Shown here: piece after piece, positions 1-64,000 of the stretch | How positions within the stretch are numbered: position 1 is the stretch's first letter | How the letters are laid out: every line of letters begins with the position of its first letter | Assembly (NCBI RefSeq): GCF_000217815.1 | Contig: NC_015707.1 | Span: 868,001 to 932,000, forward strand | Origin: Pseudothermotoga thermarum DSM 5069 | GTDB taxonomy: Bacteria > Thermotogota > Thermotogae > Thermotogales > DSM-5069 | DNA length: 64,000 nt | Direction: 5' to 3' | The notes under the pieces: generated by a model | Told to the model about the DNA's origin: nothing | Databases searched by the model: none | The model's input: the letters and a program-made list of their open reading frames with translations, nothing else | Program-made: the position numbers and the translations under genes

Positions 1-36
1 AGCGACGATGTGACCCAGCAGAAAGTGAAACGCCAT
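1..36 (-). CDS. Start of an unidentified gene, cut by window edge
   Basis: A strong ribosome site (AAGGAGGTG on the minus strand, 46-54) sits nine bases before an ATG at 34-36, with a GTG at 37-39 as an alternative. The twelve visible codons read a hydrophobic start (MAFHFLLGHIVA), compatible with a membrane protein. It lies in a different frame inside the last codons of the glycosyltransferase reading frame, so the two genes probably overlap. Too little is visible for a function. Confidence 0.35.
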   Translation of the reverse strand, partial: MAFHFLLGHIVA

Positions 37-1282
37 CACCTTTAGCACCTCCTTTATCTTGGAAGATCTTGTTGTAAATCTCTTTCATCTTTTCCAACAT
101 TACTTCCACCCATAGGTTGTTCCAAAATTCGACTTGTATTGGTCCTTCCTCTAAAGCTTTTTGATAGGTTTCAAGGAGTTCTTTAACCCTTTTTTCCATG
201 GACCAGTTTGAAGCAACGTATTCTTTTCCCCTTTGCCTCATGTTTTCGTAAAGTGAATGATTACTGAGTATTTGTTCCACTTTTTCTGCAAAAACATGAA
301 CATTTGGTTCATCTACCAAAAGTGCTCCTTCGTGTTCTTTCAATACATTCGCAATTCCCATTTTTTTAACTGCAACTACAGGTGTACCTGCTGCCAGTGC
401 TTCTAGAACCACCAATCCTTGTGTCTCGGTTGTTGAGGCGAAGACAAATAAATCAGCTTGCTGATAGTAATCTGGCAGCTCATCTCTGTTAACGGCTCCG
501 GCAAGCGTTATGAAATCATCTACGTTGATTTCGATAGCATAGTCCAAGATTTCTTCTCTAGCTGGACCGTCTCCGACGAAGAGTAGATGAACATTCAAAT
601 GTTTTTCTCTAAGCTTTTTCAAAACATCCAAAAGGAAAAGAACGTTTTTTTCGTGTGCCAATCTTCCGACGTACAAAAGCAACTTACACGTTTTGTCTAT
701 GTTGAATTTTTTTCTTATATCACTGGAACAAGGTTTTTGAAAGTGTTCGACATCTATCCCCGTTGGTACAACGTCTATGGGGCGTTTTACACCGTAGCTG
801 ATCAACTCACTTTTAATTTTTTCAGTCGGTGCCACAACTCTGTTGACCATGTTGCAAAACCAACTCGAAAATTCTTCGACAGATTTTGCAGACGGTCTAA
901 GGGGTTTTGGAATGTAGTGCCTGTATTCCACCAAAAGTGTATGGTATGTGTGAACGTGTGGCAAACCAAGGTACTTTTGGACTGCCAAAGCCCTAAAACC
1001 AAGTGCAAAAGGTGCATGGCTATGGATAACTTCAATTTTGTTTTGCTTCAGAAAGTTTATGATTGGAAGGAGTCTTCCGCTGCTGGGAACAAAGTGGTTT
1101 TTCTCCCACGGGAAAGATTTTCCACCGATTATTAGCACTTTTTCGTCTGTTTTAGCACCAAATGGGGTTACAACATACACTTCGTGGCCAAGTTTTTCCA
1201 AATATTTCTTGTACAAGTAAACAGAAACTGCCACACCGTTCGGCTGAGGATAATAAGCGTCAGTCATCATGGCGATTTTCAT
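1..1282 (-). CDS. GT4-family glycosyltransferase (3' end outside window)
   Basis: The reading frame is open from an ATG at 1280-1282 to the window edge (427 codons), near the usual ~400-residue length, so only the tail is missing. It starts MKIAMMTDAYYPQPNGVA, typical of GT-B fold GT4 enzymes whose N-terminal half binds the acceptor. Visible motifs are HSHAPFALG, the nucleotide-sugar motif GRLAHEKN and the C-terminal E-x7-E region TETQGLVVLEALAAGTPVVA. The family includes diacylglycerol glucosyltransferases, so a glycolipid or envelope-polysaccharide role is likely but not proved. AAGGAGGTG precedes the start, which lies inside the end of the MMPL gene (23-bp overlap). It is the distal gene of the operon that starts near 9684. 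Confidence 0.85.
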   Translation of the reverse strand, partial: MKIAMMTDAYYPQPNGVAVSVYLYKKYLEKLGHEVYVVTPFGAKTDEKVLIIGGKSFPWEKNHFVPSSGRLLPIINFLKQNKIEVIHSHAPFALGFRALAVQKYLGLPHVHTYHTLLVEYRHYIPKPLRPSAKSVEEFSSWFCNMVNRVVAPTEKIKSELISYGVKRPIDVVPTGIDVEHFQKPCSSDIRKKFNIDKTCKLLLYVGRLAHEKNVLFLLDVLKKLREKHLNVHLLFVGDGPAREEILDYAIEINVDDFITLAGAVNRDELPDYYQQADLFVFASTTETQGLVVLEALAAGTPVVAVKKMGIANVLKEHEGALLVDEPNVHVFAEKVEQILSNHSLYENMRQRGKEYVASNWSMEKRVKELLETYQKALEEGPIQVEFWNNLWVEVMLEKMKEIYNKIFQDKGGAKGDGVSLSAGSHRR

Positions 1283-3587
1283 CGTTGCCACCTCCTTTGT
1301 AGAAAGACGTTAAGTAAATCACTAGCAAATAGTTAACGAAAAATCCTATTGCCATTAGTGATCCAAACTCAGAGAGCAACTTACCTTGGGCTAGCGTAAA
1401 ACTCCCAAAAGCAGCTGTTGTTGTGAACGAGCTTAAAGAAATCGAATGTAACGTTTTTGATATCAAATTTTTTTCCTTTCTTTCAATAGCAAAAGTAGCA
1501 TGTACGAACCCATCCACACCTATTCCTGTTAATACTGGAAATATCAACAACGTGAGAAAAGTTGTATGAAATCCCAGAATTTTTCCAATTCCAAAAGTTG
1601 TGATGATTGAAAGAAGTAACAATGTTGTTATAAAAAGAGCTTTGCGCAAAGAGCGTAGCGTTAAAAGAACCGCTGCGAAAACTCCTAGAAAAACCAAGAT
1701 CCCAAGGAAATAGATCGTTTTTTTCATTTCCTTCATAACTTCATACAACAAAGCTGGATACCCATAAACTTTGACATTGTTTTGCTCAAAGTAGTTGAAA
1801 ACATTTTTAAGACGGTTGGCTTGATATATGTTTTCGATACCATCGGTGTAAAGAACAAAGTACGATTTGCCGTTTTGTTCGTAGAAGACCATGGGAACAT
1901 CTTTTTTCAATTCCATCACAATGTCTTCCAAGTTGTTTGTACTTCTTACAAATCTAAGCATTTCAAGTAGCTGAGGATAAATCCCTACTCTGTGAAAAAT
2001 CGCCGACAAGAAAGGATTGTTGACAATTTGGAAAACTTGTCGATAAACTTCTGGAAGGTCCTCTAGGGTCTTGTTTGAAGCAAGCTCTAAAATGTTTAAA
2101 ACCGATAAAGGTTCAACTAAAAATCCTGAATTTTTTACTATTCCTTCCAGCCTTTTAAGATCTTCTAGATTGTCTGCGAGCAAACATATTTCACCAAGTC
2201 CAACTTTTTGAAAACTTTGTTTCACTTTGTTAAACGCAATGGCTGATTCCGCTTTGTCGGACACAAGACCAGAAGGTGTATACCAATAGTTCGACAAATT
2301 TTGAATTCCCAAGGGTATGAAAATTATCAAAGCAATAAGCATTGATATTTTGAAGATTCTTCTAAGTTTATTGTTGAAGATGAAATTACCTAGCAATTTT
2401 CTTCTTGTTTCTTTGAACTGTACTTTTAAAGTTAAAATCAACGCTGGTAGAAAGAGCATCATTGTTAAATAGAAACTCACCATTCCAAAAATTGCAAAAA
2501 TAGCCATTTGAACGAATGGTTTTGACAAGCCTAAAAACATCGAGCCAAATGCCCCTATGGTTGTCAACAGGGCCACGATAGAAGGTTTTGCTAATTCGTT
2601 CAAAGCCGCAGATACGCTGCTTTCATCCACTCTTTTTTCACTTGAGAAGAAGGCTATTCTCGAAATAACGTAAATCCCATAGTCAATTCCAAGACCAAGC
2701 AGCATCGCATTCACAAAAGAGGTAACGATGTTTATTTCACCAAGGACCAAGTTTACAAAACCAAGAGTTATTAGCATAGCTACTATCATCGATATAAACA
2801 AAAGCACCAAAACAGCAAAACTTCCAAATCCAGCGAGAATAATCGCACAAATTCCTCCAAGTGAAATCATCGTTGTAAGGGCAAAATCTTTTTTGACCTG
2901 CTGGTTCGATTCATACACACCAGCTGGAGTTCCTGTGAACAAGAATTTGGTCGACCATTGTTTCTCAAGATTTGATGCTATTTTCTTTAGCTCCGCAACA
3001 ACTTTGTTCATTACACTTATATTTGTAAAATCATCTTTTAAGACAAAATTTATCAGTGCGATCTCTTTGTCGGGAGAAATCAGCACGTATTTTTCTATAT
3101 CAGATCTTCTTGCGTAATCAGAGATGAGATTATAAGCCGAAGCGGATGAGGCCACAATTTTTCGCCATTCTTCGAAATCCAAAAAGTTTCCGAGAGAAGG
3201 ATCAAATGTGGAAAATATTTTGTCAAAATTGCTTGCCTCAACCGTCAAAAAACCGTATTTGATGAAAATCTCAGGGTCATCAACCTTCATTGTTTCTTGA
3301 ATGTAACCACTTGATTCAAAAGCTTCTTTTAGTTCGGCCAGAATTTTCAAAGTTTTTTCTACATCTCCATTTGCATATGTAACTACCACCAAAACATTTG
3401 ATGACATTTTTTCTTTTAAAAAATCCAGCTGCTCGGTGTAGAAATTTTCGCCTTTTGGAGCTAAACTTGCCAAATTTGAATCAACTGAAAATTTTGCGAA
3501 GGCAAAATATCCTAGAACAATTGCAAGAGATGAGAATATTACAACTATTAAACGGTGATATTTTACCACAATAGCGCTCAAAGCCAA
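1260..3587 (-). CDS. MMPL/RND-family membrane exporter
   Basis: This 775-residue protein has the duplicated RND layout: a TM helix near residues 12-32, a large external loop to about 235, a cluster of TM helices about 238-395, then a second TM helix (about 413-433), loop (to about 630) and TM cluster (630-765). The two TM4-like helices carry the acidic family motifs GLGIDYGI and GIGVDGFVH. The family (MMPL, HAE3 type, PF03176) exports lipids, hopanoids or other hydrophobic compounds using ion gradients. No periplasmic adaptor or outer-membrane channel is adjacent. The gene overlaps the preceding small membrane protein by 10 bp and the glycosyltransferase by 23 bp, so an envelope lipid or glycolipid substrate is plausible. 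The substrate is unknown. Confidence 0.85.
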   Translation of the reverse strand: MALSAIVVKYHRLIVVIFSSLAIVLGYFAFAKFSVDSNLASLAPKGENFYTEQLDFLKEKMSSNVLVVVTYANGDVEKTLKILAELKEAFESSGYIQETMKVDDPEIFIKYGFLTVEASNFDKIFSTFDPSLGNFLDFEEWRKIVASSASAYNLISDYARRSDIEKYVLISPDKEIALINFVLKDDFTNISVMNKVVAELKKIASNLEKQWSTKFLFTGTPAGVYESNQQVKKDFALTTMISLGGICAIILAGFGSFAVLVLLFISMIVAMLITLGFVNLVLGEINIVTSFVNAMLLGLGIDYGIYVISRIAFFSSEKRVDESSVSAALNELAKPSIVALLTTIGAFGSMFLGLSKPFVQMAIFAIFGMVSFYLTMMLFLPALILTLKVQFKETRRKLLGNFIFNNKLRRIFKISMLIALIIFIPLGIQNLSNYWYTPSGLVSDKAESAIAFNKVKQSFQKVGLGEICLLADNLEDLKRLEGIVKNSGFLVEPLSVLNILELASNKTLEDLPEVYRQVFQIVNNPFLSAIFHRVGIYPQLLEMLRFVRSTNNLEDIVMELKKDVPMVFYEQNGKSYFVLYTDGIENIYQANRLKNVFNYFEQNNVKVYGYPALLYEVMKEMKKTIYFLGILVFLGVFAAVLLTLRSLRKALFITTLLLLSIITTFGIGKILGFHTTFLTLLIFPVLTGIGVDGFVHATFAIERKEKNLISKTLHSISLSSFTTTAAFGSFTLAQGKLLSEFGSLMAIGFFVNYLLVIYLTSFYKGGGNDENRHDD

Positions 3588-4030
3588 CGTCTCACCACCA
3601 TTGATACAAGAACAAGTCCTATGGCTCTATATGATACAAAATACAAACCGAATCTTTTTAAGGATAAAAGAATACTGTGAACAAAACATACTTCCAACGC
3701 CATGCTAGGAGGTAGCCCAGCGATTTTCAATATTCGGTAGTACACTGGAAAAAGCAAATAAGGCGAAAAATGCAAAGGAACTTCCAGCGATTTCTTTTTA
3801 TCCTTTTCGAAAATGTAAGTCAAACCACATAAAGTTATCATGTAAAGAAAGACAAAAAGGTTAAACTCACAGAACTTTAAAAAGACATTGGTATTAAGCA
3901 CAACGTATCTCACTTTGTCTATCAAACCAAACCAAACTGTTGTTGAAAGTAGAAATGGAACCAACAGAGTCAAAGGTCCTGAGTTTTTACTTATTGCGTT
4001 TTGTGAAAAAAACACCGAAATGACTTTCAT
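3578..4030 (-). CDS. Small integral membrane protein, unknown function
   Basis: A 150-residue protein I do not recognise. It is strongly hydrophobic, with probable TM segments around residues 18-38, 45-75, 88-105 and 125-145, separated by a short charged loop (EKDKKKS). It starts at an ATG overlapping the stop of the preceding gene by 4 bp (ATGA) and overlaps the MMPL gene by 10 bp, so translation is probably coupled. The context, between a single-TM protein and an MMPL exporter, makes it a candidate accessory subunit of that exporter. That is inference from position only. Confidence 0.65.
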   Translation of the reverse strand: MKVISVFFSQNAISKNSGPLTLLVPFLLSTTVWFGLIDKVRYVVLNTNVFLKFCEFNLFVFLYMITLCGLTYIFEKDKKKSLEVPLHFSPYLLFPVYYRILKIAGLPPSMALEVCFVHSILLSLKRFGLYFVSYRAIGLVLVSMVVRRWL

Positions 4031-4620
4031 TTTTGGTTCACCACTTGGATTGAATACTTGTTTGCGAACATTTTCAAAGGTTCAAGTAAATCAACTTTTG
4101 AATTGCGGTTGATTGTTACTTGGTCTCCTTTCAATGCTTTGAGTAAAACATCAGCTATATCACTTGGGTTATTCAAAATTTGCCCATCGTTTGACAGAAT
4201 AATGCTGCATCTATAAGTAAAAACATTCGTTTTGTATTTGAACGAACTACCGGTGATGAAAGTTTTTTCATCGATTTTCAAATAAGTGATTTGCTCTGGT
4301 ACTTTGATGCCTTGCTTTTTCTGAACCTTCAGCTTAATTTCTTCGTACGCTTTCAACGATCTTGTTTCGAAAACGACTTCCTTTCCTGCCGAGGTCAACA
4401 TTATATCAAATTCAAAGTTCAGCAGTTCTGAGTAAAAAAATAGATTTTCTACTACATTTTTTGCCATTGCTAGCAAATTTGCCACAGGCGAAACAACCAT
4501 CACTTTTGGGAATGGCTGTACGGTGACAGAAGAGACCCTACCATATGCTTGGTTCAAAAAAACCAAGCTGAGGACAGTGCATATTATGAAAATCAAAACA
4601 GCCATTCCCGTTAACGTCAT
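4027..4620 (-). CDS. Single-TM envelope protein, unknown function
   Basis: A 197-residue protein with one N-terminal hydrophobic segment (about residues 5-23), either an uncleaved signal or an anchor, followed by a soluble domain rich in beta-type alternation. No catalytic motif is visible and I do not recognise the family. The ATG overlaps the CtpA stop by 4 bp and the downstream membrane-protein gene by 4 bp, placing it firmly in the operon. A periplasmic adaptor-like or exporter-associated role is possible from context but has no motif support. Confidence 0.65.
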   Translation of the reverse strand: MTLTGMAVLIFIICTVLSLVFLNQAYGRVSSVTVQPFPKVMVVSPVANLLAMAKNVVENLFFYSELLNFEFDIMLTSAGKEVVFETRSLKAYEEIKLKVQKKQGIKVPEQITYLKIDEKTFITGSSFKYKTNVFTYRCSIILSNDGQILNNPSDIADVLLKALKGDQVTINRNSKVDLLEPLKMFANKYSIQVVNQK

Positions 4621-5825
4621 TTAATCATCTCCAAAAGAACTTCCAAGCCTTTTACAATGAATGGATCATTCATGTCTATTTCAACCGTTTTCTTGGTGTA
4701 GTCAACGGCAGTTGGTCTTCTAGGCTCAGTTATTTGCTCGACTTCCACATCCGGTTCTATTCCTATACGATGTATGTCTTTTCCATTCGGTGTTAGATAA
4801 TGCGTCGTTGTAAGATAAAGCGTTCCTCCGTTGGAAAGTGGGAAGGCAGTTTGAACCGACCCTTTTCCAAAGGTTTTTCTTCCCACTATTTTTGCAATGT
4901 TGTTTTCTTTCAAAGCTGCTGTTAAAATCTCGGAAGCAGATGCCGAGCCGTTGTTTACAAGTACCACAATTGGAGCGTTGGGATAATTGTTTCCTGTTGA
5001 TTCGTACACCTCTTCTATTCCAAAGGCGTTTTTCGTTTTTACTATGATGCCCTTGTCTACGAAAAGACTTGCCACATCTATAACGCTGCTCAAGTAACCA
5101 CCAGGATTATCGCGAAGATCGATTATCAAACCTTTGATACCTTTTGAAAACAGTTCATCCAAAGCTTGTTTGGTTTCGTCAAAGGTCTTAGCAGCAAACC
5201 TTGTTATCAAGATGTATCCAACTCTTCCTTTTGATGTTTCAACAAAAGCGTATTTAACTGGAATTATTCGAATAACTTCGCGCACTATTTCAAAGATCAA
5301 TGGTTCAGGTTCACCCTGCCTGATAACTTTGATTTTCACCGAAGTTCCAGGTGTTCCTCTAAGCTTTCTGACTGCTTGCATGTAGGTCATTTCCCTAACA
5401 GGTTGACCGTCGATTTCAACTATCAAATCTCCTGATTGTAAACCTGCCCGCCATGCCGGGGTACCGTACATCGGTGCGACAACCTTAACTGCTTTGTATT
5501 CACTATCATACGTCACCTCGATTCCAAGGCCACCGTATTCACCTTCCATTTCAATTTGTTTCTCTTCGGTTCCCTCGGGATTTTCATAGTACGAAAAATC
5601 ATCTCCAAGTCCTTTTACAAGCCCATCTATTGCCGAATCGATAAGCTTGTTCAAATCGATTTTGTCTTTTTCATAATAGGCGTTGATTATGTAGCTTAAG
5701 CTTTGGTAAAAAGGTTCCAAAGCTCTGTTAACATCCTTTGCGGTTATTGCACCGGCTAGTAACCAACTTGATAGAACCACAGCTACTGAGAGAATAACTA
5801 GCGCCAGAAAATTTTTCTTTTTCAT
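4617..5825 (-). CDS. ctpA: Carboxyl-terminal processing protease (S41)
   Basis: The 402-residue protein has an N-terminal signal or anchor (about 6-27), the CTP N-terminal helical region with the GLGDDFSYY motif (72-80), a PDZ domain about 100-170 (GDLIVEIDGQPV), and the S41 protease domain about 200-355. The serine lies in GSASASE (293-299) and the lysine of the Ser-Lys dyad is K321 in KTFGKGSVQ. Family members degrade or trim periplasmic proteins from their C-termini. The start ATG is preceded by AGGAGGTATAAAA, two bases after the trmI stop. The last bases overlap the next gene by 4 bp. It is probably envelope quality control shared with the rest of the operon. Confidence 0.93.
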   Translation of the reverse strand: MKKKNFLALVILSVAVVLSSWLLAGAITAKDVNRALEPFYQSLSYIINAYYEKDKIDLNKLIDSAIDGLVKGLGDDFSYYENPEGTEEKQIEMEGEYGGLGIEVTYDSEYKAVKVVAPMYGTPAWRAGLQSGDLIVEIDGQPVREMTYMQAVRKLRGTPGTSVKIKVIRQGEPEPLIFEIVREVIRIIPVKYAFVETSKGRVGYILITRFAAKTFDETKQALDELFSKGIKGLIIDLRDNPGGYLSSVIDVASLFVDKGIIVKTKNAFGIEEVYESTGNNYPNAPIVVLVNNGSASASEILTAALKENNIAKIVGRKTFGKGSVQTAFPLSNGGTLYLTTTHYLTPNGKDIHRIGIEPDVEVEQITEPRRPTAVDYTKKTVEIDMNDPFIVKGLEVLLEMIK

Positions 5826-5827
5826 TT

Positions 5828-6607
5828 TTATACCTCCTTAAAATATTTTTTCCGTGCAAAAATCATGTAAGCTGTGTGAGCAACCATTCGATCGAATGGT
5901 CGTAAACGTTCTGGATTGGTTTTATACTGTCTGAAAAGGCTTTCCCATATTTCGATTTGAAAAAATCCATTTTTTTGAAGTTCATCGACAACTTGTTGAA
6001 CTTGATTGGTCGTAGGGCAAACTATTGCCAAATTTCCTGATCCAATCAAGCTATCGTAGCATTGTCGAATGTAGTTCCATGGATCGGGAACATCTAAGAA
6101 TATCGCATCCACAACTTCATCAAAACCTTCGGATATATCCTTCAGCTTCAACACGACTCTATCTAGAAGTCCCCATTTTCTTAAATTTTCCTCGGCTAGC
6201 TTAAGAAACTCTTCCCGTTTTTCGTAGGCAAAAACTTTTCCACAACTTCCAACGGCTCTGGCAAGGGCTGCGCACATTGCTCCACTTCCAACACCTGCAT
6301 CTATAACTTTATCACCTTCTTTGACATCGAGCATAAGAAGGATAAACCCCATGTCCTTTGGGTAAACTATTTGCGTTTTCCTTTTCATGTGGTAAATTTC
6401 ATCGACAAATCTTGGCCTAAGTGCAACAAATTTTTGCCCAGTATGGGTGTGAAAGGTCCCACCAAAGGGCTTGTCAACCAATTCTTCCGTTTTTATTATT
6501 CCCTTATGTGTTCCAATTTGTTTTCCATCTACCGTGAAAATGAATTCACTTTCATCTTCAAATACAGCCATCACGTTATCTCCAAGCTTTATGAATTCTC
6601 TGCTCAT
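5828..6607 (-). CDS. trmI: tRNA (adenine-58-N1)-methyltransferase TrmI
   Basis: The 259-residue length and architecture match the TrmI family. An N-terminal small beta domain (residues 1-65, with the GTHKGII segment) is followed by the family signature FVALRPRFVDEIYHMKRKTQIVYPKD-like block (in residues 65-92) and a Rossmann methyltransferase fold with the SAM-binding loop VIDAGVGSGAMCAAL (about 101-115). The enzyme makes m1A at position 58 of the T-loop, as a tetramer in thermophiles, where it stabilises tRNA at high temperature. Protein-isoaspartate methyltransferase is a common misannotation for this family. A GGTGGG site precedes the ATG by two bases, which is unusually short. It sits between a GerMN protein and ctpA, the same order I recall for T. 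maritima. Confidence 0.92.
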   Translation of the reverse strand: MSREFIKLGDNVMAVFEDESEFIFTVDGKQIGTHKGIIKTEELVDKPFGGTFHTHTGQKFVALRPRFVDEIYHMKRKTQIVYPKDMGFILLMLDVKEGDKVIDAGVGSGAMCAALARAVGSCGKVFAYEKREEFLKLAEENLRKWGLLDRVVLKLKDISEGFDEVVDAIFLDVPDPWNYIRQCYDSLIGSGNLAIVCPTTNQVQQVVDELQKNGFFQIEIWESLFRQYKTNPERLRPFDRMVAHTAYMIFARKKYFKEV

Positions 6608-6623
6608 AACCCACCACGCCCAA

Positions 6624-7091
6624 TCAATGTTGATAGGATTGTACAGGAAAAGTCACCCAGATCTCCCTTGGAAAACTGTACCTTATATCCACGTATTTTG
6701 CAAGAACTTCTGACCTTTTTCCATCGATGAGTATGTAAACCCTATCCAACATACCAAAGGTATTGAAGATGCTGAAAAGAACTTGATGCAAAAAATATCT
6801 CTCTTGAAGAAAATCAAAGGCTTTCAAACTGGAGGATTTAAGGTCCAAAACCAAAGCAGTTTCAACAAAAAAGTATGCGTTTAAAACATCTGCAGGTACG
6901 AAGGTTTTAAAATTGCTCGAAGGACTTGCCAGTTTGTTGAAGATTGCCAGAACGATATCTTCATCTTTTTGAAAGGACACATTTACCACAGATGGATTCA
7001 AATGATCGTCGAAATAAACAACTTTGGCATTTGCTGCAAGCAACAACATTGGAACAACAGCGATTATGACCAACACGAAAAACATTCTCAT
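6624..7091 (-). CDS. GerMN-domain secreted protein
   Basis: This 155-residue protein has a signal peptide (about 1-19, ending LLAANA). The following domain resembles GerMN (PF10646): a first beta-strand (KVVYFDDHLNPSVV), the motif VLDLKSSS near residue 82, a helix with FLHQVLFSIFNTFG, and the closing VYILIDGKRSEVLAKYVDI. GerMN proteins occur in spore germination lipoproteins and in envelope proteins of non-sporulating bacteria, often beside amidases. The start ATG overlaps the preceding gene stop by 4 bp. It is likely periplasmic, with an unknown binding partner. Assignment is by pattern, with no search run. Confidence 0.65.
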   Translation of the reverse strand: MRMFFVLVIIAVVPMLLLAANAKVVYFDDHLNPSVVNVSFQKDEDIVLAIFNKLASPSSNFKTFVPADVLNAYFFVETALVLDLKSSSLKAFDFLQERYFLHQVLFSIFNTFGMLDRVYILIDGKRSEVLAKYVDIRYSFPREIWVTFPVQSYQH

Positions 7092-8014
7092 TTTATCAAT
7101 TCCTCCAATTGTGTAACAACCTCATTCAATAGATCCTCATCTTCAACCAACACGAGAAAAGAAACTCGGTTCAACGGTAAGCACACTAGCGGGCAAATTT
7201 CCAGTTTTAAGTTGAACTGCTCGCACAATTTTGATGCTAGGTTTCGAGTTAAAGAATAAACGTACCAATCTGCTCCTTCAAAATCTGGAGAGTAAGGCCT
7301 GATTATTATTCTGTTATCTCCTTTTGCATAAAGTAAAAGTATTTTTTCTTTTGAAGCCTCAACCCAACGCTCAATTGGAAGTATCTGAATTTCCATGCTT
7401 GCAGCTGGTAATCTTCCAAGAATTAATTTGATCAAACCTTCAGATGTCGCAACTTTTTGAAGTTTTGAACCAGGTTCTAGATCAAAGCTAACAATTTCTT
7501 CCCCAGCGTTGAAAAACTTATCTTTCCATCCTACCGTTCCTTTGCTGACAAGTTTTATCCTGCCTTTTTCCTCAATCATTTCCAATTTGTTTTCTCCGTT
7601 AAAAACTATTTCGATTATTTCACCAGTTTTTGATATGTCCCATACGATCATTTCGGCAAGGTATATCGTTTCTCCTTGCTTGAAAAACGGTATACCAAAG
7701 ATTTGCATGACTTTGTCAAAGGGCACAAATTCTACCTTTTGTGTAATTCCGTCCAAATTCAGCAAATTACTGGATTTTGAATAACCCACAACGTGATTGT
7801 TCCAAACCAAATATTCAAAACCTCCAACTGCACCAAGTTTTGGTTTGGGAAGACGAAGATATGCCATATAATTGTCAAAGACTTTTACGAACGTTTCCCA
7901 CGGTAAGCCCGATTCCTTTGATGAATAAAGGATCTTGTCACCTAAGATCAGTTGGTAGGCAAGCAGAACTTCGATTATCGTGATTGTCAAAACAACGACT
8001 AGCAAAAATCTCAA
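7088..8014 (-). CDS. Secreted protein of unknown function
   Basis: A 308-residue protein with an N-terminal signal peptide (about 1-19, ending LLA). I see no catalytic residues I can assign. Residues about 20-120 contain a region like copper-amine-oxidase/stalk-type small domains (paired beta hairpins, VPFDKVMQIFGIPF), followed by beta-rich sequence and a C-terminal alpha/beta portion (about 215-308). A GerMN-type neighbour and the operon position hint at peptidoglycan or envelope association. If the C-terminal part derives from an N-acetylmuramoyl-L-alanine amidase it lacks that family's zinc ligands, so I do not call it an enzyme. It overlaps both neighbours by 4 bp. Confidence 0.5.
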   Translation of the reverse strand: MRFLLVVVLTITIIEVLLAYQLILGDKILYSSKESGLPWETFVKVFDNYMAYLRLPKPKLGAVGGFEYLVWNNHVVGYSKSSNLLNLDGITQKVEFVPFDKVMQIFGIPFFKQGETIYLAEMIVWDISKTGEIIEIVFNGENKLEMIEEKGRIKLVSKGTVGWKDKFFNAGEEIVSFDLEPGSKLQKVATSEGLIKLILGRLPAASMEIQILPIERWVEASKEKILLLYAKGDNRIIIRPYSPDFEGADWYVYSLTRNLASKLCEQFNLKLEICPLVCLPLNRVSFLVLVEDEDLLNEVVTQLEELIK

Positions 8015-9684
8015 TATTTAAACACACTCCTTCCAATGAATTCTCTTAGAATAGATGTTCTTGGTATGTCTTCGATGTTGGTCACAGGTAAGAAATAATC
8101 CAAAAGCTTCATCAATCTCAGTGCTTCAGAGTATTCTGGCTCACTTTGCTGAATTTGAATGAGTAATTGTTCAGCAAATATTTTTAAAACCGCTAGTTCG
8201 TATACGATGGCAGAATTAAACATGACATCGGCTTCTTCTTGAAATGGGAATATGTATCTTTCCTCACCCCTTCTGACACTAGGCCACATTCTCAGCGTTA
8301 CCAAAGCCGAATGACCTCTGAACTTATAATCTCTCACAAGCCTTCTTATCAATCTTGTATCGGTTGTCGTAATTCTGTTGTGCGGGTCTAAGTTGAGTTG
8401 CGTTAAAGCACTGACGTAAATTTTAAATTTCAACGATCTATCTATAGATTTCGTCAGCTCTTCGTTTAGGCCATGAATTCCTTCAATCACGATTGGTTGA
8501 TTCTTTTCAAGTTTAATTTTCCTACCAATCCACGTCCTTTTTCCCAATTTGAAATCGAACTTTGGAATCTCAACTTCTTTTCCTTCCAGCAAGGCTGTTA
8601 AATGTTCGTTGAACAAGGAAATGTCTATGGCGTTGATTGATTCAAAGTCATAGTTACCTTCTTCATCCCTTGGAGTAAATTCTCTGTCGACAAAGTAATC
8701 GTCCAAGGAGATCGTGACTGGTTTAAAACCAAGGGTTTTTAATTGGATCATCAACCTTTTGGCAAAAGTTGTTTTTCCAGATGCCGATGGACCAGCGATC
8801 AATATCAGACGTGCTGAGCTGTTTGCGAACTGCTCGGCGATTTGAGCTATTCTTTTCTCATGCAGCGATTCGTTCAAAAGTATTAGTTCTATTACTTCTC
8901 TTTCTCCTTTTGCTATTAATTCGTTCAAATCGGCTACGGTACTTACACCTATAATTTCAAGCCATCTAGCGTACTCCAGAAAAACTGCGGATAACTTTGG
9001 AAGCGGTTTTGGAATGGTTAATTTGGTCGGATCCTTTTGATCTGGAAGCACAACCAAAAATCCTTCACCGCTTGGTTGAAGATCAAAGAGTTTCAAATAA
9101 CCTGTGCTTGGAACCATGTAGCCGTAGTAATAATCGTAATAATCCAGACATTTGTAAAGTTTTATCGTCTTCTTTTTTCGGAATTTGAACAACCTCACTC
9201 GATCTTCTTCTCCTTGTTTTTTTAGAATTTCGAAAGCTTCGTCTTTGTAAAATTCGAATTTCTCAAAAGGTATATCTTGTTCCACATACCATTTCATCCT
9301 TTTGGCTATTTCTTCAAGTTTTTCTTTAGTAAGTGAAACGACCTTTCCTTCTTTTCTCAGTTCGCAGTACAATGCGTTATCCAGCGAGTGCAACACCCAT
9401 AGTTGACCGTCTGGATAAAACTCCTTCAAGACTTTGTTCAACAAAAAAAGAACTCCTCGTTGATATATCCTCAAACCATCCAGCGAATTGAGCCTTACAA
9501 ATTCTATTTCTCCAGACCGCTCGATAGGTTTGTTCAACTCCACAATCATATTTCCAATTCGTGCGGCAACGGCGGGGTTGGGGGAGTTTTTCAGCTCCAT
9601 GGGTAAATGATCTATGAGCCGATCACCTGGATTTATGGCAATAGTTTCATCCGTACCTTTGATTTTCAATAAAAGCTTCTCCAT
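8011..9684 (-). CDS. Uridine kinase-related protein with TGS-like N-terminus
   Basis: The 557-residue protein begins with a beta-grasp TGS-like domain (1-62) and a ThrRS-like linker domain (about 65-220, with YYYGYMVPSTGYLKLF). A phosphoribulokinase/uridine-kinase-type P-loop domain follows from about 285 to the end. The Walker A motif is GPSASGKT at 298-305, and LDDYFVDRE and a downstream VIEGIHGLN motif match the kinase family. The natural substrate is uncertain because this subgroup is much longer than true Udk (~210 residues). It is the first gene of the long minus-strand operon, with a GGAGGTGGATAGAAC leader and a 4-bp overlap with the next gene. Confidence 0.85.
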   Translation of the reverse strand: MEKLLLKIKGTDETIAINPGDRLIDHLPMELKNSPNPAVAARIGNMIVELNKPIERSGEIEFVRLNSLDGLRIYQRGVLFLLNKVLKEFYPDGQLWVLHSLDNALYCELRKEGKVVSLTKEKLEEIAKRMKWYVEQDIPFEKFEFYKDEAFEILKKQGEEDRVRLFKFRKKKTIKLYKCLDYYDYYYGYMVPSTGYLKLFDLQPSGEGFLVVLPDQKDPTKLTIPKPLPKLSAVFLEYARWLEIIGVSTVADLNELIAKGEREVIELILLNESLHEKRIAQIAEQFANSSARLILIAGPSASGKTTFAKRLMIQLKTLGFKPVTISLDDYFVDREFTPRDEEGNYDFESINAIDISLFNEHLTALLEGKEVEIPKFDFKLGKRTWIGRKIKLEKNQPIVIEGIHGLNEELTKSIDRSLKFKIYVSALTQLNLDPHNRITTTDTRLIRRLVRDYKFRGHSALVTLRMWPSVRRGEERYIFPFQEEADVMFNSAIVYELAVLKIFAEQLLIQIQQSEPEYSEALRLMKLLDYFLPVTNIEDIPRTSILREFIGRSVFKY

Positions 9685-9754
9685 GTTCTATCCACCTCCA
9701 GGTGAAAACAAAATACCTTTCAAAGTCAAAAAGCAAATTTTACAAGTCATCTTT

Positions 9755-9779
9755 ATTCTATCACACGTGGAGGTGTCAA
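9755..9779 (-). promoter_or_regulatory. Candidate promoter of the 9684-1 operon
   Basis: On the minus strand an extended -10 element, TGTGATAGAAT (TAGAAT at 9755-9760), lies about 70 bp upstream of the operon start at 9684. A perfect TTGACA hexamer (9774-9779), which belongs to the IS end, lies only 13 bp further upstream, shorter than the normal 16-18. The extended -10 may therefore act largely alone. The same TGTGATAGAAT string occurs before the ArsR-TusA gene. Confidence 0.4.
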
Positions 9780-9793
9780 CTTAAGCTGGGAAA
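9774..9793 (+). repeat. IS left terminal inverted repeat
   Basis: The outer 12 bases TGTCAACTTAAG match the right end perfectly in inverted orientation; the next eight bases match at five positions. Read outward (minus strand) it ends in TTGACA, a -35-like hexamer. Confidence 0.8.
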
Positions 9794-9845
9794 GATAAAA
9801 TAAACGGGAACCAACTCTTCTCACCGAAAGGAGGTTCCCGTAAAG

Positions 9846-10375
9846 ATGAAAGTTACAACAACAAATATCACCGAGTACCTATACCAAATTATACCAAACC
9901 TTTTTCAAAGACAAAGAGTTCCACATGAGGCGAAAGTATGAACTTGCATTAAGGAAGGCAGCAGCCATAATTGGAGTCAGTCATGAAGCCTTGAGGAAAT
10001 GGTGGACAAGGATGAAGGAAGGGATATTTGCTGAGAAGATAGAAGGCAATGCAGTAGTAGCTATAGACGAGATGAAGGTGAACATAAATGAGGTTAAGAG
10101 GAAGAAAGTGATCTATGCGTTGGTCAGTAAGACACGAGAGAAAGGCAAAGCAAGGGCCATGGTACTGGGAAGCGAGAAAAAAGAATATGGGATATTGGGA
10201 ACACGAGCATGAGAGGTTTGGGGAAAGAAGTCTTGTTGAGAGCGTGATAGGGATAAAAAGGTACAGGCTGAGGCGTTTTAACATAAGCAGGTTATGGTAC
10301 AAGAGGAGGGATGAGGACATAGTGAAGTGGCTATTTCCATTTCTTCTATTAGTGCAGTTTTCCTTCTTAAGTTGA
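9846..10375 (+). pseudogene. Broken DDE transposase (frameshifts and internal deletion)
   Basis: The coding remnant starts at an ATG at 9846 after a GGAGG-type site (9831-9835). The first frame (MKVTTTNITEYLYQIIP) is interrupted near a T-run at about 9899-9904. The reading continues in another frame through FFKDKEFHMRRKYELALRKA, an HTH-like GVSHEALRKWWTRMKEG, and the first catalytic-Asp block VVAIDEMKVNI. Around 10140-10160 the frame changes again to GPWYWEA and HERFGERSLVES, which resemble the third catalytic block and the C-terminal end of IS6-like transposases. The middle block with the second Asp is missing. Intact relatives would be about 220-300 residues; this one cannot make an active enzyme. 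Confidence 0.75.
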
Positions 10376-10377
10376 CA
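10358..10377 (-). repeat. IS right terminal inverted repeat
   Basis: CTTAAGTTGACA at 10366-10377 is the exact inverse of the left end. It also presents TTGACA outward toward the dgcN-like gene. Confidence 0.8.
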
Positions 10378-10399
10378 GGTCCATCGCACGTTTTATTAC
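10372..10399 (+). promoter_or_regulatory. Candidate hybrid promoter at IS right end
   Basis: TTGACA (10372-10377), contributed by the IS end, is followed after 16 bp by TATTAC (10394-10399), about 57 bp before the downstream start codon. A second -10-like TAAAAT lies at 10410-10415 without a good -35. Either could drive the DUF1611/epimerase genes. Confidence 0.4.
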
Positions 10400-10456
10400 A
10401 TATTTGGTGTAAAATAACAACAAACTAGCTTAAAAAATCCATTGGAGGTGTGAAAG

Positions 10457-11476
10457 TTGAAAATAAGCGACTACTTTGAAGTAGGGACACCCGCTGCAAT
10501 CTTATCGTGGGGTCAACTCGACACACCTTTGGCAAAGACAGCGCACGGGCTTCTTAGACACAGTAAAGTTTTTAAACCGGTTTGCGTTGTAGACAAACTT
10601 TCTGGTACCGTTGGGAAATACGTTTCACACGTTCGTTATGATGTACCGATCGTTAAAAATATCGTTGAAGCTTTAAAATGCGGAGCAAAAGTTCTTCTGG
10701 TGGGCGTTGCACCTGTGGGAGGAACGTTGCCAAAAGAAATGGTCAACTTGATTCTAGATGCCATCAAATCTGGTATGGACGTTGTTTCTGGTTTACATGT
10801 AAAGCTTTCTGAGACAGAGCCTTTTAAATCTGTGGCAAAGGCATGCGGGATTAGAATAATAGATGTTCGCAAGTACACAGGAGAGTTGAAGATTTTTTCA
10901 GGGAAAATTTATGGTTCCAAAGTTATCCGGGTTGCATGCCTTGGAACCGATTGTGCCAGCGGCAAGAGGACGACATGCGTTCAACTTTGGCAAAGGGCAC
11001 TTGAAAGAAAAATTCCAGCAGGTTTTTTGGCCACAGGCCAAACTGGTATAATGATCGGCGCGGATGAGGGAGCACCGTTGGATGCAATTCCAGCAGATTT
11101 TATCCCAGGAGTTGTCGAGGATTTGATTTTGAAGCTTGAATCTGAAGGAAAAAAGGTTGTTTTCATCGAAGGTCAAGGGGCACTTCGTCATCCTGCCTAT
11201 GGTCAGGTTACGCTCGGCTTAGTTTACGGTTGCATGCCTCAATTTGCAATTGTTGCACATGATCCATCGAGAAATTGTTTTGAATTCTTTCCACAAATTC
11301 CTTTGAAACCGGATGTTGGTGCCGAGATTGATCTTTTGAAAAAGTTTGTTGATGTAGACATTTTGGGTATATCCTGTTTGGACGATTCTTATTCTCACGA
11401 TGGACTTTTTGTTTTTAATCCGTTTGACGATAAAGCGCTCGATTGTATTCTCGATAAACTGGAGGTGGTTTTGTGA
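10457..11476 (+). CDS. DUF1611 P-loop protein, DgcN-like
   Basis: The 339-residue protein starts at a TTG six bases after GGAGGTG (10444-10450). Residues 1-150 form a Rossmann-like N-terminal domain, then a P-loop domain carries an unusual Walker A, GTDCASGKRT (163-172), typical of DUF1611. LRHPAYGQVTLGLVYG near 243-258 is a second conserved block. Relatives named DgcN act as D-glutamate N-acetyltransferase paired with the N-acetyl-glutamate racemase DgcA, an enolase-superfamily enzyme. Here too the next gene, overlapping by 4 bp (GTGA), is an enolase-superfamily epimerase. A role in D-amino acid or cell-wall dipeptide metabolism is therefore likely, but the exact reaction is not settled by sequence. 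Confidence 0.75.
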   Translation: MKISDYFEVGTPAAILSWGQLDTPLAKTAHGLLRHSKVFKPVCVVDKLSGTVGKYVSHVRYDVPIVKNIVEALKCGAKVLLVGVAPVGGTLPKEMVNLILDAIKSGMDVVSGLHVKLSETEPFKSVAKACGIRIIDVRKYTGELKIFSGKIYGSKVIRVACLGTDCASGKRTTCVQLWQRALERKIPAGFLATGQTGIMIGADEGAPLDAIPADFIPGVVEDLILKLESEGKKVVFIEGQGALRHPAYGQVTLGLVYGCMPQFAIVAHDPSRNCFEFFPQIPLKPDVGAEIDLLKKFVDVDILGISCLDDSYSHDGLFVFNPFDDKALDCILDKLEVVL

Positions 11477-12507
11477 AAATCAAATCCGTGGAGTTCAAAA
11501 GAGTGTTTTACCGCTACAAAGAACCGTTTACGATTTCTTTGGGGACTCATGAAACACAGGAAAACGTAGAAGTTTGCATAACCTTGGAAGATGGTACAAG
11601 AGGATATGGTGAGGCTTCTGCTTTGTTTGTGATTTCTGGAGAAACTCCGCAAATGCTGGAGAAGATGGAAAAAACTGTTCAGGAAATGATTGCTGGAATG
11701 TCAGTTGAAAGGTATGAGCTTATTTTTGAGCAAACCCAAAAGTTGAAAGCAACTCCCGCGATAAAGGCAGCTGTGGAATGTGCTGTAATCGATGCTTTCT
11801 GTAAGAGACATGGGTTGAGACAATATGAGTTTTTTGGAGGAGCAAAGAATAAAATCGAAACCGATATTACGATTGGAATAACAACTTTAGAAAGAACTGT
11901 TGAAAAAGCCAAAAAATATTATTCGGAAGGATTCAGAATTCTTAAGATAAAAGTTGGCAAAAATCTTAAGGAAGATGTGGAGAAGATTCTTAAGGTAAAC
12001 GAAATTGGAAAGGATTTATCGTTCATAGTTGATGCCAATCAAGGTTATAGCCCAAAGGAAGCAGTGGAACTTGCTCAAATTTTGTATCGCGAAAAAATAA
12101 ATGTCGTCGTTTTCGAACAACCAGTGAAAAAAGATGACATATTGGGTTTGAAATACGTAAGGTGGAACAGTCCGTACCCTGTTGCAGCCGATGAGTCGGT
12201 TTTCACGATGTACGATGCCTTAAGGTTGATTAAAGAAGAAGCGATAGACATGATAAACATAAAACTCATGAAATCAGGAATAAGCGATGCTTTGGCAATA
12301 GTAAAACTTGCAAAGGCGGCAGGAATACAGCTTATGATCGGTTGCATGGGTGAAAGCAGTCTTGGCATTTCGGCAAGCATTCACTTTGCAGCAGGTACAG
12401 GCGCTTTTGCATACCACGATCTGGATTCACATCTTTCCTTAGTTGAAGAAACATTCAGAGGGGACTTCAAGCAGCAAGGTCCTTTGATAACCCTTGAGGA
12501 AACATAA
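11473..12507 (+). CDS. L-Ala-D/L-Glu (dipeptide) epimerase or related racemase
   Basis: This 344-residue enolase-superfamily protein belongs to the muconate-lactonizing subgroup. The N-terminal capping domain spans 1-125. The barrel carries the catalytic KxK motif K158-I-K160, the metal ligands D187 (VDANQGY), E215 (FEQPV) and D240 (ADES), the second catalytic lysine K264 (IKLMKSG) and the substrate-binding DLDSH at 316-320. That DxD signature is characteristic of dipeptide epimerases, which interconvert the Glu centre of L-Ala-Glu from murein. The partner gene suggests N-acetyl-glutamate racemase (DgcA-like) as an alternative. The start is GTG, overlapping the upstream stop. Confidence 0.85.
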   Translation: MKIKSVEFKRVFYRYKEPFTISLGTHETQENVEVCITLEDGTRGYGEASALFVISGETPQMLEKMEKTVQEMIAGMSVERYELIFEQTQKLKATPAIKAAVECAVIDAFCKRHGLRQYEFFGGAKNKIETDITIGITTLERTVEKAKKYYSEGFRILKIKVGKNLKEDVEKILKVNEIGKDLSFIVDANQGYSPKEAVELAQILYREKINVVVFEQPVKKDDILGLKYVRWNSPYPVAADESVFTMYDALRLIKEEAIDMINIKLMKSGISDALAIVKLAKAAGIQLMIGCMGESSLGISASIHFAAGTGAFAYHDLDSHLSLVEETFRGDFKQQGPLITLEET

Positions 12508-12527
12508 TAGACAAAAAAACTCCAATA

Positions 12528-12558
12528 TTTTCGTAATGTAATCTCTATAGAATATAAT
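12528..12558 (+). promoter_or_regulatory. Promoter candidate for PNP and downstream genes
   Basis: A perfect TATAAT (12553-12558) lies 33 bp before the GTG start of the phosphorylase. The -35 region (TTTTCG near 12528-12533) is weak. It would split the dgcN-like/epimerase pair from the downstream run. Confidence 0.5.
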
Positions 12559-12590
12559 TGAAAAGTTTTGCAAAGATAGGAGGTGTTACT

Positions 12591-13433
12591 GTGCTTCCAC
12601 TTGGCGATATTCAAGAATACGTCGATCGCGTGAAAAAAGCAGTTGAATACCTCAAGGAAAAGATCAATGTTCAGCCAAAAATAGCCATAATACTAGGTTC
12701 AGGATTAGGGGGAATAGCCAAAGCCCTTGAGAATCCCGTGGTCATCAAGTATTCGGAAATACCAGGTTTTCCTGTTTCAACCGCACCGGGGCACAAAGGT
12801 GAGCTTCTCTTTGGGAAGTTGTCTGGAAAAGATGTCATGTTGATGAACGGTAGATTTCACTATTATGAAGGGTATTCGATGCGTGATGTCACCTTTCCAA
12901 TAAGAGTCATGCAACTTCTTGGAGTTAAGTATTTGTTCATTACCAACGCGGCAGGTGGTTTGAATCCAACGTTCGACGTTGGTAAGCCGATGATCATTGT
13001 AGATCACATCAACTTTATGGGAGACAATCCGTTGATCGGTCCAAATGTCGATGAGTGGGGTCCAAGGTTTCCAGATATGAGTGAGCCATACAACAAGGAA
13101 TTGATAAAACTTGCCGAGAAGGTCGCTCAAGAGGAAGGTATAGAAGTTTACAAAGGTGTTTACGTTGCGGTTGCCGGACCAAACTTCGAGACACGAGCAG
13201 AATTAAAGATGTTGAGAAATTTTGGAGCCGATGCGGTTGGTATGTCCACGGTGCCAGAAGTTATAGTAGCTTGCCATGCTGGTATAAAAGTTTTAGGCAT
13301 ATCTGCTATAACGGATAGGGCTGTACCAGAGGATTTGAAACCGTTAACTGCAGAGGAAGTTTTGAAAATCGCTGAAAAAACAGGTGAAAAAATTGCAAGG
13401 ATTATAATGGGTGTTGTGAAGTTACTTGATTAG
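12591..13433 (+). CDS. Purine nucleoside phosphorylase
   Basis: I place the start at GTG 12591 because AGGAGGTG at 12578-12585 precedes it; the longer TTG-initiated frame (12558) would begin inside the -10 element. The resulting 280-residue protein matches the trimeric (class II) PNP family. Visible motifs are ILGSGLGG (phosphate site), the HKGELLFG block, GRFHYYEGY, ITNAAGGLN, the base-binding VAGPNFETRAEL, and AVGMSTVPEV. It cleaves purine nucleosides with phosphate to free base and ribose-1-phosphate for salvage. It stands 15 bp before the first nifS-like gene. Confidence 0.93.
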   Translation: MLPLGDIQEYVDRVKKAVEYLKEKINVQPKIAIILGSGLGGIAKALENPVVIKYSEIPGFPVSTAPGHKGELLFGKLSGKDVMLMNGRFHYYEGYSMRDVTFPIRVMQLLGVKYLFITNAAGGLNPTFDVGKPMIIVDHINFMGDNPLIGPNVDEWGPRFPDMSEPYNKELIKLAEKVAQEEGIEVYKGVYVAVAGPNFETRAELKMLRNFGADAVGMSTVPEVIVACHAGIKVLGISAITDRAVPEDLKPLTAEEVLKIAEKTGEKIARIIMGVVKLLD

Positions 13434-13448
13434 ACAAGGAGGTTCAAA

Positions 13449-14621
13449 ATGAGAGTATTTTTGGACAACGATAGAACAACGAAAGTTCTTCCAGAAGTTG
13501 CCGAAGTGGTTGTAAAGTACATGACTGAAAAATTTGCAAGGCCTGACGGGCTTTACGAGTCCGCCCAGGAGATTTACGATGAACTTGAAGCTGCTAGGGA
13601 ATTTTTTGCCAAAAGCATAAACGCTTCATCGGGTGAAGAAATAATCTTCACATCTGGTGCAACCGAGGCAAACAATTTGGCACTTTTGGGTGTTGCAAGG
13701 GCCAACAAATCCAAGGGAAATCACATCATAATCTCGGCATTGGAACATGGTTCTGTAATGAAAATAGCGGATGTTTTGCAAAAAGAGGGTTTTGAAGTAA
13801 CAGTTGTTCCAGTTGACCATGAAGGAATAATTGATCTTGACTTTCTTGAGAAGTCGATAAAACCAACCACGATTCTTGTAAGCATCATTGCGATTGGACA
13901 TTTCGTTGGCTCGATAATGCCTTTGAAGGAAGTTAGCCAGATCTTGAAAAGACAAGACCATCGGATATACTTCCACACCGATGCGGCTGAGATGTACGCC
14001 AAGTTTCCAATCGACGTTCAGGAGCTTGGAATAGACCTTATGAGTGTGAGTGCCCATAAATTCCATGGTCCAAAAGGCGTTGGATTTCTCTACGCTAGAA
14101 AAGGCGTTAGATTGCAGCCAATAATGTTTGGTGCGGAATCTTACGATAAAAGACGTCCCGGTGGAGAAAACGTTCCAGGAGTCATGGGAATGAAAAAAGC
14201 CGCAGAACTTGCTTTCGAAGAGATGGATCAAAGCTTACAGAGGCTAAGAGAACTTCAAGAGTATTTCATAAACCGCGTGGAATCTGAAATAGAGTACGTG
14301 GTTTTGAATGGCCCTAGAGGAGAAAAAAGAACACCTTACAACGTGAACTTTAGCTTTTCCTTCATAGAAGGTGAAGCAATCAGTCTTGCCTTGAGTCTTG
14401 AAGGAGTAGAGGTGGCAACTGGTTCTGCCTGTGCTTCCGAGACCTTGGAACCAAACTACGCCATACTCGCAATCGGCGGGGATCATGAAAGGGCACACGG
14501 TTCGATACGCTTTACCTTCAATAGATTTACAACCAAAGAAGAACTTGATTATACCGTTGACAAACTGAAAAAAGTTGTCTCGTGGCTCAGGCAAATAAGT
14601 CCAATTAAACCAGGGAGGTGA
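13449..14621 (+). CDS. Cysteine desulfurase-like aminotransferase, divergent (NifS-1)
   Basis: A 390-residue class-V aminotransferase. The PLP lysine K204 (SAHKFHGPKG) and the mobile-loop cysteine C328 (GSACASE) are present, as are H100 (LEHGSV) and D178 (HTDAAE). Other usually fixed positions differ: the N-terminal DNAATT motif reads DNDRTT, the NNExGxxQP motif reads GHFVGSIMP (150-158), and the Gln after DAA is Glu. It may be a desulfurase with changed chemistry or partner use. The stop codon lies inside the ribosome site of the IscU-like gene that follows, so the two are co-translated. It forms a tandem duplicate with the pair at 15013-16506. Confidence 0.85.
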   Translation: MRVFLDNDRTTKVLPEVAEVVVKYMTEKFARPDGLYESAQEIYDELEAAREFFAKSINASSGEEIIFTSGATEANNLALLGVARANKSKGNHIIISALEHGSVMKIADVLQKEGFEVTVVPVDHEGIIDLDFLEKSIKPTTILVSIIAIGHFVGSIMPLKEVSQILKRQDHRIYFHTDAAEMYAKFPIDVQELGIDLMSVSAHKFHGPKGVGFLYARKGVRLQPIMFGAESYDKRRPGGENVPGVMGMKKAAELAFEEMDQSLQRLRELQEYFINRVESEIEYVVLNGPRGEKRTPYNVNFSFSFIEGEAISLALSLEGVEVATGSACASETLEPNYAILAIGGDHERAHGSIRFTFNRFTTKEELDYTVDKLKKVVSWLRQISPIKPGR

Positions 14622-14626
14622 TCGGT

Positions 14627-15007
14627 ATGCTGAAATACACGGAGCTGGTTTTGGATCATTTTAAAAATCCAAGAAACATGGGAAGAATGGAAGACGCTGA
14701 TGTAACGGCAACGGAAGGAAGTATAGCTTGTGGAGATATGATGACGGTTTATCTGAAGATAGAGAACGATAGAATCGTTGATATAAAATTTGAATCTTAC
14801 GGTTGTGCTGCCAACATAGCTACCGCGTCTATGATGACAGAGGTTGTCAAAGGAATGACAATTGAGGAGGCAAAAAAGATAACTTGGAAAGACATAGTTG
14901 AAAGACTCGGAGGACTTCCGCAAATTAAATATCACTGCAGCAACCTCGCCGTTGATACTTTGAAAAAGGCCATTGAAGAATACGAAAAATCTTTGGCTAG
15001 GAAGTGA
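14627..15007 (+). CDS. iscU: IscU/NifU-type Fe-S scaffold (canonical)
   Basis: I choose ATG 14627 rather than the GTG at 14618, because GGGAGGTGATC (14613-14623) is the ribosome site for the ATG and the GTG lies within it. The 126-residue protein has all scaffold ligands: C35 with D37 (ACGDMM), C60 (YGCAAN) and C104 (YHCSNLA). It receives sulfane sulfur from a cysteine desulfurase and builds [2Fe-2S] clusters. The stop overlaps the upstream region of the second nifS. No hscA, hscB, ferredoxin or iscA genes are adjacent, as in SUF-poor thermophiles. Confidence 0.92.
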   Translation: MLKYTELVLDHFKNPRNMGRMEDADVTATEGSIACGDMMTVYLKIENDRIVDIKFESYGCAANIATASMMTEVVKGMTIEEAKKITWKDIVERLGGLPQIKYHCSNLAVDTLKKAIEEYEKSLARK

Positions 15008-15012
15008 TTCTT

Positions 15013-16146
15013 ATGAGGGTTTACCTTGACCACGCGGCTACCACACGCGTGTTTGATGAAGTTGCAAAAGAGGTTTTAAAGGTTTTTACAGAAGTCTTTG
15101 GTAACGCCTCAAGTTTGCATTCCCATGGAGAAAAGGCAAAGAAAATCTACGAAGAATCGCGGAAAACGATAGCAAAATTCATCAATTGTTCGGCTGACGA
15201 GTTGATTTTCACCTCCGGTGGGACAGAGTCAGACAATCTTGCGATAATCGGTTTCCTGAAAGCCAACTTTCCAAACGGAGGCCATGTAATAACAACCCAA
15301 ATCGAACATCCTGCTGTACTTGAGGTTGCAAGGTTTTTGGAAAAATCTGGGTACGAGGTAACGTATTTGCCGCCAACTTCGGACGGATACGTTACACCAG
15401 AAGATTTCAAGAGAGCAATTAGAAAAAACACCGTTTTAGCATCGATAATGTGGGTCAACAACGAAACAGGTGTTATTCAACCTATTGAGGAAATATCGAA
15501 AATTTGCAGAGAACATGGTATAGTTCTTCATTCGGATGCCGTTCAAGCCATCGGTAAAATCCGCGTTGATGCAAGAATGGTCGATATGTTATCTGCATCT
15601 GGCCATAAATTTTACGCACCAAAAGGTTGTGGATTCTTATTTGTCAGCAATTCTGTAAAAATCGAACCGATTATTCTTGGTGGAGGACATGAAAAGGGTT
15701 TGAGAAGTGGTACGGAAAACGTCCCAGGCGCGGTTGGAATGGCAACCGCTTTGAGTGTGATAAACGCGAACTTTGTTGAATGGAATAAAAAAATGCAAAA
15801 ATTAAAGCAGATGATTCTCGACGCAATTCAAGATATTCCTGACCACCACATCAACGGTTCTAACACAATACATTCTCATGTAAATGTGGCTTTCAAAGGG
15901 GTTAGTGGGGAAGCTTTGGCTACCGCTTTGGATATGCGAGGGATATCGGTTTCTACAGCTTCTGCATGTGCCTCACACCACGGAACAAAGAGATCTCACG
16001 TTTTAACCGCGATGAAACTGGAGGACTGGATGATAGATGGTGCAATCAGAATAAGCCTTGGATATGACAACACAGAAGAAGAAATAGCTTACTTTGTCAA
16101 AGTTTTGCAGGAAGAAGTGTACAGGCTGAGAAGACTTGAGAGGTGA
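15013..16146 (+). CDS. Cysteine desulfurase (NifS/IscS), canonical
   Basis: The likely start is ATG 15013, four codons shorter than GTG 15004, since GGAAGTGA precedes it and MRVYLDHAATT is the normal N-terminus. The 377-residue protein keeps every family motif: DHAATT, FTSGGTESDNLA, EHPAVL (H99), VNNETGVIQP, HSDAVQAIGK, PLP lysine K199 (SGHKFYAPKG), RSGTENVPG and the active-site loop cysteine C319 (STASACASHH). It removes sulfur from cysteine as an enzyme persulfide for Fe-S clusters or tRNA thiolation (MnmA is encoded at 51805-52857). It sits between two IscU homologues, and either could be its partner. Confidence 0.93.
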   Translation: MRVYLDHAATTRVFDEVAKEVLKVFTEVFGNASSLHSHGEKAKKIYEESRKTIAKFINCSADELIFTSGGTESDNLAIIGFLKANFPNGGHVITTQIEHPAVLEVARFLEKSGYEVTYLPPTSDGYVTPEDFKRAIRKNTVLASIMWVNNETGVIQPIEEISKICREHGIVLHSDAVQAIGKIRVDARMVDMLSASGHKFYAPKGCGFLFVSNSVKIEPIILGGGHEKGLRSGTENVPGAVGMATALSVINANFVEWNKKMQKLKQMILDAIQDIPDHHINGSNTIHSHVNVAFKGVSGEALATALDMRGISVSTASACASHHGTKRSHVLTAMKLEDWMIDGAIRISLGYDNTEEEIAYFVKVLQEEVYRLRRLER

Positions 16147-16152
16147 TTTTGC

Positions 16153-16506
16153 TTGGCGTATTCAGAAAAATTCAAAGAACTTTTCATGCGCCCAAGACAC
16201 TGCAACGAAATTGAGTATACCCATACTGCCGAAGTAGTTTATCCTGAACACGGTGATAGAGTGAGAATTTTCATAAAAGTCGAAGGAAATTTAATAAAGG
16301 ACATAGCTTTCAAGGCATCTGGATGTCCAAGGGTTATAGCGGCATCGGAAGCAGTCTGCAGGTTGGCAAATGGAAAGAATTTGGAAGCGATAAATTCGCT
16401 GGAAGAAAAAGACGTTCGCAACGAAATGGAGTTTTTTGATGAAGGTTATGAGTGCATAAAAGCCCCTTTAGAAGCTTTGAAAAAAGCCTTACTTGATGTG
16501 AATTGA
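16153..16506 (+). CDS. Variant IscU/NifU-like protein lacking one scaffold Cys
   Basis: A 117-residue IscU homologue starting at TTG 16153, seven bases after AGGTGA. It aligns with IscU throughout: the position of the first ligand cysteine is histidine (EHGD, H33, D35 kept), the second cysteine is kept (C58 in ASGCPRV) and so is the third (C101 in YECIKAPLEAL). Two extra cysteines (C17, C69) are present. Loss of the first cysteine should change cluster ligation or sulfur acceptance, so it may bind a His-ligated cluster or act as a carrier rather than a scaffold. Its position directly after the canonical NifS suggests that partnership. Confidence 0.8.
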   Translation: MAYSEKFKELFMRPRHCNEIEYTHTAEVVYPEHGDRVRIFIKVEGNLIKDIAFKASGCPRVIAASEAVCRLANGKNLEAINSLEEKDVRNEMEFFDEGYECIKAPLEALKKALLDVN

Positions 16507-16517
16507 AATTTTGAGCA

Positions 16518-17252
16518 ATGGTTCTAAGGGCGTTTGTCTACAGTCTTTTGGCAGGATCGGCAACTGGTTTGGGAGCCATCCCTTTTTTGCTTTTCAAAAA
16601 AGGGTTAAAGGAAAAGTATATAGACATTCTTTTAGGTTTTGCAGCTGGTGTAATGCTTGCCGCAAGTGCTTTCAGCTTGGTTGTACCTTCTTTAGAGCTC
16701 GGTGGACCAATTAAGTTTGCAATAGGTTTTATGCTTGGGGGATTTTTGGTTGATTTTGTTGATAAATTGATACCACACGAACACTTTTTGAAAGGTCATG
16801 AAGGCATCGAGACGAAAAGGCTGAAGGGAATTTGGCTGTTTGTAATTGCCATAACCATACACAACTTTCCAGAAGGCATGGCTGTTGGGGTTGGGGTTTA
16901 CACTCCTCACGCGTTTTCCATAGCTTTAGCAATCGCGTTGCAAAACATCCCGGAAGGAGCTGCAACCGCTGCTGCGCTTTTGAATGCAGGTTATAAACCA
17001 CTTAAGGCTTTTTTTGTCTCTCTTTTAACTGGTTTGGTTGAAGTTGTGGGAGGCTTGCTTGGCATTCTTTTGATAAACGTTGCAGAAGGGCTACTTTCTT
17101 ATTTAATGGCGCTGGCAGCTGGTGCTATGATCTTTGTGATAAGCGACGAAGTATTACCGGAAACACATTTAAGAGGCTTGGAAAGGTTGACAACCTATTG
17201 GGTTTTGATAGGTTTTGCGCTTATGACTATTTTGGATCTTATTGTAGGTTGA
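16518..17252 (+). CDS. ZIP-family divalent metal transporter
   Basis: The 244-residue membrane protein has eight predicted TM helices and the two metal-binding signatures in TM4 and TM5: HNFPEGMAVGVG (about 115-126) and QNIPEGAATAAAL (about 141-153). The cytosolic loop between TM3 and TM4 carries HEHFLKGHEG, a short histidine-rich stretch. GufA-type bacterial ZIPs import zinc, iron or other divalent cations. The ribosome site before the ATG is weak. Its place behind Fe-S assembly genes makes iron supply an attractive guess, though specificity cannot be read from the sequence. Confidence 0.88.
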   Translation: MVLRAFVYSLLAGSATGLGAIPFLLFKKGLKEKYIDILLGFAAGVMLAASAFSLVVPSLELGGPIKFAIGFMLGGFLVDFVDKLIPHEHFLKGHEGIETKRLKGIWLFVIAITIHNFPEGMAVGVGVYTPHAFSIALAIALQNIPEGAATAAALLNAGYKPLKAFFVSLLTGLVEVVGGLLGILLINVAEGLLSYLMALAAGAMIFVISDEVLPETHLRGLERLTTYWVLIGFALMTILDLIVG

Positions 17253-17276
17253 AAAAAACCAGCGGGGGTGAAGTTT

Positions 17277-18671
17277 GTGAACGAAAAAGTGGACAAATTG
17301 GTGTTAGAAAATAAGGAAAAACTTTTTGAGGCGGCTTCAAGGTTGATCAAAATCAAATCCGTTGCCACGGAATCCGCAGGGGAAGGGAAACCTTTTGGTG
17401 AAGGGGTGGCAAAAGTTCTTGAGGAAGCTTTGAAAATAGGAGAAGAGCTTGGATTTAAAACAAAAAATGTCGATGGTTACGGAGGACATATCGAATTTGG
17501 AGAGAACGGTATTTTGTTTGGAGTGCTTGGGCACTTAGATGTTGTGCCTGAAGGGGAAGGTTGGAGCGTTGATCCTTACGGTGGGATAATTAAGGATGGT
17601 TACTTGTGGGGAAGAGGTGCGGTTGACAACAAAGGTCCGACAGTTGCAACCATTTTTGCTTTGAAGGCCGTTAAAGATTCTGGGATAGTTCCAAAAAACA
17701 GAGTGAGGATAATACTTGGCACAGATGAGGAAGCCGGTTGGAATGGGATAAAGTATTATTTTCAAAAGGAAGAGGTTCCAAAGTACGCAGTTACCCCAGA
17801 TGCTTCTTTTACAGCTGTGTATGCAGAGAAAGGAATAGTAAATTATGAGATAACCTACGTCAGAAAAACGTCTAATTCCAACTTGTTGTATCTGAAAGGC
17901 GGAGAAGCTTCAAACGTTGTTCCGCAAAAAACTGTGGCAATTTTGAAAAACTTTGATGAAAACACCTTGGAATTTCTGAGAAAATTTAGGCCAAAGAACG
18001 AATCGAGAATAGCGTGGGAAATCACCAATAAAGGCTTGCAAATAGAAGCTTATGGAAAGTCTGCACATGGTTCAAAGCCAGAAGCTGGTGTAAACGCGAT
18101 TGCCTCAATTGTGGATGTTCTTTCTAATCTTTTGTCTTCGGACGACGATACTTATCTGTTTATAAAGATTATTTCGGAAAAGATAGGTTATGAAACCGAT
18201 GGAAAATCGCTAAAAATTGCAGGCAGCGATTGTGTCACAGGTAGTTTAACGGTCAACCTGGGTTTGATTGAAATGACTGAAAGTGAACTTAAAGCCGTCA
18301 TAAACGTTCGCTACCCAATATATTACTCCTTCGAAATGATGACGAACCAAGTTGTTGAAGCTTTAAAACCTTTAACTGTGAAGGTAACGGGGCATTTAAA
18401 ACCGCTCTTTATTTCACCGGACAGCGATTTGATAAAGCTTTTGTGCGAAGTTTATACCGATGTGACAAAGCTTCCACCAACGTTGATAACGATGGGCGGG
18501 GGAACCTACGCCAGAGCTGTTCCCTGTGGTGTTGCCTTTGGTCCCTTGCTACCAGGGCGACCTGAAACGGAGCATCAACCAAATGAAAGAATACTGCTGG
18601 AAGATCTTTTGCTAGTTGCAAGAATTTACGCTCAGCTGTTCTACAGAGTGCTTTCTGGAGAACTGAGTTAA
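17277..18671 (+). CDS. M20-family dipeptidase (PepV-like)
   Basis: I start it at GTG 17277, six bases after GGGGGTG; the GTG at 17268 lies inside that site. The 464-residue protein has the M20 dinuclear zinc ligands in order: H in LGHLDVVPEG, bridging D in GRGAVDNKGP, E in DEEAGW, D in TPDASF and the C-terminal H in TEHQPNE. A PepV-type lid domain lies between about 180 and 385. PepV enzymes hydrolyse Xaa-His and other dipeptides in the cytosol. It ends 1 bp from the convergent ligA stop, with no space for a separate terminator. Confidence 0.88.
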   Translation: MNEKVDKLVLENKEKLFEAASRLIKIKSVATESAGEGKPFGEGVAKVLEEALKIGEELGFKTKNVDGYGGHIEFGENGILFGVLGHLDVVPEGEGWSVDPYGGIIKDGYLWGRGAVDNKGPTVATIFALKAVKDSGIVPKNRVRIILGTDEEAGWNGIKYYFQKEEVPKYAVTPDASFTAVYAEKGIVNYEITYVRKTSNSNLLYLKGGEASNVVPQKTVAILKNFDENTLEFLRKFRPKNESRIAWEITNKGLQIEAYGKSAHGSKPEAGVNAIASIVDVLSNLLSSDDDTYLFIKIISEKIGYETDGKSLKIAGSDCVTGSLTVNLGLIEMTESELKAVINVRYPIYYSFEMMTNQVVEALKPLTVKVTGHLKPLFISPDSDLIKLLCEVYTDVTKLPPTLITMGGGTYARAVPCGVAFGPLLPGRPETEHQPNERILLEDLLLVARIYAQLFYRVLSGELS

Positions 18672-21369
<2,698 letters not shown>

Positions 21370-21448
21370 TTTGATTCCCCCAAAGAATTTTACCAAAATT
21401 TTGTTTGATAAATCAGATTTTGAAACAAAAGCTCGATAGAGAACAAGG

Positions 21449-21476
21449 TTGTCCAATGGCTGTTTTGTGGTACAAT
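21449..21476 (+). promoter_or_regulatory. Promoter of tRNA-Pro
   Basis: TTGTCC (21449-21454) and TACAAT (21471-21476) are separated by 16 bp; transcription would begin about eight bases before the tRNA. Confidence 0.65.
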
Positions 21477-21490
21477 AATTTACGAAAGGT

Positions 21491-21566
21491 CAGGGGGTAG
21501 TTCAGACGGAAGAACGCCGGAATCGGGGTCCGGAGGTCGAGGGTTCAAGTCCCTCCCCCCTGACCA
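21491..21566 (+). tRNA. tRNA-Pro (anticodon CGG)
   Basis: The 76-base sequence folds as a full cloverleaf. The acceptor stem is CAGGGGG/CCCCCTG with C1-G72, a tRNA-Pro identity feature. The D-stem is GTTC/GAAC, the anticodon stem CCGGA/TCCGG with loop ATCGGGG, and the T-stem GAGGG/CCCTC with TTCAAGT. The anticodon is CGG, reading CCG codons. The 3' CCA is encoded. Six T residues follow directly and may end transcription. Confidence 0.96.
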
Positions 21567-21574
21567 GTTTTTTA

Positions 21575-22426
21575 TTAAGTTCCTTGACAAAGTTTTTTCA
21601 AGACTTTTTCCACGTAAATGTGTGCGTCGTCTTCCTCTACTTCTTCCAGGCTTTTTTGAAGAATTCGTCTTAGCATGTGTTCTGCATGATGCTTTGTCCT
21701 TCTTCTGCGTCTTTGTATCAGTTCACCGGACGATTGCAAATTTTCCAAAATAGTTTCAACCTTGCTTACCAAATCTTCTACTCCGTTTCCAGTTGTGGCA
21801 ATGGTTTTAACGATTGGAATATTTTTTGCTGAAATGGATAAAAACGCCGTAAGCTGATCGTACAAGCGTTCGCTTTCAGGCATGTCGGCTTTGTTCAAAA
21901 CATAAAGATCGGCTATCTCCATAACACCTGATTTGAGAACTTGAATGTCATCCCCAAATCCTGGTGATAAAACCAACACCACGACGTCCGCAACGTATCT
22001 TACTTCAACTTCCGATTGTCCAACCCCAACTGTTTCGACAAGCACGTAGTCAAAGCCAACTCTTTCAAGAAGCGTAACAACATCGAATATCGCATCACAA
22101 AGACCACCGAGTGCACCCCTTGATGCCATGCTTCTTATGAAAACACCGTCATCTACAAAATGTCTTTTCATCCTTATTCGATCGCCCAAAAAAGCGCCTT
22201 TTGTAAATGGACTCGATGGATCTACTGCCACGACCGCCACAGTTTTTCCTCGTTTTCTCAACACTGAAACAACTTGATCAACGAGCGTGCTTTTACCTAC
22301 CCCTGGACTTCCCGTGAATCCGACAACTCTTCCTATTCTTTCTGGAAATTGTTCAACGATCTGTCTGGCTTTATCAGGATTGTTTTCAATTGTGGTTATC
22401 AGTTTTGCGATTTGTTTATGATCCAC
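21575..22426 (-). CDS. meaB: MeaB-type GTPase chaperone of methylmalonyl-CoA mutase
   Basis: The 283-residue G3E P-loop GTPase has Walker A GSPGVGKST (about 37-45), the DPSSPFTKGAFLGDRIRM switch block (in 72-90), ETVGVGQSEV, and the NKAD base-recognition motif. MeaB/ArgK proteins gate adenosylcobalamin loading and protect the mutase from inactivation. The gene overlaps the B12-subunit gene by 11 bp, confirming the functional link. The older label (lysine/arginine transport kinase ArgK) does not apply here. Confidence 0.94.
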   Translation of the reverse strand: MDHKQIAKLITTIENNPDKARQIVEQFPERIGRVVGFTGSPGVGKSTLVDQVVSVLRKRGKTVAVVAVDPSSPFTKGAFLGDRIRMKRHFVDDGVFIRSMASRGALGGLCDAIFDVVTLLERVGFDYVLVETVGVGQSEVEVRYVADVVVLVLSPGFGDDIQVLKSGVMEIADLYVLNKADMPESERLYDQLTAFLSISAKNIPIVKTIATTGNGVEDLVSKVETILENLQSSGELIQRRRRRTKHHAEHMLRRILQKSLEEVEEDDAHIYVEKVLKKLCQGT

Positions 22427-22832
22427 TAGCTTTTGTCACTCCTTCTTCAAGGATTGCTTTAACTTCTTTGATTATCTCAGACAACAAGGTTCCTGGTCCA
22501 AAAACTTTCTTTACTCCCATGTTCAAAAGAATTGGCACATCTTCCGGTGGAATTATTCCACCCACGATGATAGGAATATTTTCAATTCCTTCTTTTTTCA
22601 TGAGTTCTAAGACTTTTCTCGTTAATTCTATGTGAGCTCCAGATAGTATTGACAAACCTATTAGATCGACGTCTTCCTGTATGGCCGTTTTTACTATTTG
22701 TTCTGGCGTTTGCCTTAAGCCGGTGTATATGACCTCAAATCCGGCATCACGTAGAGCGTGTGCAACGACTTTTGCACCTCTATCGTGCCCATCCAACCCT
22801 GGCTTTGCAATCAATATTCGATAAGTTTTCAT
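22416..22832 (-). CDS. Methylmalonyl-CoA mutase small (B12-binding) subunit
   Basis: At 138 residues it is a stand-alone cobalamin-binding domain, with the base-off signature KPGLDGHDRG near 11-20 supplying the axial histidine, and the GLSILSGAHIELT and IIVGGIIPPED loops for the nucleotide tail. With the separate large subunit it makes the split-type mutase found in archaea and several anaerobes, which interconverts methylmalonyl-CoA and succinyl-CoA. It lies 15 bp after the large-subunit gene. Confidence 0.94.
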   Translation of the reverse strand: MKTYRILIAKPGLDGHDRGAKVVAHALRDAGFEVIYTGLRQTPEQIVKTAIQEDVDLIGLSILSGAHIELTRKVLELMKKEGIENIPIIVGGIIPPEDVPILLNMGVKKVFGPGTLLSEIIKEVKAILEEGVTKASGS

Positions 22833-22847
22833 CAGACTCTACCTCCC

Positions 22848-24527
22848 TTAAAACAGATGGGGTTCGGTGTATTCTCCAAAAACTTCCCTGAGTACGTCAG
22901 TTATTTCACCCAACGTTGCATAAACTTTCACTGCCTCAAAAATGTACGGTACGATGTTTTTGCCAGTTTCAGCTGCGTTTTTCAAATCGTGTAAAGCAGC
23001 CCTTACGGCGTTGTTGTCTCTGCTTTTTCTAAGTTCTTTCAAAGCTTGTTTTTGCTTTTCTTCAACGGCAGGATCGACTTTGAGTATTTTCTTCACCTGT
23101 TGCTCTTCTTCAGTTCTGAAAGCGTTAACACCAACGATAATTTGTTCTTGTCTTTCCACAGCCAATTGTTGTTCGTAAGCACTCTTGTGAATTTCCTTCT
23201 GCACGTACCCAGTTTCAATCGCTCGCACCATTCCACCCATGGAATCTATTTTTTCGATGTATTCCCAAACCTTATTTTCAATTTCGTTCGTCAAGGCTTC
23301 TATGGCAAATGAACCTGCCAGTGGATCGACTGTATCAGCAACGCCAGATTCGTATGCGATTATTTGTTGTGTTCTCAAGGCAACTTGCACCGATTCTTCG
23401 GTAGGTAATCCCAACGCTTCATCATAGGAGTTTGTGTGCAAAGATTGTGTTCCGCCTAAAACAGCTGCAAGAGCTTGTATCGTTACCCTGACAATGTTGT
23501 TCAAGGGTTGTTGAGCAGTCAAAGTTGATCCACCAGTCTGAGTGTGGAAGCGTAGCTTGAGAGCCTCGGGATTGGAAACGTTGAATCTTTCTTTCATTAT
23601 CTTTGCCCAAATTCTTCTTGCGGCACGGAATTTGGCTATTTCTTCAAGGAAGTTGTTGTGCGCGGCAAAGAAGAACGAGATCTGTTTGCCGAAAACATTT
23701 GGATCCAATCCTGACTTTATGGCTGCTTCCACATAAGCTATAGCATCACAGAAGGTGAAGGCAAGTTCTTGAACTGCTGTAGCTCCCGCTTCGCGTATGT
23801 GATATCCACTTATACTTATCGTGTTCCACTTAGGCATTTTTTGCGAACAGAACTCGAATATGTTGGTAACTATTCTCATCGAGGGTTCTGGTGGGAAAAT
23901 GTAAGTTCCTCTGGCTATGTACTCTTTGAGTACATCGTTTTGGATTGTTCCTCTAAGTTCTTCAAGTTTTGCCCCTTGTTTTTCTGCGGTTATACCGTAC
24001 ATGGCCAAGAGAATGGCAGCGGTGGAATTGATGGTCATAGAAGTACTGACATCTTTCAACGGTATCCCTTCAAAGAGTATTTCCATATCTTTCAACGAAT
24101 CTATGGCTACTCCAACTCTTCCAACTTCTCCTTCCGCCAACGGATGATCAGAATCGTATCCCATTTGAGTTGGAAGATCAAAGGCCACAGACAAACCCGT
24201 TTGACCTTGTTGGAGAAGGTACTTGAACCTTTTGTTGGTTTCTTCGGCTGTACCAAAGCCGGCGTACTGTCTCATCGTCCAAAGCCTAGCTCTGTACATG
24301 GTCCTTTGCACACCGCGTGTGTATGGGTATTCACCGGGAAAACCCAAGTCGTTGATGTAGTCAATGCTCGACACATCAAGGGGAGTGTAAACCCTCTTAA
24401 TTTCATACCCTGACGATGATTTAAAAATCTGCTTTCTTTCCTTGACTTTTGTCAGCTCCTCCTGCGTTCTTTTTTCCCATTCGCCAAAAGCCTCTTCAAT
24501 TTTTTTTAACAAGTCCTTATCGTACAT
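22848..24527 (-). CDS. Methylmalonyl-CoA mutase large subunit
   Basis: I start it at ATG 24525-24527, nine bases after a GGGG site, giving 559 residues starting [18 protein letters not shown], the normal N-terminus; a longer frame from 24557 lacks a site. The barrel subunit shows the family blocks [20 protein letters not shown]-like sequence (near 79-100), [29 protein letters not shown], the substrate-binding [16 protein letters not shown] and [12 protein letters not shown]. It lacks the fused B12 domain, which is encoded by the next gene. It overlaps the upstream radical SAM gene by 11 bp. No methylmalonyl-CoA epimerase or decarboxylase gene is in the window. Confidence 0.95.
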
Positions 24528-25305
24528 TCTCAAACACCCCCAAGCCTTTTGTTGCAAAAAATGCGCAACAACCTTGATGGTGATAAATTTTGTTTGAAAC
24601 AGGTTTTACCATAACATCTACATACTTTGAAACCATTTGTTGCAATTTTTTGCGATATTCTCCCTTTGGTTGCATACAACCCAAGATGACTTTATCAAAA
24701 AGTAAATTTGCAGCTTCAAATACTTCTACGACTTTTTCTATGGGAGGAGGGGGAAAATTCTCAAAGGGAGTGCCAAAAGTTGGAATGAAAATATTTAGAA
24801 CCACAACTTTGAAGTGATCTTTCAAAATTTTTAAAGCGTCAAATTCGTGTGTTATAACGCCGTGATCTATACCAATAGTTATGTGAGGTACCGCTGAAAT
24901 CTGTAAATCTTTCAAAAGTTGTATCAACTTAGTTGGCTCATACTCTATACCATAGATTTTCTTAAGAATTTTTCGATCCGCAAAAAAATCAAAACTTATG
25001 ACATCCGCTACGTCAGCCAAAAATTCGATTTTGCTTGGGAATCCAACGTGAAAGTTATAGCTCAAATTGTATTCGTTTTTTAATTCTTTCAATCTTTCCA
25101 AATATTCATTATAAGGAAGTTCACCGGTTTTGTTCAAACCTCCGCTTATCAAAAAGGATTTGTAACCAAGTTTGACATAATGCTCAATTTGGCTAAACGG
25201 TTTCATTGAACGAAGGTAATGTCCCTTGCAATGGGGGCAATTCAAAGCGCAAAAATCTCCAGTCAGAGTTATAGGTATCGTTGCTGAAGGATCAACAAAA
25301 ACCAT
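24517..25305 (-). CDS. Radical SAM protein, biotin-synthase-like (COG1856 type)
   Basis: The 262-residue protein has the CxxxCxxC cluster motif near its N-terminus (C19, C23, C26 in [13 protein letters not shown]), then [12 protein letters not shown] and a barrel-like alternation. The start [19 protein letters not shown] is typical of the COG1856 group, described as a biotin-synthase homologue. A second cysteine group near the C-terminus ([17 protein letters not shown]) may bind another cluster. Some archaeal relatives serve in lipoyl synthesis (LipS-type), so this is an alternative. It overlaps the mutase large subunit gene by 11 bp, which is an unexpected pairing. The function is not established. 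Confidence 0.7.
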
Positions 25306-25355
25306 TTTTATATCACCAATTTCAATGATATCATTTTTTCGTTAGCAACATCAAG

Positions 25356-26642
25356 CTAAGAATGCTCTCCACTTAGAAGACCTTTGAATTTCAACATATC
25401 GACAATGTAATCAACCGCGTATTCAAATTGAACTTCGTGCTGTTGACTTGTGTCAAGCTCTTTGATTAAAACAACGTTGCGGGAAACTTCGTTTTCCCCG
25501 AGGATAACAGCTATTACCGCGTTTAAACGATCTGCGTGTTTTAACTGAGCTTTGAGGTTTCTCGCGTTGACATCCATTATCGTAGGAATACCTACCTTTC
25601 TCAACTGTGAGGTTATTTCGAAAACATGTCTTAAGCTCGCTTCTCCAAGTGGTATAACGTACACCAAACATAAAGGTTTTCTTGGTATCTCAACTTTTTC
25701 ACTCTTAAGTGCTATTATCAGCCTTTCGATTCCAGCGGCAAATCCAAGTGCAGGCAAATCTGGTCCCCTAAGTTCTGTCGATAAACCATCGTATCTTCCA
25801 CCTGCCAGAATGGTGTTTTGAGCTCCAAGTAAACTATGTCTAACTTCGAAAACGGTTCTCGTGTAATAGTCCAAACCTCGAACTAAGTTGCCATCTTCCA
25901 CATAATCTACACCTGCCAAGTTGAGAAGTTCTTTGAGTTTTTCATAGTGCTCCTTGCACTCTTTGCACAAGTAATCTACGGTCTTTGGCGCATTGGCAGC
26001 AAGTTGAACGTCCACTTTGCAATCTAATAGTCTCATGACGTTTGTTTCGAATCTCCTTTTGCAATCATCACAAAGTTGATCGTAATGTTTGCTGTAATAA
26101 TCTTTCAAAGCTCTTTTGTAATTGACCCTACACTCTGAACATCCTATGGAGTTCAGATGAATTTGATAATTCTTTATTCCAAGCTCTTCGAGGAAGCTTT
26201 TTGCCAAAATTAACACTTCGGCATCGGCTAAAGGGTGTGAGGAACCAAGCAGTTCTACACCAAATTGGTGAAATTGTCTTAACCTTCCACTTTGAGGTTT
26301 TTCGTATCTAAACATTGGTCCTATGTAGAAAAATCTTTGTGGCAGACCGTTGTTTATCATCGAATTTTCTATGAAGGCTCTCATTGTAGGCGCGGTACCC
26401 TCAGGTCTTAGGGTTATACTTCTACCACCTTTGTCAACAAAAGTGTACATCTCTTTCTGAACTATATCGGTTTCTTCTCCAACACTTCTTGTGAATAGTT
26501 CAGTCATTTCGAAGATGGGTGTTCGAATTTCTTCGTAGCCAAACAAGTTGGCTATCCTTTTGGCTTTTTGCTCAACAAAGTTCCAAAAGTGAATTTCATC
26601 ACCGTAAATATCGTTCGTCCCTTTAATGCGTTCGTATTTCAA
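25356..26642 (-). CDS. hisS: Histidyl-tRNA synthetase
   Basis: The 428-residue class II synthetase shows IKGTNDI at the start, motif 1 (about 40-60, TPIFEMTELFTRSVGE), motif 2 (TLRPEGTAPTMRAFIE; FYIGPMFRYEKPQ), the HisRS-specific LVRGLDYYTRTVFE (HisA motif), and motif 3 (ALGFAAGIERL). An anticodon-binding domain follows from about 325. A four-cysteine insertion (CSEC, CDDC, CKEC) in the middle could bind zinc. The gene follows the radical SAM-HhH gene by 20 bp. Confidence 0.96.
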   Translation of the reverse strand: MKYERIKGTNDIYGDEIHFWNFVEQKAKRIANLFGYEEIRTPIFEMTELFTRSVGEETDIVQKEMYTFVDKGGRSITLRPEGTAPTMRAFIENSMINNGLPQRFFYIGPMFRYEKPQSGRLRQFHQFGVELLGSSHPLADAEVLILAKSFLEELGIKNYQIHLNSIGCSECRVNYKRALKDYYSKHYDQLCDDCKRRFETNVMRLLDCKVDVQLAANAPKTVDYLCKECKEHYEKLKELLNLAGVDYVEDGNLVRGLDYYTRTVFEVRHSLLGAQNTILAGGRYDGLSTELRGPDLPALGFAAGIERLIIALKSEKVEIPRKPLCLVYVIPLGEASLRHVFEITSQLRKVGIPTIMDVNARNLKAQLKHADRLNAVIAVILGENEVSRNVVLIKELDTSQQHEVQFEYAVDYIVDMLKFKGLLSGEHS

Positions 26643-26662
26643 TCGTTCAACCCTCCTTTAGC

Positions 26663-28312
26663 TCATGATATCACAGCTTTGAGATTTTTCAAAAGCTCAA
26701 CCACTTCTTTGTCATCCAAAATTTTTTCAACTTCTTCGAATTTTTTGAATGGTCTTGAGAGCAATATCCTTGCTGCTCTGGCTTTACCTATCTTTGGTAT
26801 TGCCAAAAGTTCTTCGTATGAGACTTTATTTAAATCAAAAGGATGTCTTATAGCTGTAACAGATCTTGGCCCATGATCAACGATTATCACATCGATTGGT
26901 CCTTCGACGTTTTCAAAGGGTATTCCGACTAAAATTGGGTACGTTCCAAGTTGCCTTCCAAAAGTTACTTTACCTTCCTTAAACTCCGGATAGACTTTTC
27001 TAAGCACCGTTCCAACTGGGAAAACTTTTCTGAACATTGGAAGATCTATTTCCGCCCTTATTTTTTCTTTGTAAAAGTTGAAGAACTTTCGATCGACTTT
27101 TATCTTTTTCTTTTGGTAGTAATTCCACAAAGGTGTGCCTGGTTCTACCATGACTTGTCTGATGTTTATTCTTCTAAGAAGCAGTCCTTTCTCCAAAATT
27201 CTTTTCAACCACTGGTAATTTTTTTCATACGTTTCTTTGGTTTCGCCGATTAAACCATACAGAAGGTTTATCCCAGGTAAAAGCTTTGGAACACCTTCAA
27301 CTCGAACAGAACCAATTTCGTTAACGATTTCCACAGCACGCAAAACAATTTCTGGGGAATTTCCGATGTTGTTCATCTTTAAAACTTTTTCATCGAAACT
27401 TTCCACTCCAAATGAAAGAACATCCCCTGGGCTGTTGTACTTGACAATCGTTTCGAGAATTTTTGCACATTCATTCTCGTACCTTACTATGTATGAAGGA
27501 TTGGCATTGTCATGGTGAAGAATTTCTATTTCAGGGCAATTGTTTCTTATCGCACTGTAAAGTTCTTCAAAAACTTGTGGGCAAGGTTTGCCAGAATTTC
27601 TATCCGCATAGTAAGCCAAGACATTTGCTGCTCTCCCAAGTCTGAAGGCTTTACAACCAGCCTTGTATAGACTAACGATTTCTTCCACCACGTGTTCCAC
27701 GGGTCTAGAAGTAAAAGTGGGGTAAAAGACCGGTTCGATGCAGAAGGAACAATGACCAAGTCTTTCACAACCTCTTGATAACTCTATCTCACAGATGATA
27801 CGTGGATAAAATGGATGTTTTTTGATAATCTCAGTCCCAGCTAAAGCAGCATCTTTAACCAAGTTCCAGTTGTTTAAAGAGGGACTAAGATTGGTGAAAA
27901 GCCTTACAAGATCACCAACAAGATCTGAACCAATGGTTTTGCAATCCTTAAGCTGAATTGTGCTTGCCTTTGATCCACCTTTTGAAACGTAAAATTTTGC
28001 AAGCGGTCCGGCTATCAATTTTTCTGATCTTTCGCAAATTTCAAAAATCTTTTCGATTTCTTTCAAGGTGATAGGTGTACCTCCAACGTACCTTCCTGGG
28101 ACGGTGACACCACCGATGACAAAAACAACGTCGTATTGAGATAACATCTTCCACAAATCGTCGCGCCTAATTTGATCGATCGTGAAATAATCGACGAAAA
28201 AACCTAGGTTGATCAATACTCCCGCGGCATATCGAACATAATGGCTAATATAGGGAGGTACCCCAAGTGCGGCAGGTTCATCGATATAACCATCGACGAT
28301 TACAGCTTTCAT
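26663..28312 (-). CDS. Radical SAM protein with C-terminal helix-hairpin-helix
   Basis: This 549-residue protein matches the COG1031 architecture. The N-terminal B12-binding-like Rossmann region (1-130) contains FVIGGVTVPGRYVGGTP. The radical SAM barrel (about 170-440) has cysteines C182, C188 and C191 in GCERLGHCSFCIEP, spaced CX5CX2C instead of CX3CX2C. A C-terminal HhH pair follows (about 500-549, ELLAIPKIGKARAARIL), suggesting nucleic-acid binding. The family's reaction is unknown. Conservation in archaea and thermophilic bacteria and the HhH make RNA or DNA modification a guess. It is cotranscribed with hisS. Confidence 0.8.
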   Translation of the reverse strand: MKAVIVDGYIDEPAALGVPPYISHYVRYAAGVLINLGFFVDYFTIDQIRRDDLWKMLSQYDVVFVIGGVTVPGRYVGGTPITLKEIEKIFEICERSEKLIAGPLAKFYVSKGGSKASTIQLKDCKTIGSDLVGDLVRLFTNLSPSLNNWNLVKDAALAGTEIIKKHPFYPRIICEIELSRGCERLGHCSFCIEPVFYPTFTSRPVEHVVEEIVSLYKAGCKAFRLGRAANVLAYYADRNSGKPCPQVFEELYSAIRNNCPEIEILHHDNANPSYIVRYENECAKILETIVKYNSPGDVLSFGVESFDEKVLKMNNIGNSPEIVLRAVEIVNEIGSVRVEGVPKLLPGINLLYGLIGETKETYEKNYQWLKRILEKGLLLRRINIRQVMVEPGTPLWNYYQKKKIKVDRKFFNFYKEKIRAEIDLPMFRKVFPVGTVLRKVYPEFKEGKVTFGRQLGTYPILVGIPFENVEGPIDVIIVDHGPRSVTAIRHPFDLNKVSYEELLAIPKIGKARAARILLSRPFKKFEEVEKILDDKEVVELLKNLKAVIS

Positions 28313-28341
28313 GTGATATCACCGTTGAAATTTGACGAAAT

Positions 28342-29160
28342 TCATTCTATACTCGAAAGCGTCGAAAGTATCTCATTGTAAGTTTTTTCATCTTGTGTTA
28401 TCAAATAGACATAGTATCCTTCGCCTTTTCGAATTATAATTTTTTCGTTTGGTTCAACGTTGACGTTGACTTCTGATGGTGAATAAACAGCTTTTACAAT
28501 TGCTCCGGACTTGTGGTTCGCTATTATCATCACAACTTGTTGATCGCCGATCTTCAACCTCGACACAGTATACCACGAAACGCTTTCAAGAACTTTTTTG
28601 ATTTCCAAAGGTAGATTAACTGATTCTACTTGAAAGTTTATCCTATAACGGCTAGCGACTTTTTCAAAATCTTCCTTCAAAGGTTCCACTGTTTCGTAAA
28701 CCATTTCGTTAACTATTCCTTTGGATGTGCGAGTGATTTTCCTTGGAAAACCGTTTTCATCTATGATTGCAACGTAATTTTCGCCTTCACCTTCAACGGT
28801 TATCTTATAATTTGCACCTTCCTTTTCTACTTTTGATACACCATATTGTTTCAACGCTCTTATTAAGAGGTCTTCCAAATCCAGAATTTCCAAAGGAGAT
28901 ATTCTGATGTCATTTGGTTGACCGATCACAAAAGTGTCGAACCTTCTTGCCCAAATCAAAAGAACGGGGGATAGCACCTGCACAATTTTATCTTTTCCCC
29001 ATTTGTACACAAGTTCAACTCGAATTCTGTTGCTCCCGCCTCTTTCAACCACAGTTCTTCTTGCAAAGTAATTGGCATTCAAAAACAAATCCAAATAACT
29101 TTGAGCTTGAACTACGATTAGAGCTAAAAGTAAACAAAACACAAGTAATTTCTTTTTCAT
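28342..29160 (-). CDS. Secreted partner of the ECF sigma locus, unknown
   Basis: I start it at ATG 29158-29160 behind AGGAGAGAAGAAG, giving 272 residues with a clear signal peptide (KKKLLVFCLLLALIVVQAQS). The first half is beta-rich, as in LolA/RseB-like domains (RRTVVERGGSNRIRVELVYK, KITVEGEGENYVAIID). The second half (about 175-272) resembles a small C-terminal beta domain. Many ECF systems pair the sigma and anti-sigma with such a periplasmic protein that senses envelope state. The family match is by overall pattern only. It follows the anti-sigma gene with a small overlap of leader sequence. Confidence 0.6.
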   Translation of the reverse strand: MKKKLLVFCLLLALIVVQAQSYLDLFLNANYFARRTVVERGGSNRIRVELVYKWGKDKIVQVLSPVLLIWARRFDTFVIGQPNDIRISPLEILDLEDLLIRALKQYGVSKVEKEGANYKITVEGEGENYVAIIDENGFPRKITRTSKGIVNEMVYETVEPLKEDFEKVASRYRINFQVESVNLPLEIKKVLESVSWYTVSRLKIGDQQVVMIIANHKSGAIVKAVYSPSEVNVNVEPNEKIIIRKGEGYYVYLITQDEKTYNEILSTLSSIE

Positions 29161-29185
29161 CTTCTTCTCTCCTGAATTTAGAGAA

Positions 29186-29536
29186 CTAGAATCCATCGTT
29201 TACCAATTTGATCAAACTTAGATAATCAAAAACCTCGCTTACTGTCGCTTTCTGTATCGGTGGCATTGTGACTTTCTTTGGTATACTGGAGATCAACACG
29301 TTGAATATGGCAAATGCGGTTGCTCCTGCAACCAACAGCTCAAAAACCAATCTTTTTCTGGATTTGATTTTTTTCAGCAACTTTTCCCGCATCATATTGC
29401 TTGGCTGATAGTTAAAACGTATTTTAGCCACTTCTAAAGCCTTCGTATAGCTAATGACAGCCTTTTGAGTATCTTCGTCTAACTCGCTTAAATCAACTTC
29501 TCCGTCAAGAAACCGATTGAATTTTTCCTCGTTCAT
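29186..29536 (-). CDS. Putative anti-sigma factor (single TM)
   Basis: A 116-residue protein with an acidic N-terminal helical region (FLDGEVDLSELDEDTQ), a TM helix at about 70-90 (LVFELLVAGATAFAIFNVLI) and a short outer tail. It overlaps the sigma gene by 4 bp. The position and the N-terminal LDGE motif of anti-sigma domains support the call. It has no cysteines, so it lacks the zinc HxxxCxxC motif of ZAS proteins. The outer tail is only about 25 residues, leaving little room for a sensing domain. Sensing may rely on the secreted protein encoded next. Confidence 0.7.
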   Translation of the reverse strand: MNEEKFNRFLDGEVDLSELDEDTQKAVISYTKALEVAKIRFNYQPSNMMREKLLKKIKSRKRLVFELLVAGATAFAIFNVLISSIPKKVTMPPIQKATVSEVFDYLSLIKLVNDGF

Positions 29537-30087
29537 TCCTTCGCCCCCTCAAGGAGTCTTCTTAACTTTTTCCTTGCGTAATGCAAACTGCTTTTGACAC
29601 TTCCAACAGGTTTTCCCAAGATTTGACTTATTTCCTCGTAACTTAAACCGTCTATATCTCTCATTTTTATGAGCAATCTATCTTCGGCTGGCAATTTCTC
29701 CATGGCTTCCAAAATTTTTTCGTACTCAATTTCTCCGGTGGCAACATCAGATGTATCTATGTCCGATGGGGGATGTGGTAAACTCGTTTCTTCGTCTTCT
29801 GTGAAATCCGCTAAAATTTCACTTCTTCTTTTGTACCTTGAAAGAAAATCCTTGCAAACGTTCACAGTTATACGGTATATCCACGTTGAAAGCTTGGAAT
29901 CTCCTTTGAATTTTTTTATACCTTTAAATATTCTAAACATCACCTCTTGTACAACGTCATCGACGTCATCTGATCCCAAATAGGCTTTTGCCACGCTTCC
30001 TATTTTTCCTGCGTAATTTTTATACAAGAACTCAAAAGCCCAATTTTCACCCTTTTTCAACCCTTCGACGATTTCTTCGTCTTGCAT
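29533..30087 (-). CDS. RNA polymerase sigma-E-type (ECF) factor
   Basis: The 184-residue protein has the sigma-2 domain (about 10-80: DVVQEVMFRIFKGIKKFKGD, with STWIYRITVNVCKDFLSRYK) and the sigma-4 domain (about 120-178: LPAEDRLLIKMRDIDGLSYEEI, with GKPVGSVKSSLHYARKKLRR). The linker (DFTEDEETSLPHPPSD) is usual. AGGAGGTAAAGG precedes the ATG. The three-gene set sigma, anti-sigma, secreted protein implies envelope-stress control, with autoregulation likely. Confidence 0.93.
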   Translation of the reverse strand: MQDEEIVEGLKKGENWAFEFLYKNYAGKIGSVAKAYLGSDDVDDVVQEVMFRIFKGIKKFKGDSKLSTWIYRITVNVCKDFLSRYKRRSEILADFTEDEETSLPHPPSDIDTSDVATGEIEYEKILEAMEKLPAEDRLLIKMRDIDGLSYEEISQILGKPVGSVKSSLHYARKKLRRLLEGAKE

Positions 30088-30127
30088 CCTTTACCTCCTA
30101 TTTTGACAACTCAAGATGACTTACGGT

Positions 30128-30643
30128 TCATTCACACAAAATGCCATCGCTATGACAGTAGAAATTTCCATAATCTTGCTTAATTGTTTTTAAAACTATT
30201 TCTCCAATTGGATTATCCACGCCGGATAAGTAATCGGCAACGTGTAAATGTAAACATTTGATGCTTAAGAAATCTCTTATACCACCTGTTCCAACTTGTT
30301 TTAACTTCAATCTAACACTTTCGCTTGTCACAAGTTTGTCCCTTAAATCAATTATATTCAAATGTGCTTTGATATACCTTGTCCTCAATTTTTCATCATT
30401 TCTAACCATTTGTTCAAGCTTTTTGATCATCCCTTTTGATTCTAGCCTTGAAATTACCTTGTTCAAAAAAGGGCAAGTCAACCAGTACAAAGTTGGAAAC
30501 GGTGAGCCATTCGACTCAGGATGACATTCAATTGTCACAGGATAACCATAAGGACATCTACTTTTGACTGAACGAAAAACTCTTGGAGGTCTGCCAAGTT
30601 GTTTTTCAACTACTTTCAGATCTTCAACAAGGTTGCCTTCCAA
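30128..30643 (-). CDS. DUF501 family protein
   Basis: The 171-residue protein matches DUF501 (PF04417): CPYGYPVTIECHP, TLYWLTCPFLNKVISRLE, GTGGIRDFLSIKCLHLHVADYL and IGEIVLKTIKQDY are all in order. The conserved Cys and His residues could bind a metal. The function is unknown. It starts at TTG within the end of prmA (28-bp overlap) and precedes the sigma gene by 40 bp. Confidence 0.8.
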   Translation of the reverse strand: MEGNLVEDLKVVEKQLGRPPRVFRSVKSRCPYGYPVTIECHPESNGSPFPTLYWLTCPFLNKVISRLESKGMIKKLEQMVRNDEKLRTRYIKAHLNIIDLRDKLVTSESVRLKLKQVGTGGIRDFLSIKCLHLHVADYLSGVDNPIGEIVLKTIKQDYGNFYCHSDGILCE

Positions 30644-31419
30644 CCTTCCATCCCTCTCACGCTTATTATCTCAAAGTTTTTCGATAAAGCAAAGTCCAAA
30701 ACCAATTCCATTTCGTCGTTTGGGATACCCGACAGTACAACCAAAGTATCTTTGTGGGAAACTTTATCAATTTGCTCAAGCAATTTTACGCACAACAAGG
30801 TATTTATGTTTGCCACAACCATGTCAAATTTATCCTCAACTGAACTTAGAAGATCCGATAGCACAAGATTTATTTTTACTTTGTTCAGTTTGCAAAATTC
30901 TTCTGCTACTTGCAAAGCGGTTGAATCATTGTCGACTGCGACTACTTTTTCTACACCCAATTTTTTCGCTATTATGGCAAGTATACCGGTCCCGCACCCT
31001 ACGTCCAACAGCGAGCGAATTTTTTCGATGTTTTCAACCATAAGTTGTGCGGCAAGCTTGGTGGTAGGATGATCTCCTGTTCCAAAAGCTGCGGAAGGCC
31101 ACATCTTTACAACGGTTGCACCCTTTATACCTTTTAACTTGCCAGTGGGATCCACGATCACACCTGGGGCTATTTGAAAGGGTTTTAGTTCAAGATAAAC
31201 AAACCAATCCTTTGGTTCAAGTACTCTATGCTCGATCAACTTTGCGTTTGAACGTTTTAGCAAGCTTTCCACGAAACTTTCATCTTCTGTGTAAATTTTG
31301 ATAAATAAAGAATATGCCGTCTTTTCGACGGCATAGTTCCAAAAACCAATACTTTCAAAGTATTGTTCCAAAGGTTGAAAATCGTCAACTTCAATGATCC
31401 ACTCGTGTACCTTGTTCAT
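30616..31419 (-). CDS. prmA: Ribosomal protein L11 methyltransferase
   Basis: The 267-residue protein has the N-terminal substrate-binding domain (1-95, with FQIAPGVIVDPTG) and the class I methyltransferase domain (about 105-267). Its SAM motif is LLDVGCGTGILAI, preceded by AFGTGDHPTT, the PrmA signature. NPPF-type motif is replaced by VVANINT, as usual in PrmA. It trimethylates L11 at several lysines. It overlaps speE by 4 bp. Confidence 0.93.
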   Translation of the reverse strand: MNKVHEWIIEVDDFQPLEQYFESIGFWNYAVEKTAYSLFIKIYTEDESFVESLLKRSNAKLIEHRVLEPKDWFVYLELKPFQIAPGVIVDPTGKLKGIKGATVVKMWPSAAFGTGDHPTTKLAAQLMVENIEKIRSLLDVGCGTGILAIIAKKLGVEKVVAVDNDSTALQVAEEFCKLNKVKINLVLSDLLSSVEDKFDMVVANINTLLCVKLLEQIDKVSHKDTLVVLSGIPNDEMELVLDFALSKNFEIISVRGMEGWKATLLKI

Positions 31420-32306
31420 TTGCGAACTTCTTGTGCAAGGATATTCTTAAGGAAATTTGGTAGTGTAAAGCAAGCAACATGGATTTCCTCGTTGTAATAT
31501 CTAAACTGCTGCGACATGTTCTTGGCATCGGATACTCTGAAGTCTTTTATTGGATCAACATTCTTTGATGCAAATATATAACTCCAAAATCCCGATGGAT
31601 AGGTTGGCACATATCCATGATAAACTTTCACAATTGGGAAAACAGAACTGATGCGCTTATAAGCCATTTTCAACCATCCGGCGTCGTAGAATGGATCTTC
31701 CGTTTCAGCGGTCATAACACCGTCTTCTTTGAGTGCTTCAAAGCAGCTTTTGTAAAAATCTTGTGTGAATAAATAACCTCCCTTGCTCGTCGAAGGATCC
31801 GTGGAATCTACGATGATTACATCAAAAGCGTTTTTGAATTGCCTTACGTATTCAGCACCATTTTCAAAGACAACTTGAACCTTTTCGTTGTTGAAAGCTT
31901 GACCAGATGAAAGGTGTTGTTTTGCCGCTTGGACTACTTTTTCATCAATTTCGCAAACTGTGACTTTTTCAACTTGTGGATGTTTTAAAACTTCGCGTAA
32001 AGTTCCCCCGTCTCCCCCTCCAATGATCAAAACGTTTCTGGGATTGCGATGTGAAAACATCGCAACATGTGCAAGCATCTCGTGGTACATGAATTCATCG
32101 GCATCGGTTGTCATAACTATTCCATCCAGCGCAAAAACTCTTCCAAGTGTTGGGTTGTCAAAGATATCAATTCTTTGGATCGGTGTTTGCTCGGAGTGTA
32201 CTAGCCGAGAAATTCTCAAAAATAGTCCACTGTCTCCTCCTGTGTGGTAATCGAAGAACCAAAGATGTCTACCTGGTACGACTTTATCCGACACCTTAGA
32301 CACCAC
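31416..32306 (-). CDS. speE: Spermidine/polyamine synthase
   Basis: A 296-residue aminopropyltransferase: WFFDYHTGGDSGLFLRI at the start, FALDGIVMTTDADEFMYHEML, the dcSAM-binding VLIIGGGDGGTLREV, CEIDEKVVQAAK, and VDSTDPSTSKGGYLFTQDFY. The gatekeeping loop is thermophile-like. It transfers aminopropyl groups from decarboxylated SAM to putrescine or agmatine, releasing MTA. It overlaps speH by 11 bp, so the two polyamine steps are coupled. Confidence 0.94.
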   Translation of the reverse strand: MVSKVSDKVVPGRHLWFFDYHTGGDSGLFLRISRLVHSEQTPIQRIDIFDNPTLGRVFALDGIVMTTDADEFMYHEMLAHVAMFSHRNPRNVLIIGGGDGGTLREVLKHPQVEKVTVCEIDEKVVQAAKQHLSSGQAFNNEKVQVVFENGAEYVRQFKNAFDVIIVDSTDPSTSKGGYLFTQDFYKSCFEALKEDGVMTAETEDPFYDAGWLKMAYKRISSVFPIVKVYHGYVPTYPSGFWSYIFASKNVDPIKDFRVSDAKNMSQQFRYYNEEIHVACFTLPNFLKNILAQEVRK

Positions 32307-32700
32307 CCTTTACCAACTTGTGTGGAGCATCAGCCGGTATTCCTATCGTGCTGTAATCACCGCGCGCGTGCTCTGTTACTTGCGTTCTTTTTGCTTTGAA
32401 AACGTCTTTCAAGAAATCAAAAGCTTTCCATGGGTCGGTGTCTTCTCCACAGGTGAAAAGATCTATCGCTGCATACCCGTATTCTGGCCAGGTGTGGATT
32501 GTCAAGTGTGATTCTGAAATGATCACAACACCGCTGACCCCATGGGGGAGGAACCGGTGAAAAGAAGAGTTTATTATCGTTGCGCCAGCTATTATGGCTG
32601 CTTCTCGCATTTTTTGCTCGATGAAGTTAACATCATCGAGTGCTTGTCTGTCGCAATCGTAAAATTCCGCTATCAGGTGCCTGCCCAAACTTTTCCTCAT
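32296..32700 (-). CDS. speH: S-adenosylmethionine decarboxylase proenzyme
   Basis: The 134-residue protein is the class 1B bacterial type. Autocleavage occurs between E63 and S64 in VVIISESHLTIHTWPE, with S64 converted to the pyruvoyl group; H69 and C84 are the usual processing and catalytic residues. It decarboxylates SAM to supply speE. It lies 15 bp after the XRE-cupin gene, with SD GGGAGGG upstream. Confidence 0.95.
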   Translation of the reverse strand: MRKSLGRHLIAEFYDCDRQALDDVNFIEQKMREAAIIAGATIINSSFHRFLPHGVSGVVIISESHLTIHTWPEYGYAAIDLFTCGEDTDPWKAFDFLKDVFKAKRTQVTEHARGDYSTIGIPADAPHKLVKGGV

Positions 32701-32715
32701 GGCAATCCCTCCCCA

Positions 32716-33249
32716 TCAATAGATTTCTAACCAAAGTACTATTGCTTCCTTTTTCTTGCTTGGATTTTTCAACATATGTTTTTTATCAGCTTTGTAGTAG
32801 AAGCAATCACCTTGGGATAGTTTGTATCGAACGTTGTCAAGCCAAAGATCCACGCGACCTTGAAGCACAAAACCAAATTCATCTCCTTCGTGGTAGCCTT
32901 CCTCCTCCGTTTGTGCACCGGGTTTAAGGATGACTAAAAATGGGTCTATTTTCTTTGTCTCAGTTTCACTTATCAAAAGATATGAAGACACTCCTTCTGG
33001 CTCATCGTAAATTGGAACTCTTTCTTCTTTCTTGTAAACCACCTTTGGTTCTTCTTCCTCGGAGAAGAAAGTTTTTAAATCGGTTCCAAGTGCTCGCAGT
33101 ATTTTTTCCAAGGTATCTATCGATAAGGATGTTCTGTTGCTTTCCAACTGGGATATAAAACTTCTTGAAAGATCCGTTCTCATGGCAAGTTCCTCTTGAG
33201 TTAATCCCCTTGATAATCTAAGCTTTTTTAGCTTTTCACCAAGGTCCAT
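32716..33249 (-). CDS. XRE-cupin transcriptional regulator
   Basis: The ATG at 33247-33249 follows AGGAGG, so I use it instead of a longer frame from 33288 that would lack a site. The 177-residue protein has an HTH_3 domain (about 1-58: LSRGLTQEELAMRTDLSRSFISQLE) and a C-terminal cupin_2 domain (about 105-175: PGAQTEEEGYHEGDEFGFVLQG). This PuuR/SutR-like layout binds small molecules in the cupin. Being first in a unit with speH and speE it likely controls polyamine synthesis, by inference only. Confidence 0.9.
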   Translation of the reverse strand: MDLGEKLKKLRLSRGLTQEELAMRTDLSRSFISQLESNRTSLSIDTLEKILRALGTDLKTFFSEEEEPKVVYKKEERVPIYDEPEGVSSYLLISETETKKIDPFLVILKPGAQTEEEGYHEGDEFGFVLQGRVDLWLDNVRYKLSQGDCFYYKADKKHMLKNPSKKKEAIVLWLEIY

Positions 33250-33296
33250 ACAGGATTCGATCCTCCTAGGTTTAAAATAGTTTCCCATTTTTGTCC

Positions 33297-33302
33297 ATTA
33301 TA
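33297..33302 (-). promoter_or_regulatory. -10 element of the XRE-speH-speE unit
   Basis: Minus-strand TATAAT lies about 48 bp before the regulator start. A TTGACG hexamer occurs only 12 bp upstream, which is too near for a standard -35. The region between is AT-rich and could hold an autoregulatory operator. Confidence 0.4.
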
Positions 33303-33499
33303 TTTATCAAGGTCCGTCAAGTTTCCTAACAATTATAAGCACCAATTTCTGTAAATATCAATAAGTTATCTTTACGTTTTTTTTACAAAATAACCAATTT
33401 CGCGCTTTTGATCGTACAAAATTTGTTGTCCTATTTATTTGACGCAGGTTGCTCACTTTTATGTTCAAGGCTAAGTTCGTGCAATTTGCAAGGATTTAC

Positions 33500-33528
33500 T
33501 TGTTTTTTTGCGGTAGGTGGTGTATTAT
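33500..33528 (+). promoter_or_regulatory. Promoter of the dCMP deaminase unit
   Basis: TTGTTT (33500-33505) and TATTAT (33523-33528) are 17 bp apart, so transcription should begin near 33535, only about four bases before the ATG at 33539. The 33303-33499 stretch between the divergent units is AT-rich and shows no gene. Confidence 0.5.
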
Positions 33529-33538
33529 TATTCATGGT

Positions 33539-34087
33539 ATGAAAACAAAGGAGAATCGTCAGGAAAAGTTAAAGACCTACCTTGAAAATTTGAATATCCC
33601 AAGCTTTGTAGAGAAAAGTAGCAACCTCTCTTGGGATATTTATTTTATGAAAATCTGCAAGTTGGTGAGTACTAGGTCCAGTTGTTCCCACAGAAAAGTT
33701 GGGGCTGTGATCGTCAAAGAAAACAGGATTTTAGCGACAGGCTACAACCAACCTCCGTCTGGATTTCCCCATTGTGAAACAATTGGTTGTATAAGGGATG
33801 GGTTGAAAATACAATCAGGTGAAAATCAAGAAATTTGCTTTGCATTGCACGCAGAACAAAATGCACTTATGCAAGCTGCAAAGTTTGGTATATCGACAAA
33901 TGGCGCCACACTTTACACCACCTTTAAGCCTTGTTCCATTTGTGCACGCTTAATTGTCAACGCTGGTATAAAGAGAGTTGTGTATCTGTACGATTATCCT
34001 GATCCTTTGACTGACTATTTCTTCAAAATCTGCAAAGTTGCAATTGAAAAACTTTCGGACGAAATCCTTTTGGAGGTGAAACCTTGA
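33539..34087 (+). CDS. dCMP/cytidine deaminase family protein
   Basis: The ATG at 33539 gives 182 residues; an upstream frame (33449) would be transcribed only from a different promoter and has no site. The zinc motifs are HAE (H104, E106) and PCSIC (C132, C135). SWDIYFMKICKLVSTRSSC and HRKVGAVIVKENRILATGYN match the dCMP deaminase (ComEB) subgroup. A 30-residue N-terminal extension is unusual. It probably supplies dUMP for dTMP synthesis. The stop overlaps the korB start region by 4 bp. Confidence 0.85.
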   Translation: MKTKENRQEKLKTYLENLNIPSFVEKSSNLSWDIYFMKICKLVSTRSSCSHRKVGAVIVKENRILATGYNQPPSGFPHCETIGCIRDGLKIQSGENQEICFALHAEQNALMQAAKFGISTNGATLYTTFKPCSICARLIVNAGIKRVVYLYDYPDPLTDYFFKICKVAIEKLSDEILLEVKP

Positions 34088-34905
34088 AAGTAGAAAAATT
34101 GATTACTTATTTGAGGGAAGAAAGATGGCCGTCGATATGGTGCGCAGGTTGTGGAAACGGAATTGTTTTGAAAGCCTTTCTTCAAGCCATCGATGATCTT
34201 AAGCTAAATAGAGAAAGAATCGCCGTTGTTTCAGGAATTGGTTGTTCTTCTCGAGCAACTGGTTACATCGATTTCAACACACTTCATACACTGCATGGTC
34301 GTGCCATAGCGTTTGCAACTGGAGTCAAATTGGCTAGACCCGATTTTCACGTGGCTGTGTTAGGTGGCGATGGTGATATACTGGCGATAGGTGGCAATCA
34401 TTTCATACACGCTTGCAGAAGGAACATCGACATCACAATAATTATATTCAACAACATGATCTATGGTATGACCGGTGGACAAAATTCTCCAACTACCCCT
34501 CTTGAGAAAAGAGCTTCAACAACTCCTTACGGTAACATTGAAAAGCCATTTGACACTGTTAAATTGGCTATAGCGGCGGGTGCTACGTATGTTGCAAGAG
34601 CAACTGTTTATCATTATCCTTTGCTTGTAAAATACATAACAAAAGCGCTTCAACACAAAGGCACAGCCGTTGTTGAAGCTGTGACAAATTGTCACACTTA
34701 CTACGGTAGGTACAACAACATTGCAAACCCAGCCGATATGCTTGAGTATTTCAAGAAAAACTCGATTATGCTTGAAAAAGCCAAAACTATGTCCGAAGAA
34801 GAATTGAAGGATAAAATAATCATAGGTGAGTTCCACCAGGAGATTCGCCCGGATTATTTGGAACTTTACAGAGAAGTGGTCGCTAAAGCTTTGGAGGAGG
34901 AGTAG
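34084..34905 (+). CDS. korB: 2-oxoacid:ferredoxin oxidoreductase beta subunit
   Basis: The 273-residue TPP-binding subunit starts at TTG after GGAGGTGAAACC. Motifs are WCAGCGNG (cluster-proximal CxxC), the GIGCSS loop, the TPP motif GGDGDILAIGGNHFIHA ending with NN in IIIFNNMIYGMTGGQ, and STTPYG. Sequence style matches 2-oxoglutarate or mixed 2-oxoacid enzymes (KorB). The gamma subunit follows by 2 bp. No alpha (KorA) or ferredoxin-like delta gene is adjacent, so the partner must come from elsewhere or the protein is a divergent two-subunit enzyme. Confidence 0.88.
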   Translation: MKVEKLITYLREERWPSIWCAGCGNGIVLKAFLQAIDDLKLNRERIAVVSGIGCSSRATGYIDFNTLHTLHGRAIAFATGVKLARPDFHVAVLGGDGDILAIGGNHFIHACRRNIDITIIIFNNMIYGMTGGQNSPTTPLEKRASTTPYGNIEKPFDTVKLAIAAGATYVARATVYHYPLLVKYITKALQHKGTAVVEAVTNCHTYYGRYNNIANPADMLEYFKKNSIMLEKAKTMSEEELKDKIIIGEFHQEIRPDYLELYREVVAKALEEE

Positions 34906-34907
34906 AC

Positions 34908-35510
34908 ATGAGGCTTGAAGAACCAGTTGCAGTGAGAATAGCTGGTGTTGGTGGACAGGGAAATATACTGGTGGGGAAAATTCTTGCACAAGCGGCAATG
35001 TACGATGGAAAATATGTGATACAAACACAACTTTACGGTGCAGAGGCAAGGGGTGGACTTACTCACTGCGATCTTCTGATTCACGATGAATGGATAGATT
35101 ATCCTTTGGCGGAACAATTTGAAATCATGTACATTATGCATCCAAAAGCTTTGAAAGAATATCAAAAAGCTTTGAAACCGAATGGAATAGTTCTTTTGGA
35201 TGTCACCCACCTTGAGGAAGTACCAAAGCAAATACTGTCAATAACCCGAAAGATAATTCAGCTACCGCTTGAAAAAATGGCAATAGAGAAATTCAATACC
35301 GCCACACCTGCGAACATGATAGGTTTAGGTGCTTTGGTGAGAGCAACCAAGCTGGTAAGCTATGAATCTTTGATGAAAGCCATTCAAGAAATGGTGCCTG
35401 AAAAATATCTCAAAATGAACCTTGAGGCGGTTGAGTATGGATATAAAAGCGTCAACAAGGAGTACAAACTCAAATCCGAAATTAAGATCAGGACAATTGG
35501 GTTCGAGTAA
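34908..35510 (+). CDS. korC: 2-oxoacid:ferredoxin oxidoreductase gamma subunit
   Basis: The 200-residue protein has the POR_N-gamma fold: RIAGVGGQGNILVGKILAQA at 8-27, QLYGAEARGGLTHCDLLI, the QPxALxxY-like KALKEYQKALKPNG, and ATPANMIGLGALVRATKLV. GGAGGAGGAGTAGAC precedes the ATG. It pairs with korB. The C-terminal ~25 residues are encoded in sequence overlapping the possible start of dgkA. Confidence 0.88.
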   Translation: MRLEEPVAVRIAGVGGQGNILVGKILAQAAMYDGKYVIQTQLYGAEARGGLTHCDLLIHDEWIDYPLAEQFEIMYIMHPKALKEYQKALKPNGIVLLDVTHLEEVPKQILSITRKIIQLPLEKMAIEKFNTATPANMIGLGALVRATKLVSYESLMKAIQEMVPEKYLKMNLEAVEYGYKSVNKEYKLKSEIKIRTIGFE

Positions 35511-35973
35511 TATTTTGAAATCTTTTTTGCATGCTTTTGAAGGAATAGAGGAAGCTTTAAGGGCTCAAAGAAATTTGAAAATACATTTTGCTGTGGCCTT
35601 TGTGGTTATAGTTGTTTCTTACTTTTTGAACATATCCGCTGAAGAATTTTTATGGCTTTCTTTTGCAGTCTTTTCTGTGATAGGAATGGAGCTCATCAAC
35701 ACTTTGGTGGAAGCTTTGATGGATGTTTACGACAAAAGTTTTGATCCGGCAATCAAATTTGTGAAAGATGTTTCTGCTGGGATAGTTTTGTGGTACTCTC
35801 TCTTTGCAACTATTGTTGGATTAGTCGTACTTGGGAAAGCTTTGTTTCACTGGACTTTCAATTTGGCCCGTGGCTTTACGATGATATACTTGACCGTTTT
35901 TCCAATGTTGATATTGATAAGGAGGTTGGCAAGTTTTGTCAAACGCAAAGGCAAGAATAGTTATCGTGGATGA
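35437..35973 (+). CDS. dgkA: Diacylglycerol kinase / undecaprenol kinase
   Basis: The membrane protein shows the DgkA signature ALRAQRNLKIHF, the acid motif VIGMELINTLVEALMD (E and N of the active site) and three TM helices, then additional TM segments near the C-terminus (about 120-165) beyond the usual ~120 residues. Prokaryotic enzymes phosphorylate diacylglycerol or undecaprenol with ATP. The start is uncertain: ATG 35437 overlaps korC by 74 bp, while TTG 35515, just before KSFLHAFEG where family similarity begins, would not overlap. The end overlaps cheB by 38 bp. Confidence 0.8.
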   Translation: MDIKASTRSTNSNPKLRSGQLGSSNILKSFLHAFEGIEEALRAQRNLKIHFAVAFVVIVVSYFLNISAEEFLWLSFAVFSVIGMELINTLVEALMDVYDKSFDPAIKFVKDVSAGIVLWYSLFATIVGLVVLGKALFHWTFNLARGFTMIYLTVFPMLILIRRLASFVKRKGKNSYRG

Positions 35974-36985
35974 CTCGGCTTTCATGAGAATGGTTTTGAA
36001 AGATATAATCGATTCACAACCCGACATGCAGGTTGTTGGTTTTGCAAAGGATGGCCTTGAGGCTCTTGAAGTTATAGCTGAGAAGAAACCAGATCTGGTG
36101 ACTTTAGACGTTGAGATGCCGAGGATGAACGGAATAGAAACGCTTAAACAAATAATGGCAAAGTTTCCCACAAGGGTTATAATGGTCAGCAGCTTGACGG
36201 AAGAAGGTGCTGACATAACTTTGACCGCCTTATCGCTTGGCGCAGTTGACTTTGTTACAAAGCCCGCCGGATCAACCTCTCTAAGTTTTAGAACTGTTGC
36301 GGATGAGTTGATCCAAAAAATAAGAGCAGCGCTTCAAATTCCCATTTCAAAGTTGACATCAAAGCCTACTGTTGCCAAAGTTAGTTTAAAAATCAAACAA
36401 CCTATTTTAGGACAAAAGGCAGTTGTAATAGGCAGTTCAACCGGAGGTCCAAAGTCTTTGGATCAAATCATACCGGCTTTACCAAAGGATTTTCCGGCTC
36501 CAATTTTCGTCGTTCAACACATGCCTCCCGTTTTTACAAAGTCTTTGGCTATGAGGCTGAATTCCATTTCTGAACTGAACGTAAAGGAAGCCGAGGACGG
36601 CGAAATTGTTAAAGCTGGTTTTGTCTACGTGGCACCCGGTGATTGGCATATGGGTGTAAAAGTTGTCAACCGTGATGTTAAAATATTCCTAGACAAATCT
36701 GATAAAATAAACAACGTAAGGCCGGCCGTTGACTTTACGTTGAATTATGTTGCAGAAATCTACAAATCTAACACGATTGCGGTTATTTTGACTGGTATGG
36801 GACGTGACGGTCAAAAAGGAGCTTTCAAGGTAAAATACTATTCTGGTAAAGTAATAGCTGAAGATGAAACAACATGTGCGGTTTTTGGGATGCCAAAAGC
36901 CGTTATAGAGGAAGGTTACGCAGATTTTGTTTTGCCAGCTTACAAAATTGCTGAGAAGCTGGTGGAATTGGTACAAGAAAGATAA
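35936..36985 (+). CDS. cheB: Chemotaxis protein-glutamate methylesterase
   Basis: The 349-residue protein has an N-terminal receiver domain (acidic VDDSAF, phospho-acceptor D in TLDVEMPRMNG, KPAG lysine) and a C-terminal CheB methylesterase domain. Its catalytic triad is Ser in GSSTGGP, His in VQHMPP and Asp in TGMGRDG. It demethylates and deamidates chemoreceptors. TTG is the start, after AAGGAGG (35920-35926). No cheR, cheA or receptor gene is in the window, so this is a lone cheB separated from its system. Confidence 0.94.
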   Translation: MSNAKARIVIVDDSAFMRMVLKDIIDSQPDMQVVGFAKDGLEALEVIAEKKPDLVTLDVEMPRMNGIETLKQIMAKFPTRVIMVSSLTEEGADITLTALSLGAVDFVTKPAGSTSLSFRTVADELIQKIRAALQIPISKLTSKPTVAKVSLKIKQPILGQKAVVIGSSTGGPKSLDQIIPALPKDFPAPIFVVQHMPPVFTKSLAMRLNSISELNVKEAEDGEIVKAGFVYVAPGDWHMGVKVVNRDVKIFLDKSDKINNVRPAVDFTLNYVAEIYKSNTIAVILTGMGRDGQKGAFKVKYYSGKVIAEDETTCAVFGMPKAVIEEGYADFVLPAYKIAEKLVELVQER

Positions 36986-37020
36986 AAGATAGATCATTTA
37001 TTTAAAAAGGGGAGATCGGG

Positions 37021-37839
37021 GTGCAAAGGTTGTTTACAATTTTTTTCATCCTGTTTTCCTTAATTTGCTTTGGGGGGTACATAACGATTACCTACACCGT
37101 TCAGCCTGGAGATACCTTGATTGACATTGCCAGAAAGTTTAAAGTATCTCCCTCAACAATCTTAGATTGGAACAATTTATCCAATGCAACCAAGTTGAAA
37201 GTAGGGCAGCAGTTGATAATTCCTCAGCCGGAAGGTTATCTTTACACCGTTGTCAAGGGGGATAATTTGTACACAATAGCAAAAAGATTTTTCACGACGG
37301 TTTCAGATATAATGATTGCCAACAACCTCACCTCTGATACTATAAGGGTCGGACAAAGGTTGTTCATACCCGCATCATCTATAGGTAAAGCATTCAACAG
37401 AGAAAAGGGCTACATATGGCCTGTTTTTGGAACACTTTCATCACCATTCGGTTATAGGATTCATCCCATCACTAAAAAATATTCTTTTCACAGTGGAATT
37501 GATATTTCAGCACCCGAAGGCACACCAGTTTTTGCTTCAACATCAGGAGTGGTTACTTTTGCAGGGGAAAACGGCGGCTATGGTTTGATGGTTGAAATAA
37601 AAAGCGGCAACGTTGTTACACGTTATGCTCATTTGTCAAAAATAACTGTTTACGTTGGGCAAAATGTTTCACAAGGTACGCTGATAGGAAGGGTTGGAAG
37701 TACTGGCTTGACAACTGGGCCACATTTACATTTTGAAATAGTTGTGGCAGGCAATGCAACAAATCCTTTGGCTTACTTGCCCTCCTCCAACAACATATAT
37801 GTTTTGAAAGAAACCGCTGGAGCAGTTGGAGGAGAGTAA
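37021..37839 (+). CDS. LysM-M23 murein endopeptidase
   Basis: The 272-residue protein starts at GTG after GGGGAG. A signal peptide spans about 1-19, then two LysM domains (about 24-68 and 74-118; YTVQPGDTLIDIARKF and YTVVKGDNLYTIAKRF), then a LytM/M23 domain (about 130-250). Zinc ligands are H157, D161 (HSGIDISAPEG) and H237 in GPHLHFE, with H235 as catalytic partner. It binds and probably cuts peptidoglycan cross-links, acting outside the membrane. It ends 1 bp from the convergent hydrolase. Confidence 0.93.
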   Translation: MQRLFTIFFILFSLICFGGYITITYTVQPGDTLIDIARKFKVSPSTILDWNNLSNATKLKVGQQLIIPQPEGYLYTVVKGDNLYTIAKRFFTTVSDIMIANNLTSDTIRVGQRLFIPASSIGKAFNREKGYIWPVFGTLSSPFGYRIHPITKKYSFHSGIDISAPEGTPVFASTSGVVTFAGENGGYGLMVEIKSGNVVTRYAHLSKITVYVGQNVSQGTLIGRVGSTGLTTGPHLHFEIVVAGNATNPLAYLPSSNNIYVLKETAGAVGGE

Positions 37840-38598
37840 TCAGTGGTTGATCAACCAATTGATTAAATCCTGCTTGAACAAACTTGACATGGTTGTGTCT
37901 TCAAAAAGCTCGTGAAAGCATCCTTCGTAAGCTTTAAAGATTTTATCCTTTGAGGCAACTTTTTGGGAAAATTGCTCCGCGCCCGTTGGCAAAACTATCT
38001 TGTCTTCCGTCCCAACCGCAACAAAACAAGGTATGGTTATCTTTTCGGCTTCTTCAATAGCCTTTTTGGAGTTTGTGAACATATCGTGCGCCAGTTTTGC
38101 AGAAATTCTTCTGTGTACCAGAGGATCTTCCACATATCTTTTCACAGCTTCTTTGTTTGTTGAAAGCAAATTTGGATCAATGCGGTTGTCAAAAGTCACC
38201 CAAGGAGTTATTACCGACGTTACTGCTGCCAATAATCGCAAGCTTGGTGAAACGTTGGGCAAGTGTAATGCAGGAGAGGTAACGATCAACCCACGCAAAG
38301 ATTTGCAAAATCTTGTTTCTGCATAACGTATGGCAATCAATCCACCAAGACTGTGGCCAAAAAGAAAGGAATTGGGATGCCTTTCCAACAAACTGTCGAT
38401 AAAACGAAAGACCTTCTTGAAAGACAAATGCCCTCTTTTTCCAGGGCTTTCTCCATGTCCAGGTAAATCAAAAAGCGTTAAACCATAGTCGACGGTTTTA
38501 AGTAACTCAACTAGCCAACCATACCTTTTTGAATGTTCTCCTAAACCGTGAACGAGAATCACCCATCCTCTTTTTCCCTCGAATTCCTTGATCCACAT
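37840..38598 (-). CDS. Alpha/beta hydrolase, monoacylglycerol lipase-like
   Basis: The 252-residue hydrolase has the oxyanion HGLGEHSKRY, the nucleophile elbow GHSLGG with S83, the acid in VGTEDKIVLP and the histidine in CFHELFED. The cap helices (residues about 115-180) fit Hydrolase_4 (serine aminopeptidase S33/lysophospholipase). No signal peptide, so it is cytosolic. Substrates may be monoacylglycerols or small esters. It overlaps the rnr C-terminus by 40 bp, a long overlap. Confidence 0.85.
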   Translation of the reverse strand: MWIKEFEGKRGWVILVHGLGEHSKRYGWLVELLKTVDYGLTLFDLPGHGESPGKRGHLSFKKVFRFIDSLLERHPNSFLFGHSLGGLIAIRYAETRFCKSLRGLIVTSPALHLPNVSPSLRLLAAVTSVITPWVTFDNRIDPNLLSTNKEAVKRYVEDPLVHRRISAKLAHDMFTNSKKAIEEAEKITIPCFVAVGTEDKIVLPTGAEQFSQKVASKDKIFKAYEGCFHELFEDTTMSSLFKQDLINWLINH

Positions 38599-40730
38599 TG
38601 TTTTTCATCCCCCACGTACTCAAAATCAATTTCTCCTGTGGCTTTATCGGCGTTGATCACCCTCGCTTTTATAACATCGCCAATTTTGAAAACTTTTCCA
38701 GTCCTTTCACCAACAAGAATGTTTTTCTTTTCATCGTAGTAGTAATAATCATCCAAAGTTGAAATGTGAATCAAGCCAGATATGAGCTTTTCAGGTATTT
38801 CAACAAACAATCCAAAGTGAGTTACATTTGTCACCACAACGTTGAAGATCTTTCCAATGAATCTTTTTATGTACTCAACTTTTTTAATGGCTATTAAATC
38901 CCATTCTGCTTCATCCGCGACACGTTCACGTCTACTGCAATGTTCGGCGATTTTAGGTAGCTCCTCGGAAAATTTTTGAATCTGCTTTGGGGTGAATTTT
39001 CCTTTTTGCTTAAGATAAATCTTCAAAAGCCTATGAACAACCAAATCTGGGTAACGCCTTATCGGAGATGTGAAATGAGTGTAAGCAAAGGAAGCCAAAC
39101 CGAAATGTCCAATGTTCGTTGCCGAATAAAGAGCTCTTTTCATCGACCTGACCAAAAGTCTTTCGACGCTTGATCGAAGCGGGTGATTTTTTACAGCCTC
39201 CAGTATCTTCTGTAAGAAGGCTGCATCGATCTTCTTTGGAAACTTTATACCAATACCCAACGCTTCTACGTATTCTTTCAATTGAACAAGCGTTTCGGGA
39301 TCAGGTTCTTCGTGCACTCTGTAAACGAAAGGCAAACCAGCTTCGTGGAAAATGTTTGCCACAGTTTCGTTAGCTTTGATCATGAATTCTTCGATCAAAA
39401 TTTCAGCCTTTCCGCGCACAACTGGAACTATATCAACGACGGAGTAATCTTTTCCAAGAATAACCTTGACTTCTCCTCCCTCGATGTCTAAAATCGCTCC
39501 TCGCGCTTTTCTGTATTCTCTAAGTATTTGAGATAGTTCAAGCATTAGATCTAACGAGCGGCAAATTTCCTTGCCCAGTATCTTTTTTGCTTCCTCGTCG
39601 CCTTCGAAGTATCTGTTGACTAGCGTGTAAGTCAGTCGTTTTTTGCTTTTTATATAGCTTGGAAAGACTTTATAATCAAGTGTTTCACCGTCTTTGTTTA
39701 TGAGCATTTGAACGGTGAAGGTTAAACGTATCTTTCCTTCGACCAAACTGCAAAGATCGTTTGATAATTTGAAAGGAAACATTGGAATAACTGTGTCAAG
39801 CAAATAAACACTTGTACCTCTCAAGAATGCTTCCTTATCGAGTGCAGAGCCTTCTTTGACGTAGTGAGAGACATCGGCTATATGAACAGATAAAAGGTAT
39901 TTATCCTTAACTTTCTTTATCGAGACAGCATCGTCAAAATCCTTGGCATCTTCGCCGTCGATAGTAAAAACTATTTCATCGGTACAATCAACTCTACCAA
40001 TCAAATCTTCTTTGGTGACATCATCTGGTAGCTCAGCCACTTCTTTCATCACTTCTTCAGGAAATTCTACTCTTAAAGAGTGCTTTGCAATCACACTTGG
40101 TATGTCTATTCTTGGATCTTCTGCATCGCCTAAAATCTGTACTATTTCCACTTCTGGTAGCTGATTTTTCCTAGGCCATTTCACTATTTTTGCCACAACT
40201 TTTAAACCCGGTCTGATACCTTTAACTGTTTTTGCATTTACAACAAATTCAAAATTTATCTTCGGATCGTCTGGTGTCAAGTAAAATCTCGATCGTCTAA
40301 GCTGCAACACTCCAACGATTTCGCGCTTTTCTCTTTTCAAAATCTTTATAACTTTTCCTTTTGGAAGGTTTCTCCATTTTCCAATTATTTCAACCATGAC
40401 TTTGTCCATGTGAATTGCCCCGTTGGCATCTTCAACCATTACCGCGATTTCTTCTCCATTTTCAGTTTTCACAAAAGCGATGTTTCCGCTTCGTGTAAAT
40501 TCGATGGTTCCAGTTGCAATTTCACGAGACGGTTTAAAGTAATGTCCAGCGCTGTCTTGTATTAAATATCCTTCTTCGATCAATTGCAATATTCTTTCCT
40601 TTATCGATTTTTTCTTATCTTTCGTTGTGGCACCGAAGTGTCGGTAAATTTCTTTCAAGACAACCTTCTTTTTCTGTGAAAAAAGTTCATCGATTTTCTG
40701 TATAAACTTTTTACTGATACGCCGTGACAC
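38559..40730 (-). CDS. rnr: Ribonuclease R
   Basis: I prefer GTG 40728-40730 behind AAGGAAAGGGG; a longer frame from 40775 adds 15 residues without a site. The 723-residue protein has an N-terminal HTH-like region, cold-shock domains (about 60-200), the RNB catalytic domain (about 230-560: TIDGEDAKDFDDAVSI supplies the metal-binding Asp cluster; PIRRYPDLVVHR is the RNB motif) and a C-terminal S1 domain (about 620-700). It degrades structured RNA 3' to 5'. The C-terminal tail after S1 lacks the long basic extension of E. coli RNase R. It begins 20 bp inside the GGDEF gene end. Confidence 0.93.
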   Translation of the reverse strand: MSRRISKKFIQKIDELFSQKKKVVLKEIYRHFGATTKDKKKSIKERILQLIEEGYLIQDSAGHYFKPSREIATGTIEFTRSGNIAFVKTENGEEIAVMVEDANGAIHMDKVMVEIIGKWRNLPKGKVIKILKREKREIVGVLQLRRSRFYLTPDDPKINFEFVVNAKTVKGIRPGLKVVAKIVKWPRKNQLPEVEIVQILGDAEDPRIDIPSVIAKHSLRVEFPEEVMKEVAELPDDVTKEDLIGRVDCTDEIVFTIDGEDAKDFDDAVSIKKVKDKYLLSVHIADVSHYVKEGSALDKEAFLRGTSVYLLDTVIPMFPFKLSNDLCSLVEGKIRLTFTVQMLINKDGETLDYKVFPSYIKSKKRLTYTLVNRYFEGDEEAKKILGKEICRSLDLMLELSQILREYRKARGAILDIEGGEVKVILGKDYSVVDIVPVVRGKAEILIEEFMIKANETVANIFHEAGLPFVYRVHEEPDPETLVQLKEYVEALGIGIKFPKKIDAAFLQKILEAVKNHPLRSSVERLLVRSMKRALYSATNIGHFGLASFAYTHFTSPIRRYPDLVVHRLLKIYLKQKGKFTPKQIQKFSEELPKIAEHCSRRERVADEAEWDLIAIKKVEYIKRFIGKIFNVVVTNVTHFGLFVEIPEKLISGLIHISTLDDYYYYDEKKNILVGERTGKVFKIGDVIKARVINADKATGEIDFEYVGDEKQCGSRNSREKEDG

Positions 40731-43700
40731 AGGCTTTTCCCCTTTCCTTAGAAATATACATTGCTTTATCTGCAAAAACGATAAGGTCTTCCGGACGCTT
40801 TGCAGGATCTTCAGGATAACCGCTTACCCCAAAGCTAAGTGTCAGCTTGAATTCAAATGGGTTTGTATCTATTATCGATTTTAATATTTTCTCAGCAACC
40901 TTGACTCCGTCGTTTTTTGTGGTGTTGAGAAGGATTAGAACAAACTCTTCTCCACCGTACCTGCTCAAAACGTCCGTTGATCTTGTGGAACTTCTTAGGA
41001 CTGACGATATAAACCTAAGCACTTCATCGCCAACGTCGTGACCATACTTATCGTTGATCTTCTTAAAGTCGTCGATGTCAGTGACTATCACACAGAAGTT
41101 TCCACCGTATCGATTAACTCTTTCGTATTCTTCTTTCAATTTCATCGCGAAGTAACGACGGTTGTACAAACCGGTCAATGGGTCTGTAATGCTCTCTTGG
41201 TATATCAAGATATTCTTCACGACGTGTGCGATGATTTCTTGCATTCTGATGAGCATTCTCAAAAATTCCGTGAAAATGGTTTCATCCAAATACAACGCTT
41301 TGTTGGCTACGTAAAGAACCAATGAATAATTTTCATAAACTGATACAACGTTGCAAACCTCAAGTGGAGTGTATGAAAACTTTGGCTTAAGTGGTACTTC
41401 GGATAGATTGATCGATATTTTCTCCACTATTTTTCCCTTGGGATTTCTTAAAACTAACGCCACTGATGATATCGGTAAAAGGCTCATCAACCTTGAGGCT
41501 AAAAATTCCATAGTTGTTGAAAGTTGATCCTGAGCACTCACAATTTTCAACGTATCCAGAGCGTATTCGGCAAAGTTTTGATATTCTATGATTTGGCCTA
41601 TCAAGTTTTTGGCATCGGACAGCAGGTTAGAGACTTCTTCGTTTGCTTTTTGCCTAGCAGATTCGACAATCGAAAGTACTTGATGAATTGGTGGGGCAAA
41701 CTTCAACTTGTTCTCAAGCCATTTGGCGGCGTTTTCAAAACCTCTGCTTTTGTAGATGGATATTGCCCGCTCTGCGTAGTTTATTGCCAAAGGTATTTCC
41801 CCTATACTTTGATAAGCCAGCGCAGCCCCTTCGTACACCTGAGCAAGCGAAAGGTAGCTTCCATATCTTATGTTGTCTTGTTCAAGCTGTTCAAGGAACC
41901 TTGTGAAACCTTCGCGATCCACTTTTATCAACCTTGGGCCGAATATTTGGCAAGTTTCTTCTTTCCAATAAGGATCACCTTTGTAAAGAAATTCTTTCCA
42001 AGCTTTGTAGAATTCTTGATCATCGTTTGCCAAAAACAAATTGCGAAACCTCACAAAAGCTGGATTTTTCATCGCTGGATTATCTATGTTTTCTTTTATC
42101 AACCTGACAGCTTCTTCGATATAACCACTTATTGCATAAGCTGCCACCAATCCTCTTAAACCTCTTTGCTCAATTCCAAGGTATTTTTCGATCTCTATTT
42201 CTCTCGAAAAATCTTCAAGTGCATTCTCAACCTCGTGGTTGTAAGAATGGTAATTACCTTCGACAAAGTAGCTGTAAGCTTCTACATTCAACATGCCTGT
42301 TAAGTGAGCGAGCTGTCTTAAACGTTGAAGATTTGCAAACATTTTTTCTACTTCGCCATGATAAAGGCTTACCCACACCAGGTTACTTAAGGCAGTTTGA
42401 ATTAACTCAGTTGATCCAATTTTATGACCAATCTCTATTACTTTTTCGTACAAACTTATTGCTTCAAAACTTGTCGTCATAATGCTTGCAATTGAAAACA
42501 ATATCCTTGGAAGAATATCAAGAAAATTGTTTTCCTCGGATATTTTTCTAATAGAATTTAACATTTCCATCACCTGCAGCGGATGGGATTCTCTTCTAAT
42601 TTCAGCGATCAGCAAAAGCGTTTGAATTTTTAACTTTAAATGTACTTTATTCATTTTAAGTCTACCAATCAAAATATCCAATTCTTTCATCAACTCTTTT
42701 GAGACTTCTTCACCGCTTGCAAGGATGCGTCTTACTTTCCAATACAGCTTTCTAAGCTTTGAATAATCCGTTGATGCTTCGAAAATATGCGGATTTTTCT
42801 CTTCAATTTCGCGTGCAAGGTTGATTTTGTTTGCAGCGACAAGGGCAACGTACTGCTCAAAAAGATATTTTTGATTTCCCTCAAGCATCAGCGCAAAAGA
42901 CTCAAGTAAATTTGGTTCTCCTTTGATCAAAAGGGCTTTGAGTTTTAAACTAATTAAAGCATAGCTTTGTCTAGCCGGAAAAATCTTTTCTGCTTCTTTC
43001 AAATAGTTCAAAGCGTCGGATAGTTCACCATAAGAATTCAGCTTCTTTCTTGCTGCAAGCAAGAAAAGACATGCTGCCGCTGCTTTTCTTCCTATCATAA
43101 GCATGTGCCAAGCCTTTTTCGCTGGATCGACAAACTTTTGAGACAAAATCAAATGATTCCTTTCACGCGTTTTTTCATCAATGCTTTGATAAAGTTTTTC
43201 CCAAATCTCTTTCAACGTGAATCTGTAACCATTGTTTTCCCAGTATACGATTCCATCTGTAAGAAGACTAGAAAGAGTTGGCTTAACCTTTATTCCTTGA
43301 TCTTCCATTGAGGTAAATAATGCTTCAAGATCTTCTACCGTGAACTTTTCTCCGCACAATGCAATTAAGTTTGATCCGTCTTTTTTGTATTTTTCCAAAT
43401 CAAGCTTTAGTTCAACGATCTCAGAAAAATCGTGAGCCAAAATCGCGGATGGATCAAACTGCAATTGTTCATTTTCGTATTTCAACGCCCCAATCTTTAT
43501 CGCTATGTCAACTACTTGAACAATTTTTCCTGGCAAACCTTGGGAGATTGTATAAACCCAATTGGAAAGCGTTTCAATTTGCTCGCCTGGTACATCAAGC
43601 ATTGAAGATAAGAAAAGCTGAGTTTTATGAATATCAAACGGCTCAAGTTGAATAAAATAATCGTACTTGACTGGTATAGGCATTTGAGTCGAAGCCAAAA

Positions 43701-44784
43701 GCAAAATGTGGCTAGTTTTGAAATTGAAAGAATTTAGCTGTTCTATTAGCGATCTCAAGGAAACTCCCATTTCTTGAACATCGTCGATGACGATAACTGA
43801 CTTGGAAATTTTGTTCAAAATCCTTCCCAAAGTTAAACTGATTTGGTCAACTGAAAGTCGCTTACCTGCCAAAAATTCTTCAATTACTTTTCGATCTATT
43901 TGATCCAAACTTTCATAGTCCTCGCTACTCAAAAGTTGAAGTGTTGCAAGAAAGAGGGTGTCAAAATTCTCAACCCATATAACGGGTATATTAAACTTTC
44001 TAACTTCTGTTGAAACGTAATCGAGTAGGGTTGTTTTGCCAGAACGTTGCGGACCATAAACCAAAATGGTTTGCAAACCAGATTTGGCGTTTAAAATCTG
44101 CTGTAAAATTTGGTCCGCTTCGTTCCTTTTCATGAATACTGGTTTAACTTTTATCACCTTTTTCTCGATTGTTTCTGAAAATATTTGCGGAAGCAGTGAC
44201 AAATGCGTTTTTCTGTTCGTGGGATCTTCATATACAAAGTCGTTGAAAAATTCTTTTAGTTCTGCTTCCTTCGCAAATTTCTGTGCAAGTTTTCCAAAGG
44301 TGTACGCAGTTGAAAAAATCGATGCTGTGCCGTATTTTTCAAACTCTGGGGCTACAACGATTTTTTCTCCTTTTGGTAATTCTTTACTGTTAAACCAAAT
44401 GGGAGGTATCATGTAAAAAGATTCAGAAAAGATGAAATCGTCTAAGGATAAAACGGGAATAGCGATTGAACGGTGAAGAAACTCCCTAAGAAGCGATAAA
44501 ACAAAGATTGCAAAATCTTTGCTTTGCAAATTTGCTTGATCCACTGGTTTTGCTTTAAAGTAAGGCAAATATATAACCGGTTTATCCCTAAGATCAAAGC
44601 TCTCTGGAATCAGCAATCCTGGATGTTTTACTTTCGAAATCATTGAGATGAAGTTTGCAAGTTTTGCTTTCGATCCCCCAATTGCCTCTGGTTTTAAAAC
44701 TTTCATTACTTTCAACATCGACTTATCTTCCACCAAATATTCACTACCATTGTAGGTTTCCCTTAGAAACTGTAATATTTTCAA
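40711..44784 (-). CDS. Pseudokinase / STAND-type ATPase / TPR / GGDEF signalling protein
   Basis: A 1357-residue cytosolic protein with no TM helices. Residues 1-200 resemble a protein-kinase fold (MKVLKPE with K28, KVKHPGLL near 51-58, VAPE at 144-147) but the HRD catalytic loop reads PVLSLDDFIF and no DFG is visible, so it is probably a pseudokinase. A P-loop ATPase follows (Walker A GPQRSGKT, 244-251; Walker B VIVIDDVQ, 330-337). Next come alpha-solenoid repeats (about 550-1010), a GAF-like sensor (about 1030-1180) and a C-terminal GGDEF domain (about 1190-1357) with intact GGEEF at 1277-1281 and inhibitory-site RSTD at 1268-1271. It should make cyclic-di-GMP. Family relatives end in histidine kinase or LuxR modules instead. 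Confidence 0.85.
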   Translation of the reverse strand: MKILQFLRETYNGSEYLVEDKSMLKVMKVLKPEAIGGSKAKLANFISMISKVKHPGLLIPESFDLRDKPVIYLPYFKAKPVDQANLQSKDFAIFVLSLLREFLHRSIAIPVLSLDDFIFSESFYMIPPIWFNSKELPKGEKIVVAPEFEKYGTASIFSTAYTFGKLAQKFAKEAELKEFFNDFVYEDPTNRKTHLSLLPQIFSETIEKKVIKVKPVFMKRNEADQILQQILNAKSGLQTILVYGPQRSGKTTLLDYVSTEVRKFNIPVIWVENFDTLFLATLQLLSSEDYESLDQIDRKVIEEFLAGKRLSVDQISLTLGRILNKISKSVIVIDDVQEMGVSLRSLIEQLNSFNFKTSHILLLASTQMPIPVKYDYFIQLEPFDIHKTQLFLSSMLDVPGEQIETLSNWVYTISQGLPGKIVQVVDIAIKIGALKYENEQLQFDPSAILAHDFSEIVELKLDLEKYKKDGSNLIALCGEKFTVEDLEALFTSMEDQGIKVKPTLSSLLTDGIVYWENNGYRFTLKEIWEKLYQSIDEKTRERNHLILSQKFVDPAKKAWHMLMIGRKAAAACLFLLAARKKLNSYGELSDALNYLKEAEKIFPARQSYALISLKLKALLIKGEPNLLESFALMLEGNQKYLFEQYVALVAANKINLAREIEEKNPHIFEASTDYSKLRKLYWKVRRILASGEEVSKELMKELDILIGRLKMNKVHLKLKIQTLLLIAEIRRESHPLQVMEMLNSIRKISEENNFLDILPRILFSIASIMTTSFEAISLYEKVIEIGHKIGSTELIQTALSNLVWVSLYHGEVEKMFANLQRLRQLAHLTGMLNVEAYSYFVEGNYHSYNHEVENALEDFSREIEIEKYLGIEQRGLRGLVAAYAISGYIEEAVRLIKENIDNPAMKNPAFVRFRNLFLANDDQEFYKAWKEFLYKGDPYWKEETCQIFGPRLIKVDREGFTRFLEQLEQDNIRYGSYLSLAQVYEGAALAYQSIGEIPLAINYAERAISIYKSRGFENAAKWLENKLKFAPPIHQVLSIVESARQKANEEVSNLLSDAKNLIGQIIEYQNFAEYALDTLKIVSAQDQLSTTMEFLASRLMSLLPISSVALVLRNPKGKIVEKISINLSEVPLKPKFSYTPLEVCNVVSVYENYSLVLYVANKALYLDETIFTEFLRMLIRMQEIIAHVVKNILIYQESITDPLTGLYNRRYFAMKLKEEYERVNRYGGNFCVIVTDIDDFKKINDKYGHDVGDEVLRFISSVLRSSTRSTDVLSRYGGEEFVLILLNTTKNDGVKVAEKILKSIIDTNPFEFKLTLSFGVSGYPEDPAKRPEDLIVFADKAMYISKERGKACVTAYQ

Positions 44785-44787
44785 ATT

Positions 44788-45756
44788 TTATCCCCCCATG
44801 GCCTCCCGAACCAATGTTAGTACTTCTTTTAAAACCTGCCATGGGTCTGCATTTTCAAAAGAGCAACCTGCCGCTCTTGCGTGTCCTCCGCCTCCAAGAG
44901 TTGCTGCAATTTTGCTTACATCGACGTAGTTTTTCGATCTTAAACTAACATGTACGCGATTTTTAGGATATTCCATTACCAAAACCGCTACTTCGACGTT
45001 TTTCAAAGACCTTATTTCGGAGACAAATCCCGAGCTGTCTTGATCGGTGCAACCGCAGGAGAGATAATCTTCAAAGGTAAGCACTGAATACGCCAAGCCT
45101 TTTTCAACTTTTATTTTATCTATCATCTTTGACAACAACAAAAATTGGTTCAGAGTTTTGTTTTCTAGGATCGTTGAAGCTACGAAATGTGGTTTTGCGC
45201 CCATTTCGACAAGTTCTGCTGCATCTTTCAGAAGGTTGGAAGTCGTGTTCGAATATCTGAAAAATCCACTGTCTGTGGCCAAACCAACAAAGTTTATCGT
45301 CGCAAGTTCTTCGTTGTACTCAATCCCAAGAACTTTGTTGAGATGAAAAACCATTTGAGCAGTGGCAGCATAAGTTGAATCGACCCAGTTTATATCCCCA
45401 AAGAAACCGTTTGTTGCGTGATGATCGATAACAACAATGGTATGCTCTGGAAGTATTTTTACAAATCTTCCAACTCTGTCTGGAGAAGAGCAATCTAAAA
45501 CAACCACAACATCTGGCGAAAACTTTAAATCCAAAAATTTTTCGTAGTCAATCAAATCCTTAACCCCTGGAAAAACCAAATATTCTGGTGGAATTTTATC
45601 ATCAATTGCTCCAAGAACGCTTTTTCCAAGTTGTTGTAAACCAAGTGTTAACGAAACAACAGAACTTATATCGTCACCGTCTGGCATTATGTGACCTACG
45701 ATCAAAATCCTTTGTGAATCGGTTAGCTTTGAAATTAGTGAAGAAAATTTAATCAT
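44788..45756 (-). CDS. nrnA: DHH-DHHA1 phosphoesterase (NrnA type)
   Basis: A 322-residue DHH protein. Manganese-binding motifs are GHIMPDGDDISS, VVLDCSSPDR, VVIDHHATN (the DHH), TDSGFFRY, and the DHHA1 motif LGGGGHARAAG near 300. NrnA enzymes degrade oligoribonucleotides to mononucleotides and hydrolyse pAp. This fits beside RNase R. An alternative role is c-di-AMP or pGpG turnover: pGpG is the breakdown product of the c-di-GMP likely made by the next gene's GGDEF domain. The stop is 3 bp from that gene's start. Confidence 0.9.
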   Translation of the reverse strand: MIKFSSLISKLTDSQRILIVGHIMPDGDDISSVVSLTLGLQQLGKSVLGAIDDKIPPEYLVFPGVKDLIDYEKFLDLKFSPDVVVVLDCSSPDRVGRFVKILPEHTIVVIDHHATNGFFGDINWVDSTYAATAQMVFHLNKVLGIEYNEELATINFVGLATDSGFFRYSNTTSNLLKDAAELVEMGAKPHFVASTILENKTLNQFLLLSKMIDKIKVEKGLAYSVLTFEDYLSCGCTDQDSSGFVSEIRSLKNVEVAVLVMEYPKNRVHVSLRSKNYVDVSKIAATLGGGGHARAAGCSFENADPWQVLKEVLTLVREAMGG

Positions 45757-45764
45757 TTTTCACC

Positions 45765-46346
45765 TCAAGCTCCTTGTACCCATTTTGATAGATAATCTTT
45801 AACTTGTTTTTCGTCATGAATTCTTTTGCTGGATAGATCTATTGTGACGTAATTGTCCATGCCAAGGTAAAGTGTTGGTTGAACGTTGAGAACAGTTGCG
45901 AATGCGTTTGGATCGTAATGCACACCAACGATCAAACCTATGAAGAAAGTGTGATCACCCGTCTTGCGAAGATCAGTCACTTTACATTCGTATGCTGCGT
46001 AACCGTCTTTTAAAATGGGTGCCTTGACGTTCTTTCCTTGCATCAAGTATACATCGAAGACGTTTGTTTTGTCTATATCACGCCCGGATGTCTTTCCAAA
46101 GAACGCAGCTAGTCTGCTTTGATCGTACCTTAAAAAGTTGACAGTAAATTCTTTTGAGCTCATTATTATATCGTGAGTTAATCTCTTTGGTGAAATTGAG
46201 ACACCATAAAGTGGTGGATCGTGTGAAAGCTGAGTGTGCCACGCTGCTGTCATCAAATTGATTCGTCCTTCAAATTCACAGCATATTATCGCTACATTTG
46301 CAGGATAATGAAAAATGTACTTTTCCACCTTCTCCAAAAATATCAT
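45765..46346 (-). CDS. Flavin reductase-like FMN-binding protein
   Basis: The 193-residue protein matches the flavin-reductase/FMN-binding split-barrel (PF01613): VAIICCEFEGRINLMTAAWHTQLSHDPP-type block (in 19-45), GVSISPKRLTHDII, FTVNFL, and YAAYECKV. Archaeal and Thermotogales relatives bind FMN and may act as flavoredoxins or reductases. The first residues overlap hemW by 4 bp. The electron partner is unknown. Confidence 0.85.
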   Translation of the reverse strand: MIFLEKVEKYIFHYPANVAIICCEFEGRINLMTAAWHTQLSHDPPLYGVSISPKRLTHDIIMSSKEFTVNFLRYDQSRLAAFFGKTSGRDIDKTNVFDVYLMQGKNVKAPILKDGYAAYECKVTDLRKTGDHTFFIGLIVGVHYDPNAFATVLNVQPTLYLGMDNYVTIDLSSKRIHDEKQVKDYLSKWVQGA

Positions 46347-47464
46347 CTTCGATCACCTCCCATGCCGAAGCGATGATCGTTCAACCTTCGTACAATTTCG
46401 CCGATGACCCATCCTGATTGATTCATACCTTTTTTCGACAATCTAAGGTGTTTTTCATCAAATTCAACAAAGTCATAAAGACCTTCAACCAAGTTTCTCA
46501 CATTCAATTCTGGCAGAAGTTTTTTGATTTTTTCCAAATCAACTCCTTCAGCAATTCTAAGTCCCATGAAGATCGTTTCTTTTGCCTCTTGAAAAGGATC
46601 GTTTTGTTGGTAATACTCGTAGGGATGTTTACCCGCCTTCATCATTTTTATGTATAACTTTAAATCTTTTGTGTTGACGTACCTTGTGAAGCCGATATGT
46701 CCACCCGCTGACACGCCAACCCCTACGTAATTTTCATTTTTCCAGTATTTCATATTGTGTTTGCATTCATATCCTGGAAGTGAGAAGTTTGATATTTCGT
46801 ACCTTACGTATCCCATTTCCTCCAGAGCTTGTAAAAACCTTTCATATCTTTCGCAAACAGCTTCATCTTCTAAGGTTTTTCTTATATCGTTCTCTTTTTC
46901 CAAAACGTACACAGCCACATGTTTGGGCTTATAAGTCCTTACAATTTCTATGTTGTTTAAAATCGTCAAATCACTTTCTGCTGGTAGACCAACGATGAAA
47001 TCTACGTTAGTGTTTTCAAAGTACTTGCAAACAATTTCCCATGTTTTTTTGAAATCACTCACGCTGTGCCTTCGTTTGACTTTCTTCAACACGTTGTCAT
47101 CTGCTGCTTGAAGCCCCACACTTATCCTGTTAACCTTGCTTTCAGCCAATTTCTCGATAAAACTGCACTTTGGGTTAATTTCAACCGTGATTTCCGGATT
47201 GTCTAGAGCAAAAAGCTTTTCGACTTCCAAAAGAATTTCTGAAAGATATTCAAAATCAACGTCGCTGGGTGTTCCACCACCTACGTAAATGCTTGTAACT
47301 TTTGGCATTTCAAGCTCTTTTGACCACATTTCAAGCTCAATTTTAACCGCTTCGAAATACTCTTTTACCAAAGAGAAATCCGTGTATGAAACAAAATCGC
47401 AGTATGTGCACCTGCTTTTACAAAAAGGCACGTGAATGTACAAACCATACTCAAAAGCTTGCAC
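46343..47464 (-). CDS. hemW: HemW-like radical SAM protein
   Basis: A 373-residue radical SAM enzyme with CX3CX2C at C15, C19, C22 (CKSRCTYCDF), GGGTPSDVDFEYL, ISVGLQAADDNVL, and the heme-binding HNxxYW motif (HNMKYW) with a winged C-terminal domain. It lacks the fourth cysteine position of true oxygen-independent HemN (CxxxCxxCxC). HemW serves as a heme chaperone; the older annotation is coproporphyrinogen III dehydrogenase. No heme-synthesis gene is present in the window. It starts within the previous gene (14-bp overlap). Confidence 0.88.
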   Translation of the reverse strand: MQAFEYGLYIHVPFCKSRCTYCDFVSYTDFSLVKEYFEAVKIELEMWSKELEMPKVTSIYVGGGTPSDVDFEYLSEILLEVEKLFALDNPEITVEINPKCSFIEKLAESKVNRISVGLQAADDNVLKKVKRRHSVSDFKKTWEIVCKYFENTNVDFIVGLPAESDLTILNNIEIVRTYKPKHVAVYVLEKENDIRKTLEDEAVCERYERFLQALEEMGYVRYEISNFSLPGYECKHNMKYWKNENYVGVGVSAGGHIGFTRYVNTKDLKLYIKMMKAGKHPYEYYQQNDPFQEAKETIFMGLRIAEGVDLEKIKKLLPELNVRNLVEGLYDFVEFDEKHLRLSKKGMNQSGWVIGEIVRRLNDHRFGMGGDRR

Positions 47465-48215
47465 GTAAAAACACCTTGCCTGGCATCAAAAAGAAATCCA
47501 TTGAAAATTTCTTGCCGAAATTCTCTAACCTTATTGCAGGTATCAACGAACCTTCTTTAACTATTAAAAAAGGCTCAAAGAATATTGAGGACTGCTTCAA
47601 ACCGATGTTTTTTCTGAACGCAAAAAACTGTGCCAAGCCATCGAACCATCCCATACCTGCAAACAAACCTTCTTCACAAGTTTTTCCCATGCTGTAAAGA
47701 AATACACCTGGGAAAACGCCATTTGTGATCCTATAAAGTCCATAAGAAAAATTACCTTGCTTGATACAAACTCTTCCAAATCCAAAGGGATCTTCTTTGA
47801 ATTCTTCGTACCAGAAAACGTTCAAAACGTTGTTACCAAAAGAAACGACTTGCTTGATACGAAGGCTGGCAAGACTGTCTTCGTCGTTTATCAAAAAGAA
47901 CAAAGAGTAACTTCCCGGTGTTAAGCCGAAAAGGTTGAAATCAATTTTCATCGCCGCACTGAAATCTTTTCCAAACGCTATACCGGCCTTGAAATTTGCA
48001 TCAAAAGTTTTAAACCTGAGTATGCCTATTCTCCGGAAAACTTCTTTAGAATGCTGAAAAAGATAGCCAACCTGAAAATCATCCTTTTTTGCGATAAAAA
48101 GTAATTGATCAGTGTTAATGATGTTGATCAAGTTAGTACAGGTTAATATTGCATCGGCACCGAATGTTAAAATTCCCAGGATGAGCAAGATCAAAACAAT
48201 TTGTTTCAGACTCAT
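47451..48215 (-). CDS. Secreted protein of unknown function, possible beta-barrel
   Basis: A 254-residue protein with a signal peptide (about 1-20, ending TFGADA). The rest alternates aromatic and polar residues ([48 protein letters not shown]) and ends in phenylalanine, features of outer-membrane beta-barrels, which in Thermotogales would lie in the outer toga. I do not recognise the family. The ATG overlaps the gatB stop by 4 bp (ATGA); GGAGGG immediately precedes it, so start spacing is unusually tight. Confidence 0.55.
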
Positions 48216-49651
48216 CCCTCCAAAAGTTTTTTCAAAATTTCATTCACCAAATTTGGATTTGCTCTTCCTTTGGTTTCCTTCATTATTTGACCAACGAAAA
48301 AGCCCATGACACCTTTTTTGCCTGCCTTGTATTGTTCGACAGCTTTTTGATTTTCCATCAGTACCTTTTTCGCTATCTCTTCAATCAAAGCAGCGTCGTT
48401 TATCTGGATTAAACCTTTTTCTTCAACAAGTTGTGAAGGCATCTTTCCCGTTCTGAACATCTCGGGGAAAATTTCTTTTGCGACCTTTATCGATATCTTT
48501 CCACTATCCATGAGCTCAAATAGTTCAACAAAATGCTTTGGCGTTATCTTCAGTTCTTCAACCTCGCTTTCCTTCATTTCTCTGAACATTTCTGTCATGA
48601 TCCAATTACCAACCTCTTTTGGCCTCCCAGTCGCTTTGGCGCATTCTTCATAAAAATCAGCTATATTTTTGTCCGCTGTGAGAACGATGGCGTCGTACTT
48701 TGGTATACCGTACTCTCTAATGAATCTTTCAACCTTTTGATCGGGAAGCTCTGGTAGGGATTTTCTTAAATTCTCGATCATCTCTTCGCTTATTATCACG
48801 GGTGGAATATCTGGTTCCGGGAAGTATCTGTAGTCGCTTTCCTCTTCTTTTCCTCTCATCGAAACAGTTGTTTTCGTTGACAAGTCCCATCCTCTGGTTT
48901 CCTGCTCAACGTTTTCACCTTTTTGCAGAGCCTCAATGATTCTGGCTTCTTCGTATTCCAAAGCTTTTTCTATGAATTTAAACGAATTCATGTTCTTTAC
49001 TTCCACTCTGTTGCTCTGCACATTTCTCTCAAGATCGATCACAGAGATGTTGGCATCGCACCTTAAAGCTCCCTTTTCCATGTCTCCGGTGCTGACGCCA
49101 AGGTATCTCAAGATCGATCTAAGTTTTTCGGTAAAAATCCTTGCTTCCTTTGGAGAAGAAAGGTCTGGTTCTGTCACAATTTCAACAAGGGGAACACCGC
49201 ATCGATTCATATCCACAAGTGAATACTGAGCCTGTGTGATTGAATCGCCTTCGTGAATAAGCTTACCGGCATCCTCTTCCATGTGAAGCCTTCTGATCCT
49301 TATTCTCTTGACGGTTCCATCAACATCGATGTCCAAATAACCATTTCTCGCAAGAGGATAAAAGTATTGCGAAATTTGGTAACCCTTTGGAAGATCCGGA
49401 TAGAAGTAATTTTTCCTATCAAATCGAGAATAACGATTTATCGTACAGTTCAAAGCAAGAGCGATTTTTGTAGCGTACTCAACCATGGCTTTGTTGACAA
49501 CAGGCAGTGCACCGGGTTGACCAGTGCAAACAGGGCAGATTGCGGTGTTCGGTGGGAGATCAAAAACATCCGCTCTACAAGAACAGAAAGCTTTTGTTTT
49601 CGTTGAAAGTTGAACGTGAATTTCAAGACCGATCACAGTTTTAAACCTCAT
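48212..49651 (-). CDS. gatB: Asp/Glu-tRNA(Asn/Gln) amidotransferase subunit B
   Basis: The 479-residue protein has the GatB start ([15 protein letters not shown]), the zinc cysteines ([21 protein letters not shown]), the metal-site sequence [16 protein letters not shown] and the C-terminal helical YqeY-like tail. Together with GatA and GatC it converts Glu-tRNA(Gln) or Asp-tRNA(Asn). It overlaps gatA by 11 bp. Confidence 0.95.
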
Positions 49652-51056
49652 CGCACTTCACCACCGGCATTGGAAATCTTCCATTTTCGTTGTAAGGAGA
49701 ATTTTTCTCGAAAGCCCTTGCTATCTGTAAAACTTTTCCATCGTCAAATCTTTTACCCATAATCTGCAAACCAACTGGAAGAGATTTTGCAAAGCCAAAT
49801 GGAATACTTATCGCAGGACCTCCTATCAAATTGGCTGGGATCGTGAAAATATCCATAAGATAATACGTCAAAGGATCTTTCACCGAACCAATTTCAAAGG
49901 CGGGCACAGGTGAAGTTGGCGTGAGAACAGCATCGAAGTCTTTGAAAACAGTTTCAAAATCGTTGGCTATGAGTTTTCTCACCTTTTGAGCTTTGTTGAA
50001 ATATGCCTCGTAATAGGCTGCACTCAAGGTAAAGGTCCCGAGCATTATACGCCTTCGAACTTCTTCTCCAAAACCTTGGTTTCTGGTTGACATGTATGTA
50101 TCCTTTAAACCTCTTTCTTCGATTCTCAAACCGTATTTGACGCCATCGTACCTGGCTAAGTTTGAGCTTGCCTCCGCTGGTGCTATGATGTAATACGTTG
50201 CCACGACGTATTTCATCGTTGGTATCTTAACCTTGGCGACTTTTGCTCCAAGTTTTTCGGCAAGTTTGATTGCTTCCTCAAATCTTTGTGCAACCTCGTT
50301 GTCCAAGCCTTCGTAATTGTAAACCTCTTCCGGTACGGCAAATCTCATACCTTGTATTCCTTCTTCTAAATGGCTTAGAAAATCAACCTTTTTCGATACA
50401 GTCGTTGAATCTATGGGATCTTTGCCAGAGATAATGTCCATCAATAACGCTGCATCTCGAACAGTTTTGGTTATTGGTCCAATTTGATCAAGCGATGAAG
50501 CAAAAGCCACTAGACCGTACCTTGAGACCAAACCATAACTTGGTTTAAATCCAACAACTCCACAGAAACTTGCAGGTTGTCTCACAGATCCACCAGTATC
50601 GCTGCCAAGCGAAGCAACGACTTCCCCACTTGCAACGGCAGCAGCTGAACCACCGCTGCTTCCACCCGGAACACATTTTAAATTCCATGGATTTCTTGTG
50701 ATGAAGAAAGCAGATCTTTCGGTACTTGAACCCATTGCAAATTCGTCAAGATTGGTTTTACCAACTATTGCAAACCCGTATTGCTTTAGCTTTTTCACAG
50801 CAGTTGCGTCGTAGCAAGGTATGTAATTTTCCAAAATTTTAGAAGCACATGTTGTCCTAATGCCTTCGGTTGTTATGTTGTCTTTGATCGCTATTGGTAT
50901 ACCGCTGTAAGGACCTTCGACAAATTTTGGATCTTCAACCACCGTTATAAAACTTTTCACGAATTTATCAATCTTCTTGATCCTTTCAATGGACATTTTC
51001 ACAAGTTCTTTCCGATCAAGAGATAAACAGTCTTCTATCGTGAGTTTTTCGAACAC
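49641..51056 (-). CDS. gatA: Asp/Glu-tRNA(Asn/Gln) amidotransferase subunit A
   Basis: The 471-residue amidase-signature protein has the catalytic lysine in IPIAIKDNI, the cis-Ser in [13 protein letters not shown] and the nucleophile Ser in [12 protein letters not shown]. It hydrolyses glutamine to feed ammonia to GatB. The adjacent gene is gatB; gatC is not found next to it in this window. A rhomboid gene lies 15 bp upstream. Confidence 0.95.
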
Positions 51057-51071
51057 GGTTTTGTCCCCTCC

Positions 51072-51770
51072 TCACCATCTGTAGTAACTTCTGCGTTTCC
51101 ACAAACCTATTAGGATTCCAAAAACAAATCCTCCTGCATGAGCCCAATACGCTACTCCAGAGCGCAAAATGTTGTCGAAAAGTCCGTTGATAACCTGCAT
51201 CAAAAACCAGACAAAAAGGTAAAAGGCCGCTGGAATGGCAACCAAAAACGGAAGAAAGAAAAGCGGAACAAACGAGATTATCCTAGAGTATGGAAACAAA
51301 ACGTAGTAAGCACCCATGACTGCCGAAATGGCGCCGGAAGCACCAACTATTGGAACTGTTGAAGTTAAGTTGAAAGCAAAGTGGGTCAAGGCAGCGAAGA
51401 TACCGCCGGCTAAGTAAAACAATGCGAATCTAACATGTCCAAGTGCGTCTTCAACGTTATCACCAAATACGGCAAGGAACCACATATTTCCAATTAGGTG
51501 TGACCATCCACCATGCAAAAACATGTGGGAAAGGAAGGTGAAGAACTTTGAAGTTACAAGCTCAATACCAGTTCTTATTTGCCACAGTTGTTCCCACCTT
51601 GGATTTGTGAACCTTGCCGGTATCAGTCCGTAATTGTACAGAAAGGCAAGAAGTGAAACCCTTGATAACGATTGTTGGTAAAGGAAAATAACAACATTGA
51701 TTATGATTAAGAAATAAACAACGTATGGTTTTTTTCTGCTTGGTATGGTATCATAAAGCGGAAACAACAA
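51072..51770 (-). CDS. Rhomboid-family intramembrane serine protease
   Basis: The 232-residue protein has six or more TM helices and the rhomboid catalytic pair: Ser in GASGAISAVMG and His in AHAGGFVFG. HMFLHGGWSHLIGNMWFL contains the conserved HxxxHxxxN helix. The start is TTG behind AGGAGATGAT. It probably cuts TM helices of membrane substrates. A paralogue is encoded at 60500-61192. Confidence 0.9.
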   Translation of the reverse strand: MLFPLYDTIPSRKKPYVVYFLIIINVVIFLYQQSLSRVSLLAFLYNYGLIPARFTNPRWEQLWQIRTGIELVTSKFFTFLSHMFLHGGWSHLIGNMWFLAVFGDNVEDALGHVRFALFYLAGGIFAALTHFAFNLTSTVPIVGASGAISAVMGAYYVLFPYSRIISFVPLFFLPFLVAIPAAFYLFVWFLMQVINGLFDNILRSGVAYWAHAGGFVFGILIGLWKRRSYYRW

Positions 51771-51804
51771 ATCATCTCCTTTTAAGGATACTTTTTTAAT
51801 TTTA

Positions 51805-52857
51805 TCACAAAACGCTGTCGATTATTCCACCACCGATGACAAGATCTCCATCGTAGAAAACGGCAGCTTGTCCAGGTGTAACCGCAAACAAAGGTTTTTC
51901 GGTTTTTACAACGGCAACGTTGTTGGTTATCTCAACTTCGCAGGATTCTTCGTTGAAATTCCTTCTTATTTTCACAGTCGCTTTGAACCTTTTTGGACAA
52001 TCAATCAAAAGGTTTAAATCTTTCACGATGAATTTATCAGACTTTACATCCTCAAGTGTACCAACTATCACCGCATTTCTTTCAGCACACAATCTTTTCA
52101 CGTAAAGTCTTTCGCCAACCGATATACCAAGTTTTCTTTGACCAATTGTGTAGTGAATCAAACCTTTGTGTTCACCAATCTTTCTTCCGTATTTATCGAA
52201 AATTGGTCCAGGCTTTACTTGAACACCATGTTCGATGAAAAACCTTTCGTGATCGCCATCAGGAATGAAACAAAGATCTTGAGAATCCTTTTTGCTGTGA
52301 ACATGTATCGAGTACTTTTTGGCTATTTCTCTAACCTGTTCTTTTGTTTTATCCCCGTTGGGAAAGATTATTTTTTCAAGTCTATGCCTTTCCACGGATG
52401 CAAGGAAATACGATTGATCCCTTTCTTTATCGATTGCTTTGTAAAGTTTTCCATCTATTATTCTTGCATAATGTCCGCTTGCAACCATATCCATTCCGTC
52501 GGCTAGCATCAGATCCATCAAATAACCAAACTTTATCTTTTGGTTGCACATAAAGCATGGATTTGGAGTTCTTCCACTTTTGTACTCGTTGAGGAAATAG
52601 GTTATTATCTTCTCATGAAATACTTCATGAAGGTTTACTATCTTCAATGGAACACCGAACTGATTCGCTATTATTTTTGCATCCAAAGTGTCCGATGGAG
52701 AGCAGCAAACTTTGTGTTTTATTTCTCGGTTTACAAAAAACTCATCGGGCATTGTTTTCATGTGATAAGCCACAATTCGATGCCCTTCTTCCTTCAACGT
52801 TGCAAGTGCTACTGCACTGTCAACACCGCCGCTGAGCATAACTCCTATTTTCAACAT
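51805..52857 (-). CDS. mnmA: tRNA-uridine 2-sulfurtransferase MnmA
   Basis: The start is ATG 52855-52857, after GGAGGG; a longer frame would begin before that site. The 350-residue protein has the PP-loop MLSGGVDSAVAL, the catalytic cysteines in NPCFMCNQKIKFG and DSQDLCFIPDG, and the C-terminal beta-barrel. It makes s2U34 in tRNA from ATP and a persulfide supplied by a cysteine desulfurase, such as the one at 15013-16146. Confidence 0.94.
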   Translation of the reverse strand: MLKIGVMLSGGVDSAVALATLKEEGHRIVAYHMKTMPDEFFVNREIKHKVCCSPSDTLDAKIIANQFGVPLKIVNLHEVFHEKIITYFLNEYKSGRTPNPCFMCNQKIKFGYLMDLMLADGMDMVASGHYARIIDGKLYKAIDKERDQSYFLASVERHRLEKIIFPNGDKTKEQVREIAKKYSIHVHSKKDSQDLCFIPDGDHERFFIEHGVQVKPGPIFDKYGRKIGEHKGLIHYTIGQRKLGISVGERLYVKRLCAERNAVIVGTLEDVKSDKFIVKDLNLLIDCPKRFKATVKIRRNFNEESCEVEITNNVAVVKTEKPLFAVTPGQAAVFYDGDLVIGGGIIDSVL

Positions 52858-53034
52858 TAAACCCTCCATGTGAAAATAATTCCATAAAAATTATCCAACA
52901 TTTTTTTGAAAATATCAACCATAGCAAGTTTCAAGACTGACAACCTTACATTCAAACTGTGAAAATGAACCTTGATGAAAACGGGAAAGTCAAACGATAT
53001 GAAATACTCTTTTAGTAAAGGACGGGGTGAATCT

Positions 53035-53538
53035 ATGAAAAAACTAGGCTTGTTGATTGCGTTTACTTTACTGGTAATGCTTTTATCTTCATGTGCCAGA
53101 GAACCAAGGCAACAGGTTGACCCAGTTTCAAAAGCTGGTGAAGCTGTTTTCAATGAGTTTTTCAAGTATTTGACTGATCAAGCAACCTTTCCAGCAGTTC
53201 GCGAAAAACTTGTTTACCTAGCTACATCTCATTCAGATGCTCCTGCAAAAGCGCAGAATTATATTGACAGCATAAAAGAACAGATACCGCAGGATCCGGA
53301 CAAAATGAGTAGTTATTCTATCATTTATTACGTTGAATATACATCAAAAGGATTCAACTTGGATTCAAAACCAATTGATGTAACAAAAGTATATCTTTTC
53401 ACCGTGGAATTTCGAAAAACAGGATACAAATACGTGATGCAAATACCACTCATAAGTGTCAGTGGCAAATCTGATCAACTGTTCATGTGCATGGTTTATG
53501 AATCTTCTGGAACCCTTCGAACCTTTCCCAGCAGGTGA
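53035..53538 (+). CDS. Putative lipoprotein, unknown function
   Basis: The start is ATG 53035 after GGGGTGA; a longer frame lacks a site. The 167-residue protein has a signal peptide and a lipobox (LLSS-C at residues 16-20, cleaved before cysteine 20). The mature part has no motif I can name. It is rich in short beta strands (KVYLFTVEFRKTGYKYVMQI). It is followed by a strong terminator, so it is a monocistronic unit ahead of the sulfur island. Confidence 0.65.
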   Translation: MKKLGLLIAFTLLVMLLSSCAREPRQQVDPVSKAGEAVFNEFFKYLTDQATFPAVREKLVYLATSHSDAPAKAQNYIDSIKEQIPQDPDKMSSYSIIYYVEYTSKGFNLDSKPIDVTKVYLFTVEFRKTGYKYVMQIPLISVSGKSDQLFMCMVYESSGTLRTFPSR

Positions 53539-53578
53539 ATTGTTTTCTGACTTTCTGAGTTGAAATTACATCAAAAAC

Positions 53579-53613
53579 CACATGTAGGCGGCACAGCCGC
53601 CTTTTTTCATGTG
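53579..53613 (+). terminator. Rho-independent terminator after lipoprotein gene
   Basis: GGCGGC (53587-53592), loop ACA, GCCGCC (53596-53601), then six T. An outer CACATG/CATGTG pair flanks it. Confidence 0.9.
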
Positions 53614-53616
53614 TTC

Positions 53617-53636
53617 ATTTGGTAAATTTACCAAAT
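53617..53636. promoter_or_regulatory. Perfect 20-bp palindrome, candidate operator of sulfur operon
   Basis: ATTTGGTAAATTTACCAAAT is a perfect inverted repeat. It covers the -35-like TTGGTA (53619-53624), and CTATAG (53643-53648) follows at an 18-bp spacing as a possible -10. A regulator bound here would block the promoter about 80 bp before tusA. The ArsR-TusA protein encoded downstream is the natural candidate, but that is inference. Confidence 0.6.
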
Positions 53637-53728
53637 CGTAACCTATAGCAACAAAAATCGCAAAATAACAGAGTTAACATCATATTGAAAGAGATTGAGC
53701 ATTTTTTCACAAATGGAGGTGAGGGTTT

Positions 53729-53968
53729 ATGGCAAAGTATCAAGTTACAAAAACTTTGGATGTAAGAGGCGAAGTTTGCCCAGTTCCCGATGTTGAAACA
53801 AAAAGAGCTTTGAAAGACATGAAGCCCGGTGAGATTTTGGAAGTATGGATTGACTATCCAATGTCAAAAGAAAGAATACCTGAGACAGTGAAAAAACTTG
53901 GGCATGAGGTACTTGAAATCGAAGAAGTTGGTCCAAGTGAATGGAAGATCTACATCAAAGTTAAGTGA
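53729..53968 (+). CDS. tusA: TusA/SirA-family sulfur carrier
   Basis: The 79-residue protein shows the TusA motif RGEVCPVPDVETKRAL with the active cysteine in CPxP, then the helix-strand pattern LKDMKPGEILEVWIDYPMSKERIPETVKKLGHE. It carries sulfur as a cysteine persulfide. GGAGGTGAGGG precedes the ATG. It is the first gene of the sulfur island, and its sequence is closely related to the C-terminal half of the regulator at 56077-56631. Confidence 0.92.
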   Translation: MAKYQVTKTLDVRGEVCPVPDVETKRALKDMKPGEILEVWIDYPMSKERIPETVKKLGHEVLEIEEVGPSEWKIYIKVK

Positions 53969-53984
53969 GGAGGTGTAAAAACTC

Positions 53985-54986
53985 ATGGTCTGGACGGGAT
54001 TTGTGATCGGAATCATCTTTGGGATAATCCTTCAAAGAGGTAGAATCTGCTTCAATTCGGCTTTCAGAGATGTATTGCTTTTCAAGGATAATTATTTGAT
54101 GAGACTTGCTGCTTTGACTTTGGGACTTCAATCGATAACCTTCTTGATATTCGCTCAGACTGGTTTGATAAAGCTTAATCCAATGCCTTTGAACTGGATA
54201 GCCAACATCGTAGGTGGTTACATCTTTGGATTGGGAATGGTACTTGGAGGAGGCTGTGCATCGGGTGTAACATATCGCGTCGGTGAAGGTATGACCACCG
54301 CTTGGCTTGCGGCCTTGATGTTTGGTTTAACTGCACGCGCTACCGAAGCTGGTTTGTTCTCTGGCTGGACAAAGTGGCTTAGAAATTACAACATAACCGT
54401 TCAAAATACATCCCCGCTTTATGCTCCAAAGACTGGTCCTACCATTTCGAGCATGCTTGGTATTAACCCATGGATAGTGTCGATAATCTTTCTTGCGTTG
54501 ATGCTTTGGTATGCTTTTGGCACAAAGAACAAATCTGAAAGGCCTTCCAAACTCAACTGGATAGCAGCAGCAGTTTTGATAGCAATACTTGCACCAATCG
54601 CTTGGTGGGCAAGCGCAAAAGCTGGTAGAAACTATGGTCTTGGTATCACCGGAGGATGGACAAACATCATTTCCGTCTACACGGCGAATGCAAAGTTAAA
54701 CTGGATCGGAGCAGAGGTGCTTGGAATAATCATCGGTGCAGCCATATCTGCAATCATCGGCAAAGAGTTCAAACTGAGGATGCCGAAAGATCCCAAGACT
54801 TACGTTCAGGTTCTTGTCGGAGGATTCTTGATGGGCTTTGGTGCAGCGACAGCCGGTGGATGCAATATAGGACATTTCTTGACTGGTGTTCCACTTTTGG
54901 CAATTTCTTCAATAGTCTCGTCGATCTTCTTCATCCTTGGCAACTGGACGATGGCATGGCTTTTGTACGGTAGAGAAAAACAGTGA
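53985..54986 (+). CDS. YeeE/YedE-family (TsuA-like) sulfur-compound transporter
   Basis: The 333-residue membrane protein has about nine TM helices and the conserved cysteines of the TsuA family in RGRICFNSAFRD, GGGCASGVTYR and AGGCNIGHF. TsuA imports thiosulfate through a relay of such cysteines. GGAGGTG precedes the ATG. It sits between tusA and dsrE, consistent with handing imported sulfane sulfur to the carrier proteins. The exact substrate is not shown. Confidence 0.88.
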   Translation: MVWTGFVIGIIFGIILQRGRICFNSAFRDVLLFKDNYLMRLAALTLGLQSITFLIFAQTGLIKLNPMPLNWIANIVGGYIFGLGMVLGGGCASGVTYRVGEGMTTAWLAALMFGLTARATEAGLFSGWTKWLRNYNITVQNTSPLYAPKTGPTISSMLGINPWIVSIIFLALMLWYAFGTKNKSERPSKLNWIAAAVLIAILAPIAWWASAKAGRNYGLGITGGWTNIISVYTANAKLNWIGAEVLGIIIGAAISAIIGKEFKLRMPKDPKTYVQVLVGGFLMGFGAATAGGCNIGHFLTGVPLLAISSIVSSIFFILGNWTMAWLLYGREKQ

Positions 54987-55004
54987 TTAAAAGGAGAGGA
55001 AACC

Positions 55005-55361
55005 ATGAAGATTGCAATACAGGTCATGGTACAGCCTTACACGTACCAAGATCTTGATACAGCGATAAAAATCGCCGAAGCAGCTATCGCAAAAGGTCAT
55101 GAGGTAACTTTGTTCTTGTTTGCTGACTCAGTCATTTGTGTCAACAAAAACATTAAACCATTGAGGATCGACAGGAACATTCCGCAAAAACTGAAGCAAT
55201 TAATTGAAACTGGCAAATTTGAGGTTCACATCTGTGGCATTTGTATGGATTACAGGGGAATCACCACGGACATGATAATAGAAGGATCAAAACCAAGCGG
55301 TCTTCCAGAGCTTGCAAACCTTTTGGCTAACTGTGATCGTTTCGTGAATTTGATGGCTTGA
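55005..55361 (+). CDS. DsrE-family (TusD-like) protein
   Basis: The 118-residue protein has the DsrE fold pattern (MKIAIQVMVQPYTYQDLDTA, GHEVTLFLFADSVICVNKN) and cysteines in HICGICMDYRGI at the usual active-site position. DsrE/TusD binds sulfur relayed from TusA. AGGAGAGGAAACC precedes the ATG. Confidence 0.88.
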   Translation: MKIAIQVMVQPYTYQDLDTAIKIAEAAIAKGHEVTLFLFADSVICVNKNIKPLRIDRNIPQKLKQLIETGKFEVHICGICMDYRGITTDMIIEGSKPSGLPELANLLANCDRFVNLMA

Positions 55362-55370
55362 GGTGAGATC

Positions 55371-55724
55371 ATGAAAAAACTGCTGTTTGTCGCTTACCAA
55401 TCCCCAGTAGGTAGCATATGGGTCAACGAGGCTTTTAGAACGGCTTTTGGGATGTACGGTGAGGATTTAGAACCCAGTGTACTTTTGATCGAAGAAGCTT
55501 CAGCTGCGCTTTCCAAAAACACAAAACCAGAACTACTTGGTCTTCTTCCTTTGTCGATTTGCCACAGATACATCAAGAACTATGGTACAAAAGTTTACGC
55601 GGTGAAGCAGCACCTTGAAAAGTTCAAAGTAAAAGAACTCGACGAAAATTTCCAAGCAGAGTTGATCGATGAATCTGAACTTTCAGAATTTCTACACAGC
55701 TTTGATTATGTAATTTTCATGTGA
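55371..55724 (+). CDS. DsrF-family (TusC-like) protein
   Basis: The 117-residue protein starts KKLLFVAYQSPVGSIWVNEAFRTAFGMYGE and has the GEDLEPSVLLIEEA alternation of DsrF/TusC. The only cysteine is in LSICHRYIKNYG (about residue 64). In the DsrEFH hexamer the F subunit is structural. GAGGTGAGATC precedes the ATG. Confidence 0.85.
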   Translation: MKKLLFVAYQSPVGSIWVNEAFRTAFGMYGEDLEPSVLLIEEASAALSKNTKPELLGLLPLSICHRYIKNYGTKVYAVKQHLEKFKVKELDENFQAELIDESELSEFLHSFDYVIFM

Positions 55725-55734
55725 GGTGAAAAAT

Positions 55735-55998
55735 ATGGCATTGATACTTGTCAAGTATGGAACAGATCATCCTGCTGAAAGGCTCAAAATAAAGGTAGCA
55801 AAACCAGACGACAAAATCGTTCTTATTCAAAATGGAGTTTACTGGGCACTTGAAAAGATAGAAACACCTGCTAAAGTCTATGCCATAAAGGACGACTTTG
55901 TATCAAGAGGATATTCTGAATCAGACTCAACCGTATCTTTGATAAGTTATAGCGAATTCATAGACTTGTTGGAATCCGAGGAAAAGTTCATTGGTTGA
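55735..55998 (+). CDS. DsrH-family (TusB-like) protein
   Basis: The start is ATG 55735 behind GAGGTG, rather than the GTG within that site. The 87-residue protein has MALILVKYGTD, IVLIQNGVYWAL and the YAIKDDFVSRGY pattern of DsrH/TusB. It contains no cysteine, so the persulfide role assigned to DsrH Cys20 in other bacteria is absent. It completes the DsrEFH set. Confidence 0.85.
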   Translation: MALILVKYGTDHPAERLKIKVAKPDDKIVLIQNGVYWALEKIETPAKVYAIKDDFVSRGYSESDSTVSLISYSEFIDLLESEEKFIG

Positions 55999-56016
55999 AA
56001 AAGCTTGTGATAGAAT
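55987..56016 (+). promoter_or_regulatory. Candidate promoter of the ArsR-TusA gene
   Basis: TTCATT (55987-55992), 18 bp, TAGAAT (56011-56016) with a TG two bases upstream (extended -10, TGATAGAAT). It overlaps the end of dsrH. Transcription would start near 56023. Confidence 0.5.
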
Positions 56017-56034
56017 ACGAATAGTAATCTCTAG

Positions 56035-56059
56035 GCCGCGGGTTTGCCCGCAGCTTTTT
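56035..56059 (+). terminator. GC hairpin with T-run between dsrH and the regulator
   Basis: GCGGG (56038-56042), loop TTTG, CCCGC (56047-56051), two outer GC pairs beyond one mismatch, then five T (56055-56059). It could end the tusA-dsrH transcript. It also lies in the leader of the regulator gene, between its promoter and ribosome site, and so may attenuate it. Confidence 0.65.
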
Positions 56060-56076
56060 GCAAAAGGAGGGTATTT

Positions 56077-56631
56077 GTGAAACGTTCTATTGACGCTGCC
56101 ACTCTTTTTAAAATACTTTCAAACCAAACAAGGCTTGAGATTTTGATGTTGCTAAGGGATAATTGTCTTACAGTTTTTGAGGTGGCAAGCAAATTGAAAA
56201 TAGACTTTTCCACAGCTTACAGATACCTTAATCAAATGGTCAAGGCCGGCATATTAACCGTTGTGAAATCGCCGGAAGGGGATAGGTATGATTTCTCATC
56301 TGTCCACATTTTTAGGATACTTGAGGAAATAGCCGAATTCGTGCTTGAAAAAGCTGGAAAAAAATCTTCAAATTTCAAGACTTTTCAAGTATTTTCCTCT
56401 CATCAAATTCCCACCGAAAAGTTTTTGGATTTATGTGGTCAACTTTGCCCAGTACCTGAGATAATGACCAAAAGAGAGCTTGAAAAACTTCGCCCTGGTG
56501 AAACACTCGTTGTAGCATGCGACTATCCACTATCGAAAGAAAGAATAATCAGCTTCTCAGTTAGAAACGGATACGAAGTGAGCGTTGATCAAATTGGTCC
56601 TGTAGCGAAAATATACATTCGAAAACCTTAA
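56077..56631 (+). CDS. ArsR-type HTH regulator fused to a TusA sulfur-carrier domain
   Basis: GTG 56077, six bases after GGAGG, is preferred to the upstream TTG. The 184-residue protein has an ArsR winged-helix domain (about 1-85: ILSNQTRLEILMLLRDNCLTVFEVASKL-type pattern in residues 11-40, FSTAYRYLNQMVKAGIL recognition helix) and a linker (about 86-115). The complete TusA domain (about 115-184) has LDLCGQLCPVPEIMTKREL with CPxP intact plus a second cysteine four residues earlier. Its 70 residues resemble the TusA encoded at 53729. It probably senses persulfide loading directly on its own carrier domain and controls the island. The regulated site is unknown. Confidence 0.9.
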   Translation: MKRSIDAATLFKILSNQTRLEILMLLRDNCLTVFEVASKLKIDFSTAYRYLNQMVKAGILTVVKSPEGDRYDFSSVHIFRILEEIAEFVLEKAGKKSSNFKTFQVFSSHQIPTEKFLDLCGQLCPVPEIMTKRELEKLRPGETLVVACDYPLSKERIISFSVRNGYEVSVDQIGPVAKIYIRKP

Positions 56632-56652
56632 CCAATAGGAACAAAACTCACG

Positions 56653-56672
56653 TGTTTCATCAAAGTGAAACA
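56653..56672. promoter_or_regulatory. Inverted repeat TGTTTCA-n6-TGAAACA, candidate operator
   Basis: Perfect seven-base arms (56653-56659, 56666-56672) in the 132-bp gap between the regulator and the DUF4914 gene. It lies upstream of the -35 of the latter. It could be an operator, or a weak terminator stem for the regulator transcript, but no T-run follows. Confidence 0.45.
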
Positions 56673-56696
56673 TTCTTGAGCGTGATTTTCAACAGA

Positions 56697-56726
56697 TTGG
56701 TTACTAAGTTGTGAGACCATTAAAAT
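56697..56726 (+). promoter_or_regulatory. Promoter candidate of the DUF4914 gene
   Basis: TTGGTT (56697-56702), 18 bp, TAAAAT (56721-56726), 38 bp before the ATG, with GGAG at 56751-56754. Confidence 0.5.
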
Positions 56727-56763
56727 GAGTAATTAGTTTTTTCCAAACAAGGAGTGAATTTGC

Positions 56764-58641
56764 ATGAAAGGAAAGGAATTTCTGAAAAAACTTACTCTCC
56801 CATCTGAAGTACGAGAAGTGGTTGACTTAGCACCAGAAGTTGTTGTAGCAGATTCAAGGCAAGAATTGCTCGATTTAGCCCTTGGTGGAGGAAAAGATTT
56901 TTTTGAGGTTGGATACGAGGTACCTGGAAAGGGATATGTAGTTGAAGCAACTGTAGTGAAGAGTAAAAACGGGCTAGGGGTGAATTACACCGAACCGTAC
57001 ATGAGGCGTAGGGATCCAGATGCGTTGGTTGTGGGGGATGACAAACCTACGGACAAGCCTACGTTCAAAAAGTTGTTTGGTTTTGACTTTCAAAAGCTTA
57101 GAAATGAAACTTTTGAATGGTTGAAAAACCAACCGTTGCTGTTGTTACCCTTTATGGCTGGTGGGCACCAATATGGTTATCCTGCACTTTTGATAGGTCC
57201 AAAGAATGCAGGCTTTTTTGCCGGCGGATTAGCTGATTTGCAATTTTTCCTTCCCGCTGATGATGTACCAAACGGCTTTGAGCCAAAACTTTTAATGTTC
57301 TTAGCACCCGTTTTCAGACACATTTATTTCAAAGGAAAACAAGTAGTTGTTCATAATCGTTTGGACAGTCATTACGAAATCTTTTCATACAACCTTTATC
57401 CAGGTCCAAGCGCCAAAAAAGGAGTTTACGGTTTTCTGCTTCACATGGGAGAAGTAGAAGGATGGACTACGGCTCACGCTTCTGCTGTGAAGGTTGTTAC
57501 CCCGTACGACACAGAGATAGTGATAATGCACGAAGGAGCCAGCGGCAGTGGTAAAAGCGAAATACTTGAGGAAATCCACAGGCAACCTGATGGAAAAGTG
57601 CTGGTTGCGGAGAACATAAAAACGGGCGAGAAATTTTTCCTGGAGATGAAGGAAACTTGCTCTTTGTACCCGGTGGCCGACGATATGTTTCTCTGTCATC
57701 CAAGGCTTCAGACCAAGAAAAAGTTAGTTGGAATGGACGCTGAAAACGGCTGGTTCATAAGGTTGGACCACATAAAAGGCTATGGAACAGAACCAAATCT
57801 TGAGAGGATAACGATATCACCACCAGAACCTTTGATATTTTTAAACCTTCAAGCAACACCTAAAACTACAATCCTTATTTGGGAACATATCGAAGATGAA
57901 CCTGGTAAACCTTGTCCCAATCCGAGGGTTATCTTGCCAAAGAAGTGCTTTAAAAACGCCATCAAAGAGCCGGTTGAAGTTGATGTTAGAAGTTTTGGTA
58001 TCAGAACACCTCCTTGTACAAAGGAAAAACCAACTTACGGTATAGTTGGATTTGTTCAAATCCTTCCGCCGGCGTTGGCTTGGCTTTGGCGTCTAGTCGC
58101 ACCAAGAGGGCATGCCAACCCAAGCATCGTGGACACCGTGGGAATGCAAAGCGAAGGGGTCGGTTCGTTCTGGCCTTTTGCTTCTGGAAGGAAAGTCATG
58201 CTCGCAAATATTCTTTTGAAACAGATCTTGGAAAGTCCGGAAACCAAGTATATTTTGTTGCCAAATCAATACATAGGCGCTTACAAGGTAGGCTTTATGC
58301 CAGAGTGGATAACGAGAGAATATCTTGCAAGAAGAGGCGGTGTGAAATTCAAGCCCGAGCGACTTGAGCCAGCCAAATGTCCTTTATTAGGTTTTTCGCT
58401 GAAGGAAATGATTGTTGCTGGCGAAAGCATACCAAAAGGTTTGTTGCAGCCTCATTTGCAACCTGAAGTTGGAGAAGAAGCATACATGAAAGGCGCAGAA
58501 ATTTTACAAAACTTCTTCAGCAGAGAGCTTAGACAGTATTTGCAAGACGATCTTCACCCACTTGGTAGGGAAATAATCGAATGTTGCTTGAATCGCGGAA
58601 AACTCGAAGATTATCTTAGTTTGATACCGATGGAACTTTGA
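56764..58641 (+). CDS. DUF4914 protein with PEP-carboxykinase-like P-loop
   Basis: The 625-residue protein has a P-loop GASGSGKSEILEEI (about 259-272), like PEP carboxykinase and HPr kinase, followed by a VADDMFLC motif (about 306-313) where PEPCK has its metal-binding Asp. An extended C-terminal part contains VAPRGHANPSIVDTVGMQSEGVGSFWPFASG-type glycine-rich blocks in residues 442-472. I recognise it as DUF4914, of unknown reaction. No signal peptide or TM helix. It follows the ArsR-TusA gene by 132 bp with its own promoter, so a link to sulfur metabolism is only positional. Confidence 0.8.
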   Translation: MKGKEFLKKLTLPSEVREVVDLAPEVVVADSRQELLDLALGGGKDFFEVGYEVPGKGYVVEATVVKSKNGLGVNYTEPYMRRRDPDALVVGDDKPTDKPTFKKLFGFDFQKLRNETFEWLKNQPLLLLPFMAGGHQYGYPALLIGPKNAGFFAGGLADLQFFLPADDVPNGFEPKLLMFLAPVFRHIYFKGKQVVVHNRLDSHYEIFSYNLYPGPSAKKGVYGFLLHMGEVEGWTTAHASAVKVVTPYDTEIVIMHEGASGSGKSEILEEIHRQPDGKVLVAENIKTGEKFFLEMKETCSLYPVADDMFLCHPRLQTKKKLVGMDAENGWFIRLDHIKGYGTEPNLERITISPPEPLIFLNLQATPKTTILIWEHIEDEPGKPCPNPRVILPKKCFKNAIKEPVEVDVRSFGIRTPPCTKEKPTYGIVGFVQILPPALAWLWRLVAPRGHANPSIVDTVGMQSEGVGSFWPFASGRKVMLANILLKQILESPETKYILLPNQYIGAYKVGFMPEWITREYLARRGGVKFKPERLEPAKCPLLGFSLKEMIVAGESIPKGLLQPHLQPEVGEEAYMKGAEILQNFFSRELRQYLQDDLHPLGREIIECCLNRGKLEDYLSLIPMEL

Positions 58642-58642
58642 A

Positions 58643-58669
58643 GGCGCAGGAAGATTCCTGCGCCTTTTT
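58643..58669 (+). terminator. Rho-independent terminator after DUF4914 gene
   Basis: GGCGCAGGAA (58643-58652) pairs with TTCCTGCGCC (58655-58664) and five T follow. It lies between convergent genes. The T-run is on the plus side only, and the minus-strand gene ends within it. Confidence 0.9.
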
Positions 58670-60494
58670 AAAAGTTCAGCAATTTGTACTCTTTGGGATC
58701 AAGCTCAATTTGAACATGATACGTCGATGAGTTATCGAAAATAGTCTGTACTTGTTCTTTATCCCAAGCGATGTTTTGGATTAGATAAAGTGTTTTTCGA
58801 CCGCTTTTGATTTTTCTGACTCGCACACGTTGGTTGTCGCAATAGCACAAGTTTAAAGAAGCTTGTTTTGCAATACACCTGTAGATTAAGTGGCTTAAGT
58901 CTGAAAGATTGATCTTCTCATTCACCGAAAGAATGTGTTCCAACGGAAAATTGATGAAGAAAACTTTACCGCTTCCAACTTTGTTTTTAACTAGCTGTAA
59001 ATCTGATTGTCCAAGCTCGATACTTTCAGCAGTTTCCAGGATACTCACAATTGGTGCATAGCTTTTTTCCCATTCGTTGCATTTTTCAACGTTTAACTTC
59101 CAAGTTAATCCACCATATTCCAACTTTACTTTGGATGGAAGTGAACTAGTTAAGCCATACCTTAAGTTGAGCTTGCAGCCAATTAAACTTTCGAGATTTT
59201 GCGACCATATTCCCTGATGAAAATCGTACTTTCCCCAATAATAACTGATGTAAAGATTTCCACCAGCTTGTACGTATTTGTGCAAATTTTCCCAGGTTGT
59301 CGCAAGGTACTTCCTTTCACTTGGGAGTATTATCAATTTATAGCTTTTCCAACGCTTGTAATTTTCTTCTTCCACTAAGTCCACAACAAAACCTGCTTTT
59401 GCACACAAAACAGTTGCTTGAAGTAAATGTTTAAAAGTTTCCTTTGGATCGTCAAAGCTGAAGGGATACTGTTTGTTGTAGTAACTTGGAACGAGTATGC
59501 AAGCTTCAGCGTTTGGATATTGAATATTCTCTAAACTGTCCACGAAATTTTTGAATTTAACAATTTCTTCTGCCGCTGGTTTTCGTGCGCCATCGACTTT
59601 GAATATGCCGAATTTAAGTTCGAATGGATGGTGAAGGTATGGTTTCATATTGGGATAGTTAAAGTCGTTCAAACACCATCCAAGTGCACCTATCGCTCCG
59701 TTGATCAAGCAATTTATAAGAACTTCGCGATAGTACAAAGCTATGTTTTCATCTAAAGCTTGCGCGGAGGAAGCGCCGAATTCTTCGTACAGTATCGGTA
59801 AATCGTATTGAGATAGGTATCTTATGACAAATTCAGGTATCATACTGTGTCTGTATTCGTCGGTCTCACTTAAATAAACGTGTGGTCCAAGGTAATCGAC
59901 GATTTTTGAAATTTCTCTCAAATTAAAACCATTTTCACCACCAAAAACATTCCAACAACCATCGCCTGTTCCAACAGGTCTAGTTGGATCAACTGATTTT
60001 ATAACTTCAACCAGTTTTTTTACCCAATTCAAAACTTTCTCCGGTTCACCTGTCCCACCATACAAAGGCATTTCGTTGGACAATATATATCCGTAAACTG
60101 CTGGAGAACTTCGAACTTTTTCAACGATGGATTTGACAAAAAAACATTGTTGTTGCAACATGAATTCATCCATGTACAAATCTCTTTGGTTTCGAAATGG
60201 TGGATCAAAGTTTTCTCCAGACATGTGCCCAACGATGAACGTCAAAAGGGTTTTCAAACCATGTTCTTCACACAAATTCAAAAATTTCAAATATCTTTCA
60301 ACGTGCTTTTCACTTATCTTGTTTGGTTTTGGAAAAAAGGTTGGAAGAAAAAGAAAACTTCGACATATGTTCATACCCAAGTTTTTCATCTCAATAATTT
60401 CATTTTCTATAACTTCTTCGTTGAAGTACTCATCTTCCCACATGTACATAGCGCCACTTCTCGACCAATAATTGATGCCAAGAAGAAAATCCAT
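58668..60494 (-). CDS. GH5-like glycoside hydrolase with C-terminal beta-galactosidase-type domain
   Basis: A 608-residue cytosolic enzyme without signal peptide. The (beta/alpha)8 catalytic domain (about 1-320) has the acid/base E141 in YILSNEMPLYGG and the nucleophile probably E238 in LYEEFGASS, with GPHVY before it, the clan GH-A arrangement. A Rossmann-like domain (about 335-430) resembles the class-1-amidotransferase-like domain III of GH42 beta-galactosidases (LIILPSERKY, GGNLYISYYWG). A small beta domain follows. Endo-mannanase or beta-mannosidase-type specificity is likely but not proven. It lies 5 bp downstream of the second rhomboid gene. Confidence 0.75.
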   Translation of the reverse strand: MDFLLGINYWSRSGAMYMWEDEYFNEEVIENEIIEMKNLGMNICRSFLFLPTFFPKPNKISEKHVERYLKFLNLCEEHGLKTLLTFIVGHMSGENFDPPFRNQRDLYMDEFMLQQQCFFVKSIVEKVRSSPAVYGYILSNEMPLYGGTGEPEKVLNWVKKLVEVIKSVDPTRPVGTGDGCWNVFGGENGFNLREISKIVDYLGPHVYLSETDEYRHSMIPEFVIRYLSQYDLPILYEEFGASSAQALDENIALYYREVLINCLINGAIGALGWCLNDFNYPNMKPYLHHPFELKFGIFKVDGARKPAAEEIVKFKNFVDSLENIQYPNAEACILVPSYYNKQYPFSFDDPKETFKHLLQATVLCAKAGFVVDLVEEENYKRWKSYKLIILPSERKYLATTWENLHKYVQAGGNLYISYYWGKYDFHQGIWSQNLESLIGCKLNLRYGLTSSLPSKVKLEYGGLTWKLNVEKCNEWEKSYAPIVSILETAESIELGQSDLQLVKNKVGSGKVFFINFPLEHILSVNEKINLSDLSHLIYRCIAKQASLNLCYCDNQRVRVRKIKSGRKTLYLIQNIAWDKEQVQTIFDNSSTYHVQIELDPKEYKLLNF

Positions 60495-60499
60495 TCATA

Positions 60500-61192
60500 T
60501 CACCTCACACGGGAGAAGAAAATTAGCATAAAAAAGCAAAATGCAACAAACAAGCAGGACAAAATAGCAGCCGCTTTCCAAAAAATTCTTGATCCCCTTT
60601 TCCAAGACGCATAGACTGGTCTAGGATCTGCAAAATAACCTATCGCCATGCCGGCAAGAAATCCTCCAAGGTGAGCAGCGTTGTTTATGTTGGACCCTGG
60701 CATGAAACCATAAACCACGTTGAAAATTATCATCGGAAGAAGTGCCATACCGGTGAATTGTCTCATGAAAATAGGTGTATCGCGCCTGAAACCCAAAGCA
60801 AAAAGTATTCCAACAAGCCCAAAAATGGCTCCACTTGCACCGACTGAGATCGACCTATAGTAAAAAACATGGGTTGCCAGATTTCCAACGGCACCAGCCA
60901 ATAGATAGAAGATCACAAATTTTTCAGTACCGTATATCGACTCGACGATAGTACCAAAATAAAAAAGGGCGTACGAATTGAACAAAAGATGAAGTAATCC
61001 GCCATGAACAAACATCGCTGTTATTACTCGATACCATTCCCCTCCGCTTACAAGCGGTCCGTATTGAGCACCTAGTCGAATCAGCAAATAAGCTTGATTC
61101 CGAAAGACAGGTATACTACTTAGAAAAAACATAAAAACAGCGATCAAAACGTTGAAAGAAAGGATGACATAGGTTGCTTTCAAATTTCTCAA
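60500..61192 (-). CDS. Rhomboid-family intramembrane serine protease (second copy)
   Basis: The start TTG 61190-61192 follows GGAGGTGCTAAA, giving 230 residues; a longer frame lacks a site. The catalytic Ser is in GASGAIFGLVG and the His in NAAHLGGFLAG; HGGLLHLLFNSYALFYFG carries the conserved HxxxxN helix. About seven TM helices are predicted. It is a distant paralogue of the protein at 51072-51770. Confidence 0.9.
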   Translation of the reverse strand: MRNLKATYVILSFNVLIAVFMFFLSSIPVFRNQAYLLIRLGAQYGPLVSGGEWYRVITAMFVHGGLLHLLFNSYALFYFGTIVESIYGTEKFVIFYLLAGAVGNLATHVFYYRSISVGASGAIFGLVGILFALGFRRDTPIFMRQFTGMALLPMIIFNVVYGFMPGSNINNAAHLGGFLAGMAIGYFADPRPVYASWKRGSRIFWKAAAILSCLFVAFCFFMLIFFSRVR

Positions 61193-61264
61193 ATTTAGCA
61201 CCTCCAGAAAAATTATAGCTGAAAAATCTCGCGGGATCTCTTGAATATACAAAAAGGTAGAAGC

Positions 61265-61293
61265 TTGCAAGTGTGAGTTGCTTATGCTAGAAT
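61265..61293 (+). promoter_or_regulatory. Promoter of the ABC transporter operon
   Basis: TTGCAA (61265-61270), 17 bp, TAGAAT (61288-61293) with TG two bases upstream (extended -10). It is 31 bp before the GTG start. This is one of the best promoter matches in the window. Confidence 0.7.
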
Positions 61294-61324
61294 ATATCCA
61301 ACATTTTAAAAAGGGGGGATTGTT

Positions 61325-62908
61325 GTGTTGAAGAAACTCTTAATCGTTGTCCTAACATTGATGCTTACGCTGACAAGTTTTGCCAAAACGCCAAAAGATA
61401 CGCTTGTTATTGCCGCCACAACACAGATTTTCATCTCGCTTGATCCTGCGGTTTGTTATGAAACTTTTGCAGCAGCAGTTGTTACAGCTGCATACGCCGG
61501 ATTGACAAAACTCGATGCCTCAGGCGATGTGATCAAACCAGTTCCTGATCTTGCCGAAAGTTGGACCGTTGTTCAGGAAGGAGATCGACTTGTATGGACT
61601 TTTAAGCTGAGAGAGGGTTTGGTATTCTCGAACGGTGATCCTCTAACAGCTGAAGATGTTGTTTTCTCCTTCAAAAGAGTCTTGATGATCGGTAAATCTC
61701 CCGTTTGGTTGTTCAACGAACTTGGGCTGACCAAAGAGAACATGGATGAGACAATTGTGGCGTTGGATCCTCGAACTGTCGTCCTCAAAACTAAAGTTTT
61801 GGCTAAAAACATAGTCCTTTCAATTATAGCCCCACCATGGGGAGGTATTGTAAACAAGAAAGTAGTCTTAGCCAATGAAAAAGATGGAGATCTTGGCCAG
61901 GCTTTCTTGCTTGACAAATCTCCGGGAACTGGTGCTGGACCGTACACAATTGTTGAATGGAAGAGAAATGAACATGTCATTCTTCAATCAAATCCAAGGT
62001 ATTGGGCTGGAGAGCCTCCAATTAAGAAAATTATCATTAAAGATGTACCTGAAGAAACAACCAGATTCTTGCTTGTCCAAAAAGGCGATGTTGATGTCGC
62101 ATGGGGTGTGACGACAGAACAAGCAGCACAACTTCGCGAAAGTAAGCCAAAAGGTATTAGGCTTGTAACAACACCAAGCCAATCGAACGAATATGTTGCT
62201 ATGAACGTAGGTTGGGGTCCATTCAAAGATCCACGGGTTAGATTGGCGATAAAGTACGCCATCGACTATGATGCCATTATCAATTCAGTTAGAAGAGGCT
62301 TTGCTGTATTGAATCAGAACTTTATGCCGATAGGATACTTTGGTTACATTGAATTAAATCCGTTCAAACGGGATGTTCAAAAAGCCAAGCAACTTCTTGC
62401 CGAAGCTGGATATCCAGATGGGTTTGAAGTTGAGTTGCTGACGAATCCTACAGAAATAAGACAAAACGAAGCGGTAATTATTCAAGCAAATCTTGCTGAG
62501 ATTGGTATAAAAGTAAACATCACTTTGATGCCGGCATCTGAAATGTATGCGAAATATAGGCAGCAAGGGCATCAAATGATCCTTGCAGGATGGGGTATCG
62601 ATTATCCAGATCCAGACGCTCTTGCCAAACCATTTGCAAACTATAGGGTAAAACAGCTTGCTTGGCGCAACATGTGGTATGACGATTATGCAGCAGATTT
62701 GGCAGAAAAAGCTGGTGCAGAATTTGATGATCAACGACGTTTAGAGCTTTACAAAGAACTTCAAGAATACTGGATATACAACAGTCCATTCGCTATGCTT
62801 TACCAACCGATTGACTTCTGGGTTGTCAGCGATGATGTTGTTGGATTTGAGAAAGCTTGTAAAGGTTATACTTTGGTGTTTGATTTCACCAAAATATCCA
62901 AAAAATGA
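61325..62908 (+). CDS. ABC transporter substrate-binding protein (family 5)
   Basis: The start is GTG 61325 behind GGGGGGA. The 527-residue SBP_bac_5 protein has a signal peptide (about 1-20, cleaved near SFA-KT, no lipobox cysteine), the LDPAVCYETFAAAVV start, WTFKLREGLVFSNGDPLTAEDVVFSFKR and the GAGPYTIVEWKRNEHVIL blocks. This family binds peptides, or oligosaccharides in Thermotogales. The specificity is uncertain. The GH5-like enzyme upstream makes an oligosaccharide substrate conceivable. Confidence 0.9.
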   Translation: MLKKLLIVVLTLMLTLTSFAKTPKDTLVIAATTQIFISLDPAVCYETFAAAVVTAAYAGLTKLDASGDVIKPVPDLAESWTVVQEGDRLVWTFKLREGLVFSNGDPLTAEDVVFSFKRVLMIGKSPVWLFNELGLTKENMDETIVALDPRTVVLKTKVLAKNIVLSIIAPPWGGIVNKKVVLANEKDGDLGQAFLLDKSPGTGAGPYTIVEWKRNEHVILQSNPRYWAGEPPIKKIIIKDVPEETTRFLLVQKGDVDVAWGVTTEQAAQLRESKPKGIRLVTTPSQSNEYVAMNVGWGPFKDPRVRLAIKYAIDYDAIINSVRRGFAVLNQNFMPIGYFGYIELNPFKRDVQKAKQLLAEAGYPDGFEVELLTNPTEIRQNEAVIIQANLAEIGIKVNITLMPASEMYAKYRQQGHQMILAGWGIDYPDPDALAKPFANYRVKQLAWRNMWYDDYAADLAEKAGAEFDDQRRLELYKELQEYWIYNSPFAMLYQPIDFWVVSDDVVGFEKACKGYTLVFDFTKISKK

Positions 62909-62937
62909 AGCATTGATGGTTAAATCCATAATTCGAA

Positions 62938-62961
62938 GGGAGGCCAAAGGCCTCCCGTTTT
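62938..62961 (+). terminator. Hairpin between binding-protein and permease genes
   Basis: GGGAGGCC (62938-62945), AAA, GGCCTCCC (62949-62956), then GTTTT. It probably gives partial termination, so more binding protein than permease is made, or it protects the upstream mRNA from 3' decay. Confidence 0.7.
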
Positions 62962-62991
62962 ACAAAAAGTAGATGGAGGAGTCTGTACAAA

Positions 62992-64000
62992 ATGAGATTG
63001 TATGCATTCATCGCTAGACGTTTGCTGTTAATGTTGTTTGTGTTATTTGGTGTTTCTGTACTTGTTTTTATAATAGCCAAAGTCATCCCAGCTGATCCAG
63101 TTGGAGCCATACTTGGAGGAAATGCACCCGTGGATTTGGTAGAGGATTTAAAAAGAAGATTAGGACTCGATAAACCCTTGATGTTACAGTTTCTTGACTA
63201 TATGTCCGGTTTATTGAAAGGCAATCTTGGTATTTCTTTGAAATCTAGTAGGCCAGTTGCTAAAGACATAGCTGAATTTTTCCCCGCCACCCTTGAACTT
63301 GCAATTTCTGCCACCATTTTGGCTGTAGTGCTGGGTATAACGCTTGGTATATTTTCAGCGGTTCACAGAAACAAATTCATTGATCATTTTGCCAGAATTT
63401 TTTCCATCTTAGGTGTTTCTATGCCCGTTTTTTGGACGGGGCTTATTTTGCTTTTGATTTTTTATTTCAGACTTGGTTGGTTACCAGGTGGGGGTCGACT
63501 TGGACTGTTCACGACTCCTCCAACCCGTTACACAGGATTGCTTGTCCTTGATTCAATTTTAAGTGGAAATCTTGAAGCTTTGAAAGACGCTGTTGCTCAC
63601 CTGATTTTGCCGTCAATTGTTTTAGGATATTCAGCGACAGCTTCAATAGCAAGGATAACCCGTTCAAGTATGTTGGAAGTTCTACGGCAAGATTTCATAA
63701 GGACTGCCAAAGCGAAGGGAATTGGCAAAAGGCTTGTCATATATAGGCATGCTCTGAGGAATGCTTTAATACCGGTTGTGACTATCGTTGGATTGACCTT
63801 CGGCGGATTACTCGAAGGTGCAATTTTAACTGAAACAATTTTTGGTTGGCCTGGACTTGGTAGATATCTTGTCAACGCCATGCTTTACTTAGACTATCCC
63901 GCGGTGATGGGAGGAACACTTTTTGTTGCTGTGATTTATTCGTTAGTCAACTTAGTGGTTGATATTGTATATGCCGTTTTAGACCCAAGGATGCGTGTAT
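62992..64000 (+). CDS. ABC transporter permease, DppB/OppB type (3' end outside window)
   Basis: The frame starts at ATG 62992, about ten bases after GGAGGAG, and runs to the end of the window (336 codons), close to the usual ~335-residue length. TM segments include MLFVLFGVSVLVFIIAKV. The first conserved block IPADPVGAILGG is followed by GLDKPL and NLGISLKSSRPV. The cytoplasmic EAA loop reads RTAKAKGIGKRLVIYRHALRN-like sequence (near 240-260) and contacts the ATPase. The final residues, VLDPRMRV, are the usual C-terminus, so the stop should be a few bases outside. A DppC-type permease and ATPases are expected next. Confidence 0.93.
   Translation, partial: MRLYAFIARRLLLMLFVLFGVSVLVFIIAKVIPADPVGAILGGNAPVDLVEDLKRRLGLDKPLMLQFLDYMSGLLKGNLGISLKSSRPVAKDIAEFFPATLELAISATILAVVLGITLGIFSAVHRNKFIDHFARIFSILGVSMPVFWTGLILLLIFYFRLGWLPGGGRLGLFTTPPTRYTGLLVLDSILSGNLEALKDAVAHLILPSIVLGYSATASIARITRSSMLEVLRQDFIRTAKAKGIGKRLVIYRHALRNALIPVVTIVGLTFGGLLEGAILTETIFGWPGLGRYLVNAMLYLDYPAVMGGTLFVAVIYSLVNLVVDIVYAVLDPRMRV

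Follow-up and report, generated by a model that had tools for sequence, protein, structure and literature searches.

A predicted pseudokinase, a STAND-type NTPase, and a diguanylate cyclase in one conserved protein of Thermotogota

The question raised by this locus was whether the kinase-like N-terminus of a long GGDEF protein in Pseudothermotoga thermarum is still an enzyme and, if not, what it might do for the cyclase at the other end of the chain. The gene lies in the window, the whole 64,000-nucleotide stretch of DNA that was analysed, and its features are collected in Table 1. The original prediction had described a kinase-like N-terminus without HRD or DFG, Walker A and B motifs, a long repeat region, and a diguanylate cyclase with intact active and inhibitory sites; our results agreed with each part of this description. 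Its title also named a GAF, which is likely. It gave no strand for the ORF; the minus strand is the coding strand. The gene is real and is present in one copy in the P. thermarum genome, and its TTG start is backed by homologues whose first residue coincides and by the GGGGGG shortly before it.

Table 1 Features of the locus, with positions in the window
Feature	Positions	Strand	Remarks
Whole gene: pseudokinase / STAND-type NTPase / TPR-type solenoid / GAF-like / GGDEF protein	40711..44784	-	1357 aa, TTG start
Shine-Dalgarno-like GGGGGG	44792..44797	-	7 nt before TTG, within 3' end of upstream gene
Pseudokinase domain (predicted fold), residues 1-205	44170..44784	-	N-lobe ~1-80, C-lobe 81-205
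Catalytic-loop equivalent IPVLSLDD, residues 109-116	44437..44460	-	Register from hhalign
APE motif, residues 145-147	44344..44352	-	Retained; A 32/48, P 31/48, E 32/48
P-loop NTPase, ATPase_2 / STAND kind, residues 206-430	43495..44169	-	ATPase_2 4.9e-12
Walker A GPQRSGKTT, residues 244-252	44029..44055	-	K250 in 48/48 orthologues
Walker B IVIDDV, residues 331-336 (IDD 333-335)	43777..43794	-	D334 in 48/48 orthologues
GLPG, residues 416-419	43528..43539	-	G416 and G419 48/48, P418 44/48
Helical repeat region with TPR matches, residues 560-1035	41680..43107	-	TPR_12
Long helix, then GAF-like domain (~1088-1199); residues 1036-1195	41200..41679	-	Secondary structure
GGDEF diguanylate cyclase, residues 1196-1357	40714..41199	-	Pfam 8.7e-43
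RxxD inhibitory-site motif, residues 1268-1271	40972..40983	-	R 46/46, D 45/45 with sequence there
GGEEF active-site motif, residues 1277-1281	40942..40956	-	45/45 orthologues reaching motif
Upstream neighbour: DHH/DHHA1 phosphodiesterase, NrnA-like	44788..45756	-	5o1u 1.1e-100
Downstream neighbour: RNase R	38559..40775	-	TIGR02063 5.1e-241

Matches to the protein were found in 57 of 103 Thermotogota genomes, two of them weak, and 48 orthologues from the 57 were aligned. Left out were the weak matches (G015 and G087), two truncated sequences (L018 and L043), and G041, G054, G055, G090, and G096. In a tree of 45 sequences, every family label (f1, f2, and so on) corresponded to a clade with a support of 1.0. 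Judged by sequence, the domain plan is kept by relatives spread over one deep-branching bacterial phylum. A plasmid search for relatives outside Thermotogota gave no match. A scan of genome contigs with two short patterns alone confirmed five loci, all labelled Thermotogota or its genera, and a scan of this kind cannot establish that the family is absent outside the phylum. No literature on this Thermotogota protein family was found among the matches listed from the open-access literature.

Structure prediction of residues 1-200 was the test on which the original prediction had staked its kinase assignment, and the outcome was kinase-like. The model of residues 1-214 (pLDDT 85.0, pTM 0.82) has a predicted bilobal kinase fold in residues 1-205. 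Its best VIA match was the Jak1 pseudokinase (Z 17.2, rmsd 2.8 over 202), and the best 50 rows listed by Foldseek were all kinases or pseudokinases (top E 3.1e-8), with a TM to the query of about 0.5-0.7 and an rmsd above 12 in some of the top rows. An N-domain profile was built from 34 of the 48 N-domains, excluding the eroded ones of families f3 and f10. With hhalign it matched 10 active-looking Thermotogota kinases over 154 columns (E 4e-5, probability 70%); the control, another region of the same family against those kinases, gave an E of 0.47 and a probability of 0.1%. Pfam found no match, kinase or other, in residues 1-205 of the P. thermarum protein and no kinase match in 8 of 10 members; the weak kinase matches in members were PK_Tyr_Ser-Thr at 0.039 (L010) and Pkinase at 0.077 (L044). 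The N-domain profile also matched PDB sequences weakly (best E 0.035). The best 60 of 77 rows were kinases except for GC-C and a synthetic fusion, and mostly covered the APE region; GC-C was the fourth-ranked chain, with a nonsignificant E of 0.12 and its strongest segment lying beyond the kinase-homology region. The Pfam and PDB-profile results are insufficient by themselves to settle kinase kinship.

The catalytic residues gave a uniform picture. In the hhalign register, V111 stands at the place of the HRD Asp and D116 at that of the metal-binding Asn. None of the 48 aligned orthologues has Asp at 111, which is mainly V, Y, F, I, or A (a single sequence, L057, has D at 110); no HRD, HGD, or YRD string occurs in their first 215 residues; and DFG is absent from the equivalent place in all 48. 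With neither the catalytic Asp nor DFG in any orthologue, the N-domain cannot be a normal kinase. It combines the predicted fold of a Hanks-type kinase with the absence of both the HRD Asp and DFG, and is a pseudokinase in the sense of a kinase fold without catalytic residues. L058 has a stray DLG string at 37 and L057 a stray DFG string at 52, both away from the DFG site.

Two other functions of the N-domain were considered. One is an atypical active transferase with changed chemistry (AMP transfer, for example), like other unusual kinase folds. D116, which is kept in 46 of 48 orthologues and lies in the catalytic-loop region, might serve such an enzyme; however, no conserved polar set has taken the place of HRD and DFG, with position 111 occupied as described above and 128 mainly by Pro (38 of 48), and we regard this function as highly improbable. 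The other is a sensor of nucleotides or small molecules that would bind without catalysis through D116 and the basic residue at position 28 (K or R in 47 of 48) and inform the cyclase of the energy or purine state. The upstream phosphodiesterase gene would suit such a sensor, as would the PNP_UDP_1 purine phosphorylase gene that shares the gene run in f2 and f3, but with DFG gone and Pro common at 128 the usual metal-nucleotide binding is unlikely, and the kinase C-lobe erodes in f3, f10, and f11. A sensor of this kind is possible but not what we expect. The reading we prefer is that the pseudokinase would be a docking or gating module beside the NTPase. A sensor or scaffold, as the original prediction had it, is what a predicted fold that is kept while its catalytic residues are missing family-wide most naturally suggests. 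Counting against our explanation are the lack of a Pfam kinase match in the P. thermarum protein and the loss of APE in f3, f10, and f11, so that the pseudokinase in these families is less constrained than the NTPase. Since the P. thermarum genome itself has no Hanks-kinase (Pkinase) match, it is unlikely that the domain mimics or counteracts such a kinase in this organism. The family and PF00069 co-occur in nine genomes, and thus the two are not mutually exclusive.

The NTPase has two features of a STAND protein: a P-loop with Walker A and B motifs related to ATPase_2, NB-ARC, and NACHT, accompanied by a repeat sensor domain. ATPase_2 was matched in 28 of 39 members, and NB-ARC matched the P. 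thermarum domain at 1.5e-4, under its Pfam cut-off. We take GLPG to resemble the GxP motif of NB-ARC/STAND NTPases. When a profile of the 39 members was compared with the PDB, an ABC-F protein and a designed P-loop protein ranked over the plant NLR Roq1, and at least one match, a viral matrix protein at 2.4e-4, was evidently false; that ranking is therefore no proof of STAND kinship.

The C-terminal model matched 3ign closely in VIA (Z 26.9, rmsd 1.2 over 162). D1253 of GHxxGD, the Asp that distinguishes GTP-using cyclases from those making cGAMP, is present in 46 of 46 orthologues. With GG[DE]EF, the metal-binding Asps, and RxxD all in place, the active and feedback motifs are complete, and the cyclase should make c-di-GMP. 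The invariance of RxxD, in all 45 orthologues reaching it, would also suit a protein that is mainly a scaffold, its cyclase constitutively active and limited solely by feedback. The Walker A Lys and Walker B Asp speak against this, for a plain scaffold would not need them and yet both are kept in every orthologue over deep divergence; we think a constitutive cyclase quite unlikely.

Between the NTPase and the cyclase, 12 of 25 members had a TPR_12 match (best E 4.3e-14); the match in the P. thermarum protein, at 2.6e-5, was under the Pfam cut-off. A solenoid profile of the 25 members matched APC5 alone in the PDB (0.008-0.01). The region that follows is likely to contain a GAF domain, as suggested by its predicted order of a helix, five strands, and a helix. 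Pfam gave no GAF match in the P. thermarum protein, GAF_3 was matched in 3 of 46 relatives with a best E of 0.078, and no GAF was among the PDB matches listed for a profile of 46 members. Structural rows for the C-terminal model included the GAF/PHY-GGDEF chains 5llw and 4zmu, with large rmsd; GGDEF rows dominated the Foldseek and VIA results, which thus test the GAF only indirectly. Conservation of the linker/GAF region is among the lowest in the protein (13-17% in the comparisons listed between families), which is odd for a common ligand site and counts against our explanation.

We consider it rather probable that the protein is a STAND-type assembly switch which activates GGDEF dimers and is gated via the fixed pseudokinase. 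The switching itself, and with it the control of the cyclase by the ATPase that the original prediction proposed, we infer; the motifs of both NTPase and cyclase are intact in all orthologues that cover them. A STAND protein with a TPR sensor is described as changing from a closed state with ADP to an open state with ATP and as multimerising (PMC6468293). The resting chain would hold ADP and be kept closed by contacts between solenoid and NTPase, as in MalT-like STANDs, until the pseudokinase, the solenoid, or both bound a partner or ligand that opened the chain. ATP would then replace ADP and the chains would assemble, bringing the C-terminal GGDEF domains into the dimer needed for c-di-GMP synthesis; c-di-GMP at RxxD would limit the output. 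The pseudokinase would take part as a non-enzyme.

Known systems resemble parts of this layout. Receptor guanylyl cyclases such as GC-C likewise have a pseudokinase upstream of a nucleotide cyclase, but they are membrane receptors with another cyclase class and no NTPase switch. The output of MalT is a LuxR-type DNA-binding domain, and the M. tuberculosis protein that joins a kinase to a MalT-like part is presumably PknK. MalT and PH0952, as described in PMC6468293, have a P-loop switch followed by a TPR sensor and served as our mechanism model; they are described without a pseudokinase or a cyclase, both of which the P. thermarum protein has. The M. tuberculosis protein resembles ours in fusing an N-terminal kinase-family domain to a MalT-like part, but PMC1262709 lists it as a kinase, in an entry that names no GGDEF. 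A chain of kinase, TPR, and GGDEF has been known since 2005 from Clostridium thermocellum (PMC1262709), and the order of outputs is in itself not new. That 1826-aa protein (gi|23020879, kinase + 6 TPR + GGDEF) shares the N-terminal kinase-family domain, the TPR, and the C-terminal GGDEF; it is listed as a kinase, and the comparison covers its listed domains. For T. maritima the same paper tabulates '1 (1)' STYK, where the bracketed figure marks the lack of a catalytic Asp, and says in its discussion that none was found. Cyanobacterial dual kinases of the cbSTKIII/HstK type (PMC2176072) also carry a kinase domain, a GAF, and a signalling output on a single long polypeptide. They are regarded there as kinases and have a HisKA output, whereas the P. 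thermarum protein has GGDEF, no kinase catalytic residues, and no HisKA among the Pfam matches listed.

In plants, the STAND NTPase ZAR1 works via the kinase-fold partners RKS1 and ZED1, the latter termed a pseudokinase (PMC10561179); these are separate proteins of an immune receptor, unlike the single chain with cyclase output described here. The P. thermarum protein might be a one-chain bacterial counterpart of this resistosome logic, in which a partner on the pseudokinase would force nucleotide exchange by the STAND and the assembled ring would yield a second messenger rather than cell death. One lineage has a tandem paralogue in which Walker A and RxxD are lost and GGEEF is kept (9 of 9 loci). 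There the two proteins might form a pair, one sensing and switching, the other NTPase-dead and feedback-free, and the mixed assembly might escape inhibition by c-di-GMP. We put forward this counterpart, pair included, as a doubtful conjecture. The family is a deeply conserved case of a kinase domain kept as a non-enzyme. Its single chain, from a presumably thermostable source, unites pseudokinase, proposed STAND switch, and measurable enzyme output, so that pseudokinase gating of NTPase switches becomes directly testable by c-di-GMP assay.

The neighbouring genes bear on c-di-GMP turnover. The upstream gene has DHH and DHHA1 domains, and its closest solved relative is T. maritima TM1595/TmPDE, of which it is likely an orthologue; that kinship belongs to the neighbour gene and not to the pseudokinase-NTPase-GGDEF protein. 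The NCBIfam NrnA model matched it at 3.5e-32, under the cut-off (111.6 of 350 bits). All 33 Thermotogales loci examined have a TM1595/NrnA-like gene upstream, but none of the 12 testable loci outside Thermotogales (f7, f10, and f11) does. The earlier suggestion that an adjacent nrnA could remove pGpG gains from the kinship to TM1595 and from the constant pairing in Thermotogales; its absence from those three families is a reservation and also counts against our explanation. Enzymes of the nrnA type are described as hydrolysing pGpG (PMC6256023). The closely spaced phosphodiesterase may clear linear dinucleotides, which would couple short-RNA or pGpG turnover to the unit. NrnA also does housekeeping on short RNA. 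In the P. thermarum genome EAL was not matched and HD_5 was matched 10 times; since HD-GYP enzymes can proceed as far as GMP, pGpG removal may be only part of the reason for the pairing. A blanket link from lack of EAL to nrnA fails, since EAL occurs in 54 of 103 Thermotogota genomes.

On the downstream side, RNase R was seen adjacent in family f1 only. Its ORF as listed overlaps the gene by 65 bp, and the true start is probably further in. Elsewhere in the window, gene 12 is a purine phosphorylase by its Pfam match, which ruled out truB as its identity.

The focal gene, present as one full-length copy on the single 2.04-Mb contig of its genome, was read from a TTG codon. Because its homologues begin at the same residue as the focal protein, a GGGGGG lies 7 nt before the TTG within the 3' end of the upstream gene, and a 3-base gap separates the upstream stop from the TTG, we consider this start credible.

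Coordinates of the focal gene and related genes (L, loci of other genomes)
Feature	Location	Strand	Remarks
Focal ORF	40711-44784	minus	1357 aa, TTG start
PNP_UDP_1 purine phosphorylase gene	12558-13430 (window)	+	homologue of the gene preceding nrnA in f2/f3 loci
Tandem paralogue	L039:3477-7214		upstream of the orthologue
Tandem paralogue	L040:2807-6541		upstream of the orthologue
Tandem paralogue	L041:1751-5389		upstream of the orthologue
Tandem paralogue	L073-L075, L080-L082		upstream of the orthologue

The original prediction had described a kinase-like N-terminus and proposed comparing its predicted structure with kinases. Pfam gave no kinase match for residues 1-214 of the focal protein. 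The structure model, built from six sequences (mean pLDDT 85.0, pTM 0.82), had its strands and helices in the sequence expected for kinases. All 50 Foldseek matches listed for this model were kinases or pseudokinases (best E 3.1e-8), some of the top ones superposing badly with an rmsd above 12, and the top VIA match was the Jak1 pseudokinase (Z 17.2, with an rmsd of 2.8 across 202 residues), LIMK2, PknI, and others lying within 1 of it. When 34 of the 48 N-domains (families f3 and f10 omitted) were combined into a profile, it matched 10 Thermotogota kinases that look active with an E-value of 4e-5 (probability 70%, 154 columns); a different region of the focal family, used as the control, gave 0.47 against those kinases. 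This profile alignment placed V111 at the catalytic Asp, D116 at the metal-binding Asn, and a gap at DFG. The model, the structural matches, and the profile comparison agree in predicting a kinase fold for residues 1-214.

Loss of the kinase residues was examined in an alignment that joined 3 tandem paralogues to 48 orthologues, each of the latter from a different one of the 57 matching genomes. None of the 48 orthologues had Asp at position 111 (V 20, Y 11, F 7, I 4, A 3, and T, S, and C 1 each) or DFG at its expected place; the original prediction had described the absence of HRD and DFG signatures for the focal protein. One orthologue had Asp at position 110. Position 128 was P in 38 of the 48, D116 was kept as D in 46, and position 28 was Lys in 32 and Arg in 15. 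The APE residues (A 32, P 31, E 32 of 48) were missing from families f3, f10, and f11. NTPase and cyclase residues, by contrast, were retained: G249, K250 (Walker A), D334 (Walker B), G416, and G419 were present in all 48 orthologues, and GGEEF and the Asp of RxxD in all 45 extending that far. In a tree built on residues 206-1357 of 45 rows, after removal of three that were incomplete, every family label formed a clade with support of 1.0, f10 being read from the Newick string. The kinase inactivation appears to be old; the simplest history is a single ancient fusion with the kinase dead by then and chiefly vertical inheritance. In L060 the final residues (gene end near 10035) are out of register with relatives, probably from an assembly frameshift in this MAG; at L048:6263-9190 a copy stops near the GAF-like region, another family piece lying directly downstream, because of a frameshift that belongs either to the genome or to its assembly.

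Residues 1-1158, used as the query (E 1e-3 or better), matched 57 of 103 genomes, G015 and G087 weakly, including 11/11 in f1, 20/20 in f2, and 9/14 in f3 (one of the 9 weak). Named relatives in a separate scan of genome contigs were Pseudothermotoga, Thermosipho, and unclassified Thermotogota, and on this basis the window was assigned to that phylum. PF00069 had no match in the focal genome and matched 27 of the 103; of the 55 genomes that matched the family strongly, 9 contained it and 46 did not. Short Hanks kinases that look active occur in genomes of family f9 (L084-L087, L089-L093), for none of which a match to the focal family is listed.

The remaining domains were as originally described except GAF, which is probable but unproven. 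Pfam identified ATPase_2 in the focal protein (4.9e-12); among 39 members it reached 1e-3 in 28, and NB-ARC and NACHT were each matched in 3. The NTPase profile matched the plant NLR Roq1 at about 5e-6, ranked below two other P-loop proteins. The long repeat region was recognized as TPR_12 in 12 of 25 members. The GGDEF domain matched 3ign by VIA (Z 26.9), and D1253 of GHxxGD was present in 46/46. The genome had 9 GGDEF matches (two overlapping at one place), 10 HD_5, 1 PilZ, and, in an EAL search, none. A GGDEF stretch at G000:C1:1881292-1881757 runs over two frames, one with internal stops, and is likely a decayed cyclase gene.

GGDEF enzymes work as dimers. TPR-sensor STANDs are described as changing from a closed form that holds ADP to an open one that holds ATP and multimerises (PMC6468293). 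From these two properties we infer that a nucleotide switch may drive assembly of chains, which would activate the GGDEF cyclase; the pseudokinase could serve as a docking or gating module. The original interpretation, a kinase part turned sensor or scaffold and an ATPase controlling c-di-GMP synthesis, is partly supported. In genera g5 and g6 of f2, a tandem upstream paralogue had lost Walker A and RxxD and retained GGEEF (9/9 loci examined); it looks like a partner reliant on the switchable copy.

Gene context was compared at the locus in the window and at 45 more, 46 in all. The product of the upstream gene, nrnA, has TM1595/TmPDE as its closest solved relative. This gene was upstream on the same strand in 33/33 Thermotogales loci examined (f1, 11/11; f2, 16/16 examined, 20 with a match; f3, 6/6 examined, 9 with a match), with the tandem paralogue in between in nine f2 loci, and in 0/12 loci that can be judged outside Thermotogales (13 loci, L043 beginning within the gene). 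RNase R was downstream in 10 of 11 f1 loci (the contig of the eleventh ends first) and in no locus of other families. A PNP_UDP_1 gene preceded nrnA in 14/16 f2 loci, 6/6 f3 loci, and one f1 genome (L061, ordered PNP-nrnA-focal gene-RNase R). Inherited gene order alone is a possible explanation of the pairing; the constancy of the pair while its flanking genes vary by family speaks for a functional link. Enzymes of the nrnA type hydrolyse pGpG (PMC6256023), and the focal pair may be linked through this dinucleotide, as originally suggested. In a Fervidobacterium on keratin, c-di-GMP and cyclase and phosphodiesterase genes rise early (PMC13157175).

Because kinase+TPR+GGDEF chains were already published by 2005 (PMC1262709), the focal protein is a variant of such chains. 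What sets it apart is the fixed pseudokinase, its spread over much of a phylum, and the conserved phosphodiesterase neighbour in one order. In the f10 locus L055:3244-12660, the homologue has an H+ pyrophosphatase gene on one side and, on the other, PHP-domain and fliD genes.

Follow-up and report, generated by a model that had tools for sequence, protein, structure and literature searches.

The window analyzed here, a stretch of 64,000 nucleotides from Pseudothermotoga thermarum DSM 5069 (contig NC_015707.1), carries on its plus strand a run of sulfur-transfer genes, tusA-tsuA-dsrE-dsrF-dsrH, between positions 53729 and 55998, after which comes the gene of an ArsR-TusA fusion regulator at 56077..56631. 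The run begins with a stand-alone sulfur carrier of the TusA/TsuB type (53729..53968; Pfam TusA, 88.9 bits), a member of the TM0983 group, followed by the thiosulfate transporter gene tsuA (53985..54986), which is recognized by the NCBIfam model NF052577 with 565 bits against a cut-off of 400. The encoded TsuA keeps C22, C91, and C293 together with R28, R98, E101, and E261, which are the three cysteines for transport and the four residues for docking reported for the YeeE of Spirochaeta thermophila (PMC11073785). The three remaining genes are dsrE (TusD-like, 55005..55361), assigned by Pfam DsrE, dsrF (TusC-like, 55371..55724), assigned by a weak TIGR03010/PRK00211 match and by its position, and dsrH (TusB-like, 55735..55998), which scores above the cut-off of TIGR03011.

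The gap between dsrH and the fusion gene holds two further features, again on the plus strand. One is a proposed extended -10 box of the fusion gene, TGATAGAAT, at 56008..56016, identified by eye in an upstream alignment, as were some of the spacings and other motifs mentioned below, and similar in many close relatives. The other, located by a terminator scan at 56038..56051, is a GC hairpin followed by a T-run, of the form GCCGCGG...CCGCGGC in close relatives, and it is proposed to act either as the operon terminator or as a leader attenuator. On its other side, the fusion gene adjoins that of a DUF4914 protein of 625 aa (56764-58641; 1065 bits), which lies outside the island conserved among the relatives.

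The fusion gene starts with a GTG at 56077, has AAAGGAGGG directly ahead of it, and forms a reading frame of 184 aa that closes at 56631. Pfam places HTH_5 (ArsR) at residues 16-61 (34.5 bits, cut-off 22) and TusA at residues 116-183 (65.1 bits, cut-off 28.6), which bears out the earlier reading of the protein as an ArsR winged helix joined to a full TusA domain. The winged helix spans residues 1-92, with the recognition helix at 44-56 and alpha5 at 76-92; a linker of about residues 93-113 leads to the TusA domain (114-183), in which the CPVP motif contains Cys124 and a putative docking motif runs from D149 through Y-P-L-S-K-E to R156. An AlphaFold2 model, built with twelve homologues, gives two confident domains (pLDDT 83, pTM 0.78) separated by a linker that is disordered around residues 99-110, and it orders the chain as helices 7-14, 17-27, 33-40, and 44-56, a wing, helix 76-92, and then the TusA fold. 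The first half has the five helices and beta wing of the ArsR/SmtB type, and the second half has the hallmarks of the TusA superfamily, i.e., the CPxP motif with the catalytic cysteine at the start of helix 1.

Searches against solved structures with Foldseek returned SmtB, HlyU, and CzrA as the best folds for the HTH part, with HlyU the closest solved relative by sequence, and the TsuA-TsuB complex (8j4c) and TM0983 for the carrier part, whose closest solved relatives by sequence are TM0983 and the TsuB/YeeD of S. thermophila. The HTH does not qualify as a metal sensor of the ArsR family, as it scores 34.6 bits with the NCBIfam model NF033788 (cut-off 55) and has no cysteine in alpha3 or alpha5. 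With the TsuB/YeeD model NF041048, the fusion reaches 24.4 bits and the stand-alone TusA 41.6 bits, both below the cut-off of 147.5; these two carriers share 49% identity over 70 residues.

For YeeD, it is known that the protein decomposes thiosulfate at C17, that it contacts the transporter through E15, V16, C17, D42, Y43, E48, and R49, and that its binding to YeeE requires C17 and is weaker with thiosulfate (PMC11073785). The counterparts of D42, Y43, E48, and R49 are invariant in all 36 aligned fusions, and at the position of E15, 28 fusions have E and eight, among them the protein of the window, have Q. The fused TusA domain therefore bears the docking residues that characterize TsuB/YeeD proteins, and their retention makes it possible that the fusion is loaded straight at the transporter.

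Regarding the cysteines, the CPxP motif is complete in 35 of the 36 fusions, the exception being a decayed copy with Tyr in place of Cys, and Cys124 is thus the sole near-universal cysteine of the family. The earlier note had given weight to a second cysteine four residues before CPxP; this residue, Cys120, is lineage-specific, the position being occupied by Arg in 34 of 36 fusions, and it was discarded as a conserved sensor for this reason. The HTH does not have the pair of sensor cysteines used by SqrR, BigR, and HlyU, in which alpha2 and alpha5 carry one each: the alpha2 cysteine of HlyU aligns with Met in the protein of the window, and alpha5 has no cysteine. A single cysteine, Cys30, is found in the HTH half of this protein, in line with the few expected there, and with the pair missing, the sensing thiol, if there is one, must reside on the carrier domain, where it had been placed beforehand. 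A second cysteine of the fusions usually occupies one of two places, either Cys30 in the alpha2-alpha3 loop or the linker, with one or two residues. A linker cysteine occurs in 14 of 15 fusions lacking Cys30 and in 4 of 20 having it (Fisher p 2e-5, kinship ignored), and one or two are nearly always found in the fusions of L046-L052 and L094-L103, from which Cys30 is missing. Judging by these alignments, Cys30 or the linker cysteine may be a resolving thiol.

The co-occurrence of the fusion with the operon was surveyed in 103 genomes of the class, among which 41 have a tsuA match; in G086 this is a distant tsuA and nothing more, and the other 40 have the operon, either complete or in clearly recognizable parts. 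Of these 40 operon-bearing genomes, 36 possess the fusion, nearly always adjacent to the operon, if one includes a copy cut at a contig end (G035) and the decayed copy of G080, and it was not found in the other four, namely G031 (a short contig), G037, G052, and G064. Such a frequency, together with the two confident domains of the model, argues against an accidental joining of the two halves, and across the fusions the HTH and the TusA half are equally conserved. Three linked arrangements are encountered, in which the fusion lies upstream of the operon or, when downstream of it, has either the same or the convergent orientation. It is unlinked in G093, and in G018 it sits at another contig end. 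This linkage, surviving rearrangement, argues for a functional bond and agrees with the earlier assignment of the fusion to the tusA-tsuA-dsrEFH operon. In G087 and G092 the fusion accompanies dsr genes and tsuA was not detected. Decaying operons are also seen: in G087 (L175), tsuA was lost between tusA and dsrE, and in G077 (L177), tsuA is deleted into the fusion. Partial additional copies of the fusion HTH region lie on small contigs of G009 (L179, L180), and G091 (L103, 5200-5525) has, besides the fusion, a second, cysteine-containing ArsR gene divergently upstream of tusA.

Outside the Thermotogota, no fusion occurs in sixteen genomes that have a homologue of the operon carrier. A single-protein scan of named genomes also gave none. 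A search of 400 Chloroflexota returned no full-length match, and this search, run without a positive control, counts as weak evidence. The alignment scan for fusions used one short motif of the TusA half and is not an exhaustive census, so that the restriction of the fusion to the Thermotogota is offered as a working statement within the limited sets searched. Its distribution marks the fusion as an old and conserved family of these heat-loving bacteria. An unconstrained TusA tree suggests two independent origins of the fusion (L053/L054 clade), although AU tests of both domains are compatible with a single fusion clade (p 0.57 and 0.61). Close relatives of the operon TusA are also encoded on contigs of Lokiarchaeota, Thorarchaeota, and Bathyarchaeota (L136-L173), and in the two examined, L136 and L137, they adjoin homologues of tsuA and dsrE.

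Upstream of the operon, a conserved site, TTTACCAAATCGTAAY, here termed element A, precedes a strong -10 box by 31-32 nt, and most loci have no -35 box. In the window, element A reads TTTACCAAATCGTAAC at 53627..53642 on the plus strand and is the candidate binding site of the fusion; the -10 box TAACAT follows 32 nt later at 53675..53680, on the same strand, with no recognizable -35. Element A was found with leave-one-out position weight matrices and compared with 300 shuffles per locus. It is present in 30 of 34 fusion operons, almost always with a score that none of the 300 shuffles reached, and the same matrices detect it in none of 16 fusion-less operons, a comparison that, like the co-occurrence of fusion and operon, is partly confounded by shared ancestry, the fusion-less operons of the Thermotogota being four from two lineages. 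Over the 30 loci, -10-like hexamers stand out sharply at an offset of 31-32, where their mean score is 5.5 as opposed to 3.3 at other offsets (sd 0.5), and few of these loci match a -35 box well. A weaker TTG lies upstream of element A, and AA steps follow downstream at helical spacing.

The earlier note had proposed as operator a palindrome at 53617. The exact palindrome is confined to the lineage of the window and was set aside as a whole, since wide conservation is limited to its right arm; extended to TTTACCAAATCGTAAC, this arm is the element at 53627-53642 that tracks the fusion. In all, of what had been read initially, the type of regulator, its membership in the operon, and the placing of any sensing thiol on the carrier domain were upheld, and Cys120 and half of the palindrome were given up.

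The genome of the window has no other copy of element A within one mismatch, for which reason a wider regulon was rejected and the regulator looks local. The case of G093 is instructive, as its operon has element A and the surrounding 6 kb or so contain no fusion; elsewhere in the genome, as element A had predicted, a full-length copy subsequently came to light. Ahead of it is an A-like site (13.6 bits, 1/300 shuffles as good), the only instance of element A ahead of the fusion gene itself. Moreover, element A is not recognizable for three fusions, and precisely these have lost the motif STxxR[YH]L from the recognition helix, an association of 31 to 3 (Fisher p 2e-4, kinship ignored) that leaves out L105, which has a weak site, and rests on three divergent proteins.

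A second conserved site, element B, TTGAGCATTTTTTCACAA, lies downstream of the -10 box at 53695..53712 on the plus strand and resembles a site for the NADH-responsive redox regulator Rex. It matches the Rex operator of T. maritima, ATTTGAGAAATTTATCACAAAA, which has been crystallized (PMC8836258), and it occurs in operons with the fusion as well as in fusion-less ones, the latter both inside and outside the Thermotogota; for these reasons, element B was rejected as the operator of the fusion. The Rex consensus alone is not prominent genome-wide (52 sites versus 44 in the control). Two proteins with a Rex-type N-terminal domain are encoded in the genome of the window (G000:C1:170885 and G000:C1:90678). 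From this candidate site, we infer that thiosulfate uptake is also tied to NADH, which would be sensible for organisms able to dispose of reductant through sulfur compounds.

We infer the DNA binding, the sulfur loading, and the direction of control of the fusion from sequence, and the mechanism we propose is as follows. The dimeric winged helix, of the ArsR/HlyU type, would bind element A, which lies ahead of the operon promoter, and the TsuB-type TusA domain would be the sensor. Its Cys124 would accept sulfur that stems from imported thiosulfate, as sulfane sulfur or as a thiosulfonate, through TusA/DsrE or where TsuA releases it. Once loaded, Cys124 would alter DNA binding or the contact with RNA polymerase, and the sulfur-loaded fusion would activate the operon, with Rex as an additional repressor under low NADH. 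That the fusion regulates the tusA-tsuA-dsrEFH operon is very probable, and there are good grounds to expect that it does so by binding element A; sensing through Cys124 is likely as well. The complete reading, in which a dedicated local regulator switches the operon when its carrier domain is loaded from imported thiosulfate, is probably correct. As for the direction of control, we lean towards an activator. Element A lies at about -60 to -45 of a promoter with a good -10 and no -35, and this distance from the -10 box suggests an activator site, as activators commonly bind in this interval, rather than a repressor operator. Against activation stands the fact that ArsR proteins are usually repressors.

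The fusion could also be a classical repressor that releases DNA when sulfane sulfur reaches its TusA domain, as SqrR, SoxR, and sHdrR do, with the sensing thiol relocated. Most sulfane-sulfur-responsive ArsR proteins repress (PMC10451225, PMC12423496), and a protein bound between -60 and -45 could obstruct an UP element; however, element A sits upstream of the core promoter and not over it, in loci that mostly lack a -35, and we hold this alternative to be rather unlikely. Somewhat more doubtful is a regulator kept at the membrane by its TusA domain docked on TsuA and set free by passing thiosulfate, in which case the cysteine would matter for docking rather than for its persulfide state. All key docking residues are retained in the fusion, the weakening of YeeE-YeeD binding by thiosulfate and its need for C17 (PMC11073785) fit such a release, and SoxT1B offers a YeeE-like signal-transducing partner of an ArsR protein, SoxR (PMC11582611). 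Yet the docking residues may be retained for catalysis or general TusA chemistry, and the two genomes that have the fusion and no detected tsuA speak against it.

That another factor binds element A and the fusion acts elsewhere is improbable: the element is only partly palindromic, against what is expected for an ArsR dimer, but the exact match in presence and absence, the prediction made for G093, and the co-variation with the recognition helix all connect it to the fusion. The same co-variation, and an HTH conserved like the TusA half, make it very improbable that the HTH merely targets the carrier to DNA or is decayed, leaving mainly a second sulfur carrier, even though the active site of the carrier is intact.

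Returning to the sulfur-loaded regulator, its features may be viewed against systems already described. Like SqrR, BigR, SoxR, sHdrR, and HlyU, the fusion has an ArsR winged helix with alpha5 and is linked to genes of sulfur import and transfer; unlike them, it lacks the two sensor cysteines, and its only near-universal cysteine is on the added TusA domain. With TsuB/YeeD it shares the CPxP cysteine, the docking motif DYPxSxER, the same operon, and a thiosulfate-handling relative (8j4c), whereas in TsuB/YeeD the carrier is free or fused to the transporter and here it is joined to a DNA-binding domain. The fold and the CPxP cysteine are also those of Escherichia coli TusA, with DYPLSKER in the fusion where E. 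coli has DDPATT (1dcj alignment). A parallel in gene content, and the related system studied best, is SoxT1B-SoxR of Hyphomicrobium denitrificans, where a YeeE-family transporter, a TusA gene, and an ArsR regulator belong to one sulfur locus; TusA and the regulator are separate proteins there and their link is open, and according to its authors it is too early to say if sulfur is passed by TusA to the ArsR repressors SoxR and sHdrR (PMC11582611). Here, both are one chain.

Both ArsR proteins that respond to sulfane sulfur and carriers of the TusA type are familiar, and to the extent of our search, no description exists of the two united in a single regulator of a thiosulfate operon: the open-access literature, to which the search was confined, contained no ArsR-TusA fusion, in agreement with the earlier impression that none had been reported. 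The presence of both parts in one chain across the phylum, beside the same kind of transporter, makes the question of TusA loading directly testable on a small, thermostable, single protein, and it provides a case of a regulator that has a sulfur-carrier domain instead of the usual cysteine-pair sensor. Only tentatively, TsuA could be both transporter and receptor, with the TusA domain docking at its cytoplasmic exit, being charged covalently by thiosulfate, and carrying the sulfur to the promoter; if so, the signal itself would be an atom of a nutrient, handed on through a membrane channel. More generally, the fusion suggests a gene switch that may itself take up the incoming sulfur directly.
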